From: Rhodospirillaceae bacterium
Lineage (GTDB): Bacteria > Pseudomonadota > Alphaproteobacteria > SP197
Assembly (NCBI GenBank): GCA_002722885.1
Contig: PBNE01000021.1
Coordinates: forward strand, 1-64,000
Direction of reading: 5' to 3'
DNA: 64,000 nucleotides
Each line of letters begins with the position of its first letter. Position 1 is the stretch's first letter. Below the pieces are notes generated by a model. That model made no database searches and had not been told where the DNA came from. It saw only the letters and a program-made list of their open reading frames with translations. This document shows, piece by piece, positions 1 to 64,000 of the stretch. A program made the position numbers and the translations under genes.

Positions 1-6
1 AAAAGA

Positions 7-33
7 AAAAGCGCCGAATAAATCGACGCTTTT
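7..33. terminator. terminator-like hairpin at the window edge
   Basis: An inverted repeat of about ten base pairs with one mismatch (AAAAGCGCCGA and TCGACGCTTTT around an ATAAA loop), flanked by A and T runs, so it could terminate transcription on either strand. It lies downstream of the leftward small gene. The rest of the first 220 bases holds nothing I recognise. Confidence 0.4.
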
Positions 34-220
34 CCAATAACTTAGTAGGTTCCAGTTTTCTATAAGCACTAGCGCTTCGCTATTCGGTATGTTTAATAAA
101 TCCATATAATTGAGTCGGTTAGAACACTCTCAAATTAACTGCTAACAAACTGCTTACCAAAACGAACGTCATCTTCCGCTCGTCGTTTGCAGCTTCCAAT
201 TAGCATCAAACCCTATCACC

Positions 221-649
221 TCACTTCGCCTTTGTCTTTCGCTTCTGCATGCTCGCATGCTGCTCAATAGAGCTGTCCAATTCGCCAGCTTCAACGGCCT
301 CCGCAATCAGCTGTAGCGTTTTCACAACGTCATCATTGGATGCGAGTTTGATGGCTTGCTTGCCCTTCGCCAACTCCAACGGCTTACTGCCATAACGGAC
401 GGTAAGAACAGTGTCGCCGTTTGCATCCCTACCCCACCACTGCTTAACCCGCTTTGGTACATCGACGCGCTTACGTTCGCCGTCAGCGTCCATAACCCAC
501 TTCTTTGTCATTGGCTGGTAAGCGCTATCTTCTGCCAGCTTCACCTGCTCTTGCAGTTTGGTGAGCAGTTTACGGCGGCGTTGAAGTTTCGGATCGCTGT
601 TGTTAGTGCGTTCGTAAGCGACAAGATTAAGTGCATTAAGTTTCGTCAT
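221..649 (-). CDS. small conserved hypothetical protein (possibly DUF6641-like)
   Basis: A 142-residue, lysine- and arginine-rich protein without membrane segment or signal peptide. The ORF track opens nine codons earlier, but AGGAGG sits five bases before the ATG that gives MTKLNALNLV, so I use that start. The first third is basic and probably helical; a WWGRD-type segment follows near the middle and the C-terminus is again lysine-rich (QKRKTKAK). I faintly recall similar phage- or island-borne proteins called DUF6641, which is uncertain. It lies in the AT-rich island with the restriction-modification genes. Function unknown. Confidence 0.65.
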   Translation of the reverse strand: MTKLNALNLVAYERTNNSDPKLQRRRKLLTKLQEQVKLAEDSAYQPMTKKWVMDADGERKRVDVPKRVKQWWGRDANGDTVLTVRYGSKPLELAKGKQAIKLASNDDVVKTLQLIAEAVEAGELDSSIEQHASMQKRKTKAK

Positions 650-711
650 ATCGTCCTCCTGTGTCTGTTTAAGCATTGTGCTTTCAGAACCAGAAGGTCG
701 TCATCCGAAAT

Positions 712-1154
712 CTACACCAAGTCACCCAAGTTCTTATGATACAGCCATATCATTCCGCTATTTGCGCCCCTACTCGTACTAACCAATCCCAACGCCTTGT
801 AGTAATCTGCGTGCTTATCAACGAGTTGCGGATCCAAACTGCACATTTTGACGTTGTGATTTTCAATCAAACCTTTAGCAGTTCCTTCAATACGCCTTTG
901 CTACGATATGCTGGCTTTACATATGCATCGGCGGCATTCCAAACCTGCGTATCGTCATCAATGTCAAACTGATTAGTCTTGTCGTTAATTCTAATAAAAC
1001 CAAGTTCATTGCCGTCTTTGACAGCAACGAAAAACCTTACGTTATCGCCAAACGTCTGATCTGAAATACGCACCTCGCCTAACGTATATGCTTTAGCAAA
1101 TCGCTTTTGCCACTTCCGCTTTTCCGCAAGGCTCTCAATTTCTACGATATCCAT
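712..1154 (-). pseudogene. GNAT-family N-acetyltransferase, disrupted by a -1 frameshift
   Basis: The first frame runs 95 codons and ends just after a GNAT acetyl-CoA-binding motif (AYVKPAYRSKGVLKELLK). Re-reading one base at the AAGGTT just before the stop opens a frame that continues for 53 residues (GLIENHNVKMCSLDP..., YYKALGLVSTSRG) to a TAG. The joined product would be 147 residues, a normal single-domain GNAT length, with the usual C-terminal YYKALGL element. Losing one G from a GGG run would explain the break. No classical slippery heptamer is present. Substrate unknown. It sits in the AT-rich island, so it may be decaying cargo or a sequencing error. Confidence 0.8.
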
Positions 1155-1291
1155 TACTTACCTTACATATGTTTGTTGTCTTCGCTGCACACCATCTGAC
1201 AGTTACACGCCATAATCCGGTTGCGATCATCACCCTGCGAATTTAAAGTATAACTACGCAAGGTTAAACATCAGAAATTAAAGAGTTTTCC

Positions 1292-2017
1292 ATGTCAGAA
1301 GAGCGCACAGGCTACTCCGTATACAACGAAGACGCAAAGCGTCGAACGAAAGTGAATACGCTTGAAGACCTTTACCCAAAGCTTCCAAGTAGTCACTATG
1401 ACATCATTTACGCTGATCCGCCGTGGGATTACGGTGGCAAAATGCAGTTTGATAAATCAAGCACTACGAAAGAAAAAATTGATTTAAGTAAAAAGATTTT
1501 TATCAGTTCCGCGTCATTTAAGTACCCTACCCTTAAGTTAAAAGAACTTAAGAAGCTGCCACTAACGAGCATCGCTAAAGATGACTCACTTTTGTTTATG
1601 TGGGCTACCAATCCTCATTTGGCGCAGGCAATAGAGTTAGGTCAAGCGTTGGGTTTTGAATACAAAACTGTCGCTTTTGTTTGGAATAAGATGGTCCATA
1701 ACCCAGGTCAGTATACGTTGTCGTATTGTGAACTATGTTTGCTTTTCAAGCGTGGTCGTATTCCTACGCCGCGTGGTGCAAGAAATATTAAGCAGCTAAT
1801 TGAAAGCCCTCGTAGGGATCACAGTGAGAAGCCATTAGAAGCTGCTAAACGCATTGAAGCGATGTTCCCTACCCAGTCTCGTATTGAGTTATTTGCCCGC
1901 CGGCGGGACCCAAATTGGGACTATTGGGGATTGGATACAGTTATGGATAGTTTCGCTACGTTGCCTAATGAAGATGATGTAAAGACAACAGACGAGTCAC
2001 AGCAAAAGCTGTTTTAA
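1292..2017 (+). CDS. MunI-like DNA adenine-N6 methyltransferase (MT-A70 family)
   Basis: This 241-residue protein has the catalytic DPPW motif at residues 42-45 in the context YADPPWDYGGK, characteristic of the MT-A70/M.MunI lineage. Later segments (LFMWATNPHL, ESPRRDHSEKP, RIELFARR) fit the same fold. Partnered with the facing endonuclease, it should methylate the adenine of CAATTG and protect host DNA. The upstream ribosome-binding site is weak (AAAGAG). Its last codons overlap the 3' end of the endonuclease gene by 21 bases, tail to tail. Base composition is clearly more AT-rich than the chromosome to the right, which suggests horizontal transfer. Confidence 0.85.
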   Translation: MSEERTGYSVYNEDAKRRTKVNTLEDLYPKLPSSHYDIIYADPPWDYGGKMQFDKSSTTKEKIDLSKKIFISSASFKYPTLKLKELKKLPLTSIAKDDSLLFMWATNPHLAQAIELGQALGFEYKTVAFVWNKMVHNPGQYTLSYCELCLLFKRGRIPTPRGARNIKQLIESPRRDHSEKPLEAAKRIEAMFPTQSRIELFARRRDPNWDYWGLDTVMDSFATLPNEDDVKTTDESQQKLF

Positions 2018-2596
2018 GTGCGTTTCAAAATGCGCGACTATTGGATCAGCATTCTTAAGGTCCCGCCACATAAAGAAGTGATTACGGTGGTTTCCATACC
2101 ATAGCGTAATCTCTCTAACGCGACACGGATCCCGTGTTATGTCTCCAATAAAAACTGTCCAAAAAGGCAGATTAGGCCGCGCTATTCCGCTCTCTTCGTG
2201 CAACACATCGAGCAAGCCAGGCGTAAAATATTTGCATGACCGCTCATGTGCATTACCACGCCCGGCGCTGCGAGGTTTTCCTTCAACCCAACCATCTTGT
2301 CTTTTCACTTCGACATATAGCGTCTTGCCAGTGACCCGGTTACGTATAGCATAATCAGGCGTAATGCCATGGTTTTTGATCGGCTCATCAGGTGTATAGA
2401 TTTGAGATATAACATGATCGCTTAACGGCTGATCAACATAGATACGTTTGAACTCTTTTGGCTTTGCATCGATCCAAAAATCAGAGCCAACAAGGTGCTT
2501 GTCGAAAACTTCGTAGAATCCACGTTCAGCTATACCTGCATTTGCCCCGCTATAGTCCTGCCAAACGTCACGCCCGCGTAACTCTTTCGTACCCAT
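1997..2596 (-). CDS. MunI-like type II restriction endonuclease (predicted CAATTG)
   Basis: A 199-residue protein, against about 202 for R.MunI as I remember it. The PD-(D/E)XK active site is visible: PD at residues 80-81 and EVK at 96-98. It is followed by DGWVEGK, SAGRGNAHERSCK and FTPGLL, then GDITRDP and RVREIT, all of which I recall as near-identical in MunI. The recognition sequence is therefore predicted to be CAATTG. All catalytic residues are present and the frame is open, so the enzyme looks functional. A dyad covers its ribosome-binding site and might restrain expression. Confidence 0.87.
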   Translation of the reverse strand: MGTKELRGRDVWQDYSGANAGIAERGFYEVFDKHLVGSDFWIDAKPKEFKRIYVDQPLSDHVISQIYTPDEPIKNHGITPDYAIRNRVTGKTLYVEVKRQDGWVEGKPRSAGRGNAHERSCKYFTPGLLDVLHEESGIARPNLPFWTVFIGDITRDPCRVREITLWYGNHRNHFFMWRDLKNADPIVAHFETHLKQLLL

Positions 2597-2602
2597 TATC
2601 AG

Positions 2603-2622
2603 CCCCTCAATGAGAATGAGGG
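2603..2622 (-). promoter_or_regulatory. hairpin covering the ribosome-binding site of the endonuclease gene
   Basis: The arms CCCTCA and TGAGGG form a short perfect dyad. On the leftward transcript the downstream arm contains the GAGGGG that would serve as the ribosome-binding site of the endonuclease, about eight bases before its ATG. The hairpin could sequester it or act as a repressor site. Delayed or low endonuclease expression is usual in type II systems, but no controller gene is visible here. Confidence 0.4.
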
Positions 2623-2741
2623 ACTATGCTACCAGATTCTCAGAAACCGACAACAATCAGATCGGCGGAGCCTTACGAACGCTTACGCCCTAACCTGTAA
2701 CGTCAACAGAACTGCGGCGCTGCTACAAAACTGCTACAACG

Positions 2742-2772
2742 AAAAAAGGGATGCAATTTCTTGCATCCCTTT
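2742..2772 (-). terminator. rho-independent terminator of the rplM-rpsI operon
   Basis: A perfect 12-bp stem (AAAGGGATGCAA with TTGCATCCCTTT) encloses a GAAA tetraloop on the leftward strand and is followed by a T run. It lies about 30 bases after the rpsI stop codon. The island begins immediately beyond it, with a short direct repeat of CTGCTACAA just to the left. Confidence 0.9.
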
Positions 2773-2802
2773 GAAATCGTTGAGGAAATACCTCGTTCGA
2801 TG

Positions 2803-3294
2803 CTAACGCTTCGAGAACTGGAAGCTGCGGCGCGCCTTGCGCTTGCCGAACTTTTTGCGTTCCACAACGCGCGGATCGCGGGTCAGGAAGCCGTGAACCT
2901 TCAGGATGCGACGCAGGGCCGGCTCGTAGGCGACCAGCGCCTTGGAGATGCCGTGGCGCACCGCACCGGCCTGGCCGGAGAGTCCGCCGCCCTTGACGGT
3001 GCAGTAGACATCATACTGGTCCAGACGATCGGCAACCTGGAAAGGCTGCGACAGAATCAGACGCCAGGTGCCGCGCGTGAAGTATTCTTTGATGCTGCGA
3101 CCGTTGACTAAAATGCGGCCGGCGCCGGGCTTCAGCCAGACACGGGCGATCGCGTTCTTGCGCTTGCCGGTGGCATATGAGCGGCCATGCTTGTCGATCA
3201 CGGGATCAGGTAATTCGACCGGCTCGGTCTCCATGACGGGAGCGGTGATCGGCGCTTCGGCCTCTGCGGTAACGGCTTCGGTTTCGGCGACCAT
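2803..3294 (-). CDS. rpsI: 30S ribosomal protein S9
   Basis: The conserved S9 core begins near residue 37 ([19 protein letters not shown]) and ends with the typical basic tail [11 protein letters not shown], which enters the ribosomal P site. At 163 residues it is longer than the E. coli protein (130) because of an acidic, alanine- and glutamate-rich N-terminal extension of about 35 residues, a common alphaproteobacterial feature. The ATG lies two bases after the rplM stop, so the two are translationally coupled. A strong terminator follows. Confidence 0.97.
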
Positions 3295-3296
3295 GA

Positions 3297-3761
3297 TCAG
3301 GCTGCCCTCTTGTTCTTGCGGTTGCGTGAGGCGAGGTCGAGAACTTCGGGCTGCTGGGCCTCATGCGGATGCTCGGATCCGGCGTAGACCTTAAGCTTGG
3401 TCATCACTTGGCGGCCCAGCGGATTGCGCGTGATCATGCGCTCAACGGCCTTGATGACGACCCGCTCGGGGTGTTCACCATCCAGACGGGCGCCCAGGGT
3501 CTGCCCCTTGATGCCGCCGTGGTGGCCGGTGTGCCAGTAGAAGGTCTCACCATCGCGTTTGTTGCCGGTGAGATGAACCTTCTCGGCGTTGACCACGACA
3601 ACGAAATCGCCGCAATCGACATGAGGTGAGAAGGTGGGCTTGTGTTTGCCACGCAGAATGTCGGCGATTTCGACAGCCATACGGCCAAGGATCATTTCCT
3701 CGGCGTCAACGATGTACCACTTGCGCTCGACGTCTGCGGGTTTAGCGACGTAAGTCTTCAT
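3297..3761 (-). CDS. rplM: 50S ribosomal protein L13
   Basis: A full-length L13 of 154 residues, beginning [20 protein letters not shown] and containing the conserved [17 protein letters not shown] and NPLGRQVM segments. L13 is an early-assembly protein of the large subunit and usually heads a two-gene operon with S9, as here. A sigma-70-type promoter is readable about 70 bases upstream. Confidence 0.97.
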
Positions 3762-3828
3762 GATGCTTTTTGTCTCATACCGTCAGGGGCCGCAGCACCA
3801 TCTGGTCACCGCAGCCCAAGGGGCGCGG

Positions 3829-3856
3829 AACCTAACACAATAAAACCCGGAGTCAA
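3829..3856 (-). promoter_or_regulatory. sigma-70-type promoter for rplM-rpsI
   Basis: On the leftward strand TTGACT is followed after 16 bases by TAGGTT, upstream of the L13 start. The -35 matches well; the -10 is a moderate match. It fits a strongly expressed ribosomal protein operon, but no start site is known. Confidence 0.5.
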
Positions 3857-3975
3857 CGCGTGGATTGACCTGATTTTCCGGGCGTTTTTTGTGGCTTTCC
3901 ACGGCCCCGCCGGAGCCATGATTGGCACGGACAGAGAGCTATGAAAAGCTGCGCCCGCCCGACGAGGAAATCCGC

Positions 3976-4863
3976 ATGACCGCCAGCAATGCCGACGCCC
4001 AGACAGTGAGCGCACTCCAGAGCGTTTTGGTCGCGATGATCGATCCGATCGACCAGCTCTTTTTCCATTCCCGCATGCTGCGCGCCTGGGGCCACAACCA
4101 GGGCATGGCGCGCAATATGGAGTGGATCTTCAAGATGCAGCGCACCAAGGAACTGGTCGGTGTTCTGGCCGGCCTCGGCGGCGTGCCGACAAGCCGGCCC
4201 GCCAGAACACTCGACATCGGCGCCGACCCCCGGTCGATTTATCAGGCCGATGCCGCGCAAACTCGCTGGTTCCTTGAGGTTGTCGAGGGGGCCCACGCCC
4301 AAAGCAGCGATGAAGCAGCCCGTGCCGTGCTTGAGGACATCCTTGGCAAGGAATGGGCCGATCTGGCCGTCCTTGAGCAGGCTCTGGAGGATGGGTCTGT
4401 CGACGAAGAACCTCGCAACGCCAAGTTCCTGTTGCCCAAGCCCGGCGGTGCCGAAGCCGCGATCAAGGCGGCCAACATGGCCCTTGCAACCATGACCTCA
4501 GCGGTGAGCCAAATTTTCTTTCACAGCCTGATTTTCGATGGTCAGGGACGCAAGGAACTCGCCGAACGAGAGCTGAACGGTGCGCTCTCCATGATGTATC
4601 GCTCCGAAGCCCTGCTGGAACGGCTGCTTGATCTCGGCGGCATCCCCTCTGCTGAAGGACATGGCGCGATTACGCTTCACAAAGATGAACAGGGCGCCGA
4701 TGCCGCAGCCTGCGCCGCCCATGATACGGCGATCAGCGCCCTCGAGTCGGGGCTTGCTCTGCTCGATGGTCGGATCGATCCGATGAGCCACAGCCTGGTC
4801 GACGGGATCCTGCGCGCCGAACGCGACGACCGTGCGGTGATTGCCGCGCGGCTGGCAGCCTGA
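3976..4863 (+). CDS. tandem bacterioferritin-like protein with degenerate ferroxidase sites
   Basis: A 295-residue protein made of two similar halves, each resembling bacterioferritin: an LFFHSRM or IFFHSLI segment, later LGGVP or LGGIP. The ATG preceded by GAGGAAA is preferred to the upstream TTG of the ORF track. Aligning each half by eye with E. coli Bfr puts Met at both Glu18 positions, Arg at both His54 positions and Lys or Met at Glu51, so no normal diiron site can form. The haem-ligand Met52 position is Met in both halves (about residues 54 and 207). One Glu127-like residue survives in the first half. Ferritin-like fold is likely; iron oxidation is unlikely. Haem binding is inference. 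It heads an operon with acyl-CoA and metY genes. Confidence 0.65.
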   Translation: MTASNADAQTVSALQSVLVAMIDPIDQLFFHSRMLRAWGHNQGMARNMEWIFKMQRTKELVGVLAGLGGVPTSRPARTLDIGADPRSIYQADAAQTRWFLEVVEGAHAQSSDEAARAVLEDILGKEWADLAVLEQALEDGSVDEEPRNAKFLLPKPGGAEAAIKAANMALATMTSAVSQIFFHSLIFDGQGRKELAERELNGALSMMYRSEALLERLLDLGGIPSAEGHGAITLHKDEQGADAAACAAHDTAISALESGLALLDGRIDPMSHSLVDGILRAERDDRAVIAARLAA

Positions 4864-4875
4864 CAGAGTGGCACT

Positions 4876-5655
4876 ATGAGTGACCCCATTCTTCTTCGCC
4901 AGGATGACAACGGCATCGCCCGGCTGACCCTGAACCGCCCGAAGCAGCGCAATGCACTCTCACTCGGGCTGATGGCCGCGCTGCAGGACGAAATCGTCTC
5001 GATCGCGGCCGACCGCTCTGTTCACGTCGTGATCCTCGATGCCGCCGGACCCGGGTTCTGTGCCGGTCATGACCTCAAGGAAGTACGTGCCAACCCGGGG
5101 CGCAGCAACTATGAGAGCCTGTTCGAACAGTGCAGCAACCTGATGACCGGGATCGTGCGGCTGCCCAAGCCGGTGATCGCCAGCGTGCATGGCATTGCCA
5201 CGGCGGCAGGCTGTCAGCTTGTCGCGAGCTGCGATCTTGCCGTCGCGGGTGCCGAGGCCCGCTTTGCCACGCCTGGGGTCAACATCGGGTTGTTCTGCTC
5301 CACGCCGATGGTCGCGCTTTCGCGCAATGTGGCAGCCAAGCACGCCATGGAGATGCTGCTGACCGGCGAGATGATCGATGCCCAGCAGGCCCTGGCCTTC
5401 GGTCTGGTGAACCGTGTCGTGGCTCAGGACGATGTGGCAAATGCGACGCAGGAGCTCGCGGCAACGATCGCATCCAAGTCGCCCCTGACCCTGGCTGTGG
5501 GCAAGGAAGCGTTCTACCGCCAGCTCGAAATGCCGCTCGACGACGCCTATATCTATGCCAGCAAGGTCATGACCGAAAACATGCTGGCGCGCGATGCTGA
5601 AGAGGGCATCGATGCCTTCCTCGAAAAACGCGAACCGGTCTGGAAGGGCGAATGA
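4876..5655 (+). CDS. enoyl-CoA hydratase/isomerase family protein (crotonase fold)
   Basis: A full-length crotonase-family protein of 259 residues. NRPKQRNALS near residue 19, the CAGHDLKEV oxyanion-hole and CoA-binding segment near 57-65, and the second oxyanion-loop region HGIATAAGCQLV near 100 are clear. The general-acid positions were not resolved by eye, so the exact acyl-CoA substrate is unknown. It probably hydrates or isomerises an enoyl-CoA in the cytosol. The stop overlaps the start of the next gene (ATGA), so the two are coupled. Confidence 0.85.
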   Translation: MSDPILLRQDDNGIARLTLNRPKQRNALSLGLMAALQDEIVSIAADRSVHVVILDAAGPGFCAGHDLKEVRANPGRSNYESLFEQCSNLMTGIVRLPKPVIASVHGIATAAGCQLVASCDLAVAGAEARFATPGVNIGLFCSTPMVALSRNVAAKHAMEMLLTGEMIDAQQALAFGLVNRVVAQDDVANATQELAATIASKSPLTLAVGKEAFYRQLEMPLDDAYIYASKVMTENMLARDAEEGIDAFLEKREPVWKGE

Positions 5656-6149
5656 GCGTGGGCCACAGCCACTATGACGATAACTGGTTGCGCGCGATCC
5701 TGCGGCGCTGCCGGACCATCGCGATGGTCGGCGCCAGCCCGAATTGGGTTCGCCCCAGCTCCTTCGCGATGAAGTATCTCCAGGCAAAAGGTTACCGCGT
5801 CATCCCGGTCAACCCTGTGGCCGCCGGAGGGGTGATCCTGGGCGAAACCGTTTATGGCTCGCTCGAGGAGGTCCCTGCACCGTTTGAGATGGTTGACATC
5901 TTCCGGGCCTCCGGGGCCGCCCGCCTGATCGTTGACGAGGCCATCGCTCTGAAAGAGGCCAAGGGGATTGACACGATCTGGATGCAGCTCGGCGTAATCA
6001 ATGAAGAGGCGGCCTGTCGCGCCGAGGCGGCCGGCATGGATGTGGTTATGGATCGCTGCCCGAAGATCGAATACGGCCGACTGTCCGGTGAACTGTCCTG
6101 GGGCGGCATCAACTCCGGCATCATAAGTGCCAAAGCTCTGAAAATATGA
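5652..6149 (+). CDS. CoA-binding domain protein (YccU-type)
   Basis: A stand-alone Rossmann CoA-binding domain of 165 residues. IAMVGASPNWVRPSSFAMKYL is the nucleotide loop, PVNP follows, and the C-terminal GMDVVMDRCPKIE is diagnostic of the YccU group. These small proteins resemble the CoA-binding part of succinyl-CoA synthetase but lack the ligase portion, and their role is not established. Start and stop codons overlap both neighbours by four bases, so it is tightly coupled to the enoyl-CoA hydratase and the small lipoprotein. Confidence 0.85.
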   Translation: MSVGHSHYDDNWLRAILRRCRTIAMVGASPNWVRPSSFAMKYLQAKGYRVIPVNPVAAGGVILGETVYGSLEEVPAPFEMVDIFRASGAARLIVDEAIALKEAKGIDTIWMQLGVINEEAACRAEAAGMDVVMDRCPKIEYGRLSGELSWGGINSGIISAKALKI

Positions 6150-6310
6150 AGCCCCTACCCCATCTCGCTGTCGTGCTCGCAGGGCTGCTGCTTTCAGGCT
6201 GTGCCTCGATCGACTGGCAGAGAACCGGCCAGGCCTGGCTCGGCTCGCTGTGTGATGCAGCATCCGAATGCAGTTATGACGCCGACGGCGACCCCTACAC
6301 ACGCTGGTAG
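6146..6310 (+). CDS. 54-residue lipoprotein (too short for the ORF track)
   Basis: Reading from the ATG that overlaps the previous stop gives MKPLPHLAVVLAGLLLSGCA, a textbook lipoprotein signal with lipobox LSGC, followed by about 35 residues rich in Asp, Trp and Cys and ending PYTRW. The mature protein has two further cysteines (SLCDAASEC) that could form a disulfide. It would be anchored to a membrane after lipidation. It ends six bases before metY. Both operon overlaps and the signal support it as real; function unknown. Confidence 0.7.
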   Translation: MKPLPHLAVVLAGLLLSGCASIDWQRTGQAWLGSLCDAASECSYDADGDPYTRW

Positions 6311-6316
6311 ATCACC

Positions 6317-7606
6317 ATGAGTTCGGACGACAACGACTACGGCCTTGAAACCCGCGCGGTGCATGCCGGAGCACGCTCGGATGCGACCACCGGCGCACGC
6401 GCCACGCCGATCTACCAGACCACCAGCTATGTCTTCGACGACATCAATCACGCTGCCTCGCTCTTCAATCTCCAGACATTCGGCTACATCTATTCGCGCC
6501 TGACCAACCCCACGGTCGCGGTGCTGGAAGAGCGTATTGCTAATCTTGAAGATGGCCGGGCCGCGGTGGCCTGCGCCTCAGGCCATGCCGCCCAGTTCAT
6601 TGCCTTCTTCACCCTGCTTGAACCCGGCGATCACGTCGTGGCCTCCAAGTTCCTCTATGGCGGATCGGTTACCCAATTCACCAAGTCCTTCGCCAAGCTG
6701 GGCTGGCAGGCCGATCTCGTGGATCCCAACGACATAAGCGCGGTCGAGGAAAAAATCGGTCCCACGACAAAAGCGATCTTTGTCGAGGCGCTGGCCAATC
6801 CCGGCGGCGTGATTGTCGACCTGGAGCCGCTGGCGGAACTTGCCCGCAGCCACGCCATCCCCGTTGTTGTTGACAACACCCTGGCGACGCCCTGGCTCTG
6901 CCAGCCGATCCACTGGGGGGCCGATATCGTGATCCATTCGGCCACCAAGTTCATCGGCGGACACGGCAATTCCATGGGTGGCGTGGTCGTGGAATCCGGC
7001 AAATTCGACTGGTTCGCCAGCGGCAAGTTTCCGGGCATGACCGAACCGGAACCGGCCTATCACGGACTGGCCTTTGCCGAGACCTTCGGCGACTTCGGCT
7101 TCACCATGAAAACCCGTGCCGTCGCCCTGCGTGATTTCGGCCCGGCGCTGTCGCCGGCCAACGCCTTCAACCTGATCACAGGCTGCGAGACCCTGCCTCT
7201 GAGAATGCAGCGGCACTGCGACAATGCGATGGAAATTTCCCATTTTCTGGAATCGCATCCGAAGGTCGACTGGGTGTCTTATGCCGGTTTGGAATCGAGC
7301 CCCTATCACAAACTCGCCAACAAATACCTGAAGAACGGCTTTGGAAGTGTCTTCACCTTTGGCGTGAAGGGCGGGTTCGAAGCCGGCTGCAAGATGGTGG
7401 AAGCTTCCAACCTCTTCAGCCATCTCGCCAACATCGGTGATACCCGCAGCCTGATCCTGCATCCGGCCAGCACGACCCACCGCCAGCTTACGCCGGAACA
7501 GCGCGCCGCGGCCGGCGCCAGCGATGACACGATCCGGGTCTCCATCGGCATCGAGACCGCCTCCGACCTCATTCGCGATCTCGATCAGGCGCTGGCGAAG
7601 GCGTGA
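6317..7606 (+). CDS. metY: O-acetylhomoserine sulfhydrylase/aminocarboxypropyltransferase
   Basis: A 429-residue PLP enzyme of the Cys/Met metabolism family. Near the start ETRAVHAGARSDATTGARA is typical; VVVDNTLATPWLC precedes the PLP lysine in HSATKFIGGHGNSMGG (about residue 212); SIGIETASDLIRDLDQAL ends the protein. The length and the extended VHAG motif favour O-acetylhomoserine sulfhydrylase over cystathionine gamma-synthase. It makes homocysteine from O-acetylhomoserine and sulfide, or uses methanethiol. It closes the operon begun by the ferritin-like gene and complements the cysE locus near 59 kb. No SAM riboswitch is visible upstream. Confidence 0.9.
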   Translation: MSSDDNDYGLETRAVHAGARSDATTGARATPIYQTTSYVFDDINHAASLFNLQTFGYIYSRLTNPTVAVLEERIANLEDGRAAVACASGHAAQFIAFFTLLEPGDHVVASKFLYGGSVTQFTKSFAKLGWQADLVDPNDISAVEEKIGPTTKAIFVEALANPGGVIVDLEPLAELARSHAIPVVVDNTLATPWLCQPIHWGADIVIHSATKFIGGHGNSMGGVVVESGKFDWFASGKFPGMTEPEPAYHGLAFAETFGDFGFTMKTRAVALRDFGPALSPANAFNLITGCETLPLRMQRHCDNAMEISHFLESHPKVDWVSYAGLESSPYHKLANKYLKNGFGSVFTFGVKGGFEAGCKMVEASNLFSHLANIGDTRSLILHPASTTHRQLTPEQRAAAGASDDTIRVSIGIETASDLIRDLDQALAKA

Positions 7607-7628
7607 CCGGCGCGGGCCGGTTCCCCAT

Positions 7629-8108
7629 TCATGGCACGTCCAGGGCATGAAGGACGGTCCTTAGCCATGTGTCATTGTCGCTATCGATACGCTCGAAGCC
7701 CTTGATGTGATGGGGACGATCAACAAACAGCAGGTAGGTTGAGCCGATTTCGAAAGAGGCATAGATCAGACAGTCCGGACCTTTGGAGGAACGGCCTCCC
7801 TCTTCCTCTCAGAACTCCGGATCGTTGTGGCCTTGAAAATCACCCTCATTGACGTCCAGTGGCGCCGCGAGCTGAACCTCGAAGGCCGCGCCGAGGTCGC
7901 CGCGGAACAGATCAATCGTTTCGAAGGCATAGATCACGAAGTAATCGTGAGCGTTTCTTACGCCAATCACTTTGGCCAACACAATCTGCGTCGTGCGGTC
8001 CACGAGATGTGCAAAGGGCGTCGACGCAGCAGACATTCGACTGTCGCAGGCTTGGGCCGGCTGCGAGATAGCGATCATCAGGGCTACGACAAAGAGACAG
8101 AAACGCAT
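7629..8108 (-). pseudogene. secreted protein gene interrupted by an in-frame TGA
   Basis: The first 99 codons encode a signal peptide (MRFCLFVVALMIAISQPAQA) and a mature part ending NDPEF at a TGA. The same frame continues without another stop for 59 residues, reading EEEGGRSSKGPDCLIYASFE, then STYLLFVDRPHH and KGFERI, to a second TGA. The downstream part looks like genuine protein, with a DC...F...G..YLLF pattern I associate with small secreted proteins. A TGG to TGA change at the tryptophan expected after PEF would explain it. Selenocysteine is unlikely, as no SECIS-like context was seen. Function unknown. Confidence 0.7.
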
Positions 8109-8153
8109 CTGTCCTCCACGAGATCAGTCCGACGCACGCGTTCAATCGACTCC

Positions 8154-9023
8154 CTAAGATGACGCGCCGCGTTGGCTCGAGGCAAGGCACCAGCCCAATG
8201 TCACCATCACGATGGCGCCACCCACAAAGGTGGGCGCGCCCGGAATTTCCGAAAGGAAAAGCCAGCCCAAGAGCGGAACAAGCGGCATTTCAAGCGCACC
8301 CAGAAGTCCGGCTTCTGACGCTTTGATCCGACGCACGTCTTCGGCGAGCATAATCAGCGCGGCGGCGTGAGCGAGTCCGAAACCGGCGAGGAGCACGAAC
8401 TCCTCGAGCGAGACGTTCCACGGGTTGGTCATGGCCCAACCAACCGCGACAAGCTGCAGGCTCGAAACCGGCCCGACGGCCAGCGTCATCGGCCGGTCGG
8501 GCCAACGGCGCATGATGACCATCATTGGTTGCCATCAGAACGGTCATGGCGATCGCCAGCATGTCGCCGTGAGGTTGGGCGTCCCGGCCCAACCGCTGAC
8601 CATAACAACAACACCGACAAGACAGAATCCGGCAGCCACCATCGTGGCAAGCGCCGGGCGTTCCTGCATCAAAAGCCAACCGATCCCCGCAGCCGCGAAG
8701 GGGGCCGTGGCATAGATGATGCCGACATTCGCGATGGCGGTGTTCTTCAAGGCCGCGATGAAACAGATCGTTGCCACGCAGCCGGCGGTGGCCCCAGCCA
8801 AATCAGGCGCGCCGAGTTTCGTCGCATCGATGATGTCGCTGGGACCGTGCCGCCATGCGAGATAGGCCAGCATCATGCCGGCCGCCAACAGGCCGCGCCA
8901 GAACAGAACCGTCCAGACATTAGCCTCGACGCCCTTGGTGAAGGTGCCGGCAAAACTCCAGGCCACCGCGGAGCCGATGACAAGGAGGCGTCCCAGAGAC
9001 GCCTGTGGTTGGGATATTTTCAA
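8154..9023 (-). pseudogene. EamA/DMT-family transporter with two compensating frameshifts
   Basis: The N-terminal part (SAVAWSFAGTFTKGVEANVW, then VLFWRGLLAAGMML) and the C-terminal part (SSLQLVAVGWAMTNPW, LIMLAEDVRR, VPLLGWLFLSE) lie in one frame but are separated by stops. The missing link GDMLAIAMTVLMAT is found in another frame. A lost G near position 8577 and an extra base near 8530 account for this. The repaired protein would be about 290 residues with ten membrane helices, like the intact transporter that starts just to the right on the other strand. Substrate unknown. Confidence 0.8.
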
Positions 9024-9129
9024 GGGAGTCCCGCAATCTGACTGGCGCGCACCGTGTCACGGGCCGGCTGACAGCTCCCTGTCAGGACATTTGGTGGACG
9101 TTGTCCCGACAACGCCGTAACGAGGGGCC

Positions 9130-10032
9130 ATGTCCCTGCCCTTATCCCCGGACCGGCGGACTCTTGTGACCGGGTTTGCATTCGCTGTTCTGGTTGCCGT
9201 GATCTGGAGCGGCTGGATGGTCGCGTCGCGTTATGGTGCGACCAACACGCTGCTGGTGTCAGATGTGACGCTACTGCGTTTCGTCGGTTCCGGCCTGATC
9301 ATGCTGCCCGTGTTCATTGCCCGGCGGCGCGAACTGCTGGCAGCGGGATGGCGGCCCCTGCTGGTGCTCTCGATGATGGGCGGCGTGCCTTACAGCCTGA
9401 CGTCGGTCGGCGGCCTGCTGACGGCTCCGGCAGCCCAGGGCGCGGTGATCATTCCGGGCTGCTTGGCGGTGTTCGCAACCCTGCTTGGCTGGGCCTGGCT
9501 GAAGGAGCGGCCGGACGGAACACGTGTGCTGGGTCTAGTTCTGGTCGTGGCGTCCCTGGCCCTGCTCGGCCTTGACCAAACAAGCGGCGGCGCCTGGCAG
9601 GGCTACGCCTGGTTCATCGTGGGCGCCTTCATGTGGGCGGCCTTCACGGTGGGCACGCGGTTCTACGGCCTGCGCCCTCTCACAAACGTGGCCGTCATCG
9701 CGGTGATCCCGATGCTCTGGTACGTGCCACTGGTGCTGGCCTCCGACCCCACGATGATCCCCGTGGCTCCCTGGCACGAATCCATCCTGCAGCTTGTCTA
9801 CCAGGGGCTCCTGGCCGGAGCCGTCGCGCCAATCCTCTACACCGGCGCCATCCGCACAATCGGTCCGCAGCGATCAGCTCTGGTGATGGTTCTGGTGCCG
9901 GTGCTCGCGACGCTTCAGGCCTGGCTGCTGCTGGCCGAGGAACCGGGCTCGTTCACCATTGCTGGCATTGTTCTGGTGCTGCCGGGCTTGGCTCTGGCCG
10001 GCGGTGCGGTCAGGCTTCGCCGGGCTCGGTAG
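9130..10032 (+). CDS. EamA/DMT-family transporter
   Basis: An intact 300-residue integral membrane protein with about ten hydrophobic helices arranged as two EamA repeats, starting FAVLVAVIWSGWMVASRYG. GLDQTSGGAWQGYAWFIVGA begins the second half and AEEPGSFTIAGIVLVLPGL closes it. The family moves small metabolites or amino acids across the inner membrane; the substrate cannot be read from sequence. It is divergent from a decayed transporter of the same superfamily about 100 bases away, and its 3' end overlaps the small zinc-ribbon gene. Confidence 0.9.
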   Translation: MSLPLSPDRRTLVTGFAFAVLVAVIWSGWMVASRYGATNTLLVSDVTLLRFVGSGLIMLPVFIARRRELLAAGWRPLLVLSMMGGVPYSLTSVGGLLTAPAAQGAVIIPGCLAVFATLLGWAWLKERPDGTRVLGLVLVVASLALLGLDQTSGGAWQGYAWFIVGAFMWAAFTVGTRFYGLRPLTNVAVIAVIPMLWYVPLVLASDPTMIPVAPWHESILQLVYQGLLAGAVAPILYTGAIRTIGPQRSALVMVLVPVLATLQAWLLLAEEPGSFTIAGIVLVLPGLALAGGAVRLRRAR

Positions 10033-10174
10033 TCCGGGATTGGGGCGCAACACAGGGCGCTCCCCCGCAGCACAGATCGACATTGGTGTGGCAGACCGAA
10101 CACTGAACATGACCGTGAACGTCAACGGGGTATGCAGTGGGATCGTTGCAAAACGGGCAGACAAACTCAGCCAC
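10010..10174 (-). CDS. 54-residue zinc-ribbon-like protein (not in the ORF track)
   Basis: A GTG start preceded by AAGGTAGG opens a 54-codon frame encoding two CxxC pairs (VCPFCNDP and CSVCHTN) and then a CCGGAPC segment. The HGHVQCSVCHTNVD block resembles small single-ribbon proteins I have seen in proteobacteria and cyanobacteria. It should bind one zinc in the cytoplasm. The frame overlaps the convergent transporter gene by 23 bases. The good ribosome-binding site and the cysteine pattern make it credible. Function unknown. Confidence 0.6.
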   Translation of the reverse strand: MAEFVCPFCNDPTAYPVDVHGHVQCSVCHTNVDLCCGGAPCVAPQSRTTEPGEA

Positions 10175-10185
10175 AAAAACCTACC

Positions 10186-10692
10186 TTAACGACAGAGGCC
10201 GGATGACCCTTCGGCACAGATGCGTTCGCCGTCGGTCCAGATCGCGCCTGACAGATCGGCTCCCGTGAAATCCGCGTCTCGCAGGTTCGCGCCGGTGAAG
10301 TCGACACCGCGGAGATTAGTAAAGAGGAACTTGGCGTCACGCGCCGAAACATCCCGCATCGATGCTCCCGTGAGATCGGCCCGATCAAACCGTGCGGCCG
10401 TGAGCAAAGCACCATCGAACAACGCATCAACCAGGATCGATTCAACAAAACGCGTGCGATAACCGTTGATCTCGCGGAAGTCACCCGCAGCCAGGTCGGC
10501 ACTGCTGAGGGCGGCGTTGCGCAGGTTCGCGCCAAACACCTCCAGACCGGAATAGTCGACGCCGGTCAGGTCACAGGTGCGCCAGTCGACCCCCGGCTCG
10601 GGCAGGTCATTGCATCCGGCACGCGCTTCGCCGGTCACCAAAGCCAAAACAAAAGCGGCGGCAACGAGCATCGTCCATGGGGATTTGATCAT
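10186..10692 (-). CDS. exported pentapeptide-repeat protein
   Basis: The start used is the internal ATG giving MIKSPWTMLVAAAFVLALVTGEARAG, a clear Sec signal peptide; the longer track ORF adds an unlikely leader. The 168-residue protein has pentapeptide repeats of the A(D/N)Lxx type (LEVFGANLRNAALSSADLAA, FDRADLTGAS, VDFTGANLRDADFTGADLSG), which fold as a right-handed quadrilateral beta helix. Cysteines flank the repeats and could form a disulfide near the C-terminus. The protein is likely periplasmic. Function unknown. Confidence 0.85.
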   Translation of the reverse strand: MIKSPWTMLVAAAFVLALVTGEARAGCNDLPEPGVDWRTCDLTGVDYSGLEVFGANLRNAALSSADLAAGDFREINGYRTRFVESILVDALFDGALLTAARFDRADLTGASMRDVSARDAKFLFTNLRGVDFTGANLRDADFTGADLSGAIWTDGERICAEGSSGLCR

Positions 10693-10748
10693 GCTGCCAT
10701 GACACCATCGTCGCGCGCGGCTGGCAACCGGGATTGTTCGAAGATCCT

Positions 10749-11306
10749 TCATTCCGGGAACAGGCAACCGGTACAGGGGTTGTAGCCCAGCCGTTGCCCT
10801 TCGCGCCAGGCTTTGGGGTGGACCCAATCGCCCTGCCACACGCCGCGCCCGGCGCTGAAGGCCCGCGACTCGGCGGACTGAAGATTGTTCGCGAAATAGG
10901 CATCAGATGTCCCCATGCCCGCGCGCAGGACATGTTCACCAATATCGAACTCGCCGTCGCGACACAGCATCGTCTGTGCGCCATCGGGCTCGTAGCCGCA
11001 CGGCAGGCAGCTGAGCTGGCGCCCCTCGAGCAACGCGGCCAGGGTGTCGCGCGCCTCGATCCCGCAGGACCACCACTCACCATCAACCCGGCATACCTGG
11101 TAGAGCTCCGGCGCCTCGATACTGACCAGCCGGACCACATCGGTCAGCCCGTTCGTGCGGGTCAGCATCAGCGTGTCGCCATCGATCGCCTCCCCTGTCC
11201 CTTCCACGGCAGGCGGTTGGCATTCCGCCGTGATGGGATCCCAGAACGCTTGGGCAGCTAGCATGCAGGCAGCGAATGACAGGGCAAGAACGAAACAACG
11301 AAGCAT
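10749..11306 (-). CDS. exported staphylococcal-nuclease-like (SNase) protein
   Basis: Beginning at MLRCFVLALSFAACMLAAQA, a signal peptide, the protein has 185 residues. Starts further upstream would run into the tRNA-His gene. The SNase/OB-fold core is visible as GEAIDGDTLML...VVRLVSIEAPEL near residues 35-65 and GMGTSDAYFANN followed by SAESRAFSAGRGVWQGDW later. GDTL and the RL..I.APE motif match, but the spacing of catalytic Arg and Glu residues is hard to judge. Eight or more cysteines in the mature part suggest disulfides in the periplasm. It may be a nuclease or only a fold relative. Confidence 0.7.
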   Translation of the reverse strand: MLRCFVLALSFAACMLAAQAFWDPITAECQPPAVEGTGEAIDGDTLMLTRTNGLTDVVRLVSIEAPELYQVCRVDGEWWSCGIEARDTLAALLEGRQLSCLPCGYEPDGAQTMLCRDGEFDIGEHVLRAGMGTSDAYFANNLQSAESRAFSAGRGVWQGDWVHPKAWREGQRLGYNPCTGCLFPE

Positions 11307-11369
11307 GGCGCATGCTAACGAGCACACACGGTAGACGCACAGCTCTTGTCGATCACATTTGGGAAGGGA

Positions 11370-11447
11370 TGGGGTGGCTAGTCGGATTCGAACCGACGAC
11401 CTCCTGGACCACAACCAGGCGCTCTAACCGACTGAGCTATAGCCACC
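11370..11447 (-). tRNA. tRNA-His (GTG anticodon)
   Basis: A full cloverleaf: acceptor GTGGCTA/TAGCCAC with the extra 5' G specific to tRNA-His, D-arm AGCTCAGTCGGTTAGAGC, anticodon loop TTGTGGT with GTG, T-arm GGTTCGAATCC and an encoded CCA. Confidence 0.97.
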
Positions 11448-11590
11448 ACCGGGGTTGCCGCAGGCAGGGCACGATGACATGAATTGACATGGCGCGCACC
11501 TTGGGCGGGCGCGCGTCTGTACGATGAAGGCCTGCCGTGGTCAACATTCTCGGCAGCGATATCTGCACCCGGAACAGGCGGACCGTTTTC

Positions 11591-12754
11591 ATGATCCCTG
11601 CCGACAATCTCCAAAACATGGGCTCTGAATCCGCCTTCGCCGTTCTTGCGCGTGCCACGGAGCTGGCGACCCAGGGACACGACATCATCAATCTGGGGAT
11701 CGGCCAACCCGACTTCCGCACACCCGAACACATCGTGGAGGCCGGAATCAGGGCCCTGCGAGACGGTCATCACGGCTACACGCCGGCACCGGGCATGATG
11801 GCTCTGCGCGAGGCCGTCTCCGCAGATGTGCTTCGCCACCGCGGTGTCTCGGTATCGGCCGAGCAGGTCATGGTGGTGCCGGGCGGCAAGATGACGATGT
11901 TCTTCGCCATCCTGATGTTCGGCCAACCCGGCGCCGAAATTCTCTATCCCAATCCCGGCTTTCCGATCTACGAATCGATGATCCGCTACGGCGGCGCCAC
12001 GGCGGTTCCGATCGAACTTCATGAGAGCACCGGATTTTCGTTTCGGGCCGACGAGGTGCTGGCGCGGCTGAACGACAGATCCCGTCTCCTCATCATCAAC
12101 AGCCCCGGCAACCCCACAGGCGGTGTGATCGACGACGCCGAACTCGACCGCCTGGTCGCAGGCCTCGAAGCCTTCCCCGAGGTTGCTGTTCTCTCGGACG
12201 AAATCTACAGCCGGCTGCTGTTCGACAAGCGCCGGCACAAAAGCCTTTTGGACTATGAGAGCATCCGGGATCGGGTGATCGTGCTGGACGGCTGGTCGAA
12301 GACTTATGCCATGACCGGCTGGCGCGCGGGCTACGGCATCTGGCCCGACGCCCTGGTGCCCTACATCGAAAAGATGATCGTGAATGCCAACTCCTGCACC
12401 AACGCGGCAACCCAGATGGCCTGTATCGCCGCGCTCGAGGGGCCGCAGGACAGTGTGGAGACCATGCGTGCAGCCTTTGCCCAACGGCGTGAGGTCATTG
12501 TCGACTTGCTGGATGCCCTGCCCGGCTTCCGCTGTATCAGGCCAGGGGGTGCGTTTTATGCCTTTCCCAATATCGAGGGCACCGGACGCACGTCCCGCGA
12601 TCTGGGCCACGACCTTCTGGAAACCTGCGGCGTGGCGACCATCCATGGCACCAGCTTCGGCGCGATGGGCGAAGGCTTTGTGCGCTTTTCCTATGCTGCA
12701 TCCATGGACAACATCCGCAAAGCCGCCCAGCGGATCAGCGATTATCTGGGCTAG
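11591..12754 (+). CDS. class I/II PLP-dependent aminotransferase (aspartate-aminotransferase-like)
   Basis: A fold-type I aminotransferase of 387 residues from the ATG giving MIPADNLQNMGSESAF; the track start is 18 codons upstream. INLGIGQPDFRTPEHIVEA is the N-terminal substrate region, NSPGNPTGG follows, and DGWSKTYAMTGWRAGYG carries the PLP lysine. Such enzymes use 2-oxoglutarate or pyruvate with amino acids; the specificity is open. Its stop overlaps the end of a decayed LysR-type regulator on the other strand. Confidence 0.88.
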   Translation: MIPADNLQNMGSESAFAVLARATELATQGHDIINLGIGQPDFRTPEHIVEAGIRALRDGHHGYTPAPGMMALREAVSADVLRHRGVSVSAEQVMVVPGGKMTMFFAILMFGQPGAEILYPNPGFPIYESMIRYGGATAVPIELHESTGFSFRADEVLARLNDRSRLLIINSPGNPTGGVIDDAELDRLVAGLEAFPEVAVLSDEIYSRLLFDKRRHKSLLDYESIRDRVIVLDGWSKTYAMTGWRAGYGIWPDALVPYIEKMIVNANSCTNAATQMACIAALEGPQDSVETMRAAFAQRREVIVDLLDALPGFRCIRPGGAFYAFPNIEGTGRTSRDLGHDLLETCGVATIHGTSFGAMGEGFVRFSYAASMDNIRKAAQRISDYLG

Positions 12755-13600
12755 TGCAAAGATCGAACAAGCGCATCGAGCACCTTCGTGTGGTTCCCAA
12801 TGGATGACTCCAACTCCGGGGTTTCTGTCACAAGCGCCAGGTCTGTGGAAACGGCCTGACCAGATCGCCCCGACGAATTGAGTCCTCGACCAAGAGGTGA
12901 TGCCCAATCAGGATTCCGGCTCCAGCCAAAGCCTCGGCAAGGGCAATGCTGTAATTGGGAGTATCTAGAACCTCTCTGGATATCGGGAAGCAGGCAGGAC
13001 ACGGAAACACACCACACGGCCCAGTCTTCCGACCAGGTGTCGTCGTGCAGGAGAGGATGGAAACCGAGGTCACTGTGCTTATGGATGTTCTTGGCAAGGC
13101 CCGGTGTACAAACCCGAAAATCTGATCCTCGGCTATCACAGTCTCACCGCAGTCGCCGGTCGGCTGACTCATGAACAGACTCAGATCAAACAAGTCTCGC
13201 GAAAGATTGGGGGCATCTTCGAGCACCGTCACTGCGACTGACGTGTCAGGCAGCGCCTTTCTGATCCCGGGCAATCTCGGCATGAGCCAGAGTTGTGCAA
13301 TGCCGCGACCTGAAAGAAGTGCTTACCGGCCGACGCCCTGAGGTTTCGCACCGCGTGACCCAACGCATCAAACCCCTGTTCGAACTCCGGTGCCAAACAC
13401 AAGCCATCAGCCGTAAGCCGGACGCCCTGCGAGCGCCGCTCGAAGAGCGCAACGCCCGCCCAATTCTCCAGGGCCCGGATGTGCTGTGAGATTGCACCGG
13501 GTGTGACACCGAGTTTTCCGGCAACCAATGAAGCTCTGGCCGAGGCCGGTGCCAGTGTCGCCAAGAACAGCTACCCCCCTCTACGGCCAGGACGTGGACG
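12751..13600 (-). pseudogene. LysR-type (GcvA-like) transcriptional regulator, multiply frameshifted
   Basis: Pieces in three frames assemble into one regulator. They are an HTH part (VAGKLGVTPGAISQHIRALE, LFERRSQGVRLTADG), then QLWLMPRLPGIRKALPD, CTPGLAKNIHKHSDLGFHPL with DDTWSEDWAVW, LAEALAGAGILIGHHLLVED, and finally ETPELESSIGNHTKVLDALV. At least four frame changes are needed, so it is a decayed gene. The pattern resembles GcvA-type LysR regulators, with the effector domain C-terminal. No intact target is obvious beside it; its remnant 3' end touches the aminotransferase. Confidence 0.8.
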
Positions 13601-14019
13601 TGCGCCTTTCGGACCGCACGTCAAGCCAGATCCACTGGGTTGCGCTTGACGTCGCCGCAGGCGGCGTGGGTCACTACCCCCACTCAAACTTAGTTCACAT
13701 CGACAGCGGTCCGGTCCACACTTGGTAGAACCCGGTTTCACCGGCATCAGTTAACAAGCAGAACGCGCCGTGACCTGGGCATGTGAACGCCCAGCCATGA
13801 TGTACGCCTTCAGGAAAGGGCGTTGGTGCTGAACGGCGCCTGACGGTCCAGGCGACAACATCCGCGCGCGGGGTGACCATTCTCCCAGTGCGGCACCCTG
13901 AATACTTCGCGCCCTGCACCGGATTCGCCACGATACTGATTCGCTGTTAGTCTTTACAACAAGAGCAAGAGCCAATTTCAAGGCCACCTCAGCTATCAAC
14001 GAATTCGGGAGATAACATC
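13601..14019. other. intergenic stretch without a recognised gene
   Basis: About 420 bases between the decayed regulator and the binding-protein gene. A leftward ORF of 78 codons ends with a segment that looks protein-like (WAFTCPGHGAFCLLTDAGE), but I recognise no family and see no start signal. It may be more gene remnant. A usable ribosome-binding site (GGGAGAT) for the next gene lies at the right end. Confidence 0.4.
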
Positions 14020-15144
14020 ATGGTTTCACGTGACCCAGTCGACCAACTGCTTTCAGGCCGCATGGACCGCCGCACGCTGCACAAGACAATGAGCGCGCTC
14101 GGGTTGAGCCTTGCGGCCACTTCGCTCGGCGGACAGGGTGCGTCAGCACAGGACGGCAACGAGGTCGAGTACTTCACTTGGGCGGGCTACGAACTGCCGG
14201 AGTTCCATCAGGCGTACATCGACAAACACGGCGTATCGCCTGACATCAGCTACTTCAGCGGAACCTCGGAAGCCAAGAGCAAGATCCTGGCTGGCTTTCA
14301 GGTCGATGTGATTCACCCCTGCTCGGGCAGCGTCACCGAATGGTATGCCGCGGGAATCATCGAGCCGATCGACACCTCACGCCTGAAGTACTGGGGTGAC
14401 TACTTCGAGCCCCTCAGGAACATCAGCTCGACCAAGACCCCAAACGGCGAGAGTCTTTTCATTCCTTGGGACTGGGGCAATTCGTCGATCCTCTACCGCA
14501 CCGACCTTGTCGACATTGAGGAGGAATCCTGGGGCCTGCTGTTTGACGAGCGCTACAAAGGCAGGCTGGCGACTTACGATGCCCCGCAGCCCGGGGTGCA
14601 GGTCGCGGCCCAGGTACTCGGTTTCACCAACCTCGATTCCCTCAACGACCAACAGCTCGCCGAAATCCGGGTGCTGCTCGAAAAGCAGAGGGAACTGCTG
14701 CGCTTCTACTGGGAGAGCCAGTCGGAAGCCGGACAGGCCATGGTCAATGGTGAACTGGTCGCGACCTATGCCTGGAACGACCTCTACAAGACGGTCAGCG
14801 ACCAGGGGCTGCCGGTGAAGTACATGGCGCCCAAGGAAGGTGCGCGCAACTGGGTTTGCGGCTTCGTGCTGGCCAACCAGGAATCCCGCACCGCAAGCGA
14901 CGAGAAGATCTACGATTTCCTCGACGCCATGATGTCGGCCGAGGCCGGCGCCTATCTGATCGACGCCTACAGCTACGGTGCCTCGAACGAAAAGTCCTTC
15001 GACATGGTTCCGGCCGAGCGGATTGCCGAGACCGGCCTCAGCGATCCCGAGGCCTTCCTGGCCAAAGGCATCCTGGCTCCGATCCCGCCGGAGTTCGACG
15101 AAAAGTACATCCTACTGTGGGAAGAGGTGAAACTGGGCATGTAA
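14020..15144 (+). CDS. periplasmic solute-binding protein, spermidine/putrescine (PotD) type
   Basis: A 374-residue extracellular solute-binding protein. The N-terminus MDRRTLHKTMSALGLSLAATSL resembles a Tat signal (RRTLHK) and is followed by QDGNEVEYFTWAGYELPEF, the start typical of PotD/PotF proteins. PWDWGNSSILYRTDLV, YAWNDLYKTV and GLSDPEAFLAKG fit the two-lobe fold. It should capture a polyamine or related organic cation for an ABC importer. No permease or ATPase gene is adjacent, so it is an orphan here. A terminator-like hairpin follows. Confidence 0.85.
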   Translation: MVSRDPVDQLLSGRMDRRTLHKTMSALGLSLAATSLGGQGASAQDGNEVEYFTWAGYELPEFHQAYIDKHGVSPDISYFSGTSEAKSKILAGFQVDVIHPCSGSVTEWYAAGIIEPIDTSRLKYWGDYFEPLRNISSTKTPNGESLFIPWDWGNSSILYRTDLVDIEEESWGLLFDERYKGRLATYDAPQPGVQVAAQVLGFTNLDSLNDQQLAEIRVLLEKQRELLRFYWESQSEAGQAMVNGELVATYAWNDLYKTVSDQGLPVKYMAPKEGARNWVCGFVLANQESRTASDEKIYDFLDAMMSAEAGAYLIDAYSYGASNEKSFDMVPAERIAETGLSDPEAFLAKGILAPIPPEFDEKYILLWEEVKLGM

Positions 15145-15182
15145 GAGCCGCAGTGCCCCAGGGTACTGTTTGGCCAAGAGGT

Positions 15183-15226
15183 AGGCTCATACAGGCGTCG
15201 CGGTGCGACCTTGTGTGAGCCTTCTT
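15183..15226 (+). terminator. terminator-like hairpin between convergent genes
   Basis: Arms AGGCTCA and TGAGCCT enclose a second strong stem (GTCGC with GCGAC) and are followed by CTTCTT. It lies between the binding-protein gene and the convergent aminotransferase gene and probably ends the rightward transcript. Confidence 0.6.
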
Positions 15227-15232
15227 CGTTCT

Positions 15233-16393
15233 TCAGGCACCGAAGTGGTCGCTGAGTTTCTTGCTGGCGTCATCGAGGATCGCGTCCTGCTTGGAAAAGC
15301 AGAACCGGGCCAGGTCTTCGACCTTGGCCGACCTAAAAAAAACGCTGACCGGCACCGCCGTCACCCCGGCCTCGACCGTGATGTGACGGCAGAACTCCAC
15401 ATCGGTGCCGTTGAACCCGAGCGGCCGGAAATCCGCACTGACGAAATAGGTGCCTTCTGACGGCAACACATCGAACCCGACCTTCTCGAGACCCGCGACG
15501 AGCCGGTCTCGCTTGGCCTGCATGCCGCCTGCCAAGCCCTCGAAGTAGCTGTCGTCCTTGGCCAAACCGTAGGCGACCGCCTTCTGCAGATTGGGCGGCG
15601 TCGTGAAGGTGATGAACTGGTGGGTCTTGGCAATCACGCCCATCAGCTCGGCCGGGCCTTCGATCCAGCCGACCTTCCAGCCCGTGAGGGAGAAGATCTT
15701 GCCCGCGGAGGCGATCCGCAGCGTGCGCTCGCGCATGCCCGGAAGGCCGGCGATCGGAATGTGCTGCAGACCGTCGAACAGCAGGTGCTCGTAGACCTCA
15801 TCGCACAGGCAGATGACATCGTGCTCAATGCAGAGCCGGGCGATGGTTTCGAGTTCCTCGCGGCGGAACACCTTCGACGCCGGGTTCATCGGATTGTTGA
15901 GAAGGATCATCTTGGTCTTCGGACCGAACGCCGCTTCGAGCTCAGCCAGCGGCAGCGACCACTCGGGCGGCTGCAGGCTGACGTAGCGCGGCACGGCACC
16001 CGACCGCTCGACGATGGGCGGATAGGAGTCGTAGAGCGGCTCCAGCAGGATCACCTCATCGCCGGGGTTGAGCAGTCCGAAGAAGCAGTCGGCCAGAGCC
16101 TCGGTCGCCCCGGATGTCACCACGATCTCGCTCCGCCAGTCGTAGTCCAGACTATAGAAGCGCCGGGCGTGCGCCTGGATCGCCTGGCGCAGCTCCGGCA
16201 GGCCGGTCATGGGCGGGTACTGGTTGGGTCCCTCGAGCAGAGCATCGGCAGCAATGCGGCGCACATCTTCGGGCCCGTCCTGATCCGGAAAGCCCTGCCC
16301 CAGATTAATCGAGCCGTACTCCATCGCCAGGCGCGACATGACCTCAAAGACGGTCGTGCCCAGGCCCGCCATGGTGTTGTTGGCCGGTTTCAT
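15233..16393 (-). CDS. class I/II PLP-dependent aminotransferase
   Basis: From the ATG preceded by AGGGAGA the protein has 386 residues, beginning MKPANNTMAGLGTTVFEVMS. SINLGQGFPDQDGPEDVRR is typical of kynurenine/methionine aminotransferase-like enzymes. Further motifs are YPPMTGLPELRQAI, VVTSGATEALADC, LLNNPMNPASKVF, and SAGKIFSLTGWKVGW with the PLP lysine. It probably acts on aromatic or sulfur amino acids, but specificity is not readable. It is convergent with the binding-protein gene and divergent from the DUF2161 gene. Confidence 0.88.
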   Translation of the reverse strand: MKPANNTMAGLGTTVFEVMSRLAMEYGSINLGQGFPDQDGPEDVRRIAADALLEGPNQYPPMTGLPELRQAIQAHARRFYSLDYDWRSEIVVTSGATEALADCFFGLLNPGDEVILLEPLYDSYPPIVERSGAVPRYVSLQPPEWSLPLAELEAAFGPKTKMILLNNPMNPASKVFRREELETIARLCIEHDVICLCDEVYEHLLFDGLQHIPIAGLPGMRERTLRIASAGKIFSLTGWKVGWIEGPAELMGVIAKTHQFITFTTPPNLQKAVAYGLAKDDSYFEGLAGGMQAKRDRLVAGLEKVGFDVLPSEGTYFVSADFRPLGFNGTDVEFCRHITVEAGVTAVPVSVFFRSAKVEDLARFCFSKQDAILDDASKKLSDHFGA

Positions 16394-16462
16394 GCTCTTC
16401 TCCCTGGAAACCGGCGCGACCTTGCCGAACTCGGCGCATCGTGGCAACAGTTCGGACACACT

Positions 16463-17176
16463 ATGGGTGATTTGCGGGAAACCGATCTCTACGAACCTGT
16501 CAAAGCCTTCCTCGAAGGCCAGGGCTACTCCGTCAAAGGCGAGGTCGGGCGCTGCGATCTGGTCGCGGTGAAGGAGGATGCCGAGCCGGTGATCGTGGAG
16601 CTCAAGCTTGGCTTCACCCTGCCCCTGGTCTTCCAGGGCCTACAGCGCCAAACGCTGAGCGATCTCGTCTATCTCGCGATCCCGACACCGCGCGGCAGTG
16701 GCCGCGGTGTCTGGGCGCAACATCGCCACAGTGTGCTGAAGCTCTGCCGGATGCTGGGATTGGGGCTTCTGTTTGTAGAAGCCCGAAGGGGGCGCATCGA
16801 AGTCATGCTGGACCCCGCACCCTACCAGCCCCGCAAACAGCCAAAGAAAAAGCAGCGGCTGCTGGGTGAGTTCCAGCGCCGGGTCGGCGATCCCAATGTC
16901 GGCGGCGGACGCGGACGCACCGTGGTCACAGCCTATCGACAGGATGCCTTGCGCTGTGCGCATCACCTCTCAGAATACGGCCCGTCTAGCCCGCGGGCTC
17001 TGCGCGACGACGCCGGTGTCGAGAAGGCTGCCGCGATCCTGCAACGCGATGTCTACGGCTGGTTCGAACGGGTAGAACGCGGCATCTATGCCGTCACCCC
17101 AAATGGTGAGACGGCGCTCGAAACCTTCGCCGACGTAGTGGCGGTGCTGGCTGGCGATCTCCCGCCCAAAGCGTGA
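16463..17176 (+). CDS. DUF2161-family protein with a PD-(D/E)XK nuclease-like core
   Basis: The real gene is the C-terminal 237 codons of the 518-codon track ORF, starting MGDLRETDLYEPVKAFLEGQ. The remainder is antisense to the aminotransferase. GRCDLVAV, then EPVIVELKLGF, gives the D...ExK arrangement of PD-(D/E)XK enzymes near residues 33-55, and LSDLVYLAIP matches the next core strand. A lysine-rich linker (PRKQPKKKQRLLGEFQRRVG) leads to a winged-helix-like C-terminal region (VEKAAAILQRDVYGWFERVE). I recall this family as DUF2161. Nuclease activity is unproven. Confidence 0.75.
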   Translation: MGDLRETDLYEPVKAFLEGQGYSVKGEVGRCDLVAVKEDAEPVIVELKLGFTLPLVFQGLQRQTLSDLVYLAIPTPRGSGRGVWAQHRHSVLKLCRMLGLGLLFVEARRGRIEVMLDPAPYQPRKQPKKKQRLLGEFQRRVGDPNVGGGRGRTVVTAYRQDALRCAHHLSEYGPSSPRALRDDAGVEKAAAILQRDVYGWFERVERGIYAVTPNGETALETFADVVAVLAGDLPPKA

Positions 17177-17181
17177 GCAAC

Positions 17182-17198
17182 TGCACAGAATTTGTGCA
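17182..17198. promoter_or_regulatory. NtrC-binding site upstream of glnB
   Basis: TGCACAGAATTTGTGCA is a perfect 17-bp palindrome in both arms (TGCAC-N7-GTGCA) and fits the enteric NtrC consensus in spacing. It lies about 75 bp upstream of the sigma-54 element, a normal enhancer distance. Confidence 0.8.
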
Positions 17199-17259
17199 AG
17201 TTTAGTGAAGAAATAATATGAGAAAATAGCAGTAACCCTTGTTTTTAAATATTTTATGA

Positions 17260-17658
<399 letters not shown>

Positions 17659-17708
17659 GCCTCCTCCAACCATCAGCATCCACATCACCCTAGACCCCAG
17701 GAGTTCCC

Positions 17709-19118
17709 ATGTCTGACGCCGAGAGCATTCTGAAGAGGATCAAGGACGAAGAAATCCCCTATATCGATCTGCGCTTCACCGACCCCCGGGGCAAGTGGCA
17801 GCACCTGACCATGGCCGCGCGCATGATCGATGAAGACGTCTTCACCGACGGCATCATGTTCGACGGCTCATCGATTGCCGGCTGGAAGGCGATCAACGAA
17901 AGCGACATGACGCTGATGCCCGATCCCGCGTCGGCCGTGATGGACCCGTTCGAGCCGCAGCCCACCTTGATCATGAACAGCGACATCCTGGAGCCGGCCT
18001 CGGGCCAGCCCTATGACCGCGATCCCCGCTCCACGGCCAAGCGCGCCGAGGCCTATCTGGCCTATACCGGGATCGGCGACACCGCCTTTTTCGGTCCGGA
18101 GCTGGAATTTTTCGTATTCGACAGCGTGCGGTTTTCCACCGAGCCGCATGCCATGGGTTATCACCTCGATTCCGAGGAAGGCCCCTACAACGACAGCACC
18201 CACTATGACGACGGCAACCTGGCCCATCGACCGCGCGACAAGGGCGGTTACTTCCCCGTGGCCCCGGTCGACAGCGCCGGCGAACTGCGCGGTGAGATGC
18301 TCACGGTGATGGCCCAGATGGGCGTGCCGATCGACAAGCATCACCACGAGGTCGCTCCGGGCCAGCATGAGCTGGGCATGACCTTCGGCACGCTACTCGA
18401 TTGCGCCGATCTGGTGCAGACCTACAAGTACGTCGTGCACCGCGTGGCGCACTCCTACGGCAAGACGGCGACCTTCATGCCCAAGCCCGTGATGTACGAC
18501 AACGGCTCGGGCATGCATGTCCACCAGTCGATCTGGAAGGACGGCAAGCCGCTCTTCGCCGGTAACGGTTATGCCGATCTTTCCGAGATGGCGCTCTACT
18601 ACATCGGCGGCATCATCAAGCACGCCAAGGCACTGAACGCCTTCACCAACGCCTCTACCAACAGCTACAAGCGTCTGGTTCCGGGCTTCGAGGCGCCGGT
18701 CCTGTTGGCCTACAGCTCGCGCAACCGTTCGGCCTCGTGCCGCATTCCGTTTGCGTCCTCCCCCAAGGCCAAGCGTGTCGAGGTTCGTTTCCCCGATCCC
18801 ACGGCCAACCCCTACTTCGCTTTCTCGGCGATGATGATGGCGGGCCTGGACGGCATCGAGAACAAGATTCATCCCGGCGACGCGATGGACAAGAATCTCT
18901 ACGACCTGCCGCCCGAAGAGCTCAAGGACGTGCCCACCGTCTGCGCCAGCCTGCGCGAGGCGCTTGAGAGCCTGGATGCCGACCGCGACTTCCTGAAGAA
19001 AGGCGAGGTGTTCTCCGACGACCTGATCGACGGCTACATCGATCTGAAGATGGAAGACGTCCAGCGCTTCGAGATCACGACCCACCCGGTCGAGTTCGAC
19101 ATGTACTACAGCGTCTGA
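17709..19118 (+). CDS. glnA: glutamine synthetase, type I
   Basis: A full-length GSI-beta type enzyme of 469 residues. [17 protein letters not shown] lies near residue 55, [14 protein letters not shown] gives metal-binding glutamates, and [13 protein letters not shown] contributes catalytic histidines. [18 protein letters not shown] follows, and YDLPPEEL contains the adenylylation tyrosine near 397. It forms glutamine from glutamate, ammonia and ATP as a dodecamer. Regulation through the linked PII protein and adenylylation is expected. A strong terminator follows. Confidence 0.98.
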
Positions 19119-19142
19119 TCCCACAGACCAGACCGACCTAGA

Positions 19143-19178
19143 AAGGGGCGCGGCACCGCAAGGTCCGCGCCCCTTCTT
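19143..19178 (+). terminator. rho-independent terminator after glnA
   Basis: AAGGGGCGCGG pairs with CCGCGCCCCTT in an 11-bp GC-rich stem, followed by CTTCATTTTCT. It sits 25 bases after the glnA stop. Confidence 0.85.
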
Positions 19179-19225
19179 CATTTTCTATACTAAGCGCTTT
19201 CGCTGTAGGGTCGCCCGCCCACCAG

Positions 19226-19242
19226 CCTCCCTCGAAGGGAGG
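19226..19242 (+). promoter_or_regulatory. hairpin sequestering the ribosome-binding region of the MFS gene
   Basis: CCTCCCT and AGGGAGG form a perfect 7-bp stem with a CGA loop. The right arm contains the only strong ribosome-binding sequence upstream of the GTG start. Translation may therefore depend on opening this hairpin. The spacing from GGAGG to GTG is long, about 14 bases. Confidence 0.4.
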
Positions 19243-19256
19243 AGAAAGAACAACAC

Positions 19257-20438
19257 GTGACACAACAGGCCACAGAAACGTCCAGCACCCTCACCCCAGC
19301 ACAGAGGCGGCGCGGCCTTGCGGCGGTGCTGATGGGGATGCTGGTGATCGGGGTGAATGTGGGGCTGTTCAACCCGCTGATCTCGCTAAATCTCGAGGCA
19401 CGCGGGGTGTCGACCACATTCAACGGCATCAACGCCGCCGTGCCCTACATCGCGGCCATCATGTTCGCGCCGTTGGTCCCAAGGCTCGCGCGGCGGATGG
19501 GACTGCTGGGCGTGCTGTTTCTGTCCGGTGCGATCGACATCGCGGTCATCCTGGCCTTCACGCTAAACGACGACACCTGGGTCTGGCTGGGTCTGCGCTT
19601 CCTGATGGGCCTGGGCATGCTGTTCCACTGGGTCGGCAGTGAGATCTGGGTCAACGCCGCGGTCACCGACGCCAACCGGGGCAAAGTTCTGGGACTAAAC
19701 GGCGCCTTGTTTTCGGCCGGGATGATCTGCGGACCGCTAGTGCTGGGCTGGACCGGCACGGCGACCAACCTGCCCTTCTACATCAGCGCCGGGCTGATCG
19801 TGGCGGCCATGTCGCCCCTGTTTTTTGCCTTCGGCACCGCGCCCGACGCCAGCGGCTCGCACAAGACGCGGCTGCTACAGACGGTCCGCGATGCGCCGAC
19901 CCCCATGGCCGGCGCCCTGCTTGAGGGCATCATCTTTGTCGCGCTGTTTGTGCAGCTTCCGATCTACGGCGTGCGCAGCGGCCTGATCGAAGGCGACGCG
20001 GTGAGCCTGCTTTCCGCGCTCGTGATCGGCGGTACCGCGGCCCCGATGGGCATCGGCTGGCTGGCCGACAGGATGGACCGCCGCGTGCTCCTGATTATCT
20101 GCGGCGTCATCACACTGGCCGCCATTCTGATGCTGCCGCTTGTTTTCACCTCGGTCTGGATAACCTGGGCGCTGCTGATCGTGTGGGGCGGTGCAGGCAG
20201 CGGCTTCTACACGGTGGGCCTGGTGCGGCTGGGTGAAAAGTTTGGCCCGGCCCAACTCGGCATGGCGACCGCCGCCTTTGTCATGGCAACCCACGTCGGC
20301 AGCCTGGCCGGCCCCGTGATCGCCGGGATCGGCATGGACCTTTGGGACCCCGACGGCTTCATCGCTGCCATGGCGATCGCCGTCGCCCTCTTCGTGGCCT
20401 TCGCGATCTGGCGCTATCTCAAGAGCAACGAGAGCTGA
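19257..20438 (+). CDS. major facilitator superfamily transporter
   Basis: A 393-residue protein with about twelve hydrophobic helices from a GTG start. The first helix region reads AVLMGMLVIGVNVGLFNPLI, RLARRMGLLGVLFLSG is a loop 2-3 motif, and the second half has GWLADRMDRRVLLII, the equivalent motif of the repeat. A cytoplasmic linker with SGSHKTRLLQTVRD separates the halves. The group resembles drug- or metabolite-exporting MFS proteins of the 12-helix type. Substrate unknown; nothing adjacent suggests one. Confidence 0.9.
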   Translation: MTQQATETSSTLTPAQRRRGLAAVLMGMLVIGVNVGLFNPLISLNLEARGVSTTFNGINAAVPYIAAIMFAPLVPRLARRMGLLGVLFLSGAIDIAVILAFTLNDDTWVWLGLRFLMGLGMLFHWVGSEIWVNAAVTDANRGKVLGLNGALFSAGMICGPLVLGWTGTATNLPFYISAGLIVAAMSPLFFAFGTAPDASGSHKTRLLQTVRDAPTPMAGALLEGIIFVALFVQLPIYGVRSGLIEGDAVSLLSALVIGGTAAPMGIGWLADRMDRRVLLIICGVITLAAILMLPLVFTSVWITWALLIVWGGAGSGFYTVGLVRLGEKFGPAQLGMATAAFVMATHVGSLAGPVIAGIGMDLWDPDGFIAAMAIAVALFVAFAIWRYLKSNES

Positions 20439-20458
20439 CCGCTCGCGCCAACTGAGCG

Positions 20459-21262
20459 TCAGTCGAAGACCCTAGGGTCCGTGAGAGGATCAACCAGCTC
20501 GCGGTAAAGCAGACTGGCGGCGGAGACGATGGTCGAGACCATCACGATCAGCACAGTGGTGACCACAAAGCTCGCCAGCATGTTGAGAACGACGCCGAGG
20601 TCGCGCTCGGCGACGCTGGTGACGATCTCGATAATCGCCAGATCAATCAGGCCCAGAGGCACGACCATCAATGCCAGCACAGCCGCGACGCGGAACACCT
20701 GCCCCGAGGTGGCGCGCCAACTCAGGGCGAGATCAGCCCCGCGTCCTATAGCGATAGCCGGAAGCACCAGAAGGCTGCGACCAACCAGCATCAGCACCAG
20801 GCCCGGGCCCATGACCATGGCCACGGTCATGGAGACCGGATCGGCGCCCGAAGAGGTCCAGACCATCGGCACAATGGACACTGCCATCATCACGAAGACC
20901 ATCAGAAACACCGCTGCGACCGTGTAGAGCAGTTCGTTCCGGCCGAGCCTGAAGTAAATGCGTCGGTTTTCCTGGTGTTCATCGCGAAGGATCGCGCGAT
21001 GCCAGCCGACCGCGACCATGGCGTGAACCATGGCCGTCACGATGGCGAGGATCGAAAACACCAGCATATAACTGGCCGGGAGTGTTTCGGTCTCGGTACC
21101 GGCCACAGATTCCGGCAGTTCACCACTGACGATGCGGCCCACGATCGCAAGCAGCAGTGCCGCAAACCAGCTCAGGCGCAGGATCGTGTCGAGACCTCGA
21201 AAGGTCACGACATAGGACTGCCAGACGAGCTGCAGGGGGCGGATTATCGGTGTCGCCGTCAT
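20459..21262 (-). CDS. polytopic membrane protein of unknown function
   Basis: A 267-residue protein from the ATG giving MTATPIIRPLQLVWQSYVV; the track uses a GTG six codons upstream. Six to seven hydrophobic helices are apparent, including WFAALLLAIVGRIV, YMLVFSILAIVTAMVHAMVA and VLMLVGRSLLVLPAIAIG. A short cytoplasmic stretch of charged residues (LRDEHQENRRIYFRLGRNE) follows the second helix. The layout resembles that of the next gene on the same strand, so both may derive from one ancestor and form a pair. No known family was recognised. Confidence 0.75.
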   Translation of the reverse strand: MTATPIIRPLQLVWQSYVVTFRGLDTILRLSWFAALLLAIVGRIVSGELPESVAGTETETLPASYMLVFSILAIVTAMVHAMVAVGWHRAILRDEHQENRRIYFRLGRNELLYTVAAVFLMVFVMMAVSIVPMVWTSSGADPVSMTVAMVMGPGLVLMLVGRSLLVLPAIAIGRGADLALSWRATSGQVFRVAAVLALMVVPLGLIDLAIIEIVTSVAERDLGVVLNMLASFVVTTVLIVMVSTIVSAASLLYRELVDPLTDPRVFD

Positions 21263-21337
21263 AACGAGAAGCGGTAACACAGGGCAAGCAACATTGGCGA
21301 CAGTGTTCGCACCCTGCGGATCACACTGTGCGGTGCC

Positions 21338-22279
21338 TCAAATAAAATGATCCTCCGGCCGCGCCACAACCTGTGCATGAATGAGGCCCAGCATGGCGGC
21401 GAACACGACGTGGCCGGCAACAAACAGCACGTTGAATAACGAGGACAGGATGATCCACAGCGGCAGCATGTCGGCGATGGCCTGTTCGATATCGGCATCT
21501 CGCTTGAACACGCCCTCAGGCATCGCGGCGTAGAGCACAAAACCCACCAAGGCCATGCCGATCAGGAGGACAACAAACGACAAAAAGCCGATGTTCAGCG
21601 CCACACAGAAGATCCGCCAAGTGTTGCCCCGGGTCCGCCGCCAGACGGCAAACAGGTCGAGCCCGCCGTTGCAGGCGACCTGGGGAAACAGCAGCGCAAG
21701 CCGGGTTATCACAACAAACAGCGCGACATAAAGCACCAACATTACGGCGTAGCCGATGGGGCCGGCGACAGCGACTGCAAGCGTGGCAACGATGAAGACC
21801 GCAATGAAACCAACGAAGAAAATCAGGCCCCAGATGATCAGCGCACCCAGCATTTCGAGTTCGAGCGAACCGAAGCGCAACACCATCCAGCGCCCGACCG
21901 CGTCGTCACCCAGCGCCGCGAAACGGCACCAGCGCACCAACAGCATCGCGCCACTGCCCAGCCAGACCAGCAGGCCGAGCATGTTGAGAGCACCAACGAG
22001 GTTCATGGAATCCTGTGTCGCGCCGTAGCGGGACAAAAACTCCTCTTCCGACGTCTGGCCATTGGCCACCTGCTCCAGAGCCTTGGTCATCTCCGGAAAC
22101 TGCTCGAACAGCGCCTGCATCGCATCCATGGTCAGCAGCGCGGATCCCAGGAGGATCGCCAGGATGATACCCAATACCAGCGCCGAGAGCCGGAACCAGG
22201 TACCAAAATGAGCCACGATGACCGCGATCGATGCGAGCGAGGTTTTCCAGATGGGAATGGTGTGTATCGTGTCTGCCAC
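21338..22279 (-). CDS. polytopic membrane protein, possibly related to its neighbour
   Basis: A 313-residue protein with six or seven hydrophobic helices, for example LVLGIILAILLGSALL, LIIWGLIFFVGFIAVF and MLVLYVALFVVITRLALLFP. A soluble segment of about 45 residues between the first two helices is acidic (FPEMTKALEQVANGQTSEEE). LFAVWRRTRGNTWRIFCVAL recalls the SWRATSGQVFRVAAVLAL part of the neighbour, which suggests a shared fold. The two genes lie in tandem about 75 bases apart and are divergent from parE. No family recognised. Confidence 0.75.
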   Translation of the reverse strand: MADTIHTIPIWKTSLASIAVIVAHFGTWFRLSALVLGIILAILLGSALLTMDAMQALFEQFPEMTKALEQVANGQTSEEEFLSRYGATQDSMNLVGALNMLGLLVWLGSGAMLLVRWCRFAALGDDAVGRWMVLRFGSLELEMLGALIIWGLIFFVGFIAVFIVATLAVAVAGPIGYAVMLVLYVALFVVITRLALLFPQVACNGGLDLFAVWRRTRGNTWRIFCVALNIGFLSFVVLLIGMALVGFVLYAAMPEGVFKRDADIEQAIADMLPLWIILSSLFNVLFVAGHVVFAAMLGLIHAQVVARPEDHFI

Positions 22280-22397
22280 GGCTGCTGCGTAATTTTGAAC
22301 TTATCCGGCGGAGCTACAACATACAGGGTGTTGTCCCGACAGACACCCATCATCTGCTTGCGGCGGGTAATTTGTTCCCTCTATAGTCCCGCGCAGG

Positions 22398-24359
22398 ATG
22401 GAAGACCTTTTCGACAGCAAATCGGCCGCCAAATCGAGCTATTCCGCCAAGGACATCGAGGTCCTGGAGGGGCTGGAACCGGTGCGGCGGCGCCCTGCGA
22501 TGTATATCGGCGGGACCGATGACGGCGGACTGCATCATCTCTTCGCCGAGGTGCTCGACAACGCCATGGACGAGGCGGTGGCGGGCCATGCCGACCGGAT
22601 CGAGGTGCATCTGGCGTCAGACGGCATCTGCACGGTATCCGACAATGGCCGTGGCATCCCGACGGACCCGCATCCGAAGAATAAGAAGCTTTCGGCGCTC
22701 GAAGTGATCCTGACCACGCTCCATGCCGGCGGGAAGTTTTCGGGCAAGGTTTATGCGACCTCCGGCGGTCTGCACGGGGTCGGTGTCAGTGTCGTGAACG
22801 CGCTGTCTGACACACTCACGGTCGAGGTCGCGCGCGACAAAATGCTGTGGCGCCAGTCCTATGCCCGCGGCGAGCCGACTTCGAAGCTGAAGCAGGCCGG
22901 CAAGGTGCAGAACCGGCGTGGGACCACGGTGATCTTCCATCCCGACCCCGAGATCTTCACCGAGAACACCGTGATGCGTCCGGCCCGCCTGTTCCGCATG
23001 GCGCGCTCGAAGGCCTATCTGTTCCGGGGTGTGAAAATCCGCTGGTCGTGCGACGCCGCCCTGATCAAGGATGAGACCCCGGCCGAGGCAGAGTTCCACT
23101 TTCCCGGTGGTCTGGGTGATTTTCTTTCAGCCATTGTCGAGAAGCGACCCACCGCGAACCCCAAGCCGTTCCTGGGCAGCGCGGCGCTGGCCGACGATGC
23201 CGGCAAGGTCGAATGGGCGATCACCTGGCCCTATGACGGCGAGGGCTACATCTCGACCTATTGCAACACCGTGCCCACGCCCGAGGGCGGAACGCATGAG
23301 AACGGTATGCGCAACGCGCTGACCAAGGCCCTGCGCGCCTATGGCGAGCGGGTCGGCGTCAAGAAGGCCGAAAAGCTCTCGGCCGATGATGTGGTCGGCG
23401 GCGGTGTGATCCTGCTGTCGGCTTTCATCCGCGATCCACAGTTCCAGGGGCAGACCAAGGAGAAGCTGGTTAACGCCGATGTGAACCGGCTGGTCGACCA
23501 GGCCATTCGTGACCATGCCGACCACTTCTTGACCGGCGACCCCGAAGGGGCGAACGACCTGTTGCAGCTCGCGATCGACCGGCTGGACGAACGGCAGCGC
23601 AAGAAGGCGGAGAAGGAGGTCAAGCGTAAGGCCCCTGCCCGCAAGCTGCGGCTGCCCGGCAAGCTGGCTGACTGCACCCGCTCAGGTTCCGACGGCACGG
23701 AGCTTTTCGTGGTCGAGGGTGATTCGGCGGGCGGATCGGCCAAGCAGGCGCGCAACCGCGACACCCAGGCCGTGCTGCCGCTCCGCGGCAAGATCCTGAA
23801 CGTGGCCAGCGCCTCGGACGACAAGAAACGCGCCAATCAGGAGCTGCAGGACCTGATGCAGGCCCTGGGCTGCGGCACCGGCAAGGGCTACAACGGTGAC
23901 GACCTGCGCTATGACCGCGTCGTCATCATGACCGACGCCGATGTCGACGGCGCCCACATCGCCTCGCTGCTGATGACCTATTTCTATCGTGAGCTGCCGG
24001 ACCTGATCCGCGAGGGTCATCTGTTCCTTGCCGTGCCGCCGCTCTACCGCCTGTCGAAGGGCGGCGACGTGGTCTATGCCCGCGACGACGCGCACAAGGA
24101 CGCACTGATGGAAAGTCACTTCAAGGGCAGCAGCAAGGTGGAGATCAGCCGCTTCAAGGGCTTGGGCGAAATGCCCGTAGCACAGTTAAAGGAAACCACG
24201 ATGAACCCCGCCAGCCGCACCATGCTGCGGGTCGACATCGCCGAAGACGACGAACGACGCACGATCAAGCGAGTCGAAAGCCTGATGGGCCGCAAACCCG
24301 AACTGCGCTTCAAGTTCATCCAGGAGCACGCCAGTGAGGTCGCCGACCTGGATATCTGA
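22398..24359 (+). CDS. parE: DNA topoisomerase IV subunit B
   Basis: A full-length type IIA topoisomerase B subunit of 653 residues. The GHKL ATPase has EVLDNAMDEAVAGHA, the DNGRGIPTD motif near residue 80, and SGGLHGVGVSVVNAL. The TOPRIM part has EGDSAGGSAKQARNRD and TDADVDGAHIASLLM, and FKGLGEMPVAQLKETT lies near the C-terminus. The length without the GyrB insert and the MEDLFD...YSAKDIEVLEGLEPVRRRP start point to ParE rather than GyrB. With ParC, encoded elsewhere, it decatenates daughter chromosomes. Confidence 0.95.
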   Translation: MEDLFDSKSAAKSSYSAKDIEVLEGLEPVRRRPAMYIGGTDDGGLHHLFAEVLDNAMDEAVAGHADRIEVHLASDGICTVSDNGRGIPTDPHPKNKKLSALEVILTTLHAGGKFSGKVYATSGGLHGVGVSVVNALSDTLTVEVARDKMLWRQSYARGEPTSKLKQAGKVQNRRGTTVIFHPDPEIFTENTVMRPARLFRMARSKAYLFRGVKIRWSCDAALIKDETPAEAEFHFPGGLGDFLSAIVEKRPTANPKPFLGSAALADDAGKVEWAITWPYDGEGYISTYCNTVPTPEGGTHENGMRNALTKALRAYGERVGVKKAEKLSADDVVGGGVILLSAFIRDPQFQGQTKEKLVNADVNRLVDQAIRDHADHFLTGDPEGANDLLQLAIDRLDERQRKKAEKEVKRKAPARKLRLPGKLADCTRSGSDGTELFVVEGDSAGGSAKQARNRDTQAVLPLRGKILNVASASDDKKRANQELQDLMQALGCGTGKGYNGDDLRYDRVVIMTDADVDGAHIASLLMTYFYRELPDLIREGHLFLAVPPLYRLSKGGDVVYARDDAHKDALMESHFKGSSKVEISRFKGLGEMPVAQLKETTMNPASRTMLRVDIAEDDERRTIKRVESLMGRKPELRFKFIQEHASEVADLDI

Positions 24360-24366
24360 TCGGGCG

Positions 24367-24904
24367 TCAGTCGGTATCCAACCCTGCGCTTCGGCAGGCA
24401 GGCGATGATGGTGATGCTTTGCAGAAGGGATTGGCCCAAACTGCAACACCCGGTTCGTGCTCGTAGATATCGCGTGCTACATTGCTCCCGTCGCCAAACC
24501 AACGCGTATAGGCAGCGTTGTAGCTGGCACGGAAATCCGCAGGCTGGGTGTCCATGTCGATCATCGTCATGGTGTCGTCGAGGGTGACGACGAAATCGTT
24601 CTGACAGATCCGTCAACAGTTCGTGTCTTCACCCTGATAGCCGCCTCTGTTGCCGGCGACATCACGCATGAAACCCCGGGCGCCCTCGGCATAGGAGGAA
24701 CCGAACCATTCGACCAGCAGGGCGTAATAGAGCGCCTGGAGATGCTGGGGGTCCTGGGAAAACAGTCACAGATGACGGTAAAGCCGAGGAACCGGCCCAG
24801 TGTGTCGGCAGGGACATGGTCCTGAGCAAGGCTGCGCTTCGGTTGAGCAGAGTGACCAGGACCAACACAATCAGGAGCGAACTAAATGGTAAACGTGCAG
24901 ACAT
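24367..24904 (-). pseudogene. remnant of a small secreted protein gene
   Basis: Three pieces line up on the leftward strand. They are a signal-like start (MSARLPFSSLLIVLVLVTLL), then SLAQDHVPADTLGRFLGFTV in a second frame, then LQALYYALLVEWFGSSYAEG running to DTNC and a TGA. After that TGA the same frame continues as ICQNDFVVTLDDTMTMID and ends ACRSAGLDTD. Two frame changes and one in-frame TGA would need repair to give about 175 residues. No family recognised; decay is the simplest reading. Confidence 0.6.
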
Positions 24905-25021
24905 TCGATGATGTTTCCCCGTCGCCACAACGGGATCAAGCAAAGACCCCGCGCGACCGTCACCGTGACGTGGCTCTCTTGTGGTTCGCACCATCGGCCG
25001 AAATCTCACAGGATCGGGGGC

Positions 25022-25594
25022 ATGAAGCTGGTGCTATTACTCTCTGTCCTGATGGTCCTGTCGGCGTGCGCCAGCCTCGACAACGGCGTGGTCGTGCGCA
25101 ATGTGCAGCACCAGCCGTTCTATTCACCGGATATCGTGCATTGGGCTGGCGCCGGGCGTGACATTCGTCTGGTGATGACGGTGCCTGGTAAAACGGGCGA
25201 TGCGCAACCTTTGTCTGAAGCGACAACATCAGCGGTCGCCAGCATGCCGTGGCTACCCTTTGGACGGGTGACCGATGCACCCGACGGCTCAGAACGGGAC
25301 AATTTCCATTTGGCCATTGTGTTGGACGCACCGGAGACCATGGCTGGCAAAGACGCCTGCGCAGGGACCGTTGAGCCTTCGAATCTGGCTCCGGTCAGCG
25401 GACAAAGCCATATCCTCTTCGCCTTTTGCAACGATGCCAGGATCATTTCGACGGCACACTCGGTCGTGCCGGCTGTGTCTTCACCGTCGGATCCAAACTT
25501 TGCGAGGGCCGTCACCGCAGCTGTGACCGAGGCGATTCCCCTGCGCGACCCCAACCGTGTAGGCAACGGCAGAGAACCGTTTCTTGCTCCCTAG
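25022..25594 (+). CDS. putative lipoprotein of unknown function
   Basis: From the ATG preceded by GGGGG the 190-residue protein begins MKLVLLLSVLMVLSACASLD, with an SAC lipobox cysteine at residue 16. The mature part has several beta-rich segments (DIRLVMTVPGKTG, NFHLAIVLDAPET, ILFAFCNDARIIS) and cysteines that may pair (KDACAG and FCNDA). The track ORF adds 38 unlikely codons upstream. It stands alone between a decayed secreted gene and the helicase. Function unknown. Confidence 0.75.
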   Translation: MKLVLLLSVLMVLSACASLDNGVVVRNVQHQPFYSPDIVHWAGAGRDIRLVMTVPGKTGDAQPLSEATTSAVASMPWLPFGRVTDAPDGSERDNFHLAIVLDAPETMAGKDACAGTVEPSNLAPVSGQSHILFAFCNDARIISTAHSVVPAVSSPSDPNFARAVTAAVTEAIPLRDPNRVGNGREPFLAP

Positions 25595-25714
25595 AAGGCC
25601 GCCAAAACACCCCTTCTGATTGACGAAAGGGGGGCGAAACAGGTATGGAAGCCGCACACCAGAGGCGAAATGACCATTGGAGACGCGAGAGACGCGTCGG
25701 AAGCCCCTTAAGGT

Positions 25715-27205
25715 ATGACATTTGAAGACCTGGGCCTGAGCCCTGAAGTCCTGACGGCAATCGCAGAAGCCGGTTACCGGGAACCCACACCGATTCAACA
25801 GCAAGCCATTCCGGTCGCCCTTCAGGGCCGCGACCTGCTGGGCTGTGCGCAGACCGGAACCGGCAAGACTGCCGCATTCGTTCTGCCGATGATCGATATC
25901 CTAGCCGGCGGTAAGGCCAAGGCGCGCATGCCGCGTGCCCTGATCCTGTCGCCCACGCGCGAGCTGGCGCAGCAGACCCTCGAGAACTTCGGGATCTACG
26001 CCCAGCACACCGACCTTGCCGCAGCCCTACTGATCGGCGGCAACAACATGAAGCAGCAAGAACAGGCGCTGAACGGGAACATCGATATCCTGATCGCGAC
26101 ACCAGGCCGCCTGCTCGACATGGTCGAGCGCGGCAAGTTGTTGATGATGGGCGTGAAGCATCTCGTGATCGACGAGGCCGACCGTATGCTCGATATGGGT
26201 TTCATCCCCGACGTCGAGAAGATCTGCGGCATACTGCCGCCCCTGCGGCACACGCTCATGTTCTCGGCCACCATGCCGAAGGAGGTGCGCAAACTGGCCG
26301 AGCGGTTCCTGCACAATCCCAAGGAAGTCACCGTGGCCCCGCCCGCTTCGCCCGCCGAAACGGTGGAACAGTGGCTGGTCGCAGTGGGCAACGAACGGGA
26401 CAAAGGCAAGGCCCTGCGGGAACTGCTGGCATCGGACACAGTGTCGAGCTGTATGATCTTTGCCAACCGCAAGAAAGACGTCGACACGCTCCATCGTTCG
26501 CTGAAACGCCACGGGTTCAACGTGGTGCGCATGCAAGGCGACATGGCCCAGCGTGAACGTGAGGTTGCGCTGAATGCCTTCAAATCGGGCGAAGCCAACA
26601 TGCTGGTCTGTACCGATGTGGCCGGCCGCGGCATCGACGTGTTCGGAGTGAGCCACGTGTTCTGCTTCGATGTTCCGGTCAACGCCGAGGACTACGTCCA
26701 CCGGATCGGACGTACGGGCCGTGCCGGCCATCGCGGACGGGCCTATGTTTTTGCCACGCCTGAAGACGTGAAAGCGCTGCAGGCTGTCACCCGCCTGATC
26801 AAGCGCGACCTGCCCCATGCCGAGATCGACGGTGTGAAGACCGTGTCGCTGCCCGGGATTCCCGCAGGCAAGGGCCCTGCTGCCAACGAGGCCCCGGAGA
26901 AGGCCGCCGAGGAAGCAACCGAGGGGAAGGCGCCGCGCCGCCGGCTTCGTGGCGGTGCGAAGAAATCCGCAGGCCAGGAGACTTCGCCGGACGCTGACGC
27001 TGACGCCGAGGTCGAGGCCGATGTCACCGAGGACGCGAAACAGTCAGCTGCTGAGAAAGCTCCGGCCAAGGCCGAACCTGCAGAGAAGAAGAAAGCTGAT
27101 TCCGGCGACAAGAACGATGGCCGTGTGCCCTTTGGCGAAAGTGACAACGTTCCGGCCTTCCTGTTGCGTCCCACGTTCATCGAGCAGGACGCCGACGCCC
27201 GCTGA
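25715..27205 (+). CDS. DEAD-box ATP-dependent RNA helicase (RhlE-like)
   Basis: A 496-residue DEAD-box helicase. The Q motif is GYREPTPIQQQAIP, motif I AQTGTGKT (about residues 48-55), Ia PTRELAQQ, II IDEADRMLDMGF, III SATMPKE, and VI HRIGRTGRAGHRG. Domain 2 has MIFANRKKDVDTLHRSL. The last 110 residues form a low-complexity tail rich in Ala, Lys and Glu, typical of RhlE-type proteins. It should unwind short RNA duplexes in ribosome assembly or mRNA turnover. The gene name is not fixed by sequence alone. Confidence 0.92.
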   Translation: MTFEDLGLSPEVLTAIAEAGYREPTPIQQQAIPVALQGRDLLGCAQTGTGKTAAFVLPMIDILAGGKAKARMPRALILSPTRELAQQTLENFGIYAQHTDLAAALLIGGNNMKQQEQALNGNIDILIATPGRLLDMVERGKLLMMGVKHLVIDEADRMLDMGFIPDVEKICGILPPLRHTLMFSATMPKEVRKLAERFLHNPKEVTVAPPASPAETVEQWLVAVGNERDKGKALRELLASDTVSSCMIFANRKKDVDTLHRSLKRHGFNVVRMQGDMAQREREVALNAFKSGEANMLVCTDVAGRGIDVFGVSHVFCFDVPVNAEDYVHRIGRTGRAGHRGRAYVFATPEDVKALQAVTRLIKRDLPHAEIDGVKTVSLPGIPAGKGPAANEAPEKAAEEATEGKAPRRRLRGGAKKSAGQETSPDADADAEVEADVTEDAKQSAAEKAPAKAEPAEKKKADSGDKNDGRVPFGESDNVPAFLLRPTFIEQDADAR

Positions 27206-27227
27206 CCCCCAGGAAAGGACCAGAGCC

Positions 27228-28001
27228 ATGCCACGCGGTGGAAAGATGCGCGATGCCCTGAAGGACGGGCGAAAGCAACTGGGCGGCTGGGTCAACATGG
27301 AAAGCCTGATCGCGACCGAAATCATGGCGGGCGCGGGCTTCGATATCCTGATGATCGACCAGGAGCACGGCCCCGGTGATTTCCTGAGCGCCATCGGCCA
27401 GCAACAGGCTATCCGCGCCGGCGGCCCCTGCGGCGCCTGTCTCCGGGTCTATGCCAACGACATCAACGTCATCAAAAAAACACTCGATTCCGGCATCGAC
27501 GGCCTCATGGTGCCCATGGTTGAGACGGCTGAAGCCGCCGCTGACGTGGTCGCGGCCTGCCTGATGCCGCCGCTGGGCCTCCGCGGTGTCGCGCCGGGCA
27601 ACGTGCGCGCAGCCCGTTACGGATACGAGAAAGACCACTTCATCGCGACCAAGGGTCAGGATGTCTTCATAATGACCCAGGTCGAGACCGCGACGACGGT
27701 CGAGAATCTCAAAGCCATCAACAAGCTCGGCGGCATCGACATACTGTTCATCGGGCGTAACGATCTCGCAAGTTCCATCGGCCGCCTGGATGATCAGGAT
27801 TCCAGTGAACCCCGCGAACTGCTCGCCGAAGCCGAACGCAAGATCAAGGAATCGGGCCGCTGGCTTGGCGGCATTTCGGCCCATGGTGACAGCGCCGCGG
27901 TCATGTTTGAGCGTGGCTATGACATGGTGATTGCCGCCGCTGATCACACCCTGCTGCACGACGGTGCGGGCAGTCTGGTGCGCTCACTCGCGGACCGCTG
28001 A
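27228..28001 (+). CDS. HpcH/HpaI-family aldolase
   Basis: A 257-residue TIM-barrel class II aldolase of the HpaI family. LGGWVNMESLIATEIMAGAG opens the barrel, FDILMIDQEHGPGDF holds the catalytic histidine near residue 45, GIDGLMVPMVETAEAA lies near 85, and VFIMTQVETATTVENL carries a metal-binding glutamate. GGIDILFIGRNDLASSIG follows. The family cleaves 4-hydroxy-2-oxo acids to pyruvate or oxaloacetate plus an aldehyde. A good ribosome-binding site (AGGAAAGGA) fixes the start. It begins a three-gene run with tag and a VOC gene. Confidence 0.85.
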   Translation: MPRGGKMRDALKDGRKQLGGWVNMESLIATEIMAGAGFDILMIDQEHGPGDFLSAIGQQQAIRAGGPCGACLRVYANDINVIKKTLDSGIDGLMVPMVETAEAAADVVAACLMPPLGLRGVAPGNVRAARYGYEKDHFIATKGQDVFIMTQVETATTVENLKAINKLGGIDILFIGRNDLASSIGRLDDQDSSEPRELLAEAERKIKESGRWLGGISAHGDSAAVMFERGYDMVIAAADHTLLHDGAGSLVRSLADR

Positions 28002-28005
28002 CACC

Positions 28006-28674
28006 GTGGCCGGTTTCAAGCCCATCCTGGAAATCGCTCTGGAGCGCACCGATGGCGCCGAACGCCTTGAGGCTTCCCTGCCCGTTCCCGCGACAGCCGA
28101 TGAACTCGCTGCAATCAGCGACGACCGGTATCTGTCGGACATGTGCCGCCGCGTGTTTCGTGCGGGCCTCAAGCATTCTCTCGTCGACAGCAAATGGCCC
28201 GCCTTTGAAGAGGTCTTCCACGACTTCGTACCGGGACGCGTGACGCTGATGAACGACGAAGAGATGGAAGCCTGCATGGGCAACAAGGCCATCATCCGCC
28301 ATTGGGCCAAGATCAGTTCCGTGCGCGCCAATGCAGCGGCCATGCAGGCAGTGATTAAGGATCACGGCAGCTTCGGCCGCTGGCTAGCCGACTGGCCGGG
28401 CGACGACATCATGGGCCTGTGGGACAGGCTGGCGAAGGATTTCAGCCAGCTCGGCGGGAACTCCGGCCCCTACTTCCTGCGTATGGTGGGCAAGGACACC
28501 TTTGTCCTGACCGGGGATGTGATCCAGGGTCTGATCGATGCCGGTGTGGTGGCCAAAAAACCCACGACCAAGACCGACAAGGCCAAGGTTCAGGCCGCGT
28601 TCAACGGCTGGGCCGAAGAAACAGGATGGCCACTCTGCCAGGTGTCTCGCATCCTGGCGTTGTCTGTCGGCTGA
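28006..28674 (+). CDS. DNA-3-methyladenine glycosylase I family protein
   Basis: A 222-residue protein of the Tag/adenine-glycosylase family from a GTG start five bases after the previous stop. DRYLSDMCRRVFRAGLKHSL aligns with the CLEGAQAGLSW region of E. coli Tag, followed by WPAFEEVFHDFVPGRVTLM, NKAIIRHWAKISSVRANAAA and LGGNSGPYFLRMVGKDTFVL. The zinc-ligand cysteine and histidine residues of classical Tag are not obvious, so this is a divergent member. It probably excises alkylated bases. Confidence 0.75.
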   Translation: MAGFKPILEIALERTDGAERLEASLPVPATADELAAISDDRYLSDMCRRVFRAGLKHSLVDSKWPAFEEVFHDFVPGRVTLMNDEEMEACMGNKAIIRHWAKISSVRANAAAMQAVIKDHGSFGRWLADWPGDDIMGLWDRLAKDFSQLGGNSGPYFLRMVGKDTFVLTGDVIQGLIDAGVVAKKPTTKTDKAKVQAAFNGWAEETGWPLCQVSRILALSVG

Positions 28675-28675
28675 T

Positions 28676-29125
28676 ATGGCGCAGATCAAGTCGTTCGATC
28701 ACTCGAGCTTCACCGTCGCCGACATTGACCGTGCCGTATCCTTCTGGACCGATGTGATGGGGTTTGTCCTCGATGACCCGTCACCGAGAACGCAGCCCTG
28801 GCTTGGTGAGGTCGTTGGAGCCCTTGGCGCAACTTGCCGGGTGACCCATCTCTCGGTACACGGCTGTCATCCCGAGCTCATCGGCTATGATGCACCGCAC
28901 CAGGGCGAAAGCGTGTTCGGCCCCACCGTGCGGCCCGAAGCATCCGACCTCGCCTTCTTTGTCGACGACATCGAGGGCTTCTGCGACGCCATGGTTGCGG
29001 GCGGCGGGACAATGCTGGGCTCGATCACCCGCTGCGGTGCAGACGGCCACAGCGGTGGTGCCAGGGCCGTCTACATGAAAGATTCCGAAGGGATCATCGT
29101 CCAGCTGGTCGAAGACGCTAGCTGA
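28676..29125 (+). CDS. VOC-family (glyoxalase/dioxygenase) protein
   Basis: A 149-residue vicinal-oxygen-chelate protein. FDHSSFTVADIDRAVSFWTD provides the first metal histidine and the first beta-alpha-beta unit; SDLAFFVDDIEGFCDAM and AVYMKDSEGIIVQLVE form the second half with the terminal glutamate ligand. A single metal site per pair of modules is expected. Possible roles are isomerase, lyase or dioxygenase; none is indicated. It starts two bases after the glycosylase stop. Confidence 0.8.
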   Translation: MAQIKSFDHSSFTVADIDRAVSFWTDVMGFVLDDPSPRTQPWLGEVVGALGATCRVTHLSVHGCHPELIGYDAPHQGESVFGPTVRPEASDLAFFVDDIEGFCDAMVAGGGTMLGSITRCGADGHSGGARAVYMKDSEGIIVQLVEDAS

Positions 29126-29411
29126 GCTTGCGGTAGATGTTGCACCTGGCGAAATAACCCTCGGACGACACCCCGACATTCACGAAGCGGTTGCCGACAG
29201 CCTGAAAGCTCGGCTCGACGATCAAGCAGGCCAGAGTAGCCTTGTCGATGGCATCCTGGAAGGCGTGCATGGTACGCGCGACCTCGTTGGCCAGACCCTT
29301 GACGGCGGTGTCCTGCGTCTTGCGTGCCGGAACGGGAGCCTGAAATTGCGGCGCCTGGACAGACTGTGTGACGGCTGAGCGTGATTCCTGAAGCATGATT
29401 TTGATCCCCAT
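29118..29411 (-). CDS. small hypothetical protein
   Basis: A 97-residue protein without signal peptide or membrane segment. A glutamine- and proline-rich N-terminal third (QAPQFQAPVPARK) leads into a helical region (ANEVARTMHAFQDAIDKATL) and a C-terminal part with VNVGVSSEGYFARCN. A second in-frame ATG five codons later is equally plausible. Its stop overlaps the VOC gene on the other strand by eight bases. No family recognised; coding status is moderately supported by the absence of a better frame here. Confidence 0.5.
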   Translation of the reverse strand: MGIKIMLQESRSAVTQSVQAPQFQAPVPARKTQDTAVKGLANEVARTMHAFQDAIDKATLACLIVEPSFQAVGNRFVNVGVSSEGYFARCNIYRKLS

Positions 29412-29637
29412 TCGGTAACCCCGCTATCCCAAGCGCAAACTATGGGACCGGAGGTTTTGCGTCCAGCCGCTGCCGGCGATTTGCCCTTGTCGCGAAGCTT
29501 CCGGCGCATCATCGTTGTGTCCTTGGCCCCGCTTCCCCTCAAACGTGGCAACTCAGACTGCAGAAATGGAGTCCTCTTCCCGAGTCGCGGTACCACCGTC
29601 ACGGGGGTTAAAACAAACTAGACACGCAGGAGCCGCC

Positions 29638-30663
29638 ATGACCTTTCGCATTCTCGTTCCCGACGCCAAAATCGTTGATGACAGCCTTTTTGCCTCAGCA
29701 GGCCGCAGTTCGGTCGATTTCGACCTGATTGCCGTCCCCAGCCTCGCCGATCTGCCGGATGATCTCGTGCGGGCCTGTGACGCCTTCTGCATGTTTTCCA
29801 CCATGCCGGCAGGCGAGGATTTCATCGACAAGCTCGAGAACTGCCGCCTCGTCGTGCGGGCGGGTGTGGGCTTTGACAACGTCGATATGGCGGCCTGTTC
29901 CAGCCGCGGTATTCCGATTTCGAATGTCCCGGACTACGGGATCAACGAAGTCGCCGACCATGCCCTGGCGCTCATGATGAACCTTGTCCGCGGCATCAGG
30001 GTCTACGCCAACCGTATCCAGGCCGACCTCGCGACAGGCTGGAACTGGCAGCACGGCGTCCACAACCGCCGGACCTACCGCCGCCGTGTCGGAATTGTCG
30101 GGTTGGGACGCATCGGAACAGCCTTTGCGCGGCGCTGCCAGGGCATGGGCATGGAAGTCTGGTGTTACGATCCCTATCTGCCGAGCGGTGGAGAACTGGC
30201 GATGCAGGTCACCCGCGCCCAGAGCCTGGAAGAGCTGCTGGGTGCATGCGACATCATCAGCACCCATGTTCCGCTCTCACCGGACACCGAAGGCCTGATC
30301 GACAAGGAAGCCATCGCGGCCATGGCGCCCGATACCATCCTGATCAACACATCCCGCGGACCCGTGGTGGACATCGATGCACTCTACGACGGGATGAAAA
30401 GCGGCAAGGTGCTGTGTGCCGGCCTTGATGTGCTCGCAAAGGAGCCGGCCGACCCCGATCACCCCCTGATCAAGGCCTGGTTGGCACGAGAAGACTGGAT
30501 CGACGAGCGCCTTGTGCTGACCCCGCACGCCGCATTCTACAGTCCGAACGCCGTTGCCGACATGCGCAACAACGCGATCCACCTGATCGCCGATTACCTC
30601 GAAGGCAAACCGCTGAAGAACTGCGTGAACGGGCACATGCTGGCGGAGGCAGACCGGCGCTAG
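29638..30663 (+). CDS. D-2-hydroxyacid dehydrogenase (NAD-dependent)
   Basis: A 341-residue member of the phosphoglycerate/lactate dehydrogenase superfamily. VVRAGVGFDNVDMAACSSRG and NVPDYGINEVADHALALMM are typical, the Rossmann loop is VGIVGLGRIGTAFARRC near residue 152, NTSRGPVVDIDAL precedes the catalytic region, and LTPHAAFYS carries the catalytic histidine. The AGGAG site fixes the start. It likely reduces a 2-oxo acid or oxidises a D-2-hydroxy acid, which fits the sugar-acid aldolase and dehydratase genes nearby. Confidence 0.88.
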   Translation: MTFRILVPDAKIVDDSLFASAGRSSVDFDLIAVPSLADLPDDLVRACDAFCMFSTMPAGEDFIDKLENCRLVVRAGVGFDNVDMAACSSRGIPISNVPDYGINEVADHALALMMNLVRGIRVYANRIQADLATGWNWQHGVHNRRTYRRRVGIVGLGRIGTAFARRCQGMGMEVWCYDPYLPSGGELAMQVTRAQSLEELLGACDIISTHVPLSPDTEGLIDKEAIAAMAPDTILINTSRGPVVDIDALYDGMKSGKVLCAGLDVLAKEPADPDHPLIKAWLAREDWIDERLVLTPHAAFYSPNAVADMRNNAIHLIADYLEGKPLKNCVNGHMLAEADRR

Positions 30664-31310
30664 GTTCGAGCCGCCTCTCCATCAAGGACCTTGCCGGAGA
30701 TCCACTGCATCCAGCGCAGGATCGGCTCTTCCATCCAGGTCAGTTTGCCCGCGGCTGCCTTGCGCGAACGCACGCCCTTGGCAATATGCGGCATGCTTTC
30801 ACCGTCTTCGTCGAGCGCCCGCATGGAATCGTATGCTTCCCCATCGGGGTCACGGCGTTCGAGTTGGCCGCCCTTCGGCCGGATCGAACCGGCACGGTAG
30901 CGTACCTGATCGACTCCCATCGGCCCGATGGAATAGAACCCTGCTCCGCCGGGATAGATGACGAAGGCATTGGCCGGGTGGATCATCATGATGTCGAGCG
31001 CGGGGACATTCTGTTTCATGTCGCCGGGCTGCCAGTTCGTCTGCTCGACCAGATAACAGGCAACTTGCAGGTCCATGTCATAGGACACCTGGTAACGGAT
31101 CCAGTTTTCGCCCCAGGTAATGTTGGTCGTCAGCCGGGTCGGCGAATAGGTCTCCAGCGTATTCTTGTGGAGACCCATATGGTGGTAACCTTCCATGTTG
31201 TTCTCGCAGAAATTCTTCCAGTTGCCGGGCCAGACCTTGTTGTAGAGATTGGTCATCTCCCAGCTGTCGCCGGGCGCATAAACCGAATAGAGATCATCGA
31301 GTTCGGCAAC
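30660..31310 (-). pseudogene. Rieske-type oxygenase alpha subunit, C-terminal catalytic fragment
   Basis: About 215 residues match the catalytic domain of ring-hydroxylating oxygenases: NWKNFCENNMEGYHHMGLHK provides the mononuclear iron histidines, with TWGENWIRYQVSYDM and MMIHPANAFVIYPGG after it. The N-terminal Rieske [2Fe-2S] domain (CxH...CxxH) is completely missing, and no start codon with a ribosome-binding site is present. The piece begins abruptly at VAELDDLYSVYAPGD next to an unrelated regulator fragment in another frame. It is therefore a remnant left by a deletion. Its stop overlaps that of the dehydrogenase. Confidence 0.8.
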
Positions 31311-31321
31311 GCGCGGCGCGA

Positions 31322-31432
31322 ACGGCCGCCGACGTAGTTGGCAAGCGCCAGGGTGTCGATCGCGGCCGCGACGGGAGCCAGTGGAAACTCCGGGGTCAGC
31401 AGGAAGCCGCACCGTTCCGGGCTATCCTGCAT
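31322..31432 (-). pseudogene. N-terminal fragment of a GlxA-type AraC-family regulator
   Basis: An ATG opens a frame reading MQDSPERCGFLLTPEFPLAP and then AAAIDTLALANYVGG. This resembles the first 36 residues of GlxA-family regulators, which carry a DJ-1/PfpI-like domain followed by an AraC helix-turn-helix. After that the frame drifts out of register into the oxygenase remnant. Its proper N-terminus and abrupt loss of similarity mark the left side of a deletion joined to the oxygenase fragment. Confidence 0.65.
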
Positions 31433-31600
31433 CGCGTCATCTCCCTGCCGGTCATCTGCCGACGGCTAGAGCCGATCACCATAATATGGAAACGCTTGGC
31501 GATTGCGTATCATCGTGTGAATCTTCCCTTCCTTCAGAGTGTCGAGCGAATCAGCGAATGACAAGAATCCGCCTTGGTCTGTTCAGCAGGAGCACGGTTC

Positions 31601-31948
31601 ATGAGTGTCACGATCTATCACAACCCCCGTTGCAGCAAATCGCGCCAGACCCTGGCGCTGCTGGAAGAGCAAGACGTAGCACCCCAGGTCGAGCTCTACC
31701 TCGAGACCCCGCCGGATGCGGCAACACTCGACCGCGTACTTCAGCAACTGGGCATGGAGCCGCGCGACCTGATGCGCAAGAAAGAAGAGCCGTACAAGAC
31801 CCTGGGACTGGACGAAGCCTCCAAGAGCCGCGATGAGCTGATCGCCGCCATGGTCGCCAATCCAATCCTGATCGAGCGGCCCATCGTGACCAAGGGCAAC
31901 AAGGCCGCTCTGGGCCGTCCGCCCGAACAGGTGCTCGACATTCTTTGA
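31601..31948 (+). CDS. arsC: arsenate reductase (glutaredoxin-coupled, ArsC/Spx family)
   Basis: A 115-residue thioredoxin-fold protein with the catalytic loop YHNPRCSKSRQTL, in which Cys11 is the arsenate-reducing cysteine. LRKKEEPY-type (MRKKEEPYKTLGL) and NPILIERPIVTKGNKAALGRPPE segments contain the conserved arginines. AGGAG lies nine bases before the ATG. It would reduce arsenate using glutathione and glutaredoxin. No ars regulator or efflux gene is adjacent, so it may be one of the isolated ArsC-like reductases with an unknown substrate. Confidence 0.85.
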   Translation: MSVTIYHNPRCSKSRQTLALLEEQDVAPQVELYLETPPDAATLDRVLQQLGMEPRDLMRKKEEPYKTLGLDEASKSRDELIAAMVANPILIERPIVTKGNKAALGRPPEQVLDIL

Positions 31949-32133
31949 GTGGAAACCAGTGAGATTTGGCCCAGATCTGGTGATCCTGGTCACACCTGCC
32001 ACGATATCGGGTCAATTCTCATAGATTCACGAATTTTTCACGATAACGTTCACGGTGGTTTGACGCCAGCACGTCATATCCCTCCCATCACGAGCAGCGC
32101 CGGCGCGTCGCAGATCAGCATGGGTTCAGGACG

Positions 32134-32532
32134 ATGTCTGCAGCTTTCAACACCTTTGCCAAAGAACGCAGTGCCCAAGCCTTCTCGATGGCCCAGGACC
32201 ACGTCGCAAGTTTCGGGACCACGGCGATGCAAGCTCTTGAGGCTTGGGCCTGGGCACGGGCCAACCGGCGCCGCCGTGTGATGACTCTCCGGGCGAACGG
32301 CCTGGATGCCCATCTGCGCCATGACCTGGGCCTCGTCCAGGGTGTCGCGCTTGAAGTTGCTCAGGCGCCGACACCTGACGGCGTTCCGACCGTCGCCACC
32401 TTCGATGATCCGATGGATCGTTGCACGCTGCCGGCCCAGCAGTGGCCCGTCACCGGAGCAAACGACAACGTCTCCTGGACGCCCGGCCGTTCCTATCTGG
32501 CGCTGGCCCGATGTCCCCCAAGATCAGCCTAG
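32134..32532 (+). CDS. hypothetical protein with a DUF1127-like segment
   Basis: A 132-residue protein. The middle reads WAWARANRRRRVMTLRANGL and DAHLRHDLGLVQG, which resembles the arginine-rich DUF1127 motif (L..L....L.D.GL), often found in small proteins that bind RNA or act in phosphate and stress responses. The N-terminal third is Ala- and Gln-rich and probably helical; the C-terminal 45 residues are proline-rich with no recognised motif. Its end overlaps the racemase-family gene on the other strand by nine bases. Confidence 0.55.
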   Translation: MSAAFNTFAKERSAQAFSMAQDHVASFGTTAMQALEAWAWARANRRRRVMTLRANGLDAHLRHDLGLVQGVALEVAQAPTPDGVPTVATFDDPMDRCTLPAQQWPVTGANDNVSWTPGRSYLALARCPPRSA

Positions 32533-33687
32533 CAAGGCCCAAGTGGCGAGTGCCGCCTCGTCGATCGACAACCCCAGACCGGGTTCGTCACAGGGCGCTG
32601 CCAGCCCGTCATCCAGCGTGACATAAGGCTTCTCCACGATCTCCTGCCGCCACGGCAAGGGGTCGTGTTCGTCTTCAAAGTAATCGCCGTGCGGCACGGC
32701 ATAGAGCATCGCCAGCGTCGCGGCCTGGCCCACAGCAGTGCTGTAGTTCTTGCCGGTGACATGCAGGTGGCGAAGCCCGGCATAGGCCGCGATCTTCCGG
32801 AACTCCGTCAGCCCGCCGACCTGCACCACATCGGGCTGGGCGATCTGGATGGCACCGGCATCCATCAGCTGCGCGAAGGTGTTGGCTGTGGTTTCCGATT
32901 CGAAGCCGGCAATCGGAATCCGAGTGCGACCCGCCAGGTCAACACAGCCTGAGATGTTCTCCGGCGCCACAGGTTCTTCGAACCAGCGCACCTCAAGACG
33001 TTCCAGCTCTTCGGCATATCGCATGGCGACCCGGGGATTAAGCGCGCAGTTGGCGTCCACCATCAGGTTTCTGTCGGTTCCGATAGCTTCGCGCGCAGCC
33101 CGGATGCGCGCAATGTCCTCGTCGAAACTCACCGTGTAGGGACGCTTTTCGTGGTGGTTGACCTGCGGGATGTTGCCGATCTTCATCTTGTAGCCGCGAT
33201 AACCTGCGGCGCGTGCGTCGGCGATCCGGCCTGCCAGAGCCTCCGGCGAATCGAGACGGCGGTAATATCCAGACGACGCGTAGGCCGAAACCGGCCGGCC
33301 GTAACCGCCCAGCAGTCTCCACAAGGGCTGGCTCGACGCCTTGCCCATGATGTCCCAGCAGGCGATGTCGATACCACTGAGACAGGCGATCACCATGCCC
33401 TTGCGGCCATGCATGTAGGTGCCGTGGAACACCTTGTCCCAGATGTGCTCGGGCCGCCGCGGATCTTCTCCGATGACCAACGGCGCCAATTCCTGTTCAA
33501 TCACGGCCACCGTGGAGCCATGCGGCCCGCCCCAGAGCGCTGATTCGCCCCAGCCCACGATGTCGGGATCGTCGGTGTGGACCTTCACCAGAACGGCGTC
33601 CCTGTCCTGGTATTCGCCCTTGGCGAAGGCGATGGGATAGGGCATCCGCCAGGCGAGGCAGATCGTTTCAATGCCGGTGATCTTCAT
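32524..33687 (-). CDS. mandelate racemase/muconate-lactonizing-enzyme family protein
   Basis: An enolase-superfamily enzyme of 387 residues. The N-terminal capping domain begins MKITGIETICLAW. The barrel has the KxK catalytic base in GYKMKIG, then metal ligands in MVDANCAL (Asp), RWFEEPV (Glu) and AGFESETTA (Glu). The C-terminal barrel strand reads HVTGKNYSTAVG, without the His of true mandelate racemases. It should abstract the alpha-proton of a carboxylate, most likely as a sugar-acid dehydratase or racemase. It lies back to back with an HpaI-type aldolase and a second enolase-superfamily gene. Confidence 0.88.
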   Translation of the reverse strand: MKITGIETICLAWRMPYPIAFAKGEYQDRDAVLVKVHTDDPDIVGWGESALWGGPHGSTVAVIEQELAPLVIGEDPRRPEHIWDKVFHGTYMHGRKGMVIACLSGIDIACWDIMGKASSQPLWRLLGGYGRPVSAYASSGYYRRLDSPEALAGRIADARAAGYRGYKMKIGNIPQVNHHEKRPYTVSFDEDIARIRAAREAIGTDRNLMVDANCALNPRVAMRYAEELERLEVRWFEEPVAPENISGCVDLAGRTRIPIAGFESETTANTFAQLMDAGAIQIAQPDVVQVGGLTEFRKIAAYAGLRHLHVTGKNYSTAVGQAATLAMLYAVPHGDYFEDEHDPLPWRQEIVEKPYVTLDDGLAAPCDEPGLGLSIDEAALATWALLG

Positions 33688-33771
33688 GACAGTGGAGTTC
33701 CCCGTGACTGCATTCTCGTGCCAACATGCATCGTAGGCCGGATTTCAACACAAAGCAGCCGGGAGGTGACC

Positions 33772-34506
33772 GTGGCCCAATCCATGCCGATGGCGTTCTG
33801 GCTCGAGGCCGACAATCCTCATGCCTGTGAGATCGCCGCCCGGGCGGGCTTTGACATCGTGATCCTGGACATGGAGCACGGCATGCTCGACCTCGTCCAT
33901 GCTGACCGGCTGATCCCGTTCTGCATAGGACTGGGCATGACCGTCTATTCGCGCGTGGCGGAGCCCGAACGCGCACCGATCCAGCACGCGCTCGATTCCG
34001 GAGCGGACGGCGTGATCCTGCCACAGATTCGCAATGCGGAACACGCGGCCGAGGTCACCGCCTTCGCTAAGTATCCGCCGCTGGGAACAAGGGGGCTGGG
34101 TTGGAACCGGACCATGGGCTACGGCGGCACGCCCCGTACCTGGCCCAGACAGCGGAACAAGACGACAGTGTGCTACGCACAGATCGAGACACTTGGCGGT
34201 CTGGCTGAAGCCGAAGCGATCGCCCGCCTCAAAACCGTCGATGGGCTGTTCCTGGGCCCATCCGACATGTCGATGGCCCGGGGACGTGGCCCCAACCGCT
34301 GGACCCAGGCCGATCTGGATGACCTGAAGACTGTCGCAGCCGCTGCCCGTGACGCCGGCAAGCTGTTCGCCACCACAGGCGCAGAAAACTCCGTGAGCCG
34401 CAGGGCCGGGCGCGCGGTCAAAGCCGATTTCATGACAGCGGGCGATGATCTCAGTGCCATGGTCGCCGGTTTCGATCATCTGATCCAAGCCGCACGCGGA
34501 CGCTGA
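33772..34506 (+). CDS. HpcH/HpaI-family aldolase
   Basis: The start used is a GTG five bases after GGGAGG, giving a 244-residue protein that begins VAQSMPMAFWLEADNP; the track ORF is longer. FDIVILDMEHGMLDLVHAD carries the catalytic His, SGADGVILPQIRNAEHA follows, CYAQIETLGGLAEAE provides the metal glutamate, and DGLFLGPSDMSMARG the Asp. It likely cleaves a 2-keto-3-deoxy sugar acid. The next gene, six bases on, is a glucarate-dehydratase-like enzyme that could make such a substrate. Confidence 0.87.
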   Translation: MAQSMPMAFWLEADNPHACEIAARAGFDIVILDMEHGMLDLVHADRLIPFCIGLGMTVYSRVAEPERAPIQHALDSGADGVILPQIRNAEHAAEVTAFAKYPPLGTRGLGWNRTMGYGGTPRTWPRQRNKTTVCYAQIETLGGLAEAEAIARLKTVDGLFLGPSDMSMARGRGPNRWTQADLDDLKTVAAAARDAGKLFATTGAENSVSRRAGRAVKADFMTAGDDLSAMVAGFDHLIQAARGR

Positions 34507-34511
34507 CAGCC

Positions 34512-35711
34512 ATGAAGATCTCGCGCATTGATGTCTCCCTGATCAGCGTGCGCTTCGTCGCTCCGATCCGTTGGTCCGGTGGCGCGAACGAGGACTGGAC
34601 GCGGATTATCGTCGAAGTTCACACCGATGACGGTCTGGTGGGTCTGGGCGAGACGCTGGGCGGCAGCGTCACCGCGCAGCTCATCGAGAGCGAAATTGCA
34701 CCGATGTTCCTGGGAGAGAATCCTTTCCATGTCGAAAAGATGCTCTCCAAAGCCACCTTCGTGCCGCTTTATTACGGCAAGGCGGGGCTCTGCGCCATCG
34801 CCGCACTCGAGGTCGCCTGCTGGGACATCATGGGCAAGGCCACCGGTCAGCCGTTGTGCAATCTTCTGGGTGGCCGTCTGCGCGATGAGATACCCTTTGC
34901 CGCCTACATCTATCATCGCAACGCCAACCGGGACGGCACCGGTGAGATCGACACCACTGAGCAGGTTGTCGACCATGCCCGCGCGCTGGTCGAAAGGCAC
35001 GGCTTCACGACCATCAAGTACAAAGGCGGCGTGAAGAGCGAACGCGACGAAATCACCAACATGTGGGCCCTGCGCGAAGCCTTCCCCGATCTAAAGCTCC
35101 GGTTCGATCCCCAGGCGATCTACAGTCCGGCCACGGCCCTGCGCATGGGCCACGTCTTCGAGGAGATCAGACTGGAGTACTACGAGGATCCCGTGTGGGG
35201 GAATGTCGCCATGGCGCGCCTGCGCCAGCAGGTGAGACTGCCGCTGGCGACCAACATGTGCGTCATCGACCTCGACAGTCTGGCAGAAGGCCACCAGCTC
35301 GGCAGCGTGGACGTCATTCTGGGCGACATCTTCGAATGGGGCGGTATCGCCAACGTCAAGAAGCTCGGCGCCGTCTGCGAGGCCTTCCAACTGGGCCTGA
35401 ACTTCCATTCAGCAGGCGAGCTGGGCATCGGCCAGGCCGCCTATCTCCAGATGGCCGCGGCCTGTCAGGCTCTACCGTTTGCCCTCGACACCCACATCAC
35501 CGAGCTCGCCGGAGAGGTGATCACTGACGGTGTCATCGCGTTGACCGACCACGGCACAATCCGGGTTCCCGATGGCCCGGGACTGGGCGTTTCGCTCGAT
35601 CCGGACCGCTTCGCCGAAGCTAAAGAGGCCTATGCGCGTCTGGGCGACAAGAGCGTCTACGAGGAAGACGAAGCGCGCGCCGGCGTGATCCCGGTCAAAT
35701 CGATGCTCTGA
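34512..35711 (+). CDS. enolase-superfamily sugar-acid dehydratase (glucarate-dehydratase-like)
   Basis: A 399-residue enolase-superfamily protein. FTTIKYKGGVKS contains the catalytic KxK, LRFDPQAIY the first metal Asp, EYYEDPVW the Glu, and LATNMCVID an Asn as third ligand, the Asp-Glu-Asn set found in the glucarate dehydratase group. NFHSAGELGIGQ supplies a candidate catalytic His. It should dehydrate an acid sugar to a 2-keto-3-deoxy product for the aldolase encoded just upstream. The exact sugar is unknown. Confidence 0.87.
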   Translation: MKISRIDVSLISVRFVAPIRWSGGANEDWTRIIVEVHTDDGLVGLGETLGGSVTAQLIESEIAPMFLGENPFHVEKMLSKATFVPLYYGKAGLCAIAALEVACWDIMGKATGQPLCNLLGGRLRDEIPFAAYIYHRNANRDGTGEIDTTEQVVDHARALVERHGFTTIKYKGGVKSERDEITNMWALREAFPDLKLRFDPQAIYSPATALRMGHVFEEIRLEYYEDPVWGNVAMARLRQQVRLPLATNMCVIDLDSLAEGHQLGSVDVILGDIFEWGGIANVKKLGAVCEAFQLGLNFHSAGELGIGQAAYLQMAAACQALPFALDTHITELAGEVITDGVIALTDHGTIRVPDGPGLGVSLDPDRFAEAKEAYARLGDKSVYEEDEARAGVIPVKSML

Positions 35712-35720
35712 CGACAGGCG

Positions 35721-36614
35721 TCAGGCCGCCGCCTCGTCCGACATTCGGATTCGCTTGTGCTCGCGCAGCGAGATGTAGATGCCGCTGGCCACAATGATGG
35801 TGATGCCGACCCAACTCCAGACATCCGGAAAGTCGCCAAAGACCGTGAGCCCGATGATGGTGGCCGCGACGATCTCGAAGTAACCAAACGGCGCCAGCAA
35901 TGAGGCCGAAACGTGGCTGTAGGCGCGCAGGATCAAGTAATGGCCGGCGGCTGAGACCGCGCCGATTGCCAGCATCAGCGCCCAGGACGACAAGTCCGGA
36001 GTGCGCCACTCCAGGGCGACCACAAAGGACAACACGACGGCGGCAATCAGGCCCTGGATGAAGATCGCCATCATGGGCTCGGCGCTCAGCGCCACACGCC
36101 GTGTCAGCACAATGTAGAGGGCGAAGGCAACACTGCCCGTCAGTGAAAACAGCGCACCCTCATCAAAGCTGCTGAAATCAGGTTTGATGATGAACAGCGT
36201 ACCGGCAAACCCGACGACACAGGCCGCATAGCGGCGCCAGCCCGTTTGCTCTCCCAGCAGCCATGGGGCCATGGCTGTCACCAGGAAGGGATAGGCGAAG
36301 AAGATCGCGATGGCATCGGCCAGCGGCATGCGGGCAAAGGCCATAAACACCAGAAAGGTGGACGTCGCATGCAGGATGCTCCGGCCTACCTGTGCGGCAG
36401 CATCAGGGGGCCGCAAAAGCGCCGTGCCGTGGCGTTTCCACGCCAAGGGAAAGGTCAGCAGGGTCTGGAACAGATAGCGCGCCCAGACGATCTGGAGGAC
36501 CGAGTAGCCGACCCCCGAAAGATACTTCGCCATGCCGTCGACCCCCGAAAGAATCGAAACGGCAGGAAGAAGCAGGAAGAGTGCAGCGGCGAGTCCACCG
36601 CGGGGCAAGGCCAT
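35721..36614 (-). CDS. EamA/DMT-family transporter
   Basis: A 297-residue membrane protein with ten predicted helices in two repeats: LFLLLPAVSILSGVDGMAKY, ADAIAIFFAYPFLVTAMAPW and LLAPFGYFEIVAATIIGLTV are characteristic. The C-terminus is short and charged. It is the third EamA-type gene of the window. Its location after the sugar-acid genes, on the opposite strand, gives only weak support for a sugar-acid or keto-acid substrate. Confidence 0.88.
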   Translation of the reverse strand: MALPRGGLAAALFLLLPAVSILSGVDGMAKYLSGVGYSVLQIVWARYLFQTLLTFPLAWKRHGTALLRPPDAAAQVGRSILHATSTFLVFMAFARMPLADAIAIFFAYPFLVTAMAPWLLGEQTGWRRYAACVVGFAGTLFIIKPDFSSFDEGALFSLTGSVAFALYIVLTRRVALSAEPMMAIFIQGLIAAVVLSFVVALEWRTPDLSSWALMLAIGAVSAAGHYLILRAYSHVSASLLAPFGYFEIVAATIIGLTVFGDFPDVWSWVGITIIVASGIYISLREHKRIRMSDEAAA

Positions 36615-36619
36615 ACCGA

Positions 36620-37813
36620 TCAGCTTTGAAGTAAGGTTTTGCGCAAAAAGTCGAGCAGGCTGATCACCGCATAGTTGCGCAGCTGCTGGCGGTCTCCGGG
36701 CAGCGCCACGGTGGTAGCATGTTGGCCTCCGTCATGGTCAAGACCCAGGTAGACCGTGCCCCGTGGTGCATCCTCGTCGTCCTGGGCGGCGATGGCAGCG
36801 ATACCGAGATCGGTCCCGAAACGCCCCCGGGCCTTGGCGGCAGCTTCCAGCGCGTGTGCTTCACCCATGTGGGCACTAACCCCACCGGCAACGATGGCGC
36901 CCTGGAAGATCTCCAAAGTGGGATCGGCAGTCGTCATCCGTGAAGCCATCACACCACCGGTCAGGCTTTCATGCACGGCCAGACGCCAACCTCTCTGCCT
37001 CAGAAGTTCGAGGACCACAGTTTCCATCGTGTCGTCATCGACGGCAAAGAGATGATCCCCCACGACCAACCGGACCAGCGCCTCTTCCTCGTCAAGCAAG
37101 GCCGTGGCGGAGCCTTCATCGTCCGTCTTGGCAGTCACACGGACCTTGATGCCTTCGATGCCACTGGCCTGAAACGCGATGGTCGGATTGCCCGCCCGGT
37201 CGAGCTCCTGCATCCGCTCATCAAGCATTTCAGCAAGTCCGGACTCACTCAGACCCCAGGTCTTGAGAACGCGGCTGCGAATGACTGCGGCAGCTCCACG
37301 TCGGCGCTGGAGATCGGGCAGAATGGTGCCCACCATCATCTCCCTCATCTCATAGGGCACACCAGGCACCGCATAGATCACTTTGTCACCCACCGGGCAG
37401 ACCATGCCCGGCGCGGTGCCCGGCATTTCCGCGATCACGCTGGCGCCCTCCGGGACATCGGCCTGGCGCCGATTGTTGTCCGTCATCTCGCGGTCACGTT
37501 CGTCGAACATGGCCTTGATCGCCGCCACAATCGCCTCGTCACGGACTAGCGGCACACCCATGATCGCGGCAATGACGTCTCGCGTGATGTCGTCCTGCGT
37601 GGGCCCCAGGCCGCCGCAACAGATCACCGCATCGCTGCGCTCCAGCGCCTGGCGCAGCGTGGCCTCCATACGCGCAAAGTTGTCACCAACCTTGGTCTGA
37701 TTGAGCGAATCAATTCCAGCCAGAGCAAGCTGCTCACCGATCCATGACGAGTTGGTATCGACGATCTGCCCCAACAGGAGCTCTGTCCCGATGGCCACAA
37801 CCTCACAACGCAT
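36620..37813 (-). CDS. cinA: CinA-family protein (competence/damage-inducible, nicotinamide nucleotide repair)
   Basis: The ATG with GGGGGAT upstream gives MRCEVVAIGTELLLGQIVDT, so the 68-codon extension of the track ORF is discarded. The 397-residue protein has the N-terminal molybdopterin-binding-like (COG1058) domain with GGLGPTQDDITRDV and YAVPGVPYEMREMM. The C-terminal part (LLRQRGWRLAVHESLTGG) resembles the NMN deamidase domain, then QGAIVAGGVSAHMG. The deamidase motif is usually AESCTGG; here it is HESLTGG, with Leu in place of Cys, which may affect activity. Confidence 0.87.
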   Translation of the reverse strand: MRCEVVAIGTELLLGQIVDTNSSWIGEQLALAGIDSLNQTKVGDNFARMEATLRQALERSDAVICCGGLGPTQDDITRDVIAAIMGVPLVRDEAIVAAIKAMFDERDREMTDNNRRQADVPEGASVIAEMPGTAPGMVCPVGDKVIYAVPGVPYEMREMMVGTILPDLQRRRGAAAVIRSRVLKTWGLSESGLAEMLDERMQELDRAGNPTIAFQASGIEGIKVRVTAKTDDEGSATALLDEEEALVRLVVGDHLFAVDDDTMETVVLELLRQRGWRLAVHESLTGGVMASRMTTADPTLEIFQGAIVAGGVSAHMGEAHALEAAAKARGRFGTDLGIAAIAAQDDEDAPRGTVYLGLDHDGGQHATTVALPGDRQQLRNYAVISLLDFLRKTLLQS

Positions 37814-37904
37814 CGTATCCCCCGATGATCCAACCACGTGAAGCGGTATGGCACAGCGGCGATCTGGTGCAAGCTTCACGACCGATGACCACATGGAGCC
37901 AACG

Positions 37905-38768
37905 ATGTCAGACCTCGTTTGCAATCCCCTGCACGACGACTTCGGCGCCTCTGTCACGGGGATCGATCTTGGCTCGCCACTCGAATCGGCGCAGGTCGCG
38001 GCCGTGAAGCGGGCCATCGATCGCTTCTCATTTCTGGTGTTCCCGAATCAGGATATGGACGACCCGCGCCAGCTGGCATTCACGCGCTATCTCGGAGAGC
38101 CAGAGGTCGAACACGTGAGGTTCGGGCAACAGGGTGTGGTCGACTACTTCGGAACGATCGGCAACATCGACGAGAACGGCAACCAGCAGGGCAACGATCA
38201 CGCCGTCACGAAGTATGTGCGCGGCAACGAGATGTGGCATTCAGATTCCTCGTTCCGCGAGAACCCGACCTACGTCACCATCACTTGTGCCTATGAAGTC
38301 CCCGACAAGGGCGGGACGACAGAGTTCGTCAGCGGTCGTGCCGCCTATGGCCGGCTCGCGGCCTCAGAGAAGGCAAAGCTCGATCCGCTGGCGACCATTC
38401 ACGACTATGTCTTCTCGCGCAGCAAGGTCGCGGAGGTCACAGCCTCGCACGCGGCGTCCCTACCGCCGGTCGAACAGCGGCTTGTCCGCACAAACCCTGC
38501 AACCGGTGACAAGAACCTCTATCTCGGTTCCCATGCCCGGGAGGTCGTGGGCTGGAGTGTGGAAGAGAGTCGCACGCTGCTCGACGACCTTCTGGAGCGC
38601 ACGACACGTCCTGAGGACATTCTGAGCCACCGCTGGCGGTCCGGCGATCTCGTGATCTGGGACAACCGCTGCCTTCTCCATCGCGGCCGCCCCTACGACG
38701 CCGACCGCTACCGCCGACGAATGCGCCAGACCCGGGTCTGCGGTACGGGGCCGACGCTGGAAGAATGA
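37905..38768 (+). CDS. TauD/TfdA-family Fe(II)/2-oxoglutarate dioxygenase
   Basis: From the ATG preceded by GGAG the protein has 287 residues. The iron site is readable: MWHSDSSFRENPTYVT gives the HxD pair near residue 110, and DNRCLLHRGRPYD gives the distal His near 260, with RRRMRQTRV carrying the 2-oxoglutarate arginine. FGASVTGIDLGSPL opens the jelly-roll fold. Such enzymes hydroxylate taurine, chlorophenoxy acids, alkyl sulfates or related carboxylates; the substrate is unknown. Divergent from cinA. Confidence 0.87.
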   Translation: MSDLVCNPLHDDFGASVTGIDLGSPLESAQVAAVKRAIDRFSFLVFPNQDMDDPRQLAFTRYLGEPEVEHVRFGQQGVVDYFGTIGNIDENGNQQGNDHAVTKYVRGNEMWHSDSSFRENPTYVTITCAYEVPDKGGTTEFVSGRAAYGRLAASEKAKLDPLATIHDYVFSRSKVAEVTASHAASLPPVEQRLVRTNPATGDKNLYLGSHAREVVGWSVEESRTLLDDLLERTTRPEDILSHRWRSGDLVIWDNRCLLHRGRPYDADRYRRRMRQTRVCGTGPTLEE

Positions 38769-38771
38769 CCA

Positions 38772-40394
38772 CTAGAGAGCGGCAGCCTGTTCGCGCAGGA
38801 CAAACTTCTGAATCTTGCCCGTAGAGGTCTTCGGCAGCTCCGTGAAGACGATGGTCTTGGGGCATTTGAAATGCGCCATGTTGTCGCGGCAGAAGGCGAT
38901 GATCTCCACCTCCGTCGCTTCCGATCCGGGACGCAGCGTGACAAAGGCGCAGGGCGTTTCACCCCATTTTTCATCAGGCCTGGCCACCACCGCGGCTTCC
39001 GCGACAGCGGGGTGACGATAGAGCACACCTTCGACCTCGATAGTCGAGATGTTCTCGCCGCCGGAGATGATGATGTCCTTGCTGCGGTCCTTGATCTGGG
39101 CATAGCCGTCAGGGTGCATGACGGCGAGGTCACCACTGTGGAACCAGCCGCCTTCAAAGGATTTTTCTGTCGTTGCCGGGTTCTTCAGGTAACCCGACAT
39201 TGTGATGTTCCCGCGCATCATGATCTCACCCATGGTCTCGCCGTCGGCCGGAACCGGCTCCATGGTTTCGGGATCGGCGACCATCATCGCTTCCTGAACG
39301 ACGTAGGTGACGCCCTGACGCGCCTTCTTGTCGGCCTTGTCCTGGGCCGACAGCATGTCCCATTCGGGATGCCAGGCGCAGACTGTGGCCGGGCCATAGA
39401 CTTCAGTGAGGCCGTAGACGTGTGTGATCTCCAACCCCTTCGCCTCGATCCTCTCCAGGACGGCGGCTGGAGGCGCAGCACCAGCCGTCATCATTTTCAC
39501 CGGATGTGTGATGCTATCCCACAGCGCATTATCACCCGACAGCATCATCGTCATGACGATCGGCGCACCACAGAGATGGGTGACCTCGTGTTCGGCAATG
39601 GCCCCAAGGATCGCTTCGGCGGAAAGCCCGCGCAGACAAACATGAGTTCCGGCCATCGCGGTCACGGTCCAGGGAAAACACCAGCCGTTGCAGTGGAACA
39701 TCGGCAGGGTCCAGAGGTAGACCGGGAAATGGGGCATCGCCCAGGTGATGATGTTGCCGAGGCCGTTCATGTAGGCGCCACGGTGATGGTAGACGACACC
39801 CTTGGGATCACCTGTGGTGCCGGACGTGTAGTTCAGGGCAATCGGCTGCCATTCATCGGCCGGGCCCGAGAACACAGCATCGGGATCGCCCTCAGCAAGA
39901 AGGTCCTCATAGCTGAGATCACCGATCAGGCGCCCATCCTCACAGAGCGGATCGTCAATATCGACCACCAGCGGTCGGCTCTCCGCCTCTTCGAGCGCCT
40001 TTTCGATCACATCGGCAAAGCTGGAATCAGTGATCAGAACCTTTGCTTCGCCGTGGTTCAGGATGAACGCGATGGCATCCGCATCGAGACGGACATTGAG
40101 CGAGTTGAGCACGGCATCGACCATCGGCACACCATGGCTGGCCTCAAGAAACTCCGGAATGTTGGGCGCCATGATCGCTATGGTGTCGCCCAGACCGATT
40201 CCGCGCTTCCGCAGTGCCGACGCCAGACGCCGGCAGCGCTCGGCTGTTTCGGCCCAGGTCCGGCGAAGATCGCCGTGAATGACGGCAATGCGGTCGGGGT
40301 GGACGGCGGCGGTTCGGTTCAGAAACGCCACCGGTGACAGCGGAACATAGTTGGCGTCATTCCGCCCCAGACCCTGCTCGTAGATGTTTGCCAT
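38772..40394 (-). CDS. acyl-CoA synthetase (AMP-forming, medium-chain or DmdB-like)
   Basis: A 540-residue ANL-superfamily ligase from the ATG preceded by AGGAGG. Motif A3 is LNYTSGTTGDPKGVVYHHRG, A5 has YGLTEVYGP, A7 SGDLAVMHPDGY, A8 DRSKDIIISGGENIS, and the catalytic lysine lies in KTSTGKIQKFVLR. PMFHCNGWCFPW is typical of the medium-chain/3-methylmercaptopropionyl-CoA ligase group. It activates a carboxylic acid to its CoA thioester for beta-oxidation-like breakdown. DMSP-related function is possible but not shown. Confidence 0.9.
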   Translation of the reverse strand: MANIYEQGLGRNDANYVPLSPVAFLNRTAAVHPDRIAVIHGDLRRTWAETAERCRRLASALRKRGIGLGDTIAIMAPNIPEFLEASHGVPMVDAVLNSLNVRLDADAIAFILNHGEAKVLITDSSFADVIEKALEEAESRPLVVDIDDPLCEDGRLIGDLSYEDLLAEGDPDAVFSGPADEWQPIALNYTSGTTGDPKGVVYHHRGAYMNGLGNIITWAMPHFPVYLWTLPMFHCNGWCFPWTVTAMAGTHVCLRGLSAEAILGAIAEHEVTHLCGAPIVMTMMLSGDNALWDSITHPVKMMTAGAAPPAAVLERIEAKGLEITHVYGLTEVYGPATVCAWHPEWDMLSAQDKADKKARQGVTYVVQEAMMVADPETMEPVPADGETMGEIMMRGNITMSGYLKNPATTEKSFEGGWFHSGDLAVMHPDGYAQIKDRSKDIIISGGENISTIEVEGVLYRHPAVAEAAVVARPDEKWGETPCAFVTLRPGSEATEVEIIAFCRDNMAHFKCPKTIVFTELPKTSTGKIQKFVLREQAAAL

Positions 40395-40516
40395 GACTGC
40401 CTCCTTCCCGGCCACTGACCTCTCCCGACATTTCCCGATCAGGGGCGCAATTTCCAGCATTCAACTCGCCGCAAGACCGAGGCAGACTGCATGACACACT
40501 CACGGGAGACACGAAC

Positions 40517-40930
40517 ATGTCCCAACCCGAACCAGCGCTCGTCACACACAACGGAGGCTGCCACTGCGGCCGCGTCCGGTTCGAGGTGGACGCGCCTGTA
40601 GTGCTGGAACTCGACGCATGTAACTGCACGGTCTGCGTGATGTCGGGCATCGTACACCATGTCGTTCCCGCCGAGCGGTTCCGACTGACACAGGGTGAGG
40701 ACGTCCTGACGAACTACACCTTCGGCACCGGCATTGCCCGCCACCCGTTCTGTTCGGTCTGCGGCATCAAGTCGTTCTACCACCCGCGTGCCTATCCCAA
40801 CGGCGTGAGTGTCAACGCCAACTGCCTTGATCCCGACACGATCGAATCGATGGCCGTGACGCGCCGTTTCGACGGTCTGAACTGGGAGGAAGCGCTGCAG
40901 GGTGACAATTACACCCCGCCCAGCGGTTAG
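40517..40930 (+). CDS. GFA/CENP-V-type zinc protein (glutathione-dependent formaldehyde-activating family)
   Basis: A 137-residue protein with the GFA zinc ligands in order: GGCHCGRVRFEV near residues 15-26, ACNCTVCVMSG near 40-50, and HPFCSVCGIKSFYHPR near 78-92. The pattern of two zinc sites is complete. Family members bind S-hydroxymethyl-glutathione or have unknown roles; formaldehyde activation is not general. It would fit the demethylating amine enzymes nearby, but that is inference. Its stop overlaps the stop of the next gene on the other strand. Confidence 0.87.
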   Translation: MSQPEPALVTHNGGCHCGRVRFEVDAPVVLELDACNCTVCVMSGIVHHVVPAERFRLTQGEDVLTNYTFGTGIARHPFCSVCGIKSFYHPRAYPNGVSVNANCLDPDTIESMAVTRRFDGLNWEEALQGDNYTPPSG

Positions 40931-41313
40931 CCTTCCAGCAGCCCCTCTTCGGTCAGGACTTTGCGAGCCACGCGGAAGCACTCAAGGGACTGAGGCACAC
41001 CGCAATAGATGCCCACGACGTGGCAAGCTGCGCGGATCTGCTCCTTGGTGACGCCGTTGCGAAGGGCGCCACGGCAGTGAATCTCCCATTCGTGCATCTT
41101 GCCTAGGGCGCCGATCATCGAAAGGTTCATGAGGGAGCGGGTCTTGGGATCGATGGCATCATCGCCCCAGCCGAAACCCCAGCACCACTCGGTCATTGCT
41201 TCCTGAAACGGCCGGGTGAATTCGTCGGCCGCAGCGAGATTCTTTTCGACATACTCGGTACCCAGCGTTGCCTTGCGCTGCGCCAGTCCGAGTTCAAAAC
41301 GTTTCTTATCCAT
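40927..41313 (-). CDS. carboxymuconolactone decarboxylase family protein
   Basis: A 128-residue AhpD-like helical protein from the ATG preceded by AGGGAG. EWCWGFGWGDDAIDPKTRSL and LGKMHEWEIHCRGALRNGVT carry the conserved core; the His of EIHCRGAL and the C-terminal ACHVVGIYCGVPQSLECF fit 4-carboxymuconolactone decarboxylases rather than the CxxC peroxidases. It might decarboxylate a lactone intermediate of aromatic breakdown, though no other pathway gene is adjacent. Confidence 0.85.
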   Translation of the reverse strand: MDKKRFELGLAQRKATLGTEYVEKNLAAADEFTRPFQEAMTEWCWGFGWGDDAIDPKTRSLMNLSMIGALGKMHEWEIHCRGALRNGVTKEQIRAACHVVGIYCGVPQSLECFRVARKVLTEEGLLEG

Positions 41314-41374
41314 GTTGGGCTCCCTGAAAGACCGTCTGATCGACACCTAGCACCTATCGGTCCTGTTCGGGCAT

Positions 41375-41911
41375 CTAATCGTCACGATAAATGGCCAGCG
41401 CACGCCGCTGTGCATGAAAGCGGTCTATGTTCGCGACGACCTCTTCGTTTGCGTCTGCGATGACAAAGGCCATCAGTGTTTCGAGGAGAGCACCAGCAGC
41501 CACGGTGGAGTTGAAGAAATGCGCCGTCTCGGTCTGCACGACAAAACCGTGCTCGCTGCCCGCGACCACCGGGGAGGCCGGACTGTCGGACAGACCGATG
41601 ACCGTCACGCCCTGACGGCGCGCTATCGCTACCGCATCCACGATCTCACTGCGATAGGGCTTGAAGGTCATTGCCGGCAGAACATCGCCCGGACCGGCCC
41701 GGGCGACATCATCGATTGCGAGACTGCCATCTCTTGGAATGGCGCGAACGCTGCCGAGCGCCATATCGGCGAGATAGGCAAAGTTCCGGGCGAGCGTGTG
41801 ATTGATGCCGACCCCCAGAACATAGGAATGCCGTGCCTCGACGATGGCGTCGGCGGCAGCCTTGATGCGGCCGGTGTCCGTGGCTGCAAAGGTCTGTTCG
41901 ATATTGTGTTC
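41375..41911 (-). pseudogene. RpiR-type regulator, SIS-domain fragment lacking the HTH domain
   Basis: The open frame covers the linker EHNIEQTFAATDTGRIKAAA and a SIS domain (YVLGVGINHTLARNFAYLAD, then GDVLPAMTFKPYRSEIVDA, TVIGLSDSPASPVV). The N-terminal HTH_6 domain of about 100 residues that binds DNA is missing; upstream lies an aminotransferase fragment on the opposite strand. Without its DNA-binding domain it cannot be a normal regulator. The boundary coincides with the point where the aminotransferase similarity begins. Confidence 0.75.
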
Positions 41912-42109
41912 ACGGATGGCCCGGTCGCCAACTACCGCGACGCCAAAGGATCGGATCAGGTCCGCACGGCACGGTTCAACGCGCGGTTGCGTGAAAAGGG
42001 TATTCTGAAGCCCCCCGGCAAGGTCTACCCCTGCCTGGCGCTGACCGAGGCCGACCTCGAACAGACGGTCGATGCCATCAGCTACACGGCTGCAAACATC
42101 GACGGCTGA
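41891..42109 (+). pseudogene. C-terminal fragment of a class III aminotransferase (glutamate-1-semialdehyde-mutase-like)
   Basis: About 72 residues resemble the C-terminal end of class III aminotransferases: GLFDIVFTDGPVANYRD, ARFNARLREKGILKPPGK and YPCLALTEADLEQTVDAI. The 350 or more preceding residues, including the PLP lysine, are absent. The rest of the 231-codon track ORF is antisense to the RpiR fragment. Together with that fragment it looks like a divergent regulator-enzyme pair whose two 5' ends and shared promoter were removed by one deletion. Confidence 0.7.
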
Positions 42110-42112
42110 CGT

Positions 42113-43744
42113 TCACTCCTGAAATGCGAACCGCGCTTCAAAGGGTTCGAGTTGAGGCTTGCCGAGGATGTAGTCGGCGGCGCGTGAGGCCATCATCTGG
42201 GTCGGGGCGTTGAGGTTGGCGCTGATCACGCGGGGCATGGTCGAGGCGTCGACAACTCGCAACGCCTCCATGCCATGGACCCGGAACTGGTCATCGACCA
42301 CCGCCTGGGCATCGTGGCCCATGCGGCAGGTTCCGCAGGGATGGAAATCGGTCGAGGTCAACTCCCGCACGGCCTCTTCAATCTCCTTGTCGGTCTTCAC
42401 GTCCGGACCGGGACTAAGCTCAAAGCCACGCAGGTGATCGAAGGCCGGCTGTGCGATCAGTTCGCGCATCTTCTTGATGCCCTCGACCAGTTCAGCGAGA
42501 TCGAAGGGGTCGTCGAGATAACGAAAATACAGGGCTGGTTTTGTGCCAGGATCAGCCGACTTCAGGGCGATGTAGCCCGAACTCCGAGGCCGCAGCTGGT
42601 CGACCTGAAGCATGAAGGCCTGCTTCAGCTTGATGTGCGTGCCATCATAATCATAGCCCACGGGACCGAAGTGATACTGCAGATTAGGATAGTCGACGCG
42701 GTCGTTCCCCCGGACCAGCCCCCCCGCTTCCCAGACATTCGACGCCGCGATTCCGCTGCGGCTGAGCATCCATTGTGCACCGGCCATGAGCTTGTTAAGC
42801 GGACGGTCAACACGATGCATGGGAAAGGACTGAGTACAGGCAACCGTCATGGGGACCGTCGCATGGTCCTGGAGGTTCTGGCCGACACCGGGGAGGTCGA
42901 GGCGTACGTCAATACCATGCTGTCTCAGGCCGTCCGCGGGGCCGATGCCCGACAGCATCAGCGCCTGCGGCGAGTTGATCGCCCCGCCTGACAAGATGAC
43001 TTCCTTTTCGGCTTCGACCCTGTGCCGCTCGCCTCGATGGTCAAAAACCACGCCCGAGGCGCGGTTGCCGTCGATGATCACACTCTGGACCACCGCATCG
43101 GTCTTCAGCGTCAGATTGCTGCGTGACAGGGCCGGCTTGAGATGCGCCACAGCGGCGCTGCACCGTCGGCCATCGCGCTTGGTCGCATCAAGACGCGTTA
43201 CCCCTTCTGGCTGGTAGCCGTTGGGATCGTCGGTCCGCCCCTGCCCGGCCTGCTCACCGGCTTCCAGGAAGGCATCATAGAGAGGGTTTTCGTAGCTGCC
43301 CTTTGTGACGCCCAGCGGACCGTCTCCACCACGCCAGTCACTGGCGCCTCGGTCGCTGGTTTCGCCGGCCTTGAAGTAGGGAAGACAGTTGGCGTAACGC
43401 CATTCCTTGAGGCCCAGCTCGTCGGCCCAGCGGTCGTAGTCCTGTGGCTGGCCGCGCATGTAGACCATGGAGTTGATCGACGATGACCCCCCGACCACAC
43501 GCCCGCGCGGCATCACGACCTGACGACCATGGAGTTCCGGCTCGTCCTCGGTCTTGTAGTTCCAGTTGATCTTGGGATCCCGATGCGCCTTGTAGACGCC
43601 GGCGGGAATGTGGATCAGCAGGTTCCGGTCCATCGGTCCCGCTTCTAGGACCAGAACCGAATTCCGGCCGTTGGCACTCAGCTTGTTGGCAAGCACACAG
43701 CCTGCCGAGCCCGCACCGATGATGACATAATCGTACCGCGCCAT
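42113..43744 (-). CDS. GMC-family oxidoreductase (choline-dehydrogenase-like)
   Basis: A 543-residue glucose-methanol-choline flavoprotein. The FAD loop is YVIIGAGSAGCVLANKLSA, followed by PRGRVVGGSSSINSMVYMRG (GMC signature 1) and GGAINSPQALMLSGIGPAD (signature 2). The C-terminal DFHPCGTCRMG contains the active-site His, and VVDASTMPRVISANLNAPTQ is typical. It oxidises an alcohol, perhaps choline or a polyethylene-glycol-like compound, passing electrons to FAD. The start is the internal ATG; the track ORF extends further. Confidence 0.92.
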   Translation of the reverse strand: MARYDYVIIGAGSAGCVLANKLSANGRNSVLVLEAGPMDRNLLIHIPAGVYKAHRDPKINWNYKTEDEPELHGRQVVMPRGRVVGGSSSINSMVYMRGQPQDYDRWADELGLKEWRYANCLPYFKAGETSDRGASDWRGGDGPLGVTKGSYENPLYDAFLEAGEQAGQGRTDDPNGYQPEGVTRLDATKRDGRRCSAAVAHLKPALSRSNLTLKTDAVVQSVIIDGNRASGVVFDHRGERHRVEAEKEVILSGGAINSPQALMLSGIGPADGLRQHGIDVRLDLPGVGQNLQDHATVPMTVACTQSFPMHRVDRPLNKLMAGAQWMLSRSGIAASNVWEAGGLVRGNDRVDYPNLQYHFGPVGYDYDGTHIKLKQAFMLQVDQLRPRSSGYIALKSADPGTKPALYFRYLDDPFDLAELVEGIKKMRELIAQPAFDHLRGFELSPGPDVKTDKEIEEAVRELTSTDFHPCGTCRMGHDAQAVVDDQFRVHGMEALRVVDASTMPRVISANLNAPTQMMASRAADYILGKPQLEPFEARFAFQE

Positions 43745-43835
43745 GGAGATCGCCTTTGCTTGTGTAGGGTCGTGTCCTCGTGGCGGCAATCTAGCGCATA
43801 CTGGGGCCGGCGCTCCAAGCTCAACGGACAGAATT

Positions 43836-44183
43836 TTGGCCAATCGTCACGTTCTGAAGGACGGCTACTGGAAGATGCGGATCAAGCATCCGTATTCCAT
43901 GGTTACTGCCTGCGATGATCTCGCAGCCACCTGCGGTCAGGAAGCTATTGCCGAACACGGAGAAGTGCTGCACGGCGGCGATCTCTTAGCCCAATCGCGC
44001 CACATTATCGCAACCAAGCAGCGCACCTCGCGCGATCTCAATCTTCCTGCCGGCGACCTCTCCCGGGTCATGCTCTACACCAGTGAAACCGACCCCTCCC
44101 GCCTTGAGGCCTGTGCCTCGCTCTTCCGCCAGCAGACACGCAACAGCCCACCGGTAATGGCGATCTCGATTCCCGCGCCTTGA
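43836..44183 (+). CDS. RidA-like protein, possibly truncated
   Basis: From a TTG start the frame encodes 115 residues: LKDGYWKMRIKHPYSMVTAC, LAATCGQEAIAEHGEVLHGG, then SRVMLYTSETDPSRLEAC. The order of YSMVTACDDLAATCGQ and the V.LY segment resembles RidA/YjgF proteins, which hydrolyse reactive enamines from PLP enzymes. The usual C-terminal strand with the conserved arginine region is missing, and the protein stops at SIPAP. It may be truncated by mutation. The start codon and family are both uncertain. Confidence 0.45.
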   Translation: MANRHVLKDGYWKMRIKHPYSMVTACDDLAATCGQEAIAEHGEVLHGGDLLAQSRHIIATKQRTSRDLNLPAGDLSRVMLYTSETDPSRLEACASLFRQQTRNSPPVMAISIPAP

Positions 44184-44324
44184 TGGCAACGAATTGAAGA
44201 ACATCAGCCTATTGCGGGATTTCATTCGCCATGCCCCATCATGGTGTGGAGTTTGTCTTCGGGAAAGCGTTACGTGGCAGTCGACTGTGCTAGGTTTGCC
44301 GGACTTTCTCCAAGGTACGGTAGC

Positions 44325-44705
44325 ATGCGCATCACGATCGAAATCTCTCCGGGCGAACTGCTCGACAAGATCTCCATTCTTGAAATCAAGACAGAGAGAA
44401 TCCCCGACGGCGACAAGCTCGCCCACATTCGCCGCGAACTTGAAACCCTCTCGCGTTCGCGCGCGCAGGACATCCCCGACAACGACGGCATCCGGGGCCT
44501 GTTCAGCGAGCTCAAGACCATCAATGAGACGCTCTGGGAGATCGAAGACGACATCCGTCTCTGTGAAAAGGCCAGAGACTTCGGTGAAAAGTTCATCCGC
44601 CTGGCGCGGGCTGTCTACATCACCAACGATCGTCGCGCGGCGGTGAAGAGCCGCATCGACCGACTGATGCAGAGTGACATCGGAGAAATGAAGTCCTACG
44701 CCTGA
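44325..44705 (+). CDS. conserved hypothetical protein (DUF6165-like)
   Basis: A 126-residue soluble protein from the ATG giving MRITIEISPGELLDKISILE; the upstream extension of the track ORF is unlikely. It is mostly helical and charged, with IRRELETLSRSRAQDI, LFSELKTINETLWEIEDDIR and YITNDRRAAVKSRIDRLM, suggesting a coiled coil. I recall the opening motif from proteins named DUF6165, found beside sugar or glycan genes in alphaproteobacteria, but no such neighbours exist here. Function unknown. Confidence 0.65.
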   Translation: MRITIEISPGELLDKISILEIKTERIPDGDKLAHIRRELETLSRSRAQDIPDNDGIRGLFSELKTINETLWEIEDDIRLCEKARDFGEKFIRLARAVYITNDRRAAVKSRIDRLMQSDIGEMKSYA

Positions 44706-44720
44706 CAGAACACCTGTCGT

Positions 44721-45083
44721 TCAGGTGACATAGACACCTTTGTTGATTTGCAGCGCTTTCGCCACCAGCTCCATCAGCATGTCGCGGGGTGCACGGACAC
44801 GTTCACCATCGACATCAGCCCCGGCCCGCCGCCAAATCTCGAGAGACGGCTCGTGACGGAACTCAACACCAACCTCCTCGATGATCCGCATGGCCATGTC
44901 GTCAACCTTCTCGACACCGTCGGCGTCGAGCAGATCAGTGACGGGAATATTGCGGGCCAGCGAGGGCCGATGCACAACCGGGGCTGTCTCAATCGCTTCA
45001 TGACGGGCCGAACGTCCACCGTGGTGACGGGTGCCCGCGCCCCGTAGCGGGGCCTCGATATCAATGCCCCGATCACCAGTCAC
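44721..45083 (-). pseudogene. N-terminal fragment of a trimethylamine-methyltransferase-like (MttB) protein
   Basis: The 120-codon frame carries the beginning of an MttB-family protein: VTDLLDADGVEKVDDMAMRI, EEVGVEFRHEPSLEIWRRAG and VDGERVRAPRDMLMELVAKA. It then ends at INKGVYVT and a stop. MttB proteins are about 500 residues, so roughly three quarters are missing, including the pyrrolysine or substrate region. It most likely marks another deletion. Intact members transfer methyl groups from quaternary amines to a corrinoid protein. Confidence 0.7.
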
Positions 45084-46204
45084 GCTGCCGAGCCTCGGAC
45101 GCGCCTGAGCGCCTCACCGAGCCGTTGTGTGCCTCCCTCGATTTCGGCGACGGTGGGATAGCCGAACGCCAGCCGGACATAAGGTCCGGCATTGTTGTGG
45201 ATGTGAAAGCTCGATCCATGCGCGACGTCGACACCGTGTTCGTTGCCGACCTCAATCAGGCGGCCGGGGTCGACGTCATCGGGCAGCTTGACCCAGATGA
45301 AAAGGCCGCCCGGCGGATTGGAAATACGGCACTCGTTGCCAAGGTGGCGGCGCAGGCCGGAGACCATCGCGTCACGTTTCACCTTGAGCCCGTCGTTGGC
45401 CATCTCGATATGGTCCCAAAGACGGTCCTTCAGGTACTCGTGGGTGATCGCGGAGGCCAACGTGTTCGGGCCGGCGTCGTGCCGGCGCGCCAGAATCCTT
45501 TCCAGCATGGGAGGTTTGGCCACGATGTAACCCAAACGCACCCCTGGTGCGAAAATCTTCGAGAGCGAGCCCAGATAGACCTGCCTAGGGTCGTCATCGA
45601 GAGCGTAAAACGCGCGTGGTTTGTCACCATCGTAGTGGACATCGCCATAACAGTTGTCCTCGACGACCGGAATGTCGTGGCGCCGCGCCAGCGCGATCAG
45701 CTCCATGCGGCGGGCCTCTGACATCACCGCACCGGTCGGGTTCTGGTAGGTCGCCAGCGTGTAGATGCAACGCGGAGAGCGGCCTTCACCCTTCAGCCGT
45801 TCGAGAGTTTCTGCCAGGGCATCGATCCGCATGCCTTCGCCGTCGAGGGGAACACCGACCATTTCGATTCCCATGTCCTCGAAGGCGCGGATGCTGCCAA
45901 CGTAGGTGTACTCCTCCAGAACGATCAGATCGTCTGTCCCGGTGCACTGCGCCTGGACTCCCATGGTCACCGCCTGCATCGACCCGTGCGTGATCACGAC
46001 GTGTTCGGGATCGACCTCCACGCCCTCACGATCCCGCTCGCGTTGCGCCATCAGCTCGCGCAGGCCCGGGTGCCCCAGCTTGCCGGGATAGGTGTTGAGA
46101 TCGACCGCCATGGTACGCATGACACGCTGGGCCGCCTCGGCAAAGGCATCCACCGGGAAGGTCTCGGGGTTTGTGTTGCCGGTCGCAAAACTAATGATGT
46201 CCAA
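45080..46204 (-). CDS. PLP-dependent aminotransferase (class I, 2-aminoadipate/MocR-like type)
   Basis: A 374-residue fold-type I enzyme without the GntR helix-turn-helix found in MocR regulators. FATGNTNPETFPVDAF, YPGKLGHPGLRELMAQRE, VVITHGSMQAVTMG, LATYQNPTGAVMSEARR and VVEDNCYGDVHYDGD are characteristic, and LGSLSKIFAPGVRLGYIV carries the PLP lysine. It resembles 2-aminoadipate or valine-pyruvate aminotransferases. The stop overlaps the start of the MttB fragment by four bases. Specificity unknown. Confidence 0.87.
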   Translation of the reverse strand: MDIISFATGNTNPETFPVDAFAEAAQRVMRTMAVDLNTYPGKLGHPGLRELMAQRERDREGVEVDPEHVVITHGSMQAVTMGVQAQCTGTDDLIVLEEYTYVGSIRAFEDMGIEMVGVPLDGEGMRIDALAETLERLKGEGRSPRCIYTLATYQNPTGAVMSEARRMELIALARRHDIPVVEDNCYGDVHYDGDKPRAFYALDDDPRQVYLGSLSKIFAPGVRLGYIVAKPPMLERILARRHDAGPNTLASAITHEYLKDRLWDHIEMANDGLKVKRDAMVSGLRRHLGNECRISNPPGGLFIWVKLPDDVDPGRLIEVGNEHGVDVAHGSSFHIHNNAGPYVRLAFGYPTVAEIEGGTQRLGEALRRVRGSAA

Positions 46205-46213
46205 GGCGATCTC

Positions 46214-46453
46214 CTAATCGTTGATCGAATAGCCGCCGTCGAACGCTATCGAAGCGCCAGTGATGTAGTCGGAGGCATGACCCGACAGGAACACGAGCTT
46301 GCGGGTCTTGTTACCGCCGTTGGCAAGGTCGATGCAGTCATCCCGCTTGACCCAAAGGCGGGGACCAACCAGGACCGCTGTGACGTTGTCCAATGGTTCA
46401 ATCGGTGTCGGTGCGTGCGCGAGCGCGATACGGGGGAATCGGTCGAGGTCCAC
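46214..46453 (-). pseudogene. in-frame chimera of a D-cysteine-desulfhydrase start and a short-chain-dehydrogenase end
   Basis: The 79-residue frame changes family in the middle. Residues 1-53 ([40 protein letters not shown]) match the N-terminus of D-cysteine desulfhydrase/ACC deaminase proteins, including the PLP-lysine segment. Residues 54-79 ([18 protein letters not shown]) match the C-terminal end of a short-chain dehydrogenase. A deletion joining the two in frame explains it. The product lacks most of either fold and is unlikely to be an enzyme. Confidence 0.8.
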
Positions 46454-46686
46454 GAGAACAATCTGTGTCTGAGATGAAAAGTGTGTGCGTCAGGCTGCCG
46501 ACATCATCGGGCCGCGGGACCTGTCGGCGCAACTTTTCCTTCAGGTGACAAACTCAGGGAAAGCCGGTCGCCGGGCACGCCGCAATGGTGCGTCATCGCT
46601 CGGCCCGCCTTGAAACCGGACACCGATCCCACGCATGCTCTCGCCCTGCCCCGTTGGGGCATGGCCTCATTGTTCGGGAGAGAGAC

Positions 46687-48015
46687 GTGTCGGACCAGCG
46701 TGATGTCGTCATCATCGGGGCAGGCTCATCCGGCCTGTCGGCGGCCAAGGAACTCCAACGCCTCGGCATCTCTACAACCGTGATCGAAGGCTCGCACCGC
46801 ATCGGCGGCCGCGCCTATTCCGAAGAACTGGTGCCGGGCACCTGGTTTGACCTGGGTTGCGCCTGGCTGACCGACGGGGACGACAACCCGTTCGCCAGGA
46901 TCGCCGACAGCCTGGGTATTCTCCTGGGGCGTTCGACCTGGGAAGCCTACAACAACACCGACAACCATCGCTTTATCCACAACGGCGTTCGCCTGGGCCG
47001 TGAAGAGCACGACGCCTGCCGCCGCTACTACGACGAAAGCTACGAGGCCGTGGCGGTCGCCGCCGGCACCGACCCCGAACCGTCGATGAGTGATGTGATA
47101 GACCTCGAAAGCCCCTATGCGCCGCCGTTTCTGGAGAGTGTCGCGACCGGCTGGGGCGTCGATGTTGATGGTGTCTCCTGTGCAGACAACACAACATCGA
47201 CCGGCGAACTCGGCTATCCCGTTCCGCACGGCTACGGCAACCTCGTCGCTGCCTGGGGTGCCGATGTCGAGGTCACCCTGAACGCGAGAGCGGAGCGGAT
47301 CGACTGGTCAGGCCCCGGCGTCGCCGTCGAAACACCGAAGGGGACGGTCAAGGCCGATCTGGTACTGGTCACGGTCTCAACTGGCATGATGGCCTCCGGC
47401 GAGATCGCCTTTGATCCCCTGCTGCCGGACTGGAAACTGGAAGCAATCCAAGGGCTGCCCATGGGTACGGAAAACAAAATGGGCCTGGCCTTCGACACCG
47501 ACGTCTTCGGACCGGAAGGACGCGGCCACCACACCGTCTGGAGCGACAACGCGGACTCCGCGAAGGTCGACGTCAACGGCATGGGTTTCAACTCCGTGTC
47601 GGTGTTCACTGGCGGCCGTCATGGCATCTGGCTCGAAAAGCAGGGACCGCAGGCCTGTCACGACTTCGCCGTCGACCGTGTGGCAGAGATTTTCGGCAAC
47701 GACATCCGCAAACACGTCGTCCGCTCGATTACGACAGCCTGGAGTTCAGAGCCCTGGACCTACGGCTCCTGGGCCTGTGCTCTGCCGGGCCAAGCGCACC
47801 AACGCGAGCCTCTGGGGCAAGCCCTCGACGACCGCATGTTCTTTGCCGGTGAAGCCACGAGCATCGGCAGCCAAGGAACCTGCGATGGCGCCTACAAATC
47901 TGGTATCCGCGCAGCAGAGGAGATTGCCGCTCACATCAAAGGCACCGCCCGAGATCGCCGTCCGCTACGGACCCCAGATCCGTGCTTTTCTCGGCTGCAT
48001 GCACCACGGCGCTGA
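46687..48015 (+). CDS. flavin-containing monoamine oxidase family protein
   Basis: From a GTG preceded by GGGAGAG the protein has 442 residues. The FAD-binding start is VVIIGAGSSGLSAAKELQRL with EGSHRIGGRAYSEEL, the typical amine-oxidase GG motif. GWGVDVDGVSCADN and PHGYGNLVAAW lie mid-protein. The C-terminus has RMFFAGEATSIGSQGTCDGA followed by KSGIRAAEEI, the second FAD-contact motif. It oxidises an amine to an imine and releases hydrogen peroxide. The last 25 residues after AAHIKG look unrelated to the family and may be read-through of a lost stop. Confidence 0.85.
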   Translation: MSDQRDVVIIGAGSSGLSAAKELQRLGISTTVIEGSHRIGGRAYSEELVPGTWFDLGCAWLTDGDDNPFARIADSLGILLGRSTWEAYNNTDNHRFIHNGVRLGREEHDACRRYYDESYEAVAVAAGTDPEPSMSDVIDLESPYAPPFLESVATGWGVDVDGVSCADNTTSTGELGYPVPHGYGNLVAAWGADVEVTLNARAERIDWSGPGVAVETPKGTVKADLVLVTVSTGMMASGEIAFDPLLPDWKLEAIQGLPMGTENKMGLAFDTDVFGPEGRGHHTVWSDNADSAKVDVNGMGFNSVSVFTGGRHGIWLEKQGPQACHDFAVDRVAEIFGNDIRKHVVRSITTAWSSEPWTYGSWACALPGQAHQREPLGQALDDRMFFAGEATSIGSQGTCDGAYKSGIRAAEEIAAHIKGTARDRRPLRTPDPCFSRLHAPRR

Positions 48016-48213
48016 TAAGGATCTGTGTAGTGGCTTCCGTGGTGACTGCGAAGCCTGGGTCGACACCCTGCCTCGGCCAACGTGGCGAAGCGAACGCGGA
48101 GGCCCACCCACTGTTGAACACCCGAAATCCCATGGTGCAGGCTGACGGTGACGCAATATCACAACATGTGGCAAATGCGCCGTTGGCCTTCCCGGGAGTA
48201 GATGGAGAACACG

Positions 48214-48993
48214 ATGGACGAAGACGACCTCTACAGCGACGCCTACAATGACTTCCTCTCCGCGATCTGGGGTGAGGGATATCTCTCTCCCGGCGGCCCC
48301 GAAGAGGTCGCGCGCATTCTGGAAGGCCTCGATCTCACGGGCGCCCGCGTGCTCGACATCGGTTGCGGGACCGGCGGCATCGCCGTCACGCTCGTCAAGG
48401 AACACGGTGCGGCCCACGTCACCGGCATCGATATCGAGGGTCCGGCCTGTGCGACAGCGACACAGCGCGCCGAAGAGCAAGGGCTTTCCGATCGCATCAC
48501 GATCAGACAGGTCAAACCCGGCCCGCTCGACTTCGCCGACAACAGCTTCGATGTCGTGTTCTCGAAGGATTCGATCATTCACGTGCACGACAAGGAAGCA
48601 CTGGCCGCCGACGTGTTTCGTGTGCTCCAGCCCGGCGGCTGGTTCTCTGCTTCCGACTGGCTCATCAGCCATGACGGCAAACCCAGTGACGACATGAAGC
48701 ACTACATTGCCTCAGAAGGGCTCGACTTCGCGATGGCCCCGCCTGCGCACTACGAGTCAGCGCTGAAACAGGCTGGTTTCGAGAACGTTCGTCTGGTCAA
48801 TCGCAATCCCTGGTACGCCAGGGTCGCCCGCGAGGAGCTGAACCAGATGAGCGGCGAGGCGCGCACCGATCTGGTGGCCCAGCACGGCGCCGATTTCGTG
48901 GACCACAACATCGAAATCTGGGAAGCCATGGTGACGGTCCTCGAGTCCGGCGAACACTGCCCTCACCATCTGCGCGGTCAGCGCCCGGCCTGA
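48214..48993 (+). CDS. SAM-dependent methyltransferase, phosphoethanolamine-N-methyltransferase-like
   Basis: A class I methyltransferase of about 259 residues. Motif I is VLDIGCGTGGIAVTLVKEHG, followed by VTGIDIEGPACATA, FADNSFDVVFSKDSIIHVHD and FRVLQPGGWFSASDWLISHD. The SKDSIIHVHDK and DWLISHDG-type strings are typical of phosphoethanolamine and related N-methyltransferases. The ATG used has GGAG six bases upstream; another ATG four codons earlier is possible. It would methylate an amino head group or another small amine and is followed 28 bases later by the TMADH-like gene. Confidence 0.82.
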   Translation: MDEDDLYSDAYNDFLSAIWGEGYLSPGGPEEVARILEGLDLTGARVLDIGCGTGGIAVTLVKEHGAAHVTGIDIEGPACATATQRAEEQGLSDRITIRQVKPGPLDFADNSFDVVFSKDSIIHVHDKEALAADVFRVLQPGGWFSASDWLISHDGKPSDDMKHYIASEGLDFAMAPPAHYESALKQAGFENVRLVNRNPWYARVAREELNQMSGEARTDLVAQHGADFVDHNIEIWEAMVTVLESGEHCPHHLRGQRPA

Positions 48994-49021
48994 TCACAAC
49001 AAAAGTTTGGAAGCACACATC

Positions 49022-51112
49022 ATGACCCGCGATCCCCGCTACGACATCCTGTTCGAACCGCTCAAGATCGGCCCCAAGACCGCACCCAATCGGTTCTACC
49101 AGGTGCCCCACTGCAACGGCATGGGCCGGGTCTATCCCAACGCCATGGTCGGCATGCGTGGCATGAAGGCCCAGGGTGGCTGGGGCATTGTCTGCACTGA
49201 GCAGTGCGACTTCTATGCCAGCGGCGATGCCTCGCCCTATGCCGAAACCAACATGTGGGACAAAGGCGACGAGGTCTATCTGGGGCGTATGTGCGAGGAG
49301 GTCCACAAGTACGGCAGCCTCGCGGGCATCGAGTTGGTGCACAACGGGCACGACACGCCGAACCTCTACAGCCGTGAGGTTCCGATCGGACCGATGCATC
49401 GGCCGATGAACTGGAGCATGGCCCCAATCCAGGCGCGCGCCATGGACAAGCAGGACATCCGCGATTACCGTCGCGCCCACCGCCAGGCGGCGATCCGCGC
49501 ACGGGACATCGGCTTTGATCTGGTGATCGTCTACGCCGGCCATGACGGCACGGTGCCCAGCCACTTCCTGGCCAAGCGGCACAACCAGCGCACGGACGAG
49601 TACGGCGGCAGCCTCGAAAACCGCCTGCGCCTGTTCCGCGAATTGCTCGAGGAAGCCAAGGACGCGGTCGGCCACGACGTTGCCGTCACCGCGCGCTTCG
49701 CCGTCGATGAGATGATGGGACCCGATGGTTTGGAGTGGCATGCCGAAGGCCGCGAGGCCGTCGAGATGCTGGCCGAGATTCCCGATCTCTGGGACGTCAA
49801 CGTTGCGGACTGGGATAATGACTCCAAAACCTCCCGCTTCGCGCCCGAAGGTTATCAGGAAGAGTACGTCGCCTTCGTCAAGCAGGTAACGACCAAACCC
49901 GTCTCCACGGTCGGGCGCTACACCTCACCCGATGCCATGATCTCGGCGATCAAGCGCGGCATTGTCGACCTGATCGGCGCGGCCCGGCCCTCCATCGCCG
50001 ACCCCTTCCTGCCGAATAAGGTCGAGGAAGGCAGGCTGGAAGACATCCGCGAATGCATCGGCTGCAATGTCTGTGTCGGCTGGACCCAGATGACCGCCCC
50101 TGCCCGCTGCACCCAGAACCCGACCTTCAGTGAAGAATGGCGCAAGGACTGGCATCCGGAGAGCCTGCCGCCCGCTGAGGCAGACGGCCATGTGCTCATC
50201 GTCGGCTCCGGACCGTCGGGCCTGGAGGCGGCCCGTGCAGTAGGTCTGCGGGGCTATCAGGTCACACTGGCCGAGGCCGAAGACGAGCTCGGCGGACGGG
50301 TCACGCGCGAGAGCAAGCTGCCGGGTCTATCGGCCTGGGCTCGCGTGCGCGACTACCGGGTCGGCCAGATCCAGAAGATGACCAATGTCGAGATCTACCG
50401 CGCCAGCCGCCTCAGTGCCGAGCAGGTTCTGGAACTCGGCGCAGACCACATCGCGATCGCGACCGGCGCCACCTGGCGGCGCGACGGCTATGGCCGTAAC
50501 CTGACCTCACCTGTTCCCGGCAGCGACGCGGGTCATGTGCTGACGCCCGACGATATTCTCAACGGCAGCCGGCCGTCCGGCAAGAACGTGCTGATCTTCG
50601 ACGATGATCATTACTACATGGCCAGCGTCATGGCCGAGTTGCTGGCTTCGGAAGGTTATGAGGTCAGTCTCGCGACACCGATGCCGACCATCGCGACCTT
50701 TATGACCCATACGCTGGAACACGGCGCCAATCAGGACCGGCTTCTGGAATCCGGTGTCGCACTTCTACCGAATGCCGCGCTGGAGGCCATCGAGTCCGGC
50801 AAGGCCCGGCTCTTCGACGACATCCTCGGGCGCACGGTCGAACGCGATGCTGACGCCGTCCTGATGGTCACCTCCCGCACACCAAACGACGGGCTCTACC
50901 ACGAGGTCCAGCAGGCCCTCGAGGCCGCGTCCGACACAAGCGTTCAGACCTTGAGCCGGATCGGCGACTGCCAGGCACCTGGGATCATCGCCACGTCGGT
51001 CTATGAGGGCCATCGCTTCGCCCGCGATCTCGGCAAGACGGTCGACCCTGTCGATGTTCCGTTCCGCCGCGAACGCATCGCGATCGAGCAGGCGGCGGGA
51101 GGCGCTGGTTAA
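49022..51112 (+). CDS. trimethylamine/dimethylamine/histamine-dehydrogenase-like FMN/4Fe-4S flavoprotein
   Basis: A 696-residue three-domain flavoprotein of the Old Yellow Enzyme-related TMADH family. NRFYQVPHCNGMG places Cys31 where TMADH has the cysteine covalently linked to FMN (Cys30). The [4Fe-4S] cysteines are in CIGCNVCVG and ARCTQNP, spaced at about 345, 348, 351 and 363, almost as in TMADH. DLIGAARPSIADPFLPNKV is typical. The C-terminal half has an ADP-binding loop VLIVGSGPSGLEAARAVG. It should oxidatively demethylate or deaminate a small amine with electrons passed to ETF. The substrate is not readable by eye. Confidence 0.9.
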   Translation: MTRDPRYDILFEPLKIGPKTAPNRFYQVPHCNGMGRVYPNAMVGMRGMKAQGGWGIVCTEQCDFYASGDASPYAETNMWDKGDEVYLGRMCEEVHKYGSLAGIELVHNGHDTPNLYSREVPIGPMHRPMNWSMAPIQARAMDKQDIRDYRRAHRQAAIRARDIGFDLVIVYAGHDGTVPSHFLAKRHNQRTDEYGGSLENRLRLFRELLEEAKDAVGHDVAVTARFAVDEMMGPDGLEWHAEGREAVEMLAEIPDLWDVNVADWDNDSKTSRFAPEGYQEEYVAFVKQVTTKPVSTVGRYTSPDAMISAIKRGIVDLIGAARPSIADPFLPNKVEEGRLEDIRECIGCNVCVGWTQMTAPARCTQNPTFSEEWRKDWHPESLPPAEADGHVLIVGSGPSGLEAARAVGLRGYQVTLAEAEDELGGRVTRESKLPGLSAWARVRDYRVGQIQKMTNVEIYRASRLSAEQVLELGADHIAIATGATWRRDGYGRNLTSPVPGSDAGHVLTPDDILNGSRPSGKNVLIFDDDHYYMASVMAELLASEGYEVSLATPMPTIATFMTHTLEHGANQDRLLESGVALLPNAALEAIESGKARLFDDILGRTVERDADAVLMVTSRTPNDGLYHEVQQALEAASDTSVQTLSRIGDCQAPGIIATSVYEGHRFARDLGKTVDPVDVPFRRERIAIEQAAGGAG

Positions 51113-51160
51113 GGTCGGCGGGAAGCGATCCTCAACAGACGAAAAGCAGCACTCCGGGGC

Positions 51161-52909
51161 TTAGTTGCCGATCCTGAGCGCCGCCAACAAACCATCGATG
51201 TCGTCGCAGACATGGATGCCCAGGCGTGCCAGGTCATCGCTGACATCAACCGGCACGGGCGCGTCGGGACGGTCCTGGTTCAGCTTGCCGCCCATGACGA
51301 TCGGAACTGCAAGCTCGCGTGCCTGAAATTCGCGCTGAAGCCGCTCCGCGTAGTCGAGCGCCATGCCGTTATGTGTGGAGATCAGGACCGCCGTGGCACC
51401 GTGCTTGTGAGCCAACTCAGCGAAAACATCGGGATCGACGTCGACGCCCGCCACAATCGGTTCGATATCCAGCGCGCGCAGGGCTTCGACCACCAGATCG
51501 ACGGCGTATTCGTGAATATCGGTCGAGCCGACGACCGGCCTGATGTGCTGCATCTTCGGCCTAGTCCTGGCCGAGAAGGTCGCATGGATCCGGCTGCGCC
51601 GTTCCACGAGATCACGATAGGTGTCGGTCGGAATCAGCGGCTCTATGCCGTCAGCCTCGGCCCGTGGAACGTCACCGGCGGCGTACCTGGCCTCGATCTC
51701 GTGCGGCCCCATACGGCGCACGGCAAGAAGGATCTGGAGCGGATCGATCATGTCGACACCTAGCTCGGCCAAGCCTGCCAGGATGTTGTCATGGAAGCGA
51801 CGGCCACCGGCGACCAGCCGCGCACTGAGTGCCTCGATATGGGGCCAGTCGATCGAGTCCATCAGCCCGGCCGCTTGTTCGCCGATACGCCGGGTGACGG
51901 CGTGAGCGTCGACGATCTCCTGCCAGGTCGGCGCGCGGACCGCCTCGGTCACCGGCGTCGGATTGATCGGGACGCCGCTTCCGCAGCGCAACTGGGCCAG
52001 AATCATGTAAAGCAGGTCGGTGACCAGGACCGCATGGTTGGCTTCGATGTCAGCCGTGTAGGCAGTCGTGTCACAGTAGTACGCCGAGTTCATCGCGCCA
52101 TCCGGCTTGATGGCTTCAAGCGCCAGCACCATGGCTGCCTTGACGACCGGGCTGCGGGTCAGTCCGCCATAGCTGATCGAAAGGCGCGCGCCGACGAGCT
52201 CGTCAACAATAGAGCGTTCGAACAGGGCCCAGCCAATGTAGGAACAGTAGTCGTCGAACTGGGCGCAAAATCCATCGTCCAGATAGGACGAAACCATGGC
52301 GTCGTTGTCGGCATGAGTGGCCATCACGCCGAGCGCCTTGACCATCTCGGCCATCTGTTCGACATCGTCGCCCGGCCAGCCGGGATAACGCCAGTTGAAC
52401 TGCGACATGTTGCCGACGTTGCAGACGCCGGCCTCGATGGCACGGCATGCGTTGGCCACCGACATCGGTGTACCAATCATCATGTCGCCAAGGCCGGGCT
52501 GAATGGGCACGGTCTCGGCCGTGGCACGCCAGTCCTCCGGCGTCTCGAGCATGGGCCCGGTTTCCTTCGCCGCCTGGCTCCAGAACTCCGGCGGCAGGCC
52601 CATCCGGCGGTCAGCATTCATGTTGTAGCGATCAATACGGAAACCGCGTCGTTGGGTTTCGTCGTGAATACAGCGCAGCGCCTCGGCGGTATCGGCCCAA
52701 GTCTGCATGCCCAGGTTCATGCTCGTCATGAGACGACCCTCGGCGTGCATCTTCTGTCGATAGGCGCGTTCAGAGCGAACGCCGTGCTCACGGCACAACA
52801 GGCTGACACCCATCGTGATCTCGTTTCCGAGGCGCCGTCCCTCTGCAACGAGATCGCGGCCGTCTGGCATATCGGCGGGGAGCAGCGGACGTTCTGGGTC
52901 TAAGCGCAT
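51161..52909 (-). CDS. glutamate-mutase-epsilon-like barrel fused to a cobalamin-binding domain
   Basis: From the ATG preceded by GAGGAGG the protein has 582 residues. The last 120 form a B12-binding domain: DIHEYAVDLVVEAL (DxHxxG with Ala for Gly; His466 the cobalt ligand), AVLISTHNG where GlmS has SSLYG, and VPIVMGGKLN for the GG motif. The first 440 residues look like a TIM barrel; TPMSVANACRAIEAGVCNVG and GNMSQF recall the SNA...GV and GNM parts of glutamate mutase epsilon. Partner and substrate unknown. Convergent with the TMADH-like gene. A fused, single-chain carbon-skeleton mutase is inference. Confidence 0.65.
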   Translation of the reverse strand: MRLDPERPLLPADMPDGRDLVAEGRRLGNEITMGVSLLCREHGVRSERAYRQKMHAEGRLMTSMNLGMQTWADTAEALRCIHDETQRRGFRIDRYNMNADRRMGLPPEFWSQAAKETGPMLETPEDWRATAETVPIQPGLGDMMIGTPMSVANACRAIEAGVCNVGNMSQFNWRYPGWPGDDVEQMAEMVKALGVMATHADNDAMVSSYLDDGFCAQFDDYCSYIGWALFERSIVDELVGARLSISYGGLTRSPVVKAAMVLALEAIKPDGAMNSAYYCDTTAYTADIEANHAVLVTDLLYMILAQLRCGSGVPINPTPVTEAVRAPTWQEIVDAHAVTRRIGEQAAGLMDSIDWPHIEALSARLVAGGRRFHDNILAGLAELGVDMIDPLQILLAVRRMGPHEIEARYAAGDVPRAEADGIEPLIPTDTYRDLVERRSRIHATFSARTRPKMQHIRPVVGSTDIHEYAVDLVVEALRALDIEPIVAGVDVDPDVFAELAHKHGATAVLISTHNGMALDYAERLQREFQARELAVPIVMGGKLNQDRPDAPVPVDVSDDLARLGIHVCDDIDGLLAALRIGN

Positions 52910-53032
52910 GTCGTCGGCCTCCTCAGCTTGATGCTCGCTTGGCTGAAAGAACACTCGCACCAAAGCTTTCGACTGCCAAATCCCGCTTGCCGCACCCTGC
53001 CTGATCTACTCTCGTGTCAACCGCACAACGGA

Positions 53033-53067
53033 AAAGAGGCGCTAAGTATTTGACTTAGCGCCTCTTT
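53033..53067 (-). terminator. terminator downstream of tRNA-Met
   Basis: A perfect 15-bp stem (AAAGAGGCGCTAAGT with its complement) around a five-base loop, followed on the leftward strand by TTTTCC, begins only five bases beyond the tRNA 3' end. Confidence 0.85.
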
Positions 53068-53071
53068 CGAA

Positions 53072-53147
53072 TGGTAGCGGAGGAGGGACTTGAACCCCCG
53101 ACAAAGGGATTATGATTCCCCTGCTCTACCAACTGAGCTACTCCGCC
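53072..53147 (-). tRNA. tRNA-Met (CAT anticodon, elongator type)
   Basis: A 76-base cloverleaf: acceptor GGCGGAG with CTCCGCT (a G-U pair at 1-72), D-arm AGCTCAGTTGGTAGAGC, anticodon loop ATCATAA, T-arm GGGTTCAAGTCC and encoded CCA. The paired first base argues against the initiator. Confidence 0.95.
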
Positions 53148-53228
53148 TCAGGAAGGCCGGACGCATATAGGAGCCACGCCGGAGCAAGTCAAGACGCAAG
53201 GAAACCCGCCCCATAGACGGGCCAAAAC

Positions 53229-53657
53229 TCACCGCGCCGTCTCCTCCAGAAGTCCCAGATCTTCGGCCAGACCGAGAGAATCATAGAACTCGTGGCCTTC
53301 AACCAACTTCCCGTCCCGGATCACGACACGGTGCATCAAGGTGAAGCTGGTCTGCTTGCCGTTCTGTCTGTTGATCGTCGTGCAGCGCCCCCAGGACGCC
53401 ACCATGTCTCCCTCGGCCACCATGCCTTCACATACGAACTCCTGATAGTCCAGGTGCTGGGTCACGGCAGCGCCAAGCTGAAGCATTGCATCGCCCCCTT
53501 CGCAGAGACCGCCCACGGGGAGTGTCTTGGAGGCGTATTCGTACATCAGTAACGTGTCGGGGGTCGCCGCGTAGTTGCCTTCGATGCTCTCGTCTTTACC
53601 GTCATAGGCATCATAGATCGACGCCATGATCGCCTTGTTCTGTTCTTCCCGGGTCAA
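53229..53657 (-). CDS. SnoaL-like/NTF2-fold protein
   Basis: A 142-residue protein with the alternating helix-strand order of NTF2-like proteins: EEQNKAIMASIYDAYDGKDE opens with helix 1, GRCTTINRQNGKQTSFTLMH gives a strand pair and VVIRDGKLVEGHEFYDSLGL the terminal strands. The TTG start is uncertain; an ATG nine codons later is also possible. Such small alpha+beta cones act as isomerases, hydrolases or scaffolds. Function unknown. Confidence 0.75.
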   Translation of the reverse strand: MTREEQNKAIMASIYDAYDGKDESIEGNYAATPDTLLMYEYASKTLPVGGLCEGGDAMLQLGAAVTQHLDYQEFVCEGMVAEGDMVASWGRCTTINRQNGKQTSFTLMHRVVIRDGKLVEGHEFYDSLGLAEDLGLLEETAR

Positions 53658-53726
53658 GGCAGCCTCGGTCCTGCAAGCGCCATAGTTTAGCGCAGGTCGA
53701 GACTTTCGCCCAAATTGCAGCGATCG

Positions 53727-54836
53727 TCAGGCCGCAGAACGTTCGATCCAGCCGCCGCCCAGAACGCGGTCGCCATCGTACATCACACAGGCCTGCCCCG
53801 GTGCGACGCCTTCGGCCGGTGCGGTAAGCTCAACCTGTGCCCGGCCGTCCTTCAGCGGAATCACGCGCGCTGCATGCTGGGGCTGGGCTGAGCGCAGCTT
53901 GACCTCACAGGCAACACCATCGTCAGGCATGGGCGCCGAGCCCAGCCAGTTCACATCACGCATGGTGAGTGTCGTCTTCATCAGGGCCTCACGCGGACCG
54001 ACCACAACGCGATGGGTCTCGGGCTCCAGGCGTACGACAAACAGCGGCTCCTCGGCAGCGAGGCCGATGCCCTTGCGCTGACCTACGGTAAAGTTGATGA
54101 CCCCATCATGATGCGCCAGCACGCTGCCATCGATGTCGACAATCTCGCCGGGCTCTATAGCACCGGGCCGCAGCTTGGCCACCACGTCGGCATAGCGGCC
54201 GTTGGGAACGAAACAGATGTCCTGGCTGTCGGGCTTGTCTGACACCGCAAGATGAAGGCGGCGTGCGTGGTCCCTCACCTCAACCTTGGTCATGGCACCC
54301 AGCGGGAAGCGAAGGAGGTTCATCTGTTCGGCTGTGGTCGCGAACAGGAAGTAACTCTGGTCCCGTGCCGACTCACGACCACGGTGAAGCTCAGGCCCCG
54401 CTTCACCATCGATGCGGCGAACGTAATGCCCAGTCGCCAGAGCATCGGCGCCGAGATCGCGCGCGGTCTGCATGAGGTCGGTGAACTTGACCGTCTGATT
54501 GCAGCGCACACAGGGGATCGGGGTCTCACCGGCCAGATAGCTGTCGGCAAAGTCATCCATCACGGAACTGCGAAAGCGGCTCTCGTAGTCCAGCACGTAG
54601 TGCGGCATGTCGAGAGTCGAGGCGACCCGCCGGGCATCGTGAATGTCCGAACCCGCGCAGCAGGTGCCCGGACGGCCTACGGTCTGGCCATGGTCATAGA
54701 GCTGCAGCGTGATCCCGATAGTGTCGTAGCCCTCCTCCTTCAGGAGCGCTGCGGTCACAGAACTGTCGACGCCGCCCGACATAGCCACGACAACCCGGGT
54801 GGCGTTGACCGCCTTGTTGATGCCGAGTGAGTTCAT
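53727..54836 (-). CDS. mnmA: tRNA-specific 2-thiouridylase
   Basis: A 369-residue ATP pyrophosphatase-type enzyme. The PP-loop is [31 protein letters not shown] includes the first active cysteine ([16 protein letters not shown] lies before it), and [15 protein letters not shown] contains the second. [12 protein letters not shown] and the C-terminal [10 protein letters not shown] strand follow. It thiolates U34 of tRNA-Lys, -Glu and -Gln using sulfur relayed from IscS. The nearby iscS and ferredoxin genes fit that partnership. Confidence 0.95.
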
Positions 54837-54867
54837 GGCCCGGAACATAGGCCCGTGCCCCGCGTTA

Positions 54868-55620
54868 TCAAGAGCGCAGAAGAGCGCACAACCGATCAAT
54901 CGGCGCGAGAAAACGTGTCAGCCCGATCGCCTTGCTGAAGTGGCCCTGCCAGGTTTCCAAAAGATTGTCCGGCGGAATGCCCCATCGCTCCGCAAACGGC
55001 CGCCCGCTCCCGTAGGGCGTGATTATGTCCGCCGTTCCCATGACCATGACGACCTGTTCGGGCGGAATGCCGGGTTCGCCAAGGGGGTGATCAACGGCAG
55101 CCAATGTTCCGCCGCCTCCCGTGCCCATCCGGCCTGCTCCATGGCTGCAGCGGCCCCGAAGCCTCGGGCCAGCCATGGCAATGGGCGACAGCCATCTGGG
55201 GGTTCAAAGCACCCAGGCTGATACCGCCCACCACTACTTTTCCCACCGCACTCTCACGCGCCAAGCCAATCAGGGTTCCGGTCTCCGGCACATGGCGTTC
55301 GAACATATCCATCGCGCCGGCCAGGCCATGGGCAATGATCGGTTCTCCGCCGTGGCGGCCTCTGCCTGTAACGATGAAATATTCTTCAGGACCTCGGCAA
55401 CACGGTCACGTTCCACACCCGTGAGCAAATCCATCGGCACTTCAGCAAAGAACCGGTCGGGGTCATCACCGGCCAATTCGGCGGCGGCCCACAAGCATGA
55501 CCGCGGAAAGTAGCCCTTCAACAACGTCGCCAGCGCCAGGCGGTCGAACCACGGGCGAAGGATGAAACCGGCGGGAAACCCGGTCAGCCAGCAGGATTGG
55601 CGGTCACCCGCCAGCGGTGC
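54868..55620 (-). pseudogene. alpha/beta hydrolase, multiply frameshifted
   Basis: Pieces in different frames read as one hydrolase: FPAGFILRPWFDRLALATLL, AAAELAGDDPDRFFAEVPMD, then PIIAHGLAGAMDMFERHVPE. These are followed by the nucleophile elbow VVVGGISLGALNPQM (G-I-S-L-G) and the terminal part IPPEQVVMVMGTADIITPYG with QGHFSKAIGL carrying the catalytic His. At least two frame changes are needed. No start with a ribosome-binding site precedes it. It lies between the ferredoxin and mnmA genes, inside the sulfur gene cluster, so the decay leaves the flanking genes intact. Confidence 0.75.
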
Positions 55621-55953
55621 TCAGTCGAGCAGCATGTTGTGGGTTTCCTGCGGTAGCGTTACGGTCATGCCGTCAAGCTCTTCGGTCAGGATTATCTGGC
55701 AGCCCAGGCGCGAGGTGCGGGTCAGGCCGAAAGCCAGATCCAGCATGTCTTCCTCGTCTTCGGTGGGTTCCTCAAGGCGCTCGAAGTCGTCACCGTCCAC
55801 GATGACATGACAGGTCGAGCAGGCCAGCGAACCTTCGCAAGCACCTTCGATATCGATGTCGTTCTGACGCGCGATTTCCAACAGCGACAGGCCTTCAGGC
55901 GCGTTGATATCAACGCGGCTGCCGTCACGAACGATAAAGGTCACCTTTGGCAT
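55621..55953 (-). CDS. fdx: [2Fe-2S] ferredoxin, ISC/adrenodoxin type
   Basis: A 110-residue ferredoxin with the four cluster cysteines in [16 protein letters not shown] and LGCQIIL. The adrenodoxin-type [18 protein letters not shown] helix precedes the last cysteine. It supplies electrons for Fe-S cluster assembly. It lies directly after iscS on the same strand, as in isc operons. No iscU or hscAB gene accompanies it here. Confidence 0.95.
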
Positions 55954-56047
55954 GAAAAGCTCCTGATTACGGCGCGGTTTTTGACAGAATCAGGCGCACT
56001 CGTCCACTCGGGACATCCAAGGGATGGGAAAATTGTCCAGGATGCGA

Positions 56048-57232
56048 TCAGGCTGCCGAAGCGCGTTCCCGGCATTGCCGAATAGCCGTAGCCAGATGAT
56101 CGGCGGCAAAATCGATCTCGTCGGCCGTTGTGAAACGCCCCAGACCCAAACGCACCGACGAGCCTGCCTCGTCGTCCGTCAGGCCGATCGCACGCAACAC
56201 GTAGGAGGGCTCGACCACCGCCGAGGTGCAGGCAGAGCCTGTCGAGAAGGCCAGATCAGGCGCCAGATCGATCAGCTTGAGAGCATCCACGCCTTCGAAC
56301 CGGAGATTGATGTTACCGGCCAGGCGGTCGTCGATGTCACCATTGATGGCGAAATCCTCGACCCTTGTACCCAGCCGATCGAGAAAACGCTGGCGCAGTC
56401 GCACGAGACGATCCGCCTCGTCGGAGAGTTCAGCAGTGGCCAGAGCGCAGGCTTCACCGAACCCGATCACCAGCGGCGCCGGAAGCGTACCGGACCGGAC
56501 CGTCCGTTCCTGTCCGCCACCCGAGAACAACGGTTCCAGGCGTGCACGGGGCCGACGCCGAACATAAAGTGCGCCGATACCGTTGGGGCCGTAGAGTTTG
56601 TGTCCCGAAATGCTCAGGAGATCGATGTTGGCGTCGTTGATATCGAGTGGAATCTTCCCGGCAGCCTGCGCCGCATCGGTATGCAGAAGCACACCACGAT
56701 CGCGTGTCATCGCACCGATCTCGGCAAGCGGCTGGATCACACCGATTTCGTTGTTCGCGGCCATCACCGACACCAGAACGGTCTTGTCGTCGATCGCCCT
56801 GTCGAGCACAGCCAGATCGACCTTGCCGTTCGGCTGGACCGGCAGGAAGATCGTCTCAAAGCCCTCCTGTTCCATGTCCTTGACACTCTCGACGACGCAC
56901 TTGTGCTCACTGACCAGCGTAACAATCCTGTTCCGCTGATCCCTCTGGCGGCGCTCGAAACGCGCAGCACCCTTGATCGCGAGGTTGTTGGATTCCGTAG
57001 CGCCGGAGGTGAAGACGATTTCACGTGGATCGGCGCCGATCATTCGTGCCACCTGGCCCCGCGCCATTTCGACCGCCTCAGCGGCCTCGTGGCCAAAACT
57101 GTGGCTGGTGGAGTGGGGGTTACCGAACTTCTCGGTGAACCAAGGCAGCATGATCTCCAGCGCCCTGGGATCGACCGGCGTGGTTGCGTGATAGTCAAGA
57201 TAGACCGGGATCTTGATGTTGTCGTGTGTCAT
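56048..57232 (-). CDS. iscS: cysteine desulfurase (IscS type)
   Basis: A 394-residue PLP desulfurase. VYLDYHATTPVDPRALEIML opens it; FTSGATESNNLAIKG follows, SISGHKLYGPNGIGALYVRR carries the PLP lysine near residue 206, and STGSACTSAVVEPSYVLRAI bears the catalytic cysteine on the long mobile loop typical of class I (IscS/NifS). It removes sulfur from L-cysteine and passes it to Fe-S assembly and to MnmA. It follows a second, paralogous desulfurase by 18 bases. Confidence 0.94.
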   Translation of the reverse strand: MTHDNIKIPVYLDYHATTPVDPRALEIMLPWFTEKFGNPHSTSHSFGHEAAEAVEMARGQVARMIGADPREIVFTSGATESNNLAIKGAARFERRQRDQRNRIVTLVSEHKCVVESVKDMEQEGFETIFLPVQPNGKVDLAVLDRAIDDKTVLVSVMAANNEIGVIQPLAEIGAMTRDRGVLLHTDAAQAAGKIPLDINDANIDLLSISGHKLYGPNGIGALYVRRRPRARLEPLFSGGGQERTVRSGTLPAPLVIGFGEACALATAELSDEADRLVRLRQRFLDRLGTRVEDFAINGDIDDRLAGNINLRFEGVDALKLIDLAPDLAFSTGSACTSAVVEPSYVLRAIGLTDDEAGSSVRLGLGRFTTADEIDFAADHLATAIRQCRERASAA

Positions 57233-57250
57233 CGCTCGCCTGTGCTCCCG

Positions 57251-58348
57251 TCACGCGGCATGGCTGGCGGCCGGGAGGCTGCCGACGATGCGCGACCATG
57301 CGGCCACAGCCTGCTCGCAATCGTCGGCAGTTGTCGACCAGCCCAAACTCAGTCGGATGACATGACGCGCCAGGTCTGGCCGACCCATCGCCTCGACCAC
57401 GTGCGACGCCGCCATCTTGCCTGACGAACAGGCCGACCCTGCACTGATCGCCACCCCTTCCAGGTCAAACCGCATTACCAACGTTTCGGCGTCCACGCTA
57501 GGGTGCGCGATGGCAAGAGTCTGCGGCAAGCGCTCTGCATCATCTCCCAGCACCACCGCATCGGGAGCAACCTCCATCATGGCTGTCTCAAGGGTATCGC
57601 GAAGGCCACGGAGAGATTCTCCGTCGTCGTTCGATGCCTCGTCTGCGGCAGCCCCAAAGGCCGAGAGAGCCGGTAAGGCTTCCGTACCCGATCGCAGACC
57701 GAGCTCCTGACCGCCGCCACGTCGAACGGGCCGGAGCACGGCACCGTTCTGCGTCACCACGGCCCCGGCTCCCTGCAAACCGCCCAACTTGTGCGCCGAT
57801 ATCGTCAAGAAATCCGCCCTCTTCCAAGCACCATCGAATTTAGTGGCCGCCTGCACGGCGTCGCTGTGAACCAGCGCACCATGGGCATGTGCCAGATCGA
57901 TGACTGCCTCCAGCGGCTGCACAACCCCGGTTTCGTTGTTGGCCGCCATCACGGAAACCATGGCGTCGCCTTTGCTTTGCGCCAGCAGTTCCTTGAGAGC
58001 CGCGAGATCGACGCGCCCCTGTGCATCGACCTGAACAACGGTCACCTCATCATGACATTGCAGGACCGACGGATGCTCGACAGCCGAGACCAGCAGGTGC
58101 TTCCGACCGCAGCCATGGAGAACAATGTGGTTCGCTTCGGTCCCACCCGACGTGAAGACAACAGCGCGCGGCGTACAGCCGATCACAGCCGCGACCTGTT
58201 CCCGCGCCCGCTCAAGCCGGGCCCGGGCGCGCCGACCTGCTGCATGGACAGACGAGGCATTGCCTGTTTCCTCTATCACCTCCAGCGCGGCAGCCCGTGC
58301 CGCCGGACGCACAGGCGTCGTTGCGTTGTGATCGAGGTAAGCGGTCAT
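57251..58348 (-). CDS. cysteine desulfurase (NifS/IscS-like paralogue)
   Basis: The start is the internal ATG giving MTAYLDHNATTPVRPAARAA; 365 residues. FTSGGTEANHIVLHGCGRKH, LTISAHKLGGLQGAGAVVTQ with the PLP lysine, and SAGSACSSGKMAASHVVEAM with the catalytic cysteine are conserved. It is related to, but shorter and more divergent than, the IscS encoded next. In many alphaproteobacteria a desulfurase directly follows iscR; it may provide sulfur for a separate acceptor. Confidence 0.9.
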   Translation of the reverse strand: MTAYLDHNATTPVRPAARAAALEVIEETGNASSVHAAGRRARARLERAREQVAAVIGCTPRAVVFTSGGTEANHIVLHGCGRKHLLVSAVEHPSVLQCHDEVTVVQVDAQGRVDLAALKELLAQSKGDAMVSVMAANNETGVVQPLEAVIDLAHAHGALVHSDAVQAATKFDGAWKRADFLTISAHKLGGLQGAGAVVTQNGAVLRPVRRGGGQELGLRSGTEALPALSAFGAAADEASNDDGESLRGLRDTLETAMMEVAPDAVVLGDDAERLPQTLAIAHPSVDAETLVMRFDLEGVAISAGSACSSGKMAASHVVEAMGRPDLARHVIRLSLGWSTTADDCEQAVAAWSRIVGSLPAASHAA

Positions 58349-58353
58349 GCTGT

Positions 58354-58806
58354 CTACTCGGCCGCCAGCAGGTCCGCACGTGCGGGACAAAGGCGTCGTT
58401 CACAGACATCCTCCAACGAGACATCATGCAGAAAGCTGCGGATGTGATCGCCCAGGTCTTCCCACAAGTCATGGGTCAGGCAGCGGCTGCGATTCTGCAT
58501 GCAGCCTTCGGTTGGTGACGCCTCTTCTTTGCAGCGTGTCACACGCAGGGATTCATCGACCGCATCGACGACCTCAAGGATTGTAATATCTCCAACACGC
58601 CGTGCCAGCCGGTAGCCCCCGCCCGGCCCCCGGACACTGCTGACCAGGCCCCCACGACGCAGTTTCGAAAAGAGTTGTTCGAGGTAGGAGAGTGAAATCT
58701 CCTGACGTTCGGCGATCTCCGCCAAAGACACCGTACGATCTCTGCCATGCACGCCAAGATCGACCATTGCCATGACGGCATAACGGCCTTTCGATCCAAG
58801 CTTCAT
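58354..58806 (-). CDS. iscR: Rrf2-family regulator, IscR type
   Basis: From the ATG giving MKLGSKGRYAVMAMVDLGVH the protein has 150 residues. The winged helix reads SLAEIAERQEISLSYLEQLF with VSSVRGPGGGYRLAR as the wing. Cluster cysteines lie in VTRCKEEASPTEGCMQNRSRCLTHDLW. Their spacing (C-x9-C-x6-C) is wider than in E. coli IscR (C-x5-C-x5-C). It should bind a [2Fe-2S] cluster and control this operon. A further cysteine pair at the C-terminus (VCERRLCPA) is unusual. It begins 19 bases after cysE. Confidence 0.92.
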   Translation of the reverse strand: MKLGSKGRYAVMAMVDLGVHGRDRTVSLAEIAERQEISLSYLEQLFSKLRRGGLVSSVRGPGGGYRLARRVGDITILEVVDAVDESLRVTRCKEEASPTEGCMQNRSRCLTHDLWEDLGDHIRSFLHDVSLEDVCERRLCPARADLLAAE

Positions 58807-58825
58807 GAAACATCCCTCCCCGGTG

Positions 58826-59557
58826 TCAACAGTCGGCGCGCTTGTCGGCCGGGTCGACGGCGGGTTCAGCAACCTGTGTTGTTGACGAGGACTTGTCGTC
58901 ATCGGTCTCCAGCTCGGCGATACGGGCATCCAGCTTGGCTATATGTTCCAGCAAGCCGTTGATCGCCTTGCTCACGGGATCAGGCATATCCGGTGTGGTT
59001 GCGCCATAGGCGGCGAAATGCTCGTCGTCGGTAAGCTTGGTCGCGCCGCGGTCCACCACGCGGGCGGGAATGCCGACCACTGTGGCTCCCGGCGGCACGT
59101 CTTTCACCACAACGGCGTTCGAGCCGACCGCCGCACCATCGCCAACCGTGACAGGTCCCAAAATCTTGGCGCCGGCGCCGACTACCACGTTGTCACCCAG
59201 TGTGGGGTGACGTTTGCCCTTGTTCCAGGTTGTGCCGCCCAGCGTGACGCCGTGATAAAGCGTAACGTGGTTGCCGACCTCGGCCGTTTCACCGATTACG
59301 ACACCCATGCCGTGATCGATGAAGAACTGCTTGCCGATCGTGGCACCGGGGTGAATCTCGATGCCGCTGAAAAAACGTCCCAGATGGGAGACAAAGCGGC
59401 CCAGAAGTTTGAGATCCTTGCGCCATAACCAGTTACTCGTCCGGTAGAACAGGATCGCATGGAATCCGGGGTAACACAGCGCCACTTCGAGCCTCGAACG
59501 AACGGCCGGATCGCGCCCGAACACGGCAGAAATCTCGTTGCCGATAGACCTGAACAT
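58826..59557 (-). CDS. cysE: serine O-acetyltransferase
   Basis: A 243-residue hexapeptide-repeat acyltransferase. [20 protein letters not shown] carries the catalytic His and Asp region, [20 protein letters not shown] and [20 protein letters not shown] form the left-handed helix, and [17 protein letters not shown] ends the fold. The N-terminal helical domain is shortened compared with enteric CysE. The C-terminal 45 residues form a charged coiled-coil-like tail. It makes O-acetylserine for cysteine synthesis and heads the desulfurase operon, thus linking cysteine supply to its use. Confidence 0.93.
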
Positions 59558-59721
59558 CGCCGTTGTCCTTGCTGCGTGAGACCAGAACCGCAGACGCGGG
59601 CGGCGGGCACGCGAAAACGGGAGCTATAGAAATAGAAAACCCGACTCCGGTAATCAAGTATTCTGGGTCCTCTCCGCCTCACATTCACGCTAAACAAACT
59701 CATCCACCATGAGGCGAATTC

Positions 59722-60360
59722 ATGCCCGAAACCCTGATTCCCGGCCCCGCGGGTCACCTGGAGGCGCGATTTCAGCTCAGCAAGGCCGCTGCCGCGCCGC
59801 TCGTGACTGTCCTGCACCCGCACCCGCTGCACGGCGGCGCGATGAACAACAAGGTCACCTACACTGTGTTCAAAGCCTTTGCAGGACTGGGGTTCTCCGC
59901 CCTGCGCTTCAACTTTCGTGGTGTCGGCCGCAGCGATGGCAGCTATGGCGAGGGCGATGGCGAGACAGATGACGCCATCGCCGCCATGAACTGGTTCGAA
60001 AGCCAACATGACGACCACGGTGACGTCTGGCTTGCCGGGTTTTCCTTCGGGGCCTGGATCACAGCCCGCACGTTTATGGCACGACCCGGTATTGCCGGCT
60101 TTGTGCTGATCGCTCCCGGCGCCATCAAGTACGATTGGTCCTTCTTCGACCCCTGCCCCTGCGACGGATTGATCATCCAGGGTTCAGTGGACGGCATTGT
60201 CGCTCCCGACACCGTGGAAGCTCTGGCCGGGCAGCTCAATCAACAGGGCTGCTCGGTGGCCTTTGAGATGATCGAGGGCGCCGGGCACTTCTTCGAGAAC
60301 GACATCGAACTGCTGCAGCAGACCATCGCCGACTATGTCAGTGACCGGATCGCCGACTGA
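59722..60360 (+). CDS. alpha/beta hydrolase (dienelactone-hydrolase/YheT-like group)
   Basis: A 212-residue hydrolase with VTVLHPHPLHGGAMNNKVTY near residue 28, FSALRFNFRGVGRSDGSYGE near 60, the nucleophile elbow LAGFSFGAWITA (G-F-S-F-G) near 108, and the acid and base in LIIQGSVDGIVAP and EGAGHFFEND. The PHPLHGG and FNFRGVGRS strings define a group of small cytoplasmic hydrolases of unknown substrate. It is divergent from cysE and ends directly against anmK on the other strand. Confidence 0.88.
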   Translation: MPETLIPGPAGHLEARFQLSKAAAAPLVTVLHPHPLHGGAMNNKVTYTVFKAFAGLGFSALRFNFRGVGRSDGSYGEGDGETDDAIAAMNWFESQHDDHGDVWLAGFSFGAWITARTFMARPGIAGFVLIAPGAIKYDWSFFDPCPCDGLIIQGSVDGIVAPDTVEALAGQLNQQGCSVAFEMIEGAGHFFENDIELLQQTIADYVSDRIAD

Positions 60361-61455
60361 TCACGCCCGGTGCAGCGCACCACCGGTCACCGGTTCACAA
60401 CATCCGGTGGTGGTCGGCAGGCTCAACGGTAGCCCCTTGAGCGCACGCACGGCGAGGTAACCGAACGCTTCGGCCTCCAGCGCATCACCATCCCAGCCGA
60501 CATCTTCGGCGATCTTCACGCCATCTCCCAGCCGCTCGCGCAAGGCGGCAAGGATTGTTGCATTCAGACGGCCACCACCACACACGATCCAAATGGCCGG
60601 GGATGACGGCATGTGGTCCAGGGCTCGCTCGACGGCAGAGGTGGTCAGGGCCACCAGCGTCGCAGCGCCATCCTCGGTGCCGAGATTGGAGAGATCGACA
60701 TCAAAGCTGTTGCGATCGAGTGATTTCGGCGGCGGACGCGCAAAGAACGGATCGGCGCCGAGCACCGCATCGACTCGCTCCTGGTGAACACGACCAGCCG
60801 CGGCCAGCGCACCGTCGCCATCAAACCGGTCGCCCGTGCGGTGCGACACCCAGTCATCGAGCAATGCGCCGCCGGGGCCCGTATCAAAGGCGATGATCCA
60901 GTCACCGTCGATCCAGGTCACGTTCGCGACTCCGCCAATGTTGAGAACCGCCACCGGAGCCTCGTTCAACGCGTGAGCCAGGGCCGCGTGGTAGAGCGGC
61001 GCGAGCGGTGCGCCCTCACCACTTGATGCCATATCCCTACTGCGGAAATCGTTCACGACATCGATGCCAGTCAGGGCCGCCAGCCGAGCACCGTCTCCGA
61101 TCTGCCAGGTCAGTCCTTCCTGGGGGCGATGCACGATCGTCTGGCCATGAAATCCGATCACATCGATCGAACCGGCCTCCCGTCCTTCCTGCCGCAGCAG
61201 GGTTTTCACAGCCTTGGCATGGCGCTCCGCAAGCAGCCGCGACGCCAGGGGAACGTCACCGCCACCCTCGAAACAGGCCCGCACCACGGAACGGGTTTCG
61301 TTGTCATAGGGCAGCGTCAGCGTCCCGCCCGTACGATCAACGGTGATGCCATCGGTGATCACCAGGGCTGCATCGACCCCGTCGAGCGATGTGCCGCTCA
61401 TCAGTCCGATGGCGGTCAGAGGCGTTCTTCCGGGGCTGGCTTTCGGTGATGACAT
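60361..61455 (-). CDS. anmK: anhydro-N-acetylmuramic acid kinase
   Basis: A 364-residue sugar kinase of the ASKHA fold. GLMSGTSLDGVDAALVITDG is the phosphate-binding start, VIGFHGQTIVHRPQEGLTWQ and NIGGVANVTWIDGDWIIAFD are conserved, FDTGPGGALLDDWVS follows and WIVCGGGRLNATIL closes it. It phosphorylates anhydro-MurNAc recovered from peptidoglycan, giving MurNAc-6-phosphate. It is divergent from tyrS, a frequent neighbour in alphaproteobacteria. Confidence 0.95.
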   Translation of the reverse strand: MSSPKASPGRTPLTAIGLMSGTSLDGVDAALVITDGITVDRTGGTLTLPYDNETRSVVRACFEGGGDVPLASRLLAERHAKAVKTLLRQEGREAGSIDVIGFHGQTIVHRPQEGLTWQIGDGARLAALTGIDVVNDFRSRDMASSGEGAPLAPLYHAALAHALNEAPVAVLNIGGVANVTWIDGDWIIAFDTGPGGALLDDWVSHRTGDRFDGDGALAAAGRVHQERVDAVLGADPFFARPPPKSLDRNSFDVDLSNLGTEDGAATLVALTTSAVERALDHMPSSPAIWIVCGGGRLNATILAALRERLGDGVKIAEDVGWDGDALEAEAFGYLAVRALKGLPLSLPTTTGCCEPVTGGALHRA

Positions 61456-61592
61456 GGATACACCGTGCCCGATCACCACACCTTCCGTCGAGACCCATCA
61501 CAGCGCGAACCGCGTTGTGGCCTCGTGGCCCGTGTGTTAGAGCCTGCCCGCGCCAACGAGGCGCTCCAGAACACCAGTGAAACCCGATTGCC

Positions 61593-62846
61593 ATGACCGA
61601 GCCACGATCAGACTTTCTGCGCGACATCGTTGCCCGCGGATTCATGCACCAGTCCACCGATCTCGAGGCGCTGGACGACAAGGCCGCCAACGAAACCATC
61701 GTGGCCTACATCGGATACGACTGCACCGGTCCCAGCCTGCATGTCGGCCACATGGTCTCGATCATGATGCTGCGGCGGATGCAGCAGACCGGCCACAAGC
61801 CGATCGTCCTGATGGGCGGCGGCACCACGAAGGTTGGTGATCCCTCCGGCAAGGATGAGCAGCGCCAGCTCCTGACCGATGAGAAAATCGGCGCCAACAT
61901 GGCCTCGATCCGCAAGAGCTTCGAGAACTACGTCACCTTCGGCGACGGCGAGACCGATGCCGTCATGGTCAACAACGACGACTGGCTTTCCGAGCTGATG
62001 TACATTCCGTTCTTGCGCGATGTGGGCCGCCATTTCAGCGTCAACCGCATGCTCTCAATGGATTCGGTCAAACTCCGCCTCGACCGTGAGCAGCCGCTCT
62101 CGTTCCTCGAGTTCAACTACATGATCCTGCAGGGTTACGACTTCGTCGAACTCAACCGGCGATACGGCTGCTGCCTGCAGATGGGTGGTTCGGACCAGTG
62201 GGGCAACATCGTCAACGGTGTCGAGCTCGGCCGCCGCGTCGCCGATGTCCAGCTCTTCGGCCTCACGACACCGCTGATCACCACCGCTTCGGGTGCGAAG
62301 ATGGGCAAAACCGCCGATGGTGCGGTCTGGCTCAATGCCGAAATGCGTTCGCCCTGGGATTACTGGCAGTTCTGGCGCAACACAGAAGACGCCGATGTCG
62401 GCCGCTTCTTGCGCCTGTTCACTGACATGCCGCTTGATGAAATCGCCCGACTCGAAGCCCTCGGTGGGGCCGAGATCAATGAGGCCAAGAAGATTTTGGC
62501 CAACGACGCAACCGCCCTTTGCCATGGCCGTACTGCGGCCGCTGAAGCCGCCGAGACGGCCCGCCAGACCTTTGAACAGGGCCAGGCGGCCGAAGGCCTG
62601 CCCACCGTCACCATCGACGGCGCAAAATTTCAGGACGGCGTTCTGCTTTACGAAGCCCTCAAGGAGGCCGGCCTTGCCCAGTCAAACGGCGAAGCCCGTC
62701 GTCTGATCAAGGGGGGCGGAGCTAGGGTCAACGACACAGCGATCTCCGATGAGATGCATAAGGTCTCTGAGGCCGACGCTGGCGACGACGGTACGATCAA
62801 GCTGTCGGCAGGCAAGAAGCGCCATGTTCTCCTGAAGGCAGGTTAG
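61593..62846 (+). CDS. tyrS: tyrosyl-tRNA synthetase
   Basis: A full-length class I synthetase of 417 residues. The HIGH-like motif is [13 protein letters not shown], the tyrosine-binding region includes [10 protein letters not shown] and [13 protein letters not shown], and KMSKS is present as [15 protein letters not shown]. The C-terminal S4-like domain ([20 protein letters not shown]) binds the tRNA. It charges tRNA-Tyr. A small hairpin follows between it and the convergent AsmA-like gene. Confidence 0.96.
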
Positions 62847-62867
62847 AGCAGATCGCGAACTGCTCTA
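62844..62867. terminator. hairpin between convergent tyrS and AsmA-like genes
   Basis: TAGAGCAG and CTGCTCTA form an eight-base-pair stem that begins at the tyrS stop codon and ends at the stop of the convergent gene. There is no T run, so factor-independent termination is doubtful. Confidence 0.35.
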
Positions 62868-64000
62868 GCGGCCACCGTCCGGCTTTGACGACCCCTGGAT
62901 CACCTGTTCGAACTCTTCGTCCGTCGGCGCAGTGAACATGTTACGCAGAATGCCCGGCGCCAGAACCGACAGTGGATCGACCTCAATCTCGGGCTCCTCG
63001 CGCGGCCCATTGACCTCAAAGGTGAAGGCAAAGATTCCGCCTCCTTCCTCGGTCCCCGTCAGGATGTCGCCGATCAGCGGTATCTCGCCCAGGACCGAGT
63101 TGACGACATAGGCGGGCACGATCGTGCCGTTGAGATCGAGCATGTTGGTGCCAAGATCGACATCGCCCGCGATCGTGATGCCGAGACCCGGCCCGAAGAC
63201 ACGAGCATCTTCGACCGTCACGATATCGCCATGTTTCTCGAACGGCAGCAGTGCGCCCTCGAACTCCAAGCCCGATCCCGTCAATGCATTGCTGATCGCC
63301 GTGAGCGAGGCGATCGACACGATATGGCCGAGGATCGGCGGATCGTGCAGAACGAACTCCTGCAGACGGATCGCACCCCGGGCCGGCCGGTCTTCTTGGC
63401 TGTCGTCGATGCGTGCACGAATCTGGATCGCGCCGCCTTCAGCCGTGTCAAACAGGCCAAAGGCGCGAATTGCATCACCAGCATCGCCCGCGTTGTACTC
63501 GAAGCGGCGCTCTCCCTCTGAAAAGCGCCAAATGTTGACCGACATCGGCGTGTCATCCTCGATCACACCGGTCATCGCGAGATCCTCCCAGATCGTGCCG
63601 GTGTAGGTGCCGTCGATGTGAACATTGCGGACGGCGTCGTCGTCGGTGATCCAGATCTGATCGACACGTCCCTGCAGGCGAAAGGGTGGAAGCTCCGGCC
63701 CGCTCGATGCAGTGATGTCGTCCATCAGCGGCTCAACATCGACCGTACCGCCGGCAAGCTGGACATCGAAAAAGCCGTCTTCTCGAACGGTGAGCGCCGC
63801 AGCAAAATCGTTTCGGGCGAAAGCGAAGCGCGAGAGGTCCAGACGCGCCAGGCTGAGATCGCCCGAGCGCACCACGCCACTACCCTCAACCACGGTTTCC
63901 CCCACCCCCAGTTCCAGAACCTCGACAAAGATGACAGCACCGCCATCGTCGTAAACCTGAATTGCCGCACGTCCGGGCTCACCTGCGGTCTTGTCGATGC
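62865..64000 (-). CDS. AsmA/YhdP-like protein, C-terminal part (runs off the window)
   Basis: The leftward frame continues without a stop to the window edge, so only the last 378 residues are present. Repeating beta segments typical of AsmA-like C-terminal domains occur: LQGRVDQIWITDDDAVRNVH, GALLPFEKHGDIVTVEDARV, GPGLGITIAGDVDLGTNMLD and NGTIVPAYVVNSVLGEIPLI. These large periplasmic proteins form lipid-conducting grooves between inner and outer membranes. The last 30 residues (VDPLSVLAPGILRNMF) are the conserved end. The full gene is probably several times longer. Confidence 0.85.
   Translation of the reverse strand, partial: IDKTAGEPGRAAIQVYDDGGAVIFVEVLELGVGETVVEGSGVVRSGDLSLARLDLSRFAFARNDFAAALTVREDGFFDVQLAGGTVDVEPLMDDITASSGPELPPFRLQGRVDQIWITDDDAVRNVHIDGTYTGTIWEDLAMTGVIEDDTPMSVNIWRFSEGERRFEYNAGDAGDAIRAFGLFDTAEGGAIQIRARIDDSQEDRPARGAIRLQEFVLHDPPILGHIVSIASLTAISNALTGSGLEFEGALLPFEKHGDIVTVEDARVFGPGLGITIAGDVDLGTNMLDLNGTIVPAYVVNSVLGEIPLIGDILTGTEEGGGIFAFTFEVNGPREEPEIEVDPLSVLAPGILRNMFTAPTDEEFEQVIQGSSKPDGGR

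Follow-up and report, generated by a model that had tools for sequence, protein, structure and literature searches.

What does a bacterioferritin (Bfr) do once two of its subunits have been joined in one chain and the ferroxidase centres of both have gone? The question is raised by a gene near the start of the window, the whole 64,000-nucleotide stretch of DNA that was analysed here. A preliminary description, made by eye from the sequence, took its product for a two-domain bacterioferritin relative that has lost its diiron sites, keeps the methionine position that ligates haem, and serves some purpose other than storage. Bacterioferritins are the haem-binding members of the ferritins; their haem normally works inside the storage cage, and a conserved single chain devoid of ferroxidase centres would part haem function from iron storage. 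The lineage that carries the gene is alphaproteobacterial and mostly uncultured, and a search of the open-access literature found no description of a two-domain bacterioferritin.

Two bacterioferritin domains in one chain

The gene is a single fused open reading frame with no separate bfr gene beside it (Table 1). A TTG upstream, at 3922, would extend the frame; alignment of the orthologues favours the ATG as start codon. A scan for promoters and terminators around the gene found none. The tandem of two Bfr-type domains proposed in the preliminary description was borne out by several kinds of match. The Pfam Ferritin model (PF00210) scores 37.1 bits in the second half (cut-off 24.5); the TIGR00754 bfr model aligns in two stretches, one per half, at 76.2 bits, which is below its equivalog cut-off of 125.55; and in sequence searches of the PDB the meaningful matches are bacterioferritins, on both halves. 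Identity to bacterioferritin is roughly 20-28% per half.

An AlphaFold model built on a ten-sequence alignment consists of two clean four-helix bundles and a linker (pLDDT 93.0, pTM 0.88), with predicted helices at residues 8-37, 43-66, 85-109 and 113-139 of the N half and 158-189, 193-219, 238-262 and 269-294 of the C half. The ferritin fold anticipated from the sequence was thus recovered for the monomer. By Foldseek, a half of the protein superposes on solved bacterioferritins with TM scores of 0.75-0.82 by target length, and the pTM, high for two equal domains, is consistent with a defined mutual arrangement of the predicted bundles. Helix E, the C-terminal fifth helix of the Bfr 24-mer cage, is absent from both halves, both in the model and in the alignment with canonical bacterioferritins.

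Table 1. Features of the fused gene and its product, in window coordinates
Feature	Coordinates	Strand	Basis or remark
CDS, two-domain bacterioferritin-like protein, 295 aa	3976..4863	+	stop codon included; orthologues align from ATG at 3976
N-terminal four-helix bundle, residues 8-139, helices A-D, without helix E	3997..4392	+	AlphaFold; HMMER alignment to Bfr residues 4-137
Conserved linker, residues 140-157, motif AK-L-PK-G	4393..4446	+	K150, L152, P154, K155 and G157 invariant in orthologues
C-terminal four-helix bundle, residues 158-294, without helix E	4447..4857	+	AlphaFold; PF00210 at 164-287
Met21, replacing ferroxidase Glu18, N half	4036..4038	+	alignment to E. coli Bfr
Arg33 = Bfr Arg30 (dimer salt bridge), kept in N half only, invariant	4072..4074	+	alignment; pair from PMC12120770
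Met54 = Bfr Met52 position, N half, invariant	4135..4137	+	orthologue alignment
Met173, replacing ferroxidase Glu18, C half	4492..4494	+	alignment to E. coli Bfr
Met207 = Bfr Met52 position, C half, invariant	4594..4596	+	orthologue alignment
Glu211 + Glu215 = Bfr Asp56 + Glu60 (dimer salt-bridge acids), invariantly kept in C half only	4606..4620	+	alignment

Lost ferroxidase ligands and conserved methionines

Residues were compared in ten orthologues, 44-63% identical to the window protein, whose 20 halves were aligned to E. coli Bfr (the numbering used below for Bfr positions). All by-eye assignments at Glu18, Glu51, Met52 and His54 proved correct in both halves: in the window protein E18 is replaced by Met21 and Met173, E51 by Lys53 and Met206, and H54 by Arg56 and Arg209 (N and C half, respectively). 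The loss of the diiron sites extends across the family, as the ferroxidase ligands E18, E51, H54 and E94 are gone from all 20 halves. Position 18 has become Met, Leu, Val or Ala, position 51 Lys, Gln, Met, Ala or Val, and position 54 Arg, Gln or Leu; in 51 canonical bacterioferritins placed in the same alignment, the four ligands are present in 51, 48, 47 and 48 sequences. E127 is retained in every N half and in six or seven of the ten C halves, H130 in three N halves only. Arginine at position 54 and the retained Glu127 could make a buried salt bridge where the diiron site used to be.

The position of Met52, the axial haem ligand in bacterioferritin, is Met in every one of the 20 halves, so that conservation in homologues, named as a check on the early reading, upholds both methionines. 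Just four columns are identical throughout (Q24, F26, residue 29 and M52), and within one protein the N half shares only about 19-30% identity with the C half; judged from the alignment, strict retention of Met52 at such divergence exceeds chance. Met also stands at these positions, where they can be read, in the damaged copies described below (G003, G014) and in what a truncation has left of the N half of another orthologue (G001). H28 is retained in 19 of the 20 halves. Both F26 and M52 belong to the haem pocket in a structure of M. tuberculosis BfrA (PMC2777505). The N halves also keep pocket residues 22 (Ile/Val), 23 (Asn/Asp) and 53 (Arg/Gln).

Salt bridges link R30 and R33 of one subunit to D56 and E60 of the other in Bfr dimers that bind haem (PMC12120770). 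All ten N halves keep R30 and R33 and have mostly lost D56 and E60, whereas all ten C halves keep acidic residues at 56 and 60 and have Leu at 30. With the basic set in one half and the acidic set in the other, a full set of bridges would be available only between an N and a C half. This cross-complementarity would fit an intramolecular dimer of the haem type, although it is only suggestive, a pattern argument rather than a measurement: given that a basic and an acidic set have each survived, chance alone would put them in opposite halves about half of the time.

Distribution, descent and genomic neighbourhood

The order was sampled by 16 genomes, all of one family. An orthologue of the fused protein was found in 13 of them, including a closed 3.4 Mb chromosome; its presence there and on named contigs (OY282363.1, for example) argues against a binning artefact. 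It was not found in the remaining three (G005, G011 and G013), and outside the order no fused form turned up among 385 class-wide and 399 phylum-wide genomes (about 780). The strongest candidates there, one in the class (G224) and two in the phylum (G531, G586), were adjacent separate bfr genes. A search of viral contigs for the fused protein found none. A contig search with the single protein as query gave no match; with the alignment as query it returned ten contigs from metagenome-assembled genomes, which by their lengths belong to members of the order counted above. One orthologue gave TAL-effector matches in which no domain passed; these were discarded as summed weak repeat matches.

In a tree of the separated halves, all N halves form one clade and all C halves another, and both together form one group (89/99). 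This suggests one duplication and fusion followed by parallel divergence, with an outer placement that is uncertain through long branches. The gene is under purifying selection: Nei-Gojobori (NG86) dN/dS between pairs of orthologues is 0.16-0.25, and third codon positions are the most variable. Two copies are damaged. One (L007, G003:C10) carries an in-frame TAG at the Trp38 position and is otherwise open, and the other (L008, G014:C302) has a frameshift in its C half.

A second, more degenerate family of two-domain Bfr-like proteins, of about 350 aa, occurs in the order (G001, G004, G007 and G009; loci L104:937-1980 (+), L100:946-2001 (+), L099:1393-2442 (-) and L115). It has Met52 in the C half only and has mostly lost the ferroxidase residues; AlphaFold, given a three-sequence alignment, reached a pLDDT of 52, too low for the model to be relied on. 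Judged by eye, a homocysteine S-methyltransferase-like gene lies beside it at two of these loci and a fatty-acid desaturase-like gene at one.

The fused gene in the window sits between a divergent rplM-rpsI pair and an enoyl-CoA hydratase gene that starts 12 bases downstream, itself followed by genes for a CoA-binding protein and an O-acetylhomoserine sulfhydrylase. No haem-related gene was recognised next to it. The preliminary description had noted the position beside these CoA- and sulfur-metabolism genes; a functional link to them was not supported. The same order without a bfr-like gene in between occurs in five genomes of the order (G001, G004, G006, G007 and G013) and, differently spaced, in alphaproteobacteria beyond it, while the clade of G001, G004, G006 and G007 has its fused gene outside the cluster. 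The neighbours are therefore ancestral and say little on function. In G007 the fused gene lies directly behind glnS; this copy (L040 9343-10227) has a GTG start that overlaps the glnS stop and a different N-terminus, as if a new start had been gained after relocation. Elsewhere in the window, next to rpsI, a gene for an MT-A70 family adenine methyltransferase (1292-2017, +) and one for a MunI-type restriction endonuclease (1997-2596, -; PF11407, E 5e-77) are likely a type II restriction-modification pair.

Canonical bacterioferritin scored above the cut-off in nine of the 13 genomes with the fused protein and in no further genome of the order; it was not found in the draft assemblies of the other four of the 13 (G002, G006, G009 and G010). 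The canonical Bfr of the window's own assembly (L002 / G000:C6:483693-484154) groups with one from another family (G077) and not with its own order; the assembly carries 8.7% contamination, and the contig in question may be foreign.

A candidate haem protein and its relation to known systems

The non-storage role proposed at the outset is supported by the Bfr fold, the loss of both diiron sites and the strict conservation of both Met52 positions. We suggest, at a probability of about one half, that the protein is a single-chain bacterioferritin dimer, lacking ferroxidase centres and helix E, that clamps one haem and does not store iron. In this scheme one alphaproteobacterial order would descend from an ancestor in which the gene for a Bfr subunit was duplicated and the two copies were joined. 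Both diiron centres would then have been erased as Glu and His gave way to Met or Leu, to Lys, Gln, Met or Ala, and to Arg or Gln, and helix E would have been dropped, so that a classical storage cage is probably no longer built. The two halves would pack against each other as the subunits do in the two-fold Bfr dimer that carries haem, with one b-type haem, or a related porphyrin, between Met54 and Met207. Small, soluble and with its haem bound by two methionines, the product would serve in electron transfer or haem buffering. Somewhat more tentatively, it might be described as a naturally occurring, soluble cytochrome b of bacterioferritin descent, its haem site moved from the cage interface into one polypeptide. 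If so, nature would offer a parallel to the helix bundles that have been designed to bind haem, and a compact system in which to study a bis-Met haem on its own.

The step from conserved methionine to bound haem, which is argued from alignment, is evenly poised. It has a precedent in Bfr2 of Magnetospirillum, a ferroxidase-poor subunit that binds haem (PMC6529640). Set against it are changes at pocket positions of the C half (N23 to Ser, Y45 to Leu, K53 to Tyr or Ala) and the fact that Met is also an ordinary hydrophobic packing residue. These same changes favour the main rival, a haem-free pseudo-dimer that keeps the Bfr dimer interface, uses the Met pair for packing and acts as a scaffold for binding or regulation. 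Conservation is highest around MMYRSEALLERLLDLGG, in helix B of the C half, and together with the conserved linker this likewise suggests a surface for protein contact. However, most core positions drift among I, L, V and M, whereas Met52 is held more strictly, F26 and H28 are kept along with it, and we regard such a scaffold as rather unlikely.

The single-chain haem protein must also be weighed against a non-catalytic partner that co-assembles with canonical Bfr in a mixed cage and supplies its haem sites, as Magnetospirillum Bfr2 does. Cages in which some of the subunits only bind haem have been described (PMC6529640, PMC12120770), and nine of the 13 genomes have a canonical Bfr in addition to the fused protein. 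Such assembly is nonetheless improbable for a protein that has helix E in neither half, has lost half of the salt bridges of the dimer interface, and is found in four draft assemblies without an identified canonical partner.

Less probable still is a cage of the mini-bacterioferritin type, in which six fused chains would form a shell of 12 bundles with six haems. The mini-Bfr signature comprises His29, Gly34 and Met52 without terminal extensions, and its conserved His and Met mark the dimer interface (PMC13168243). The fused protein has the His and the Met and, like mini-Bfr, no helix E, but at the Gly34 position the N halves have Ala or Ser and the C halves vary, and the diiron centre is absent. 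Finally, a gene decaying toward loss, to which the two damaged copies and the three genomes without a detected gene might point, is the least probable reading and largely refuted: ten orthologues, one of them on the closed chromosome, have long kept both their sequence and their length, and on this conservation, together with a dN/dS of about 0.2, a pseudogene was rejected.

The haem-protein reading of this lineage-restricted bacterioferritin variant is thus moderately supported, and the variant can be set beside several known systems. With Bfr proper (TIGR00754; E. coli 1BCF) it shares the four-helix bundle, the Met52 position, F26, H28 and a long B-C loop. It differs in its fused units, its sub-threshold TIGR00754 score, and its missing ferroxidase ligands and helix E, and on these last two counts it is not classed as a bacterioferritin proper. 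The hetero-bacterioferritin subunit Bfr2 (Magnetospirillum; SoBfr2 in Shewanella) is likewise a product of gene duplication with Met52 kept and the ferroxidase site impaired, although it is encoded by a separate gene, has helix E and forms a 24-mer beside a ferroxidase subunit. Mini-bacterioferritin of Ca. Methanoperedens carboxydivorans is also a bare four-helix bundle with conserved Met and His at its dimer interface, but it consists of one unit only, has a diiron centre as well as Gly34, and assembles as a 12-mer with coprohaem. A 306-aa PDB chain named bacterioferritin (9viw_A), to which the profile aligns weakly across both halves (E 3.6e-4 (A1) and 0.72 (A2)), might be a two-domain relative. 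What is new here is the union, in one chain without helix E, of two halves that both keep Met52 and are both ferroxidase-negative.
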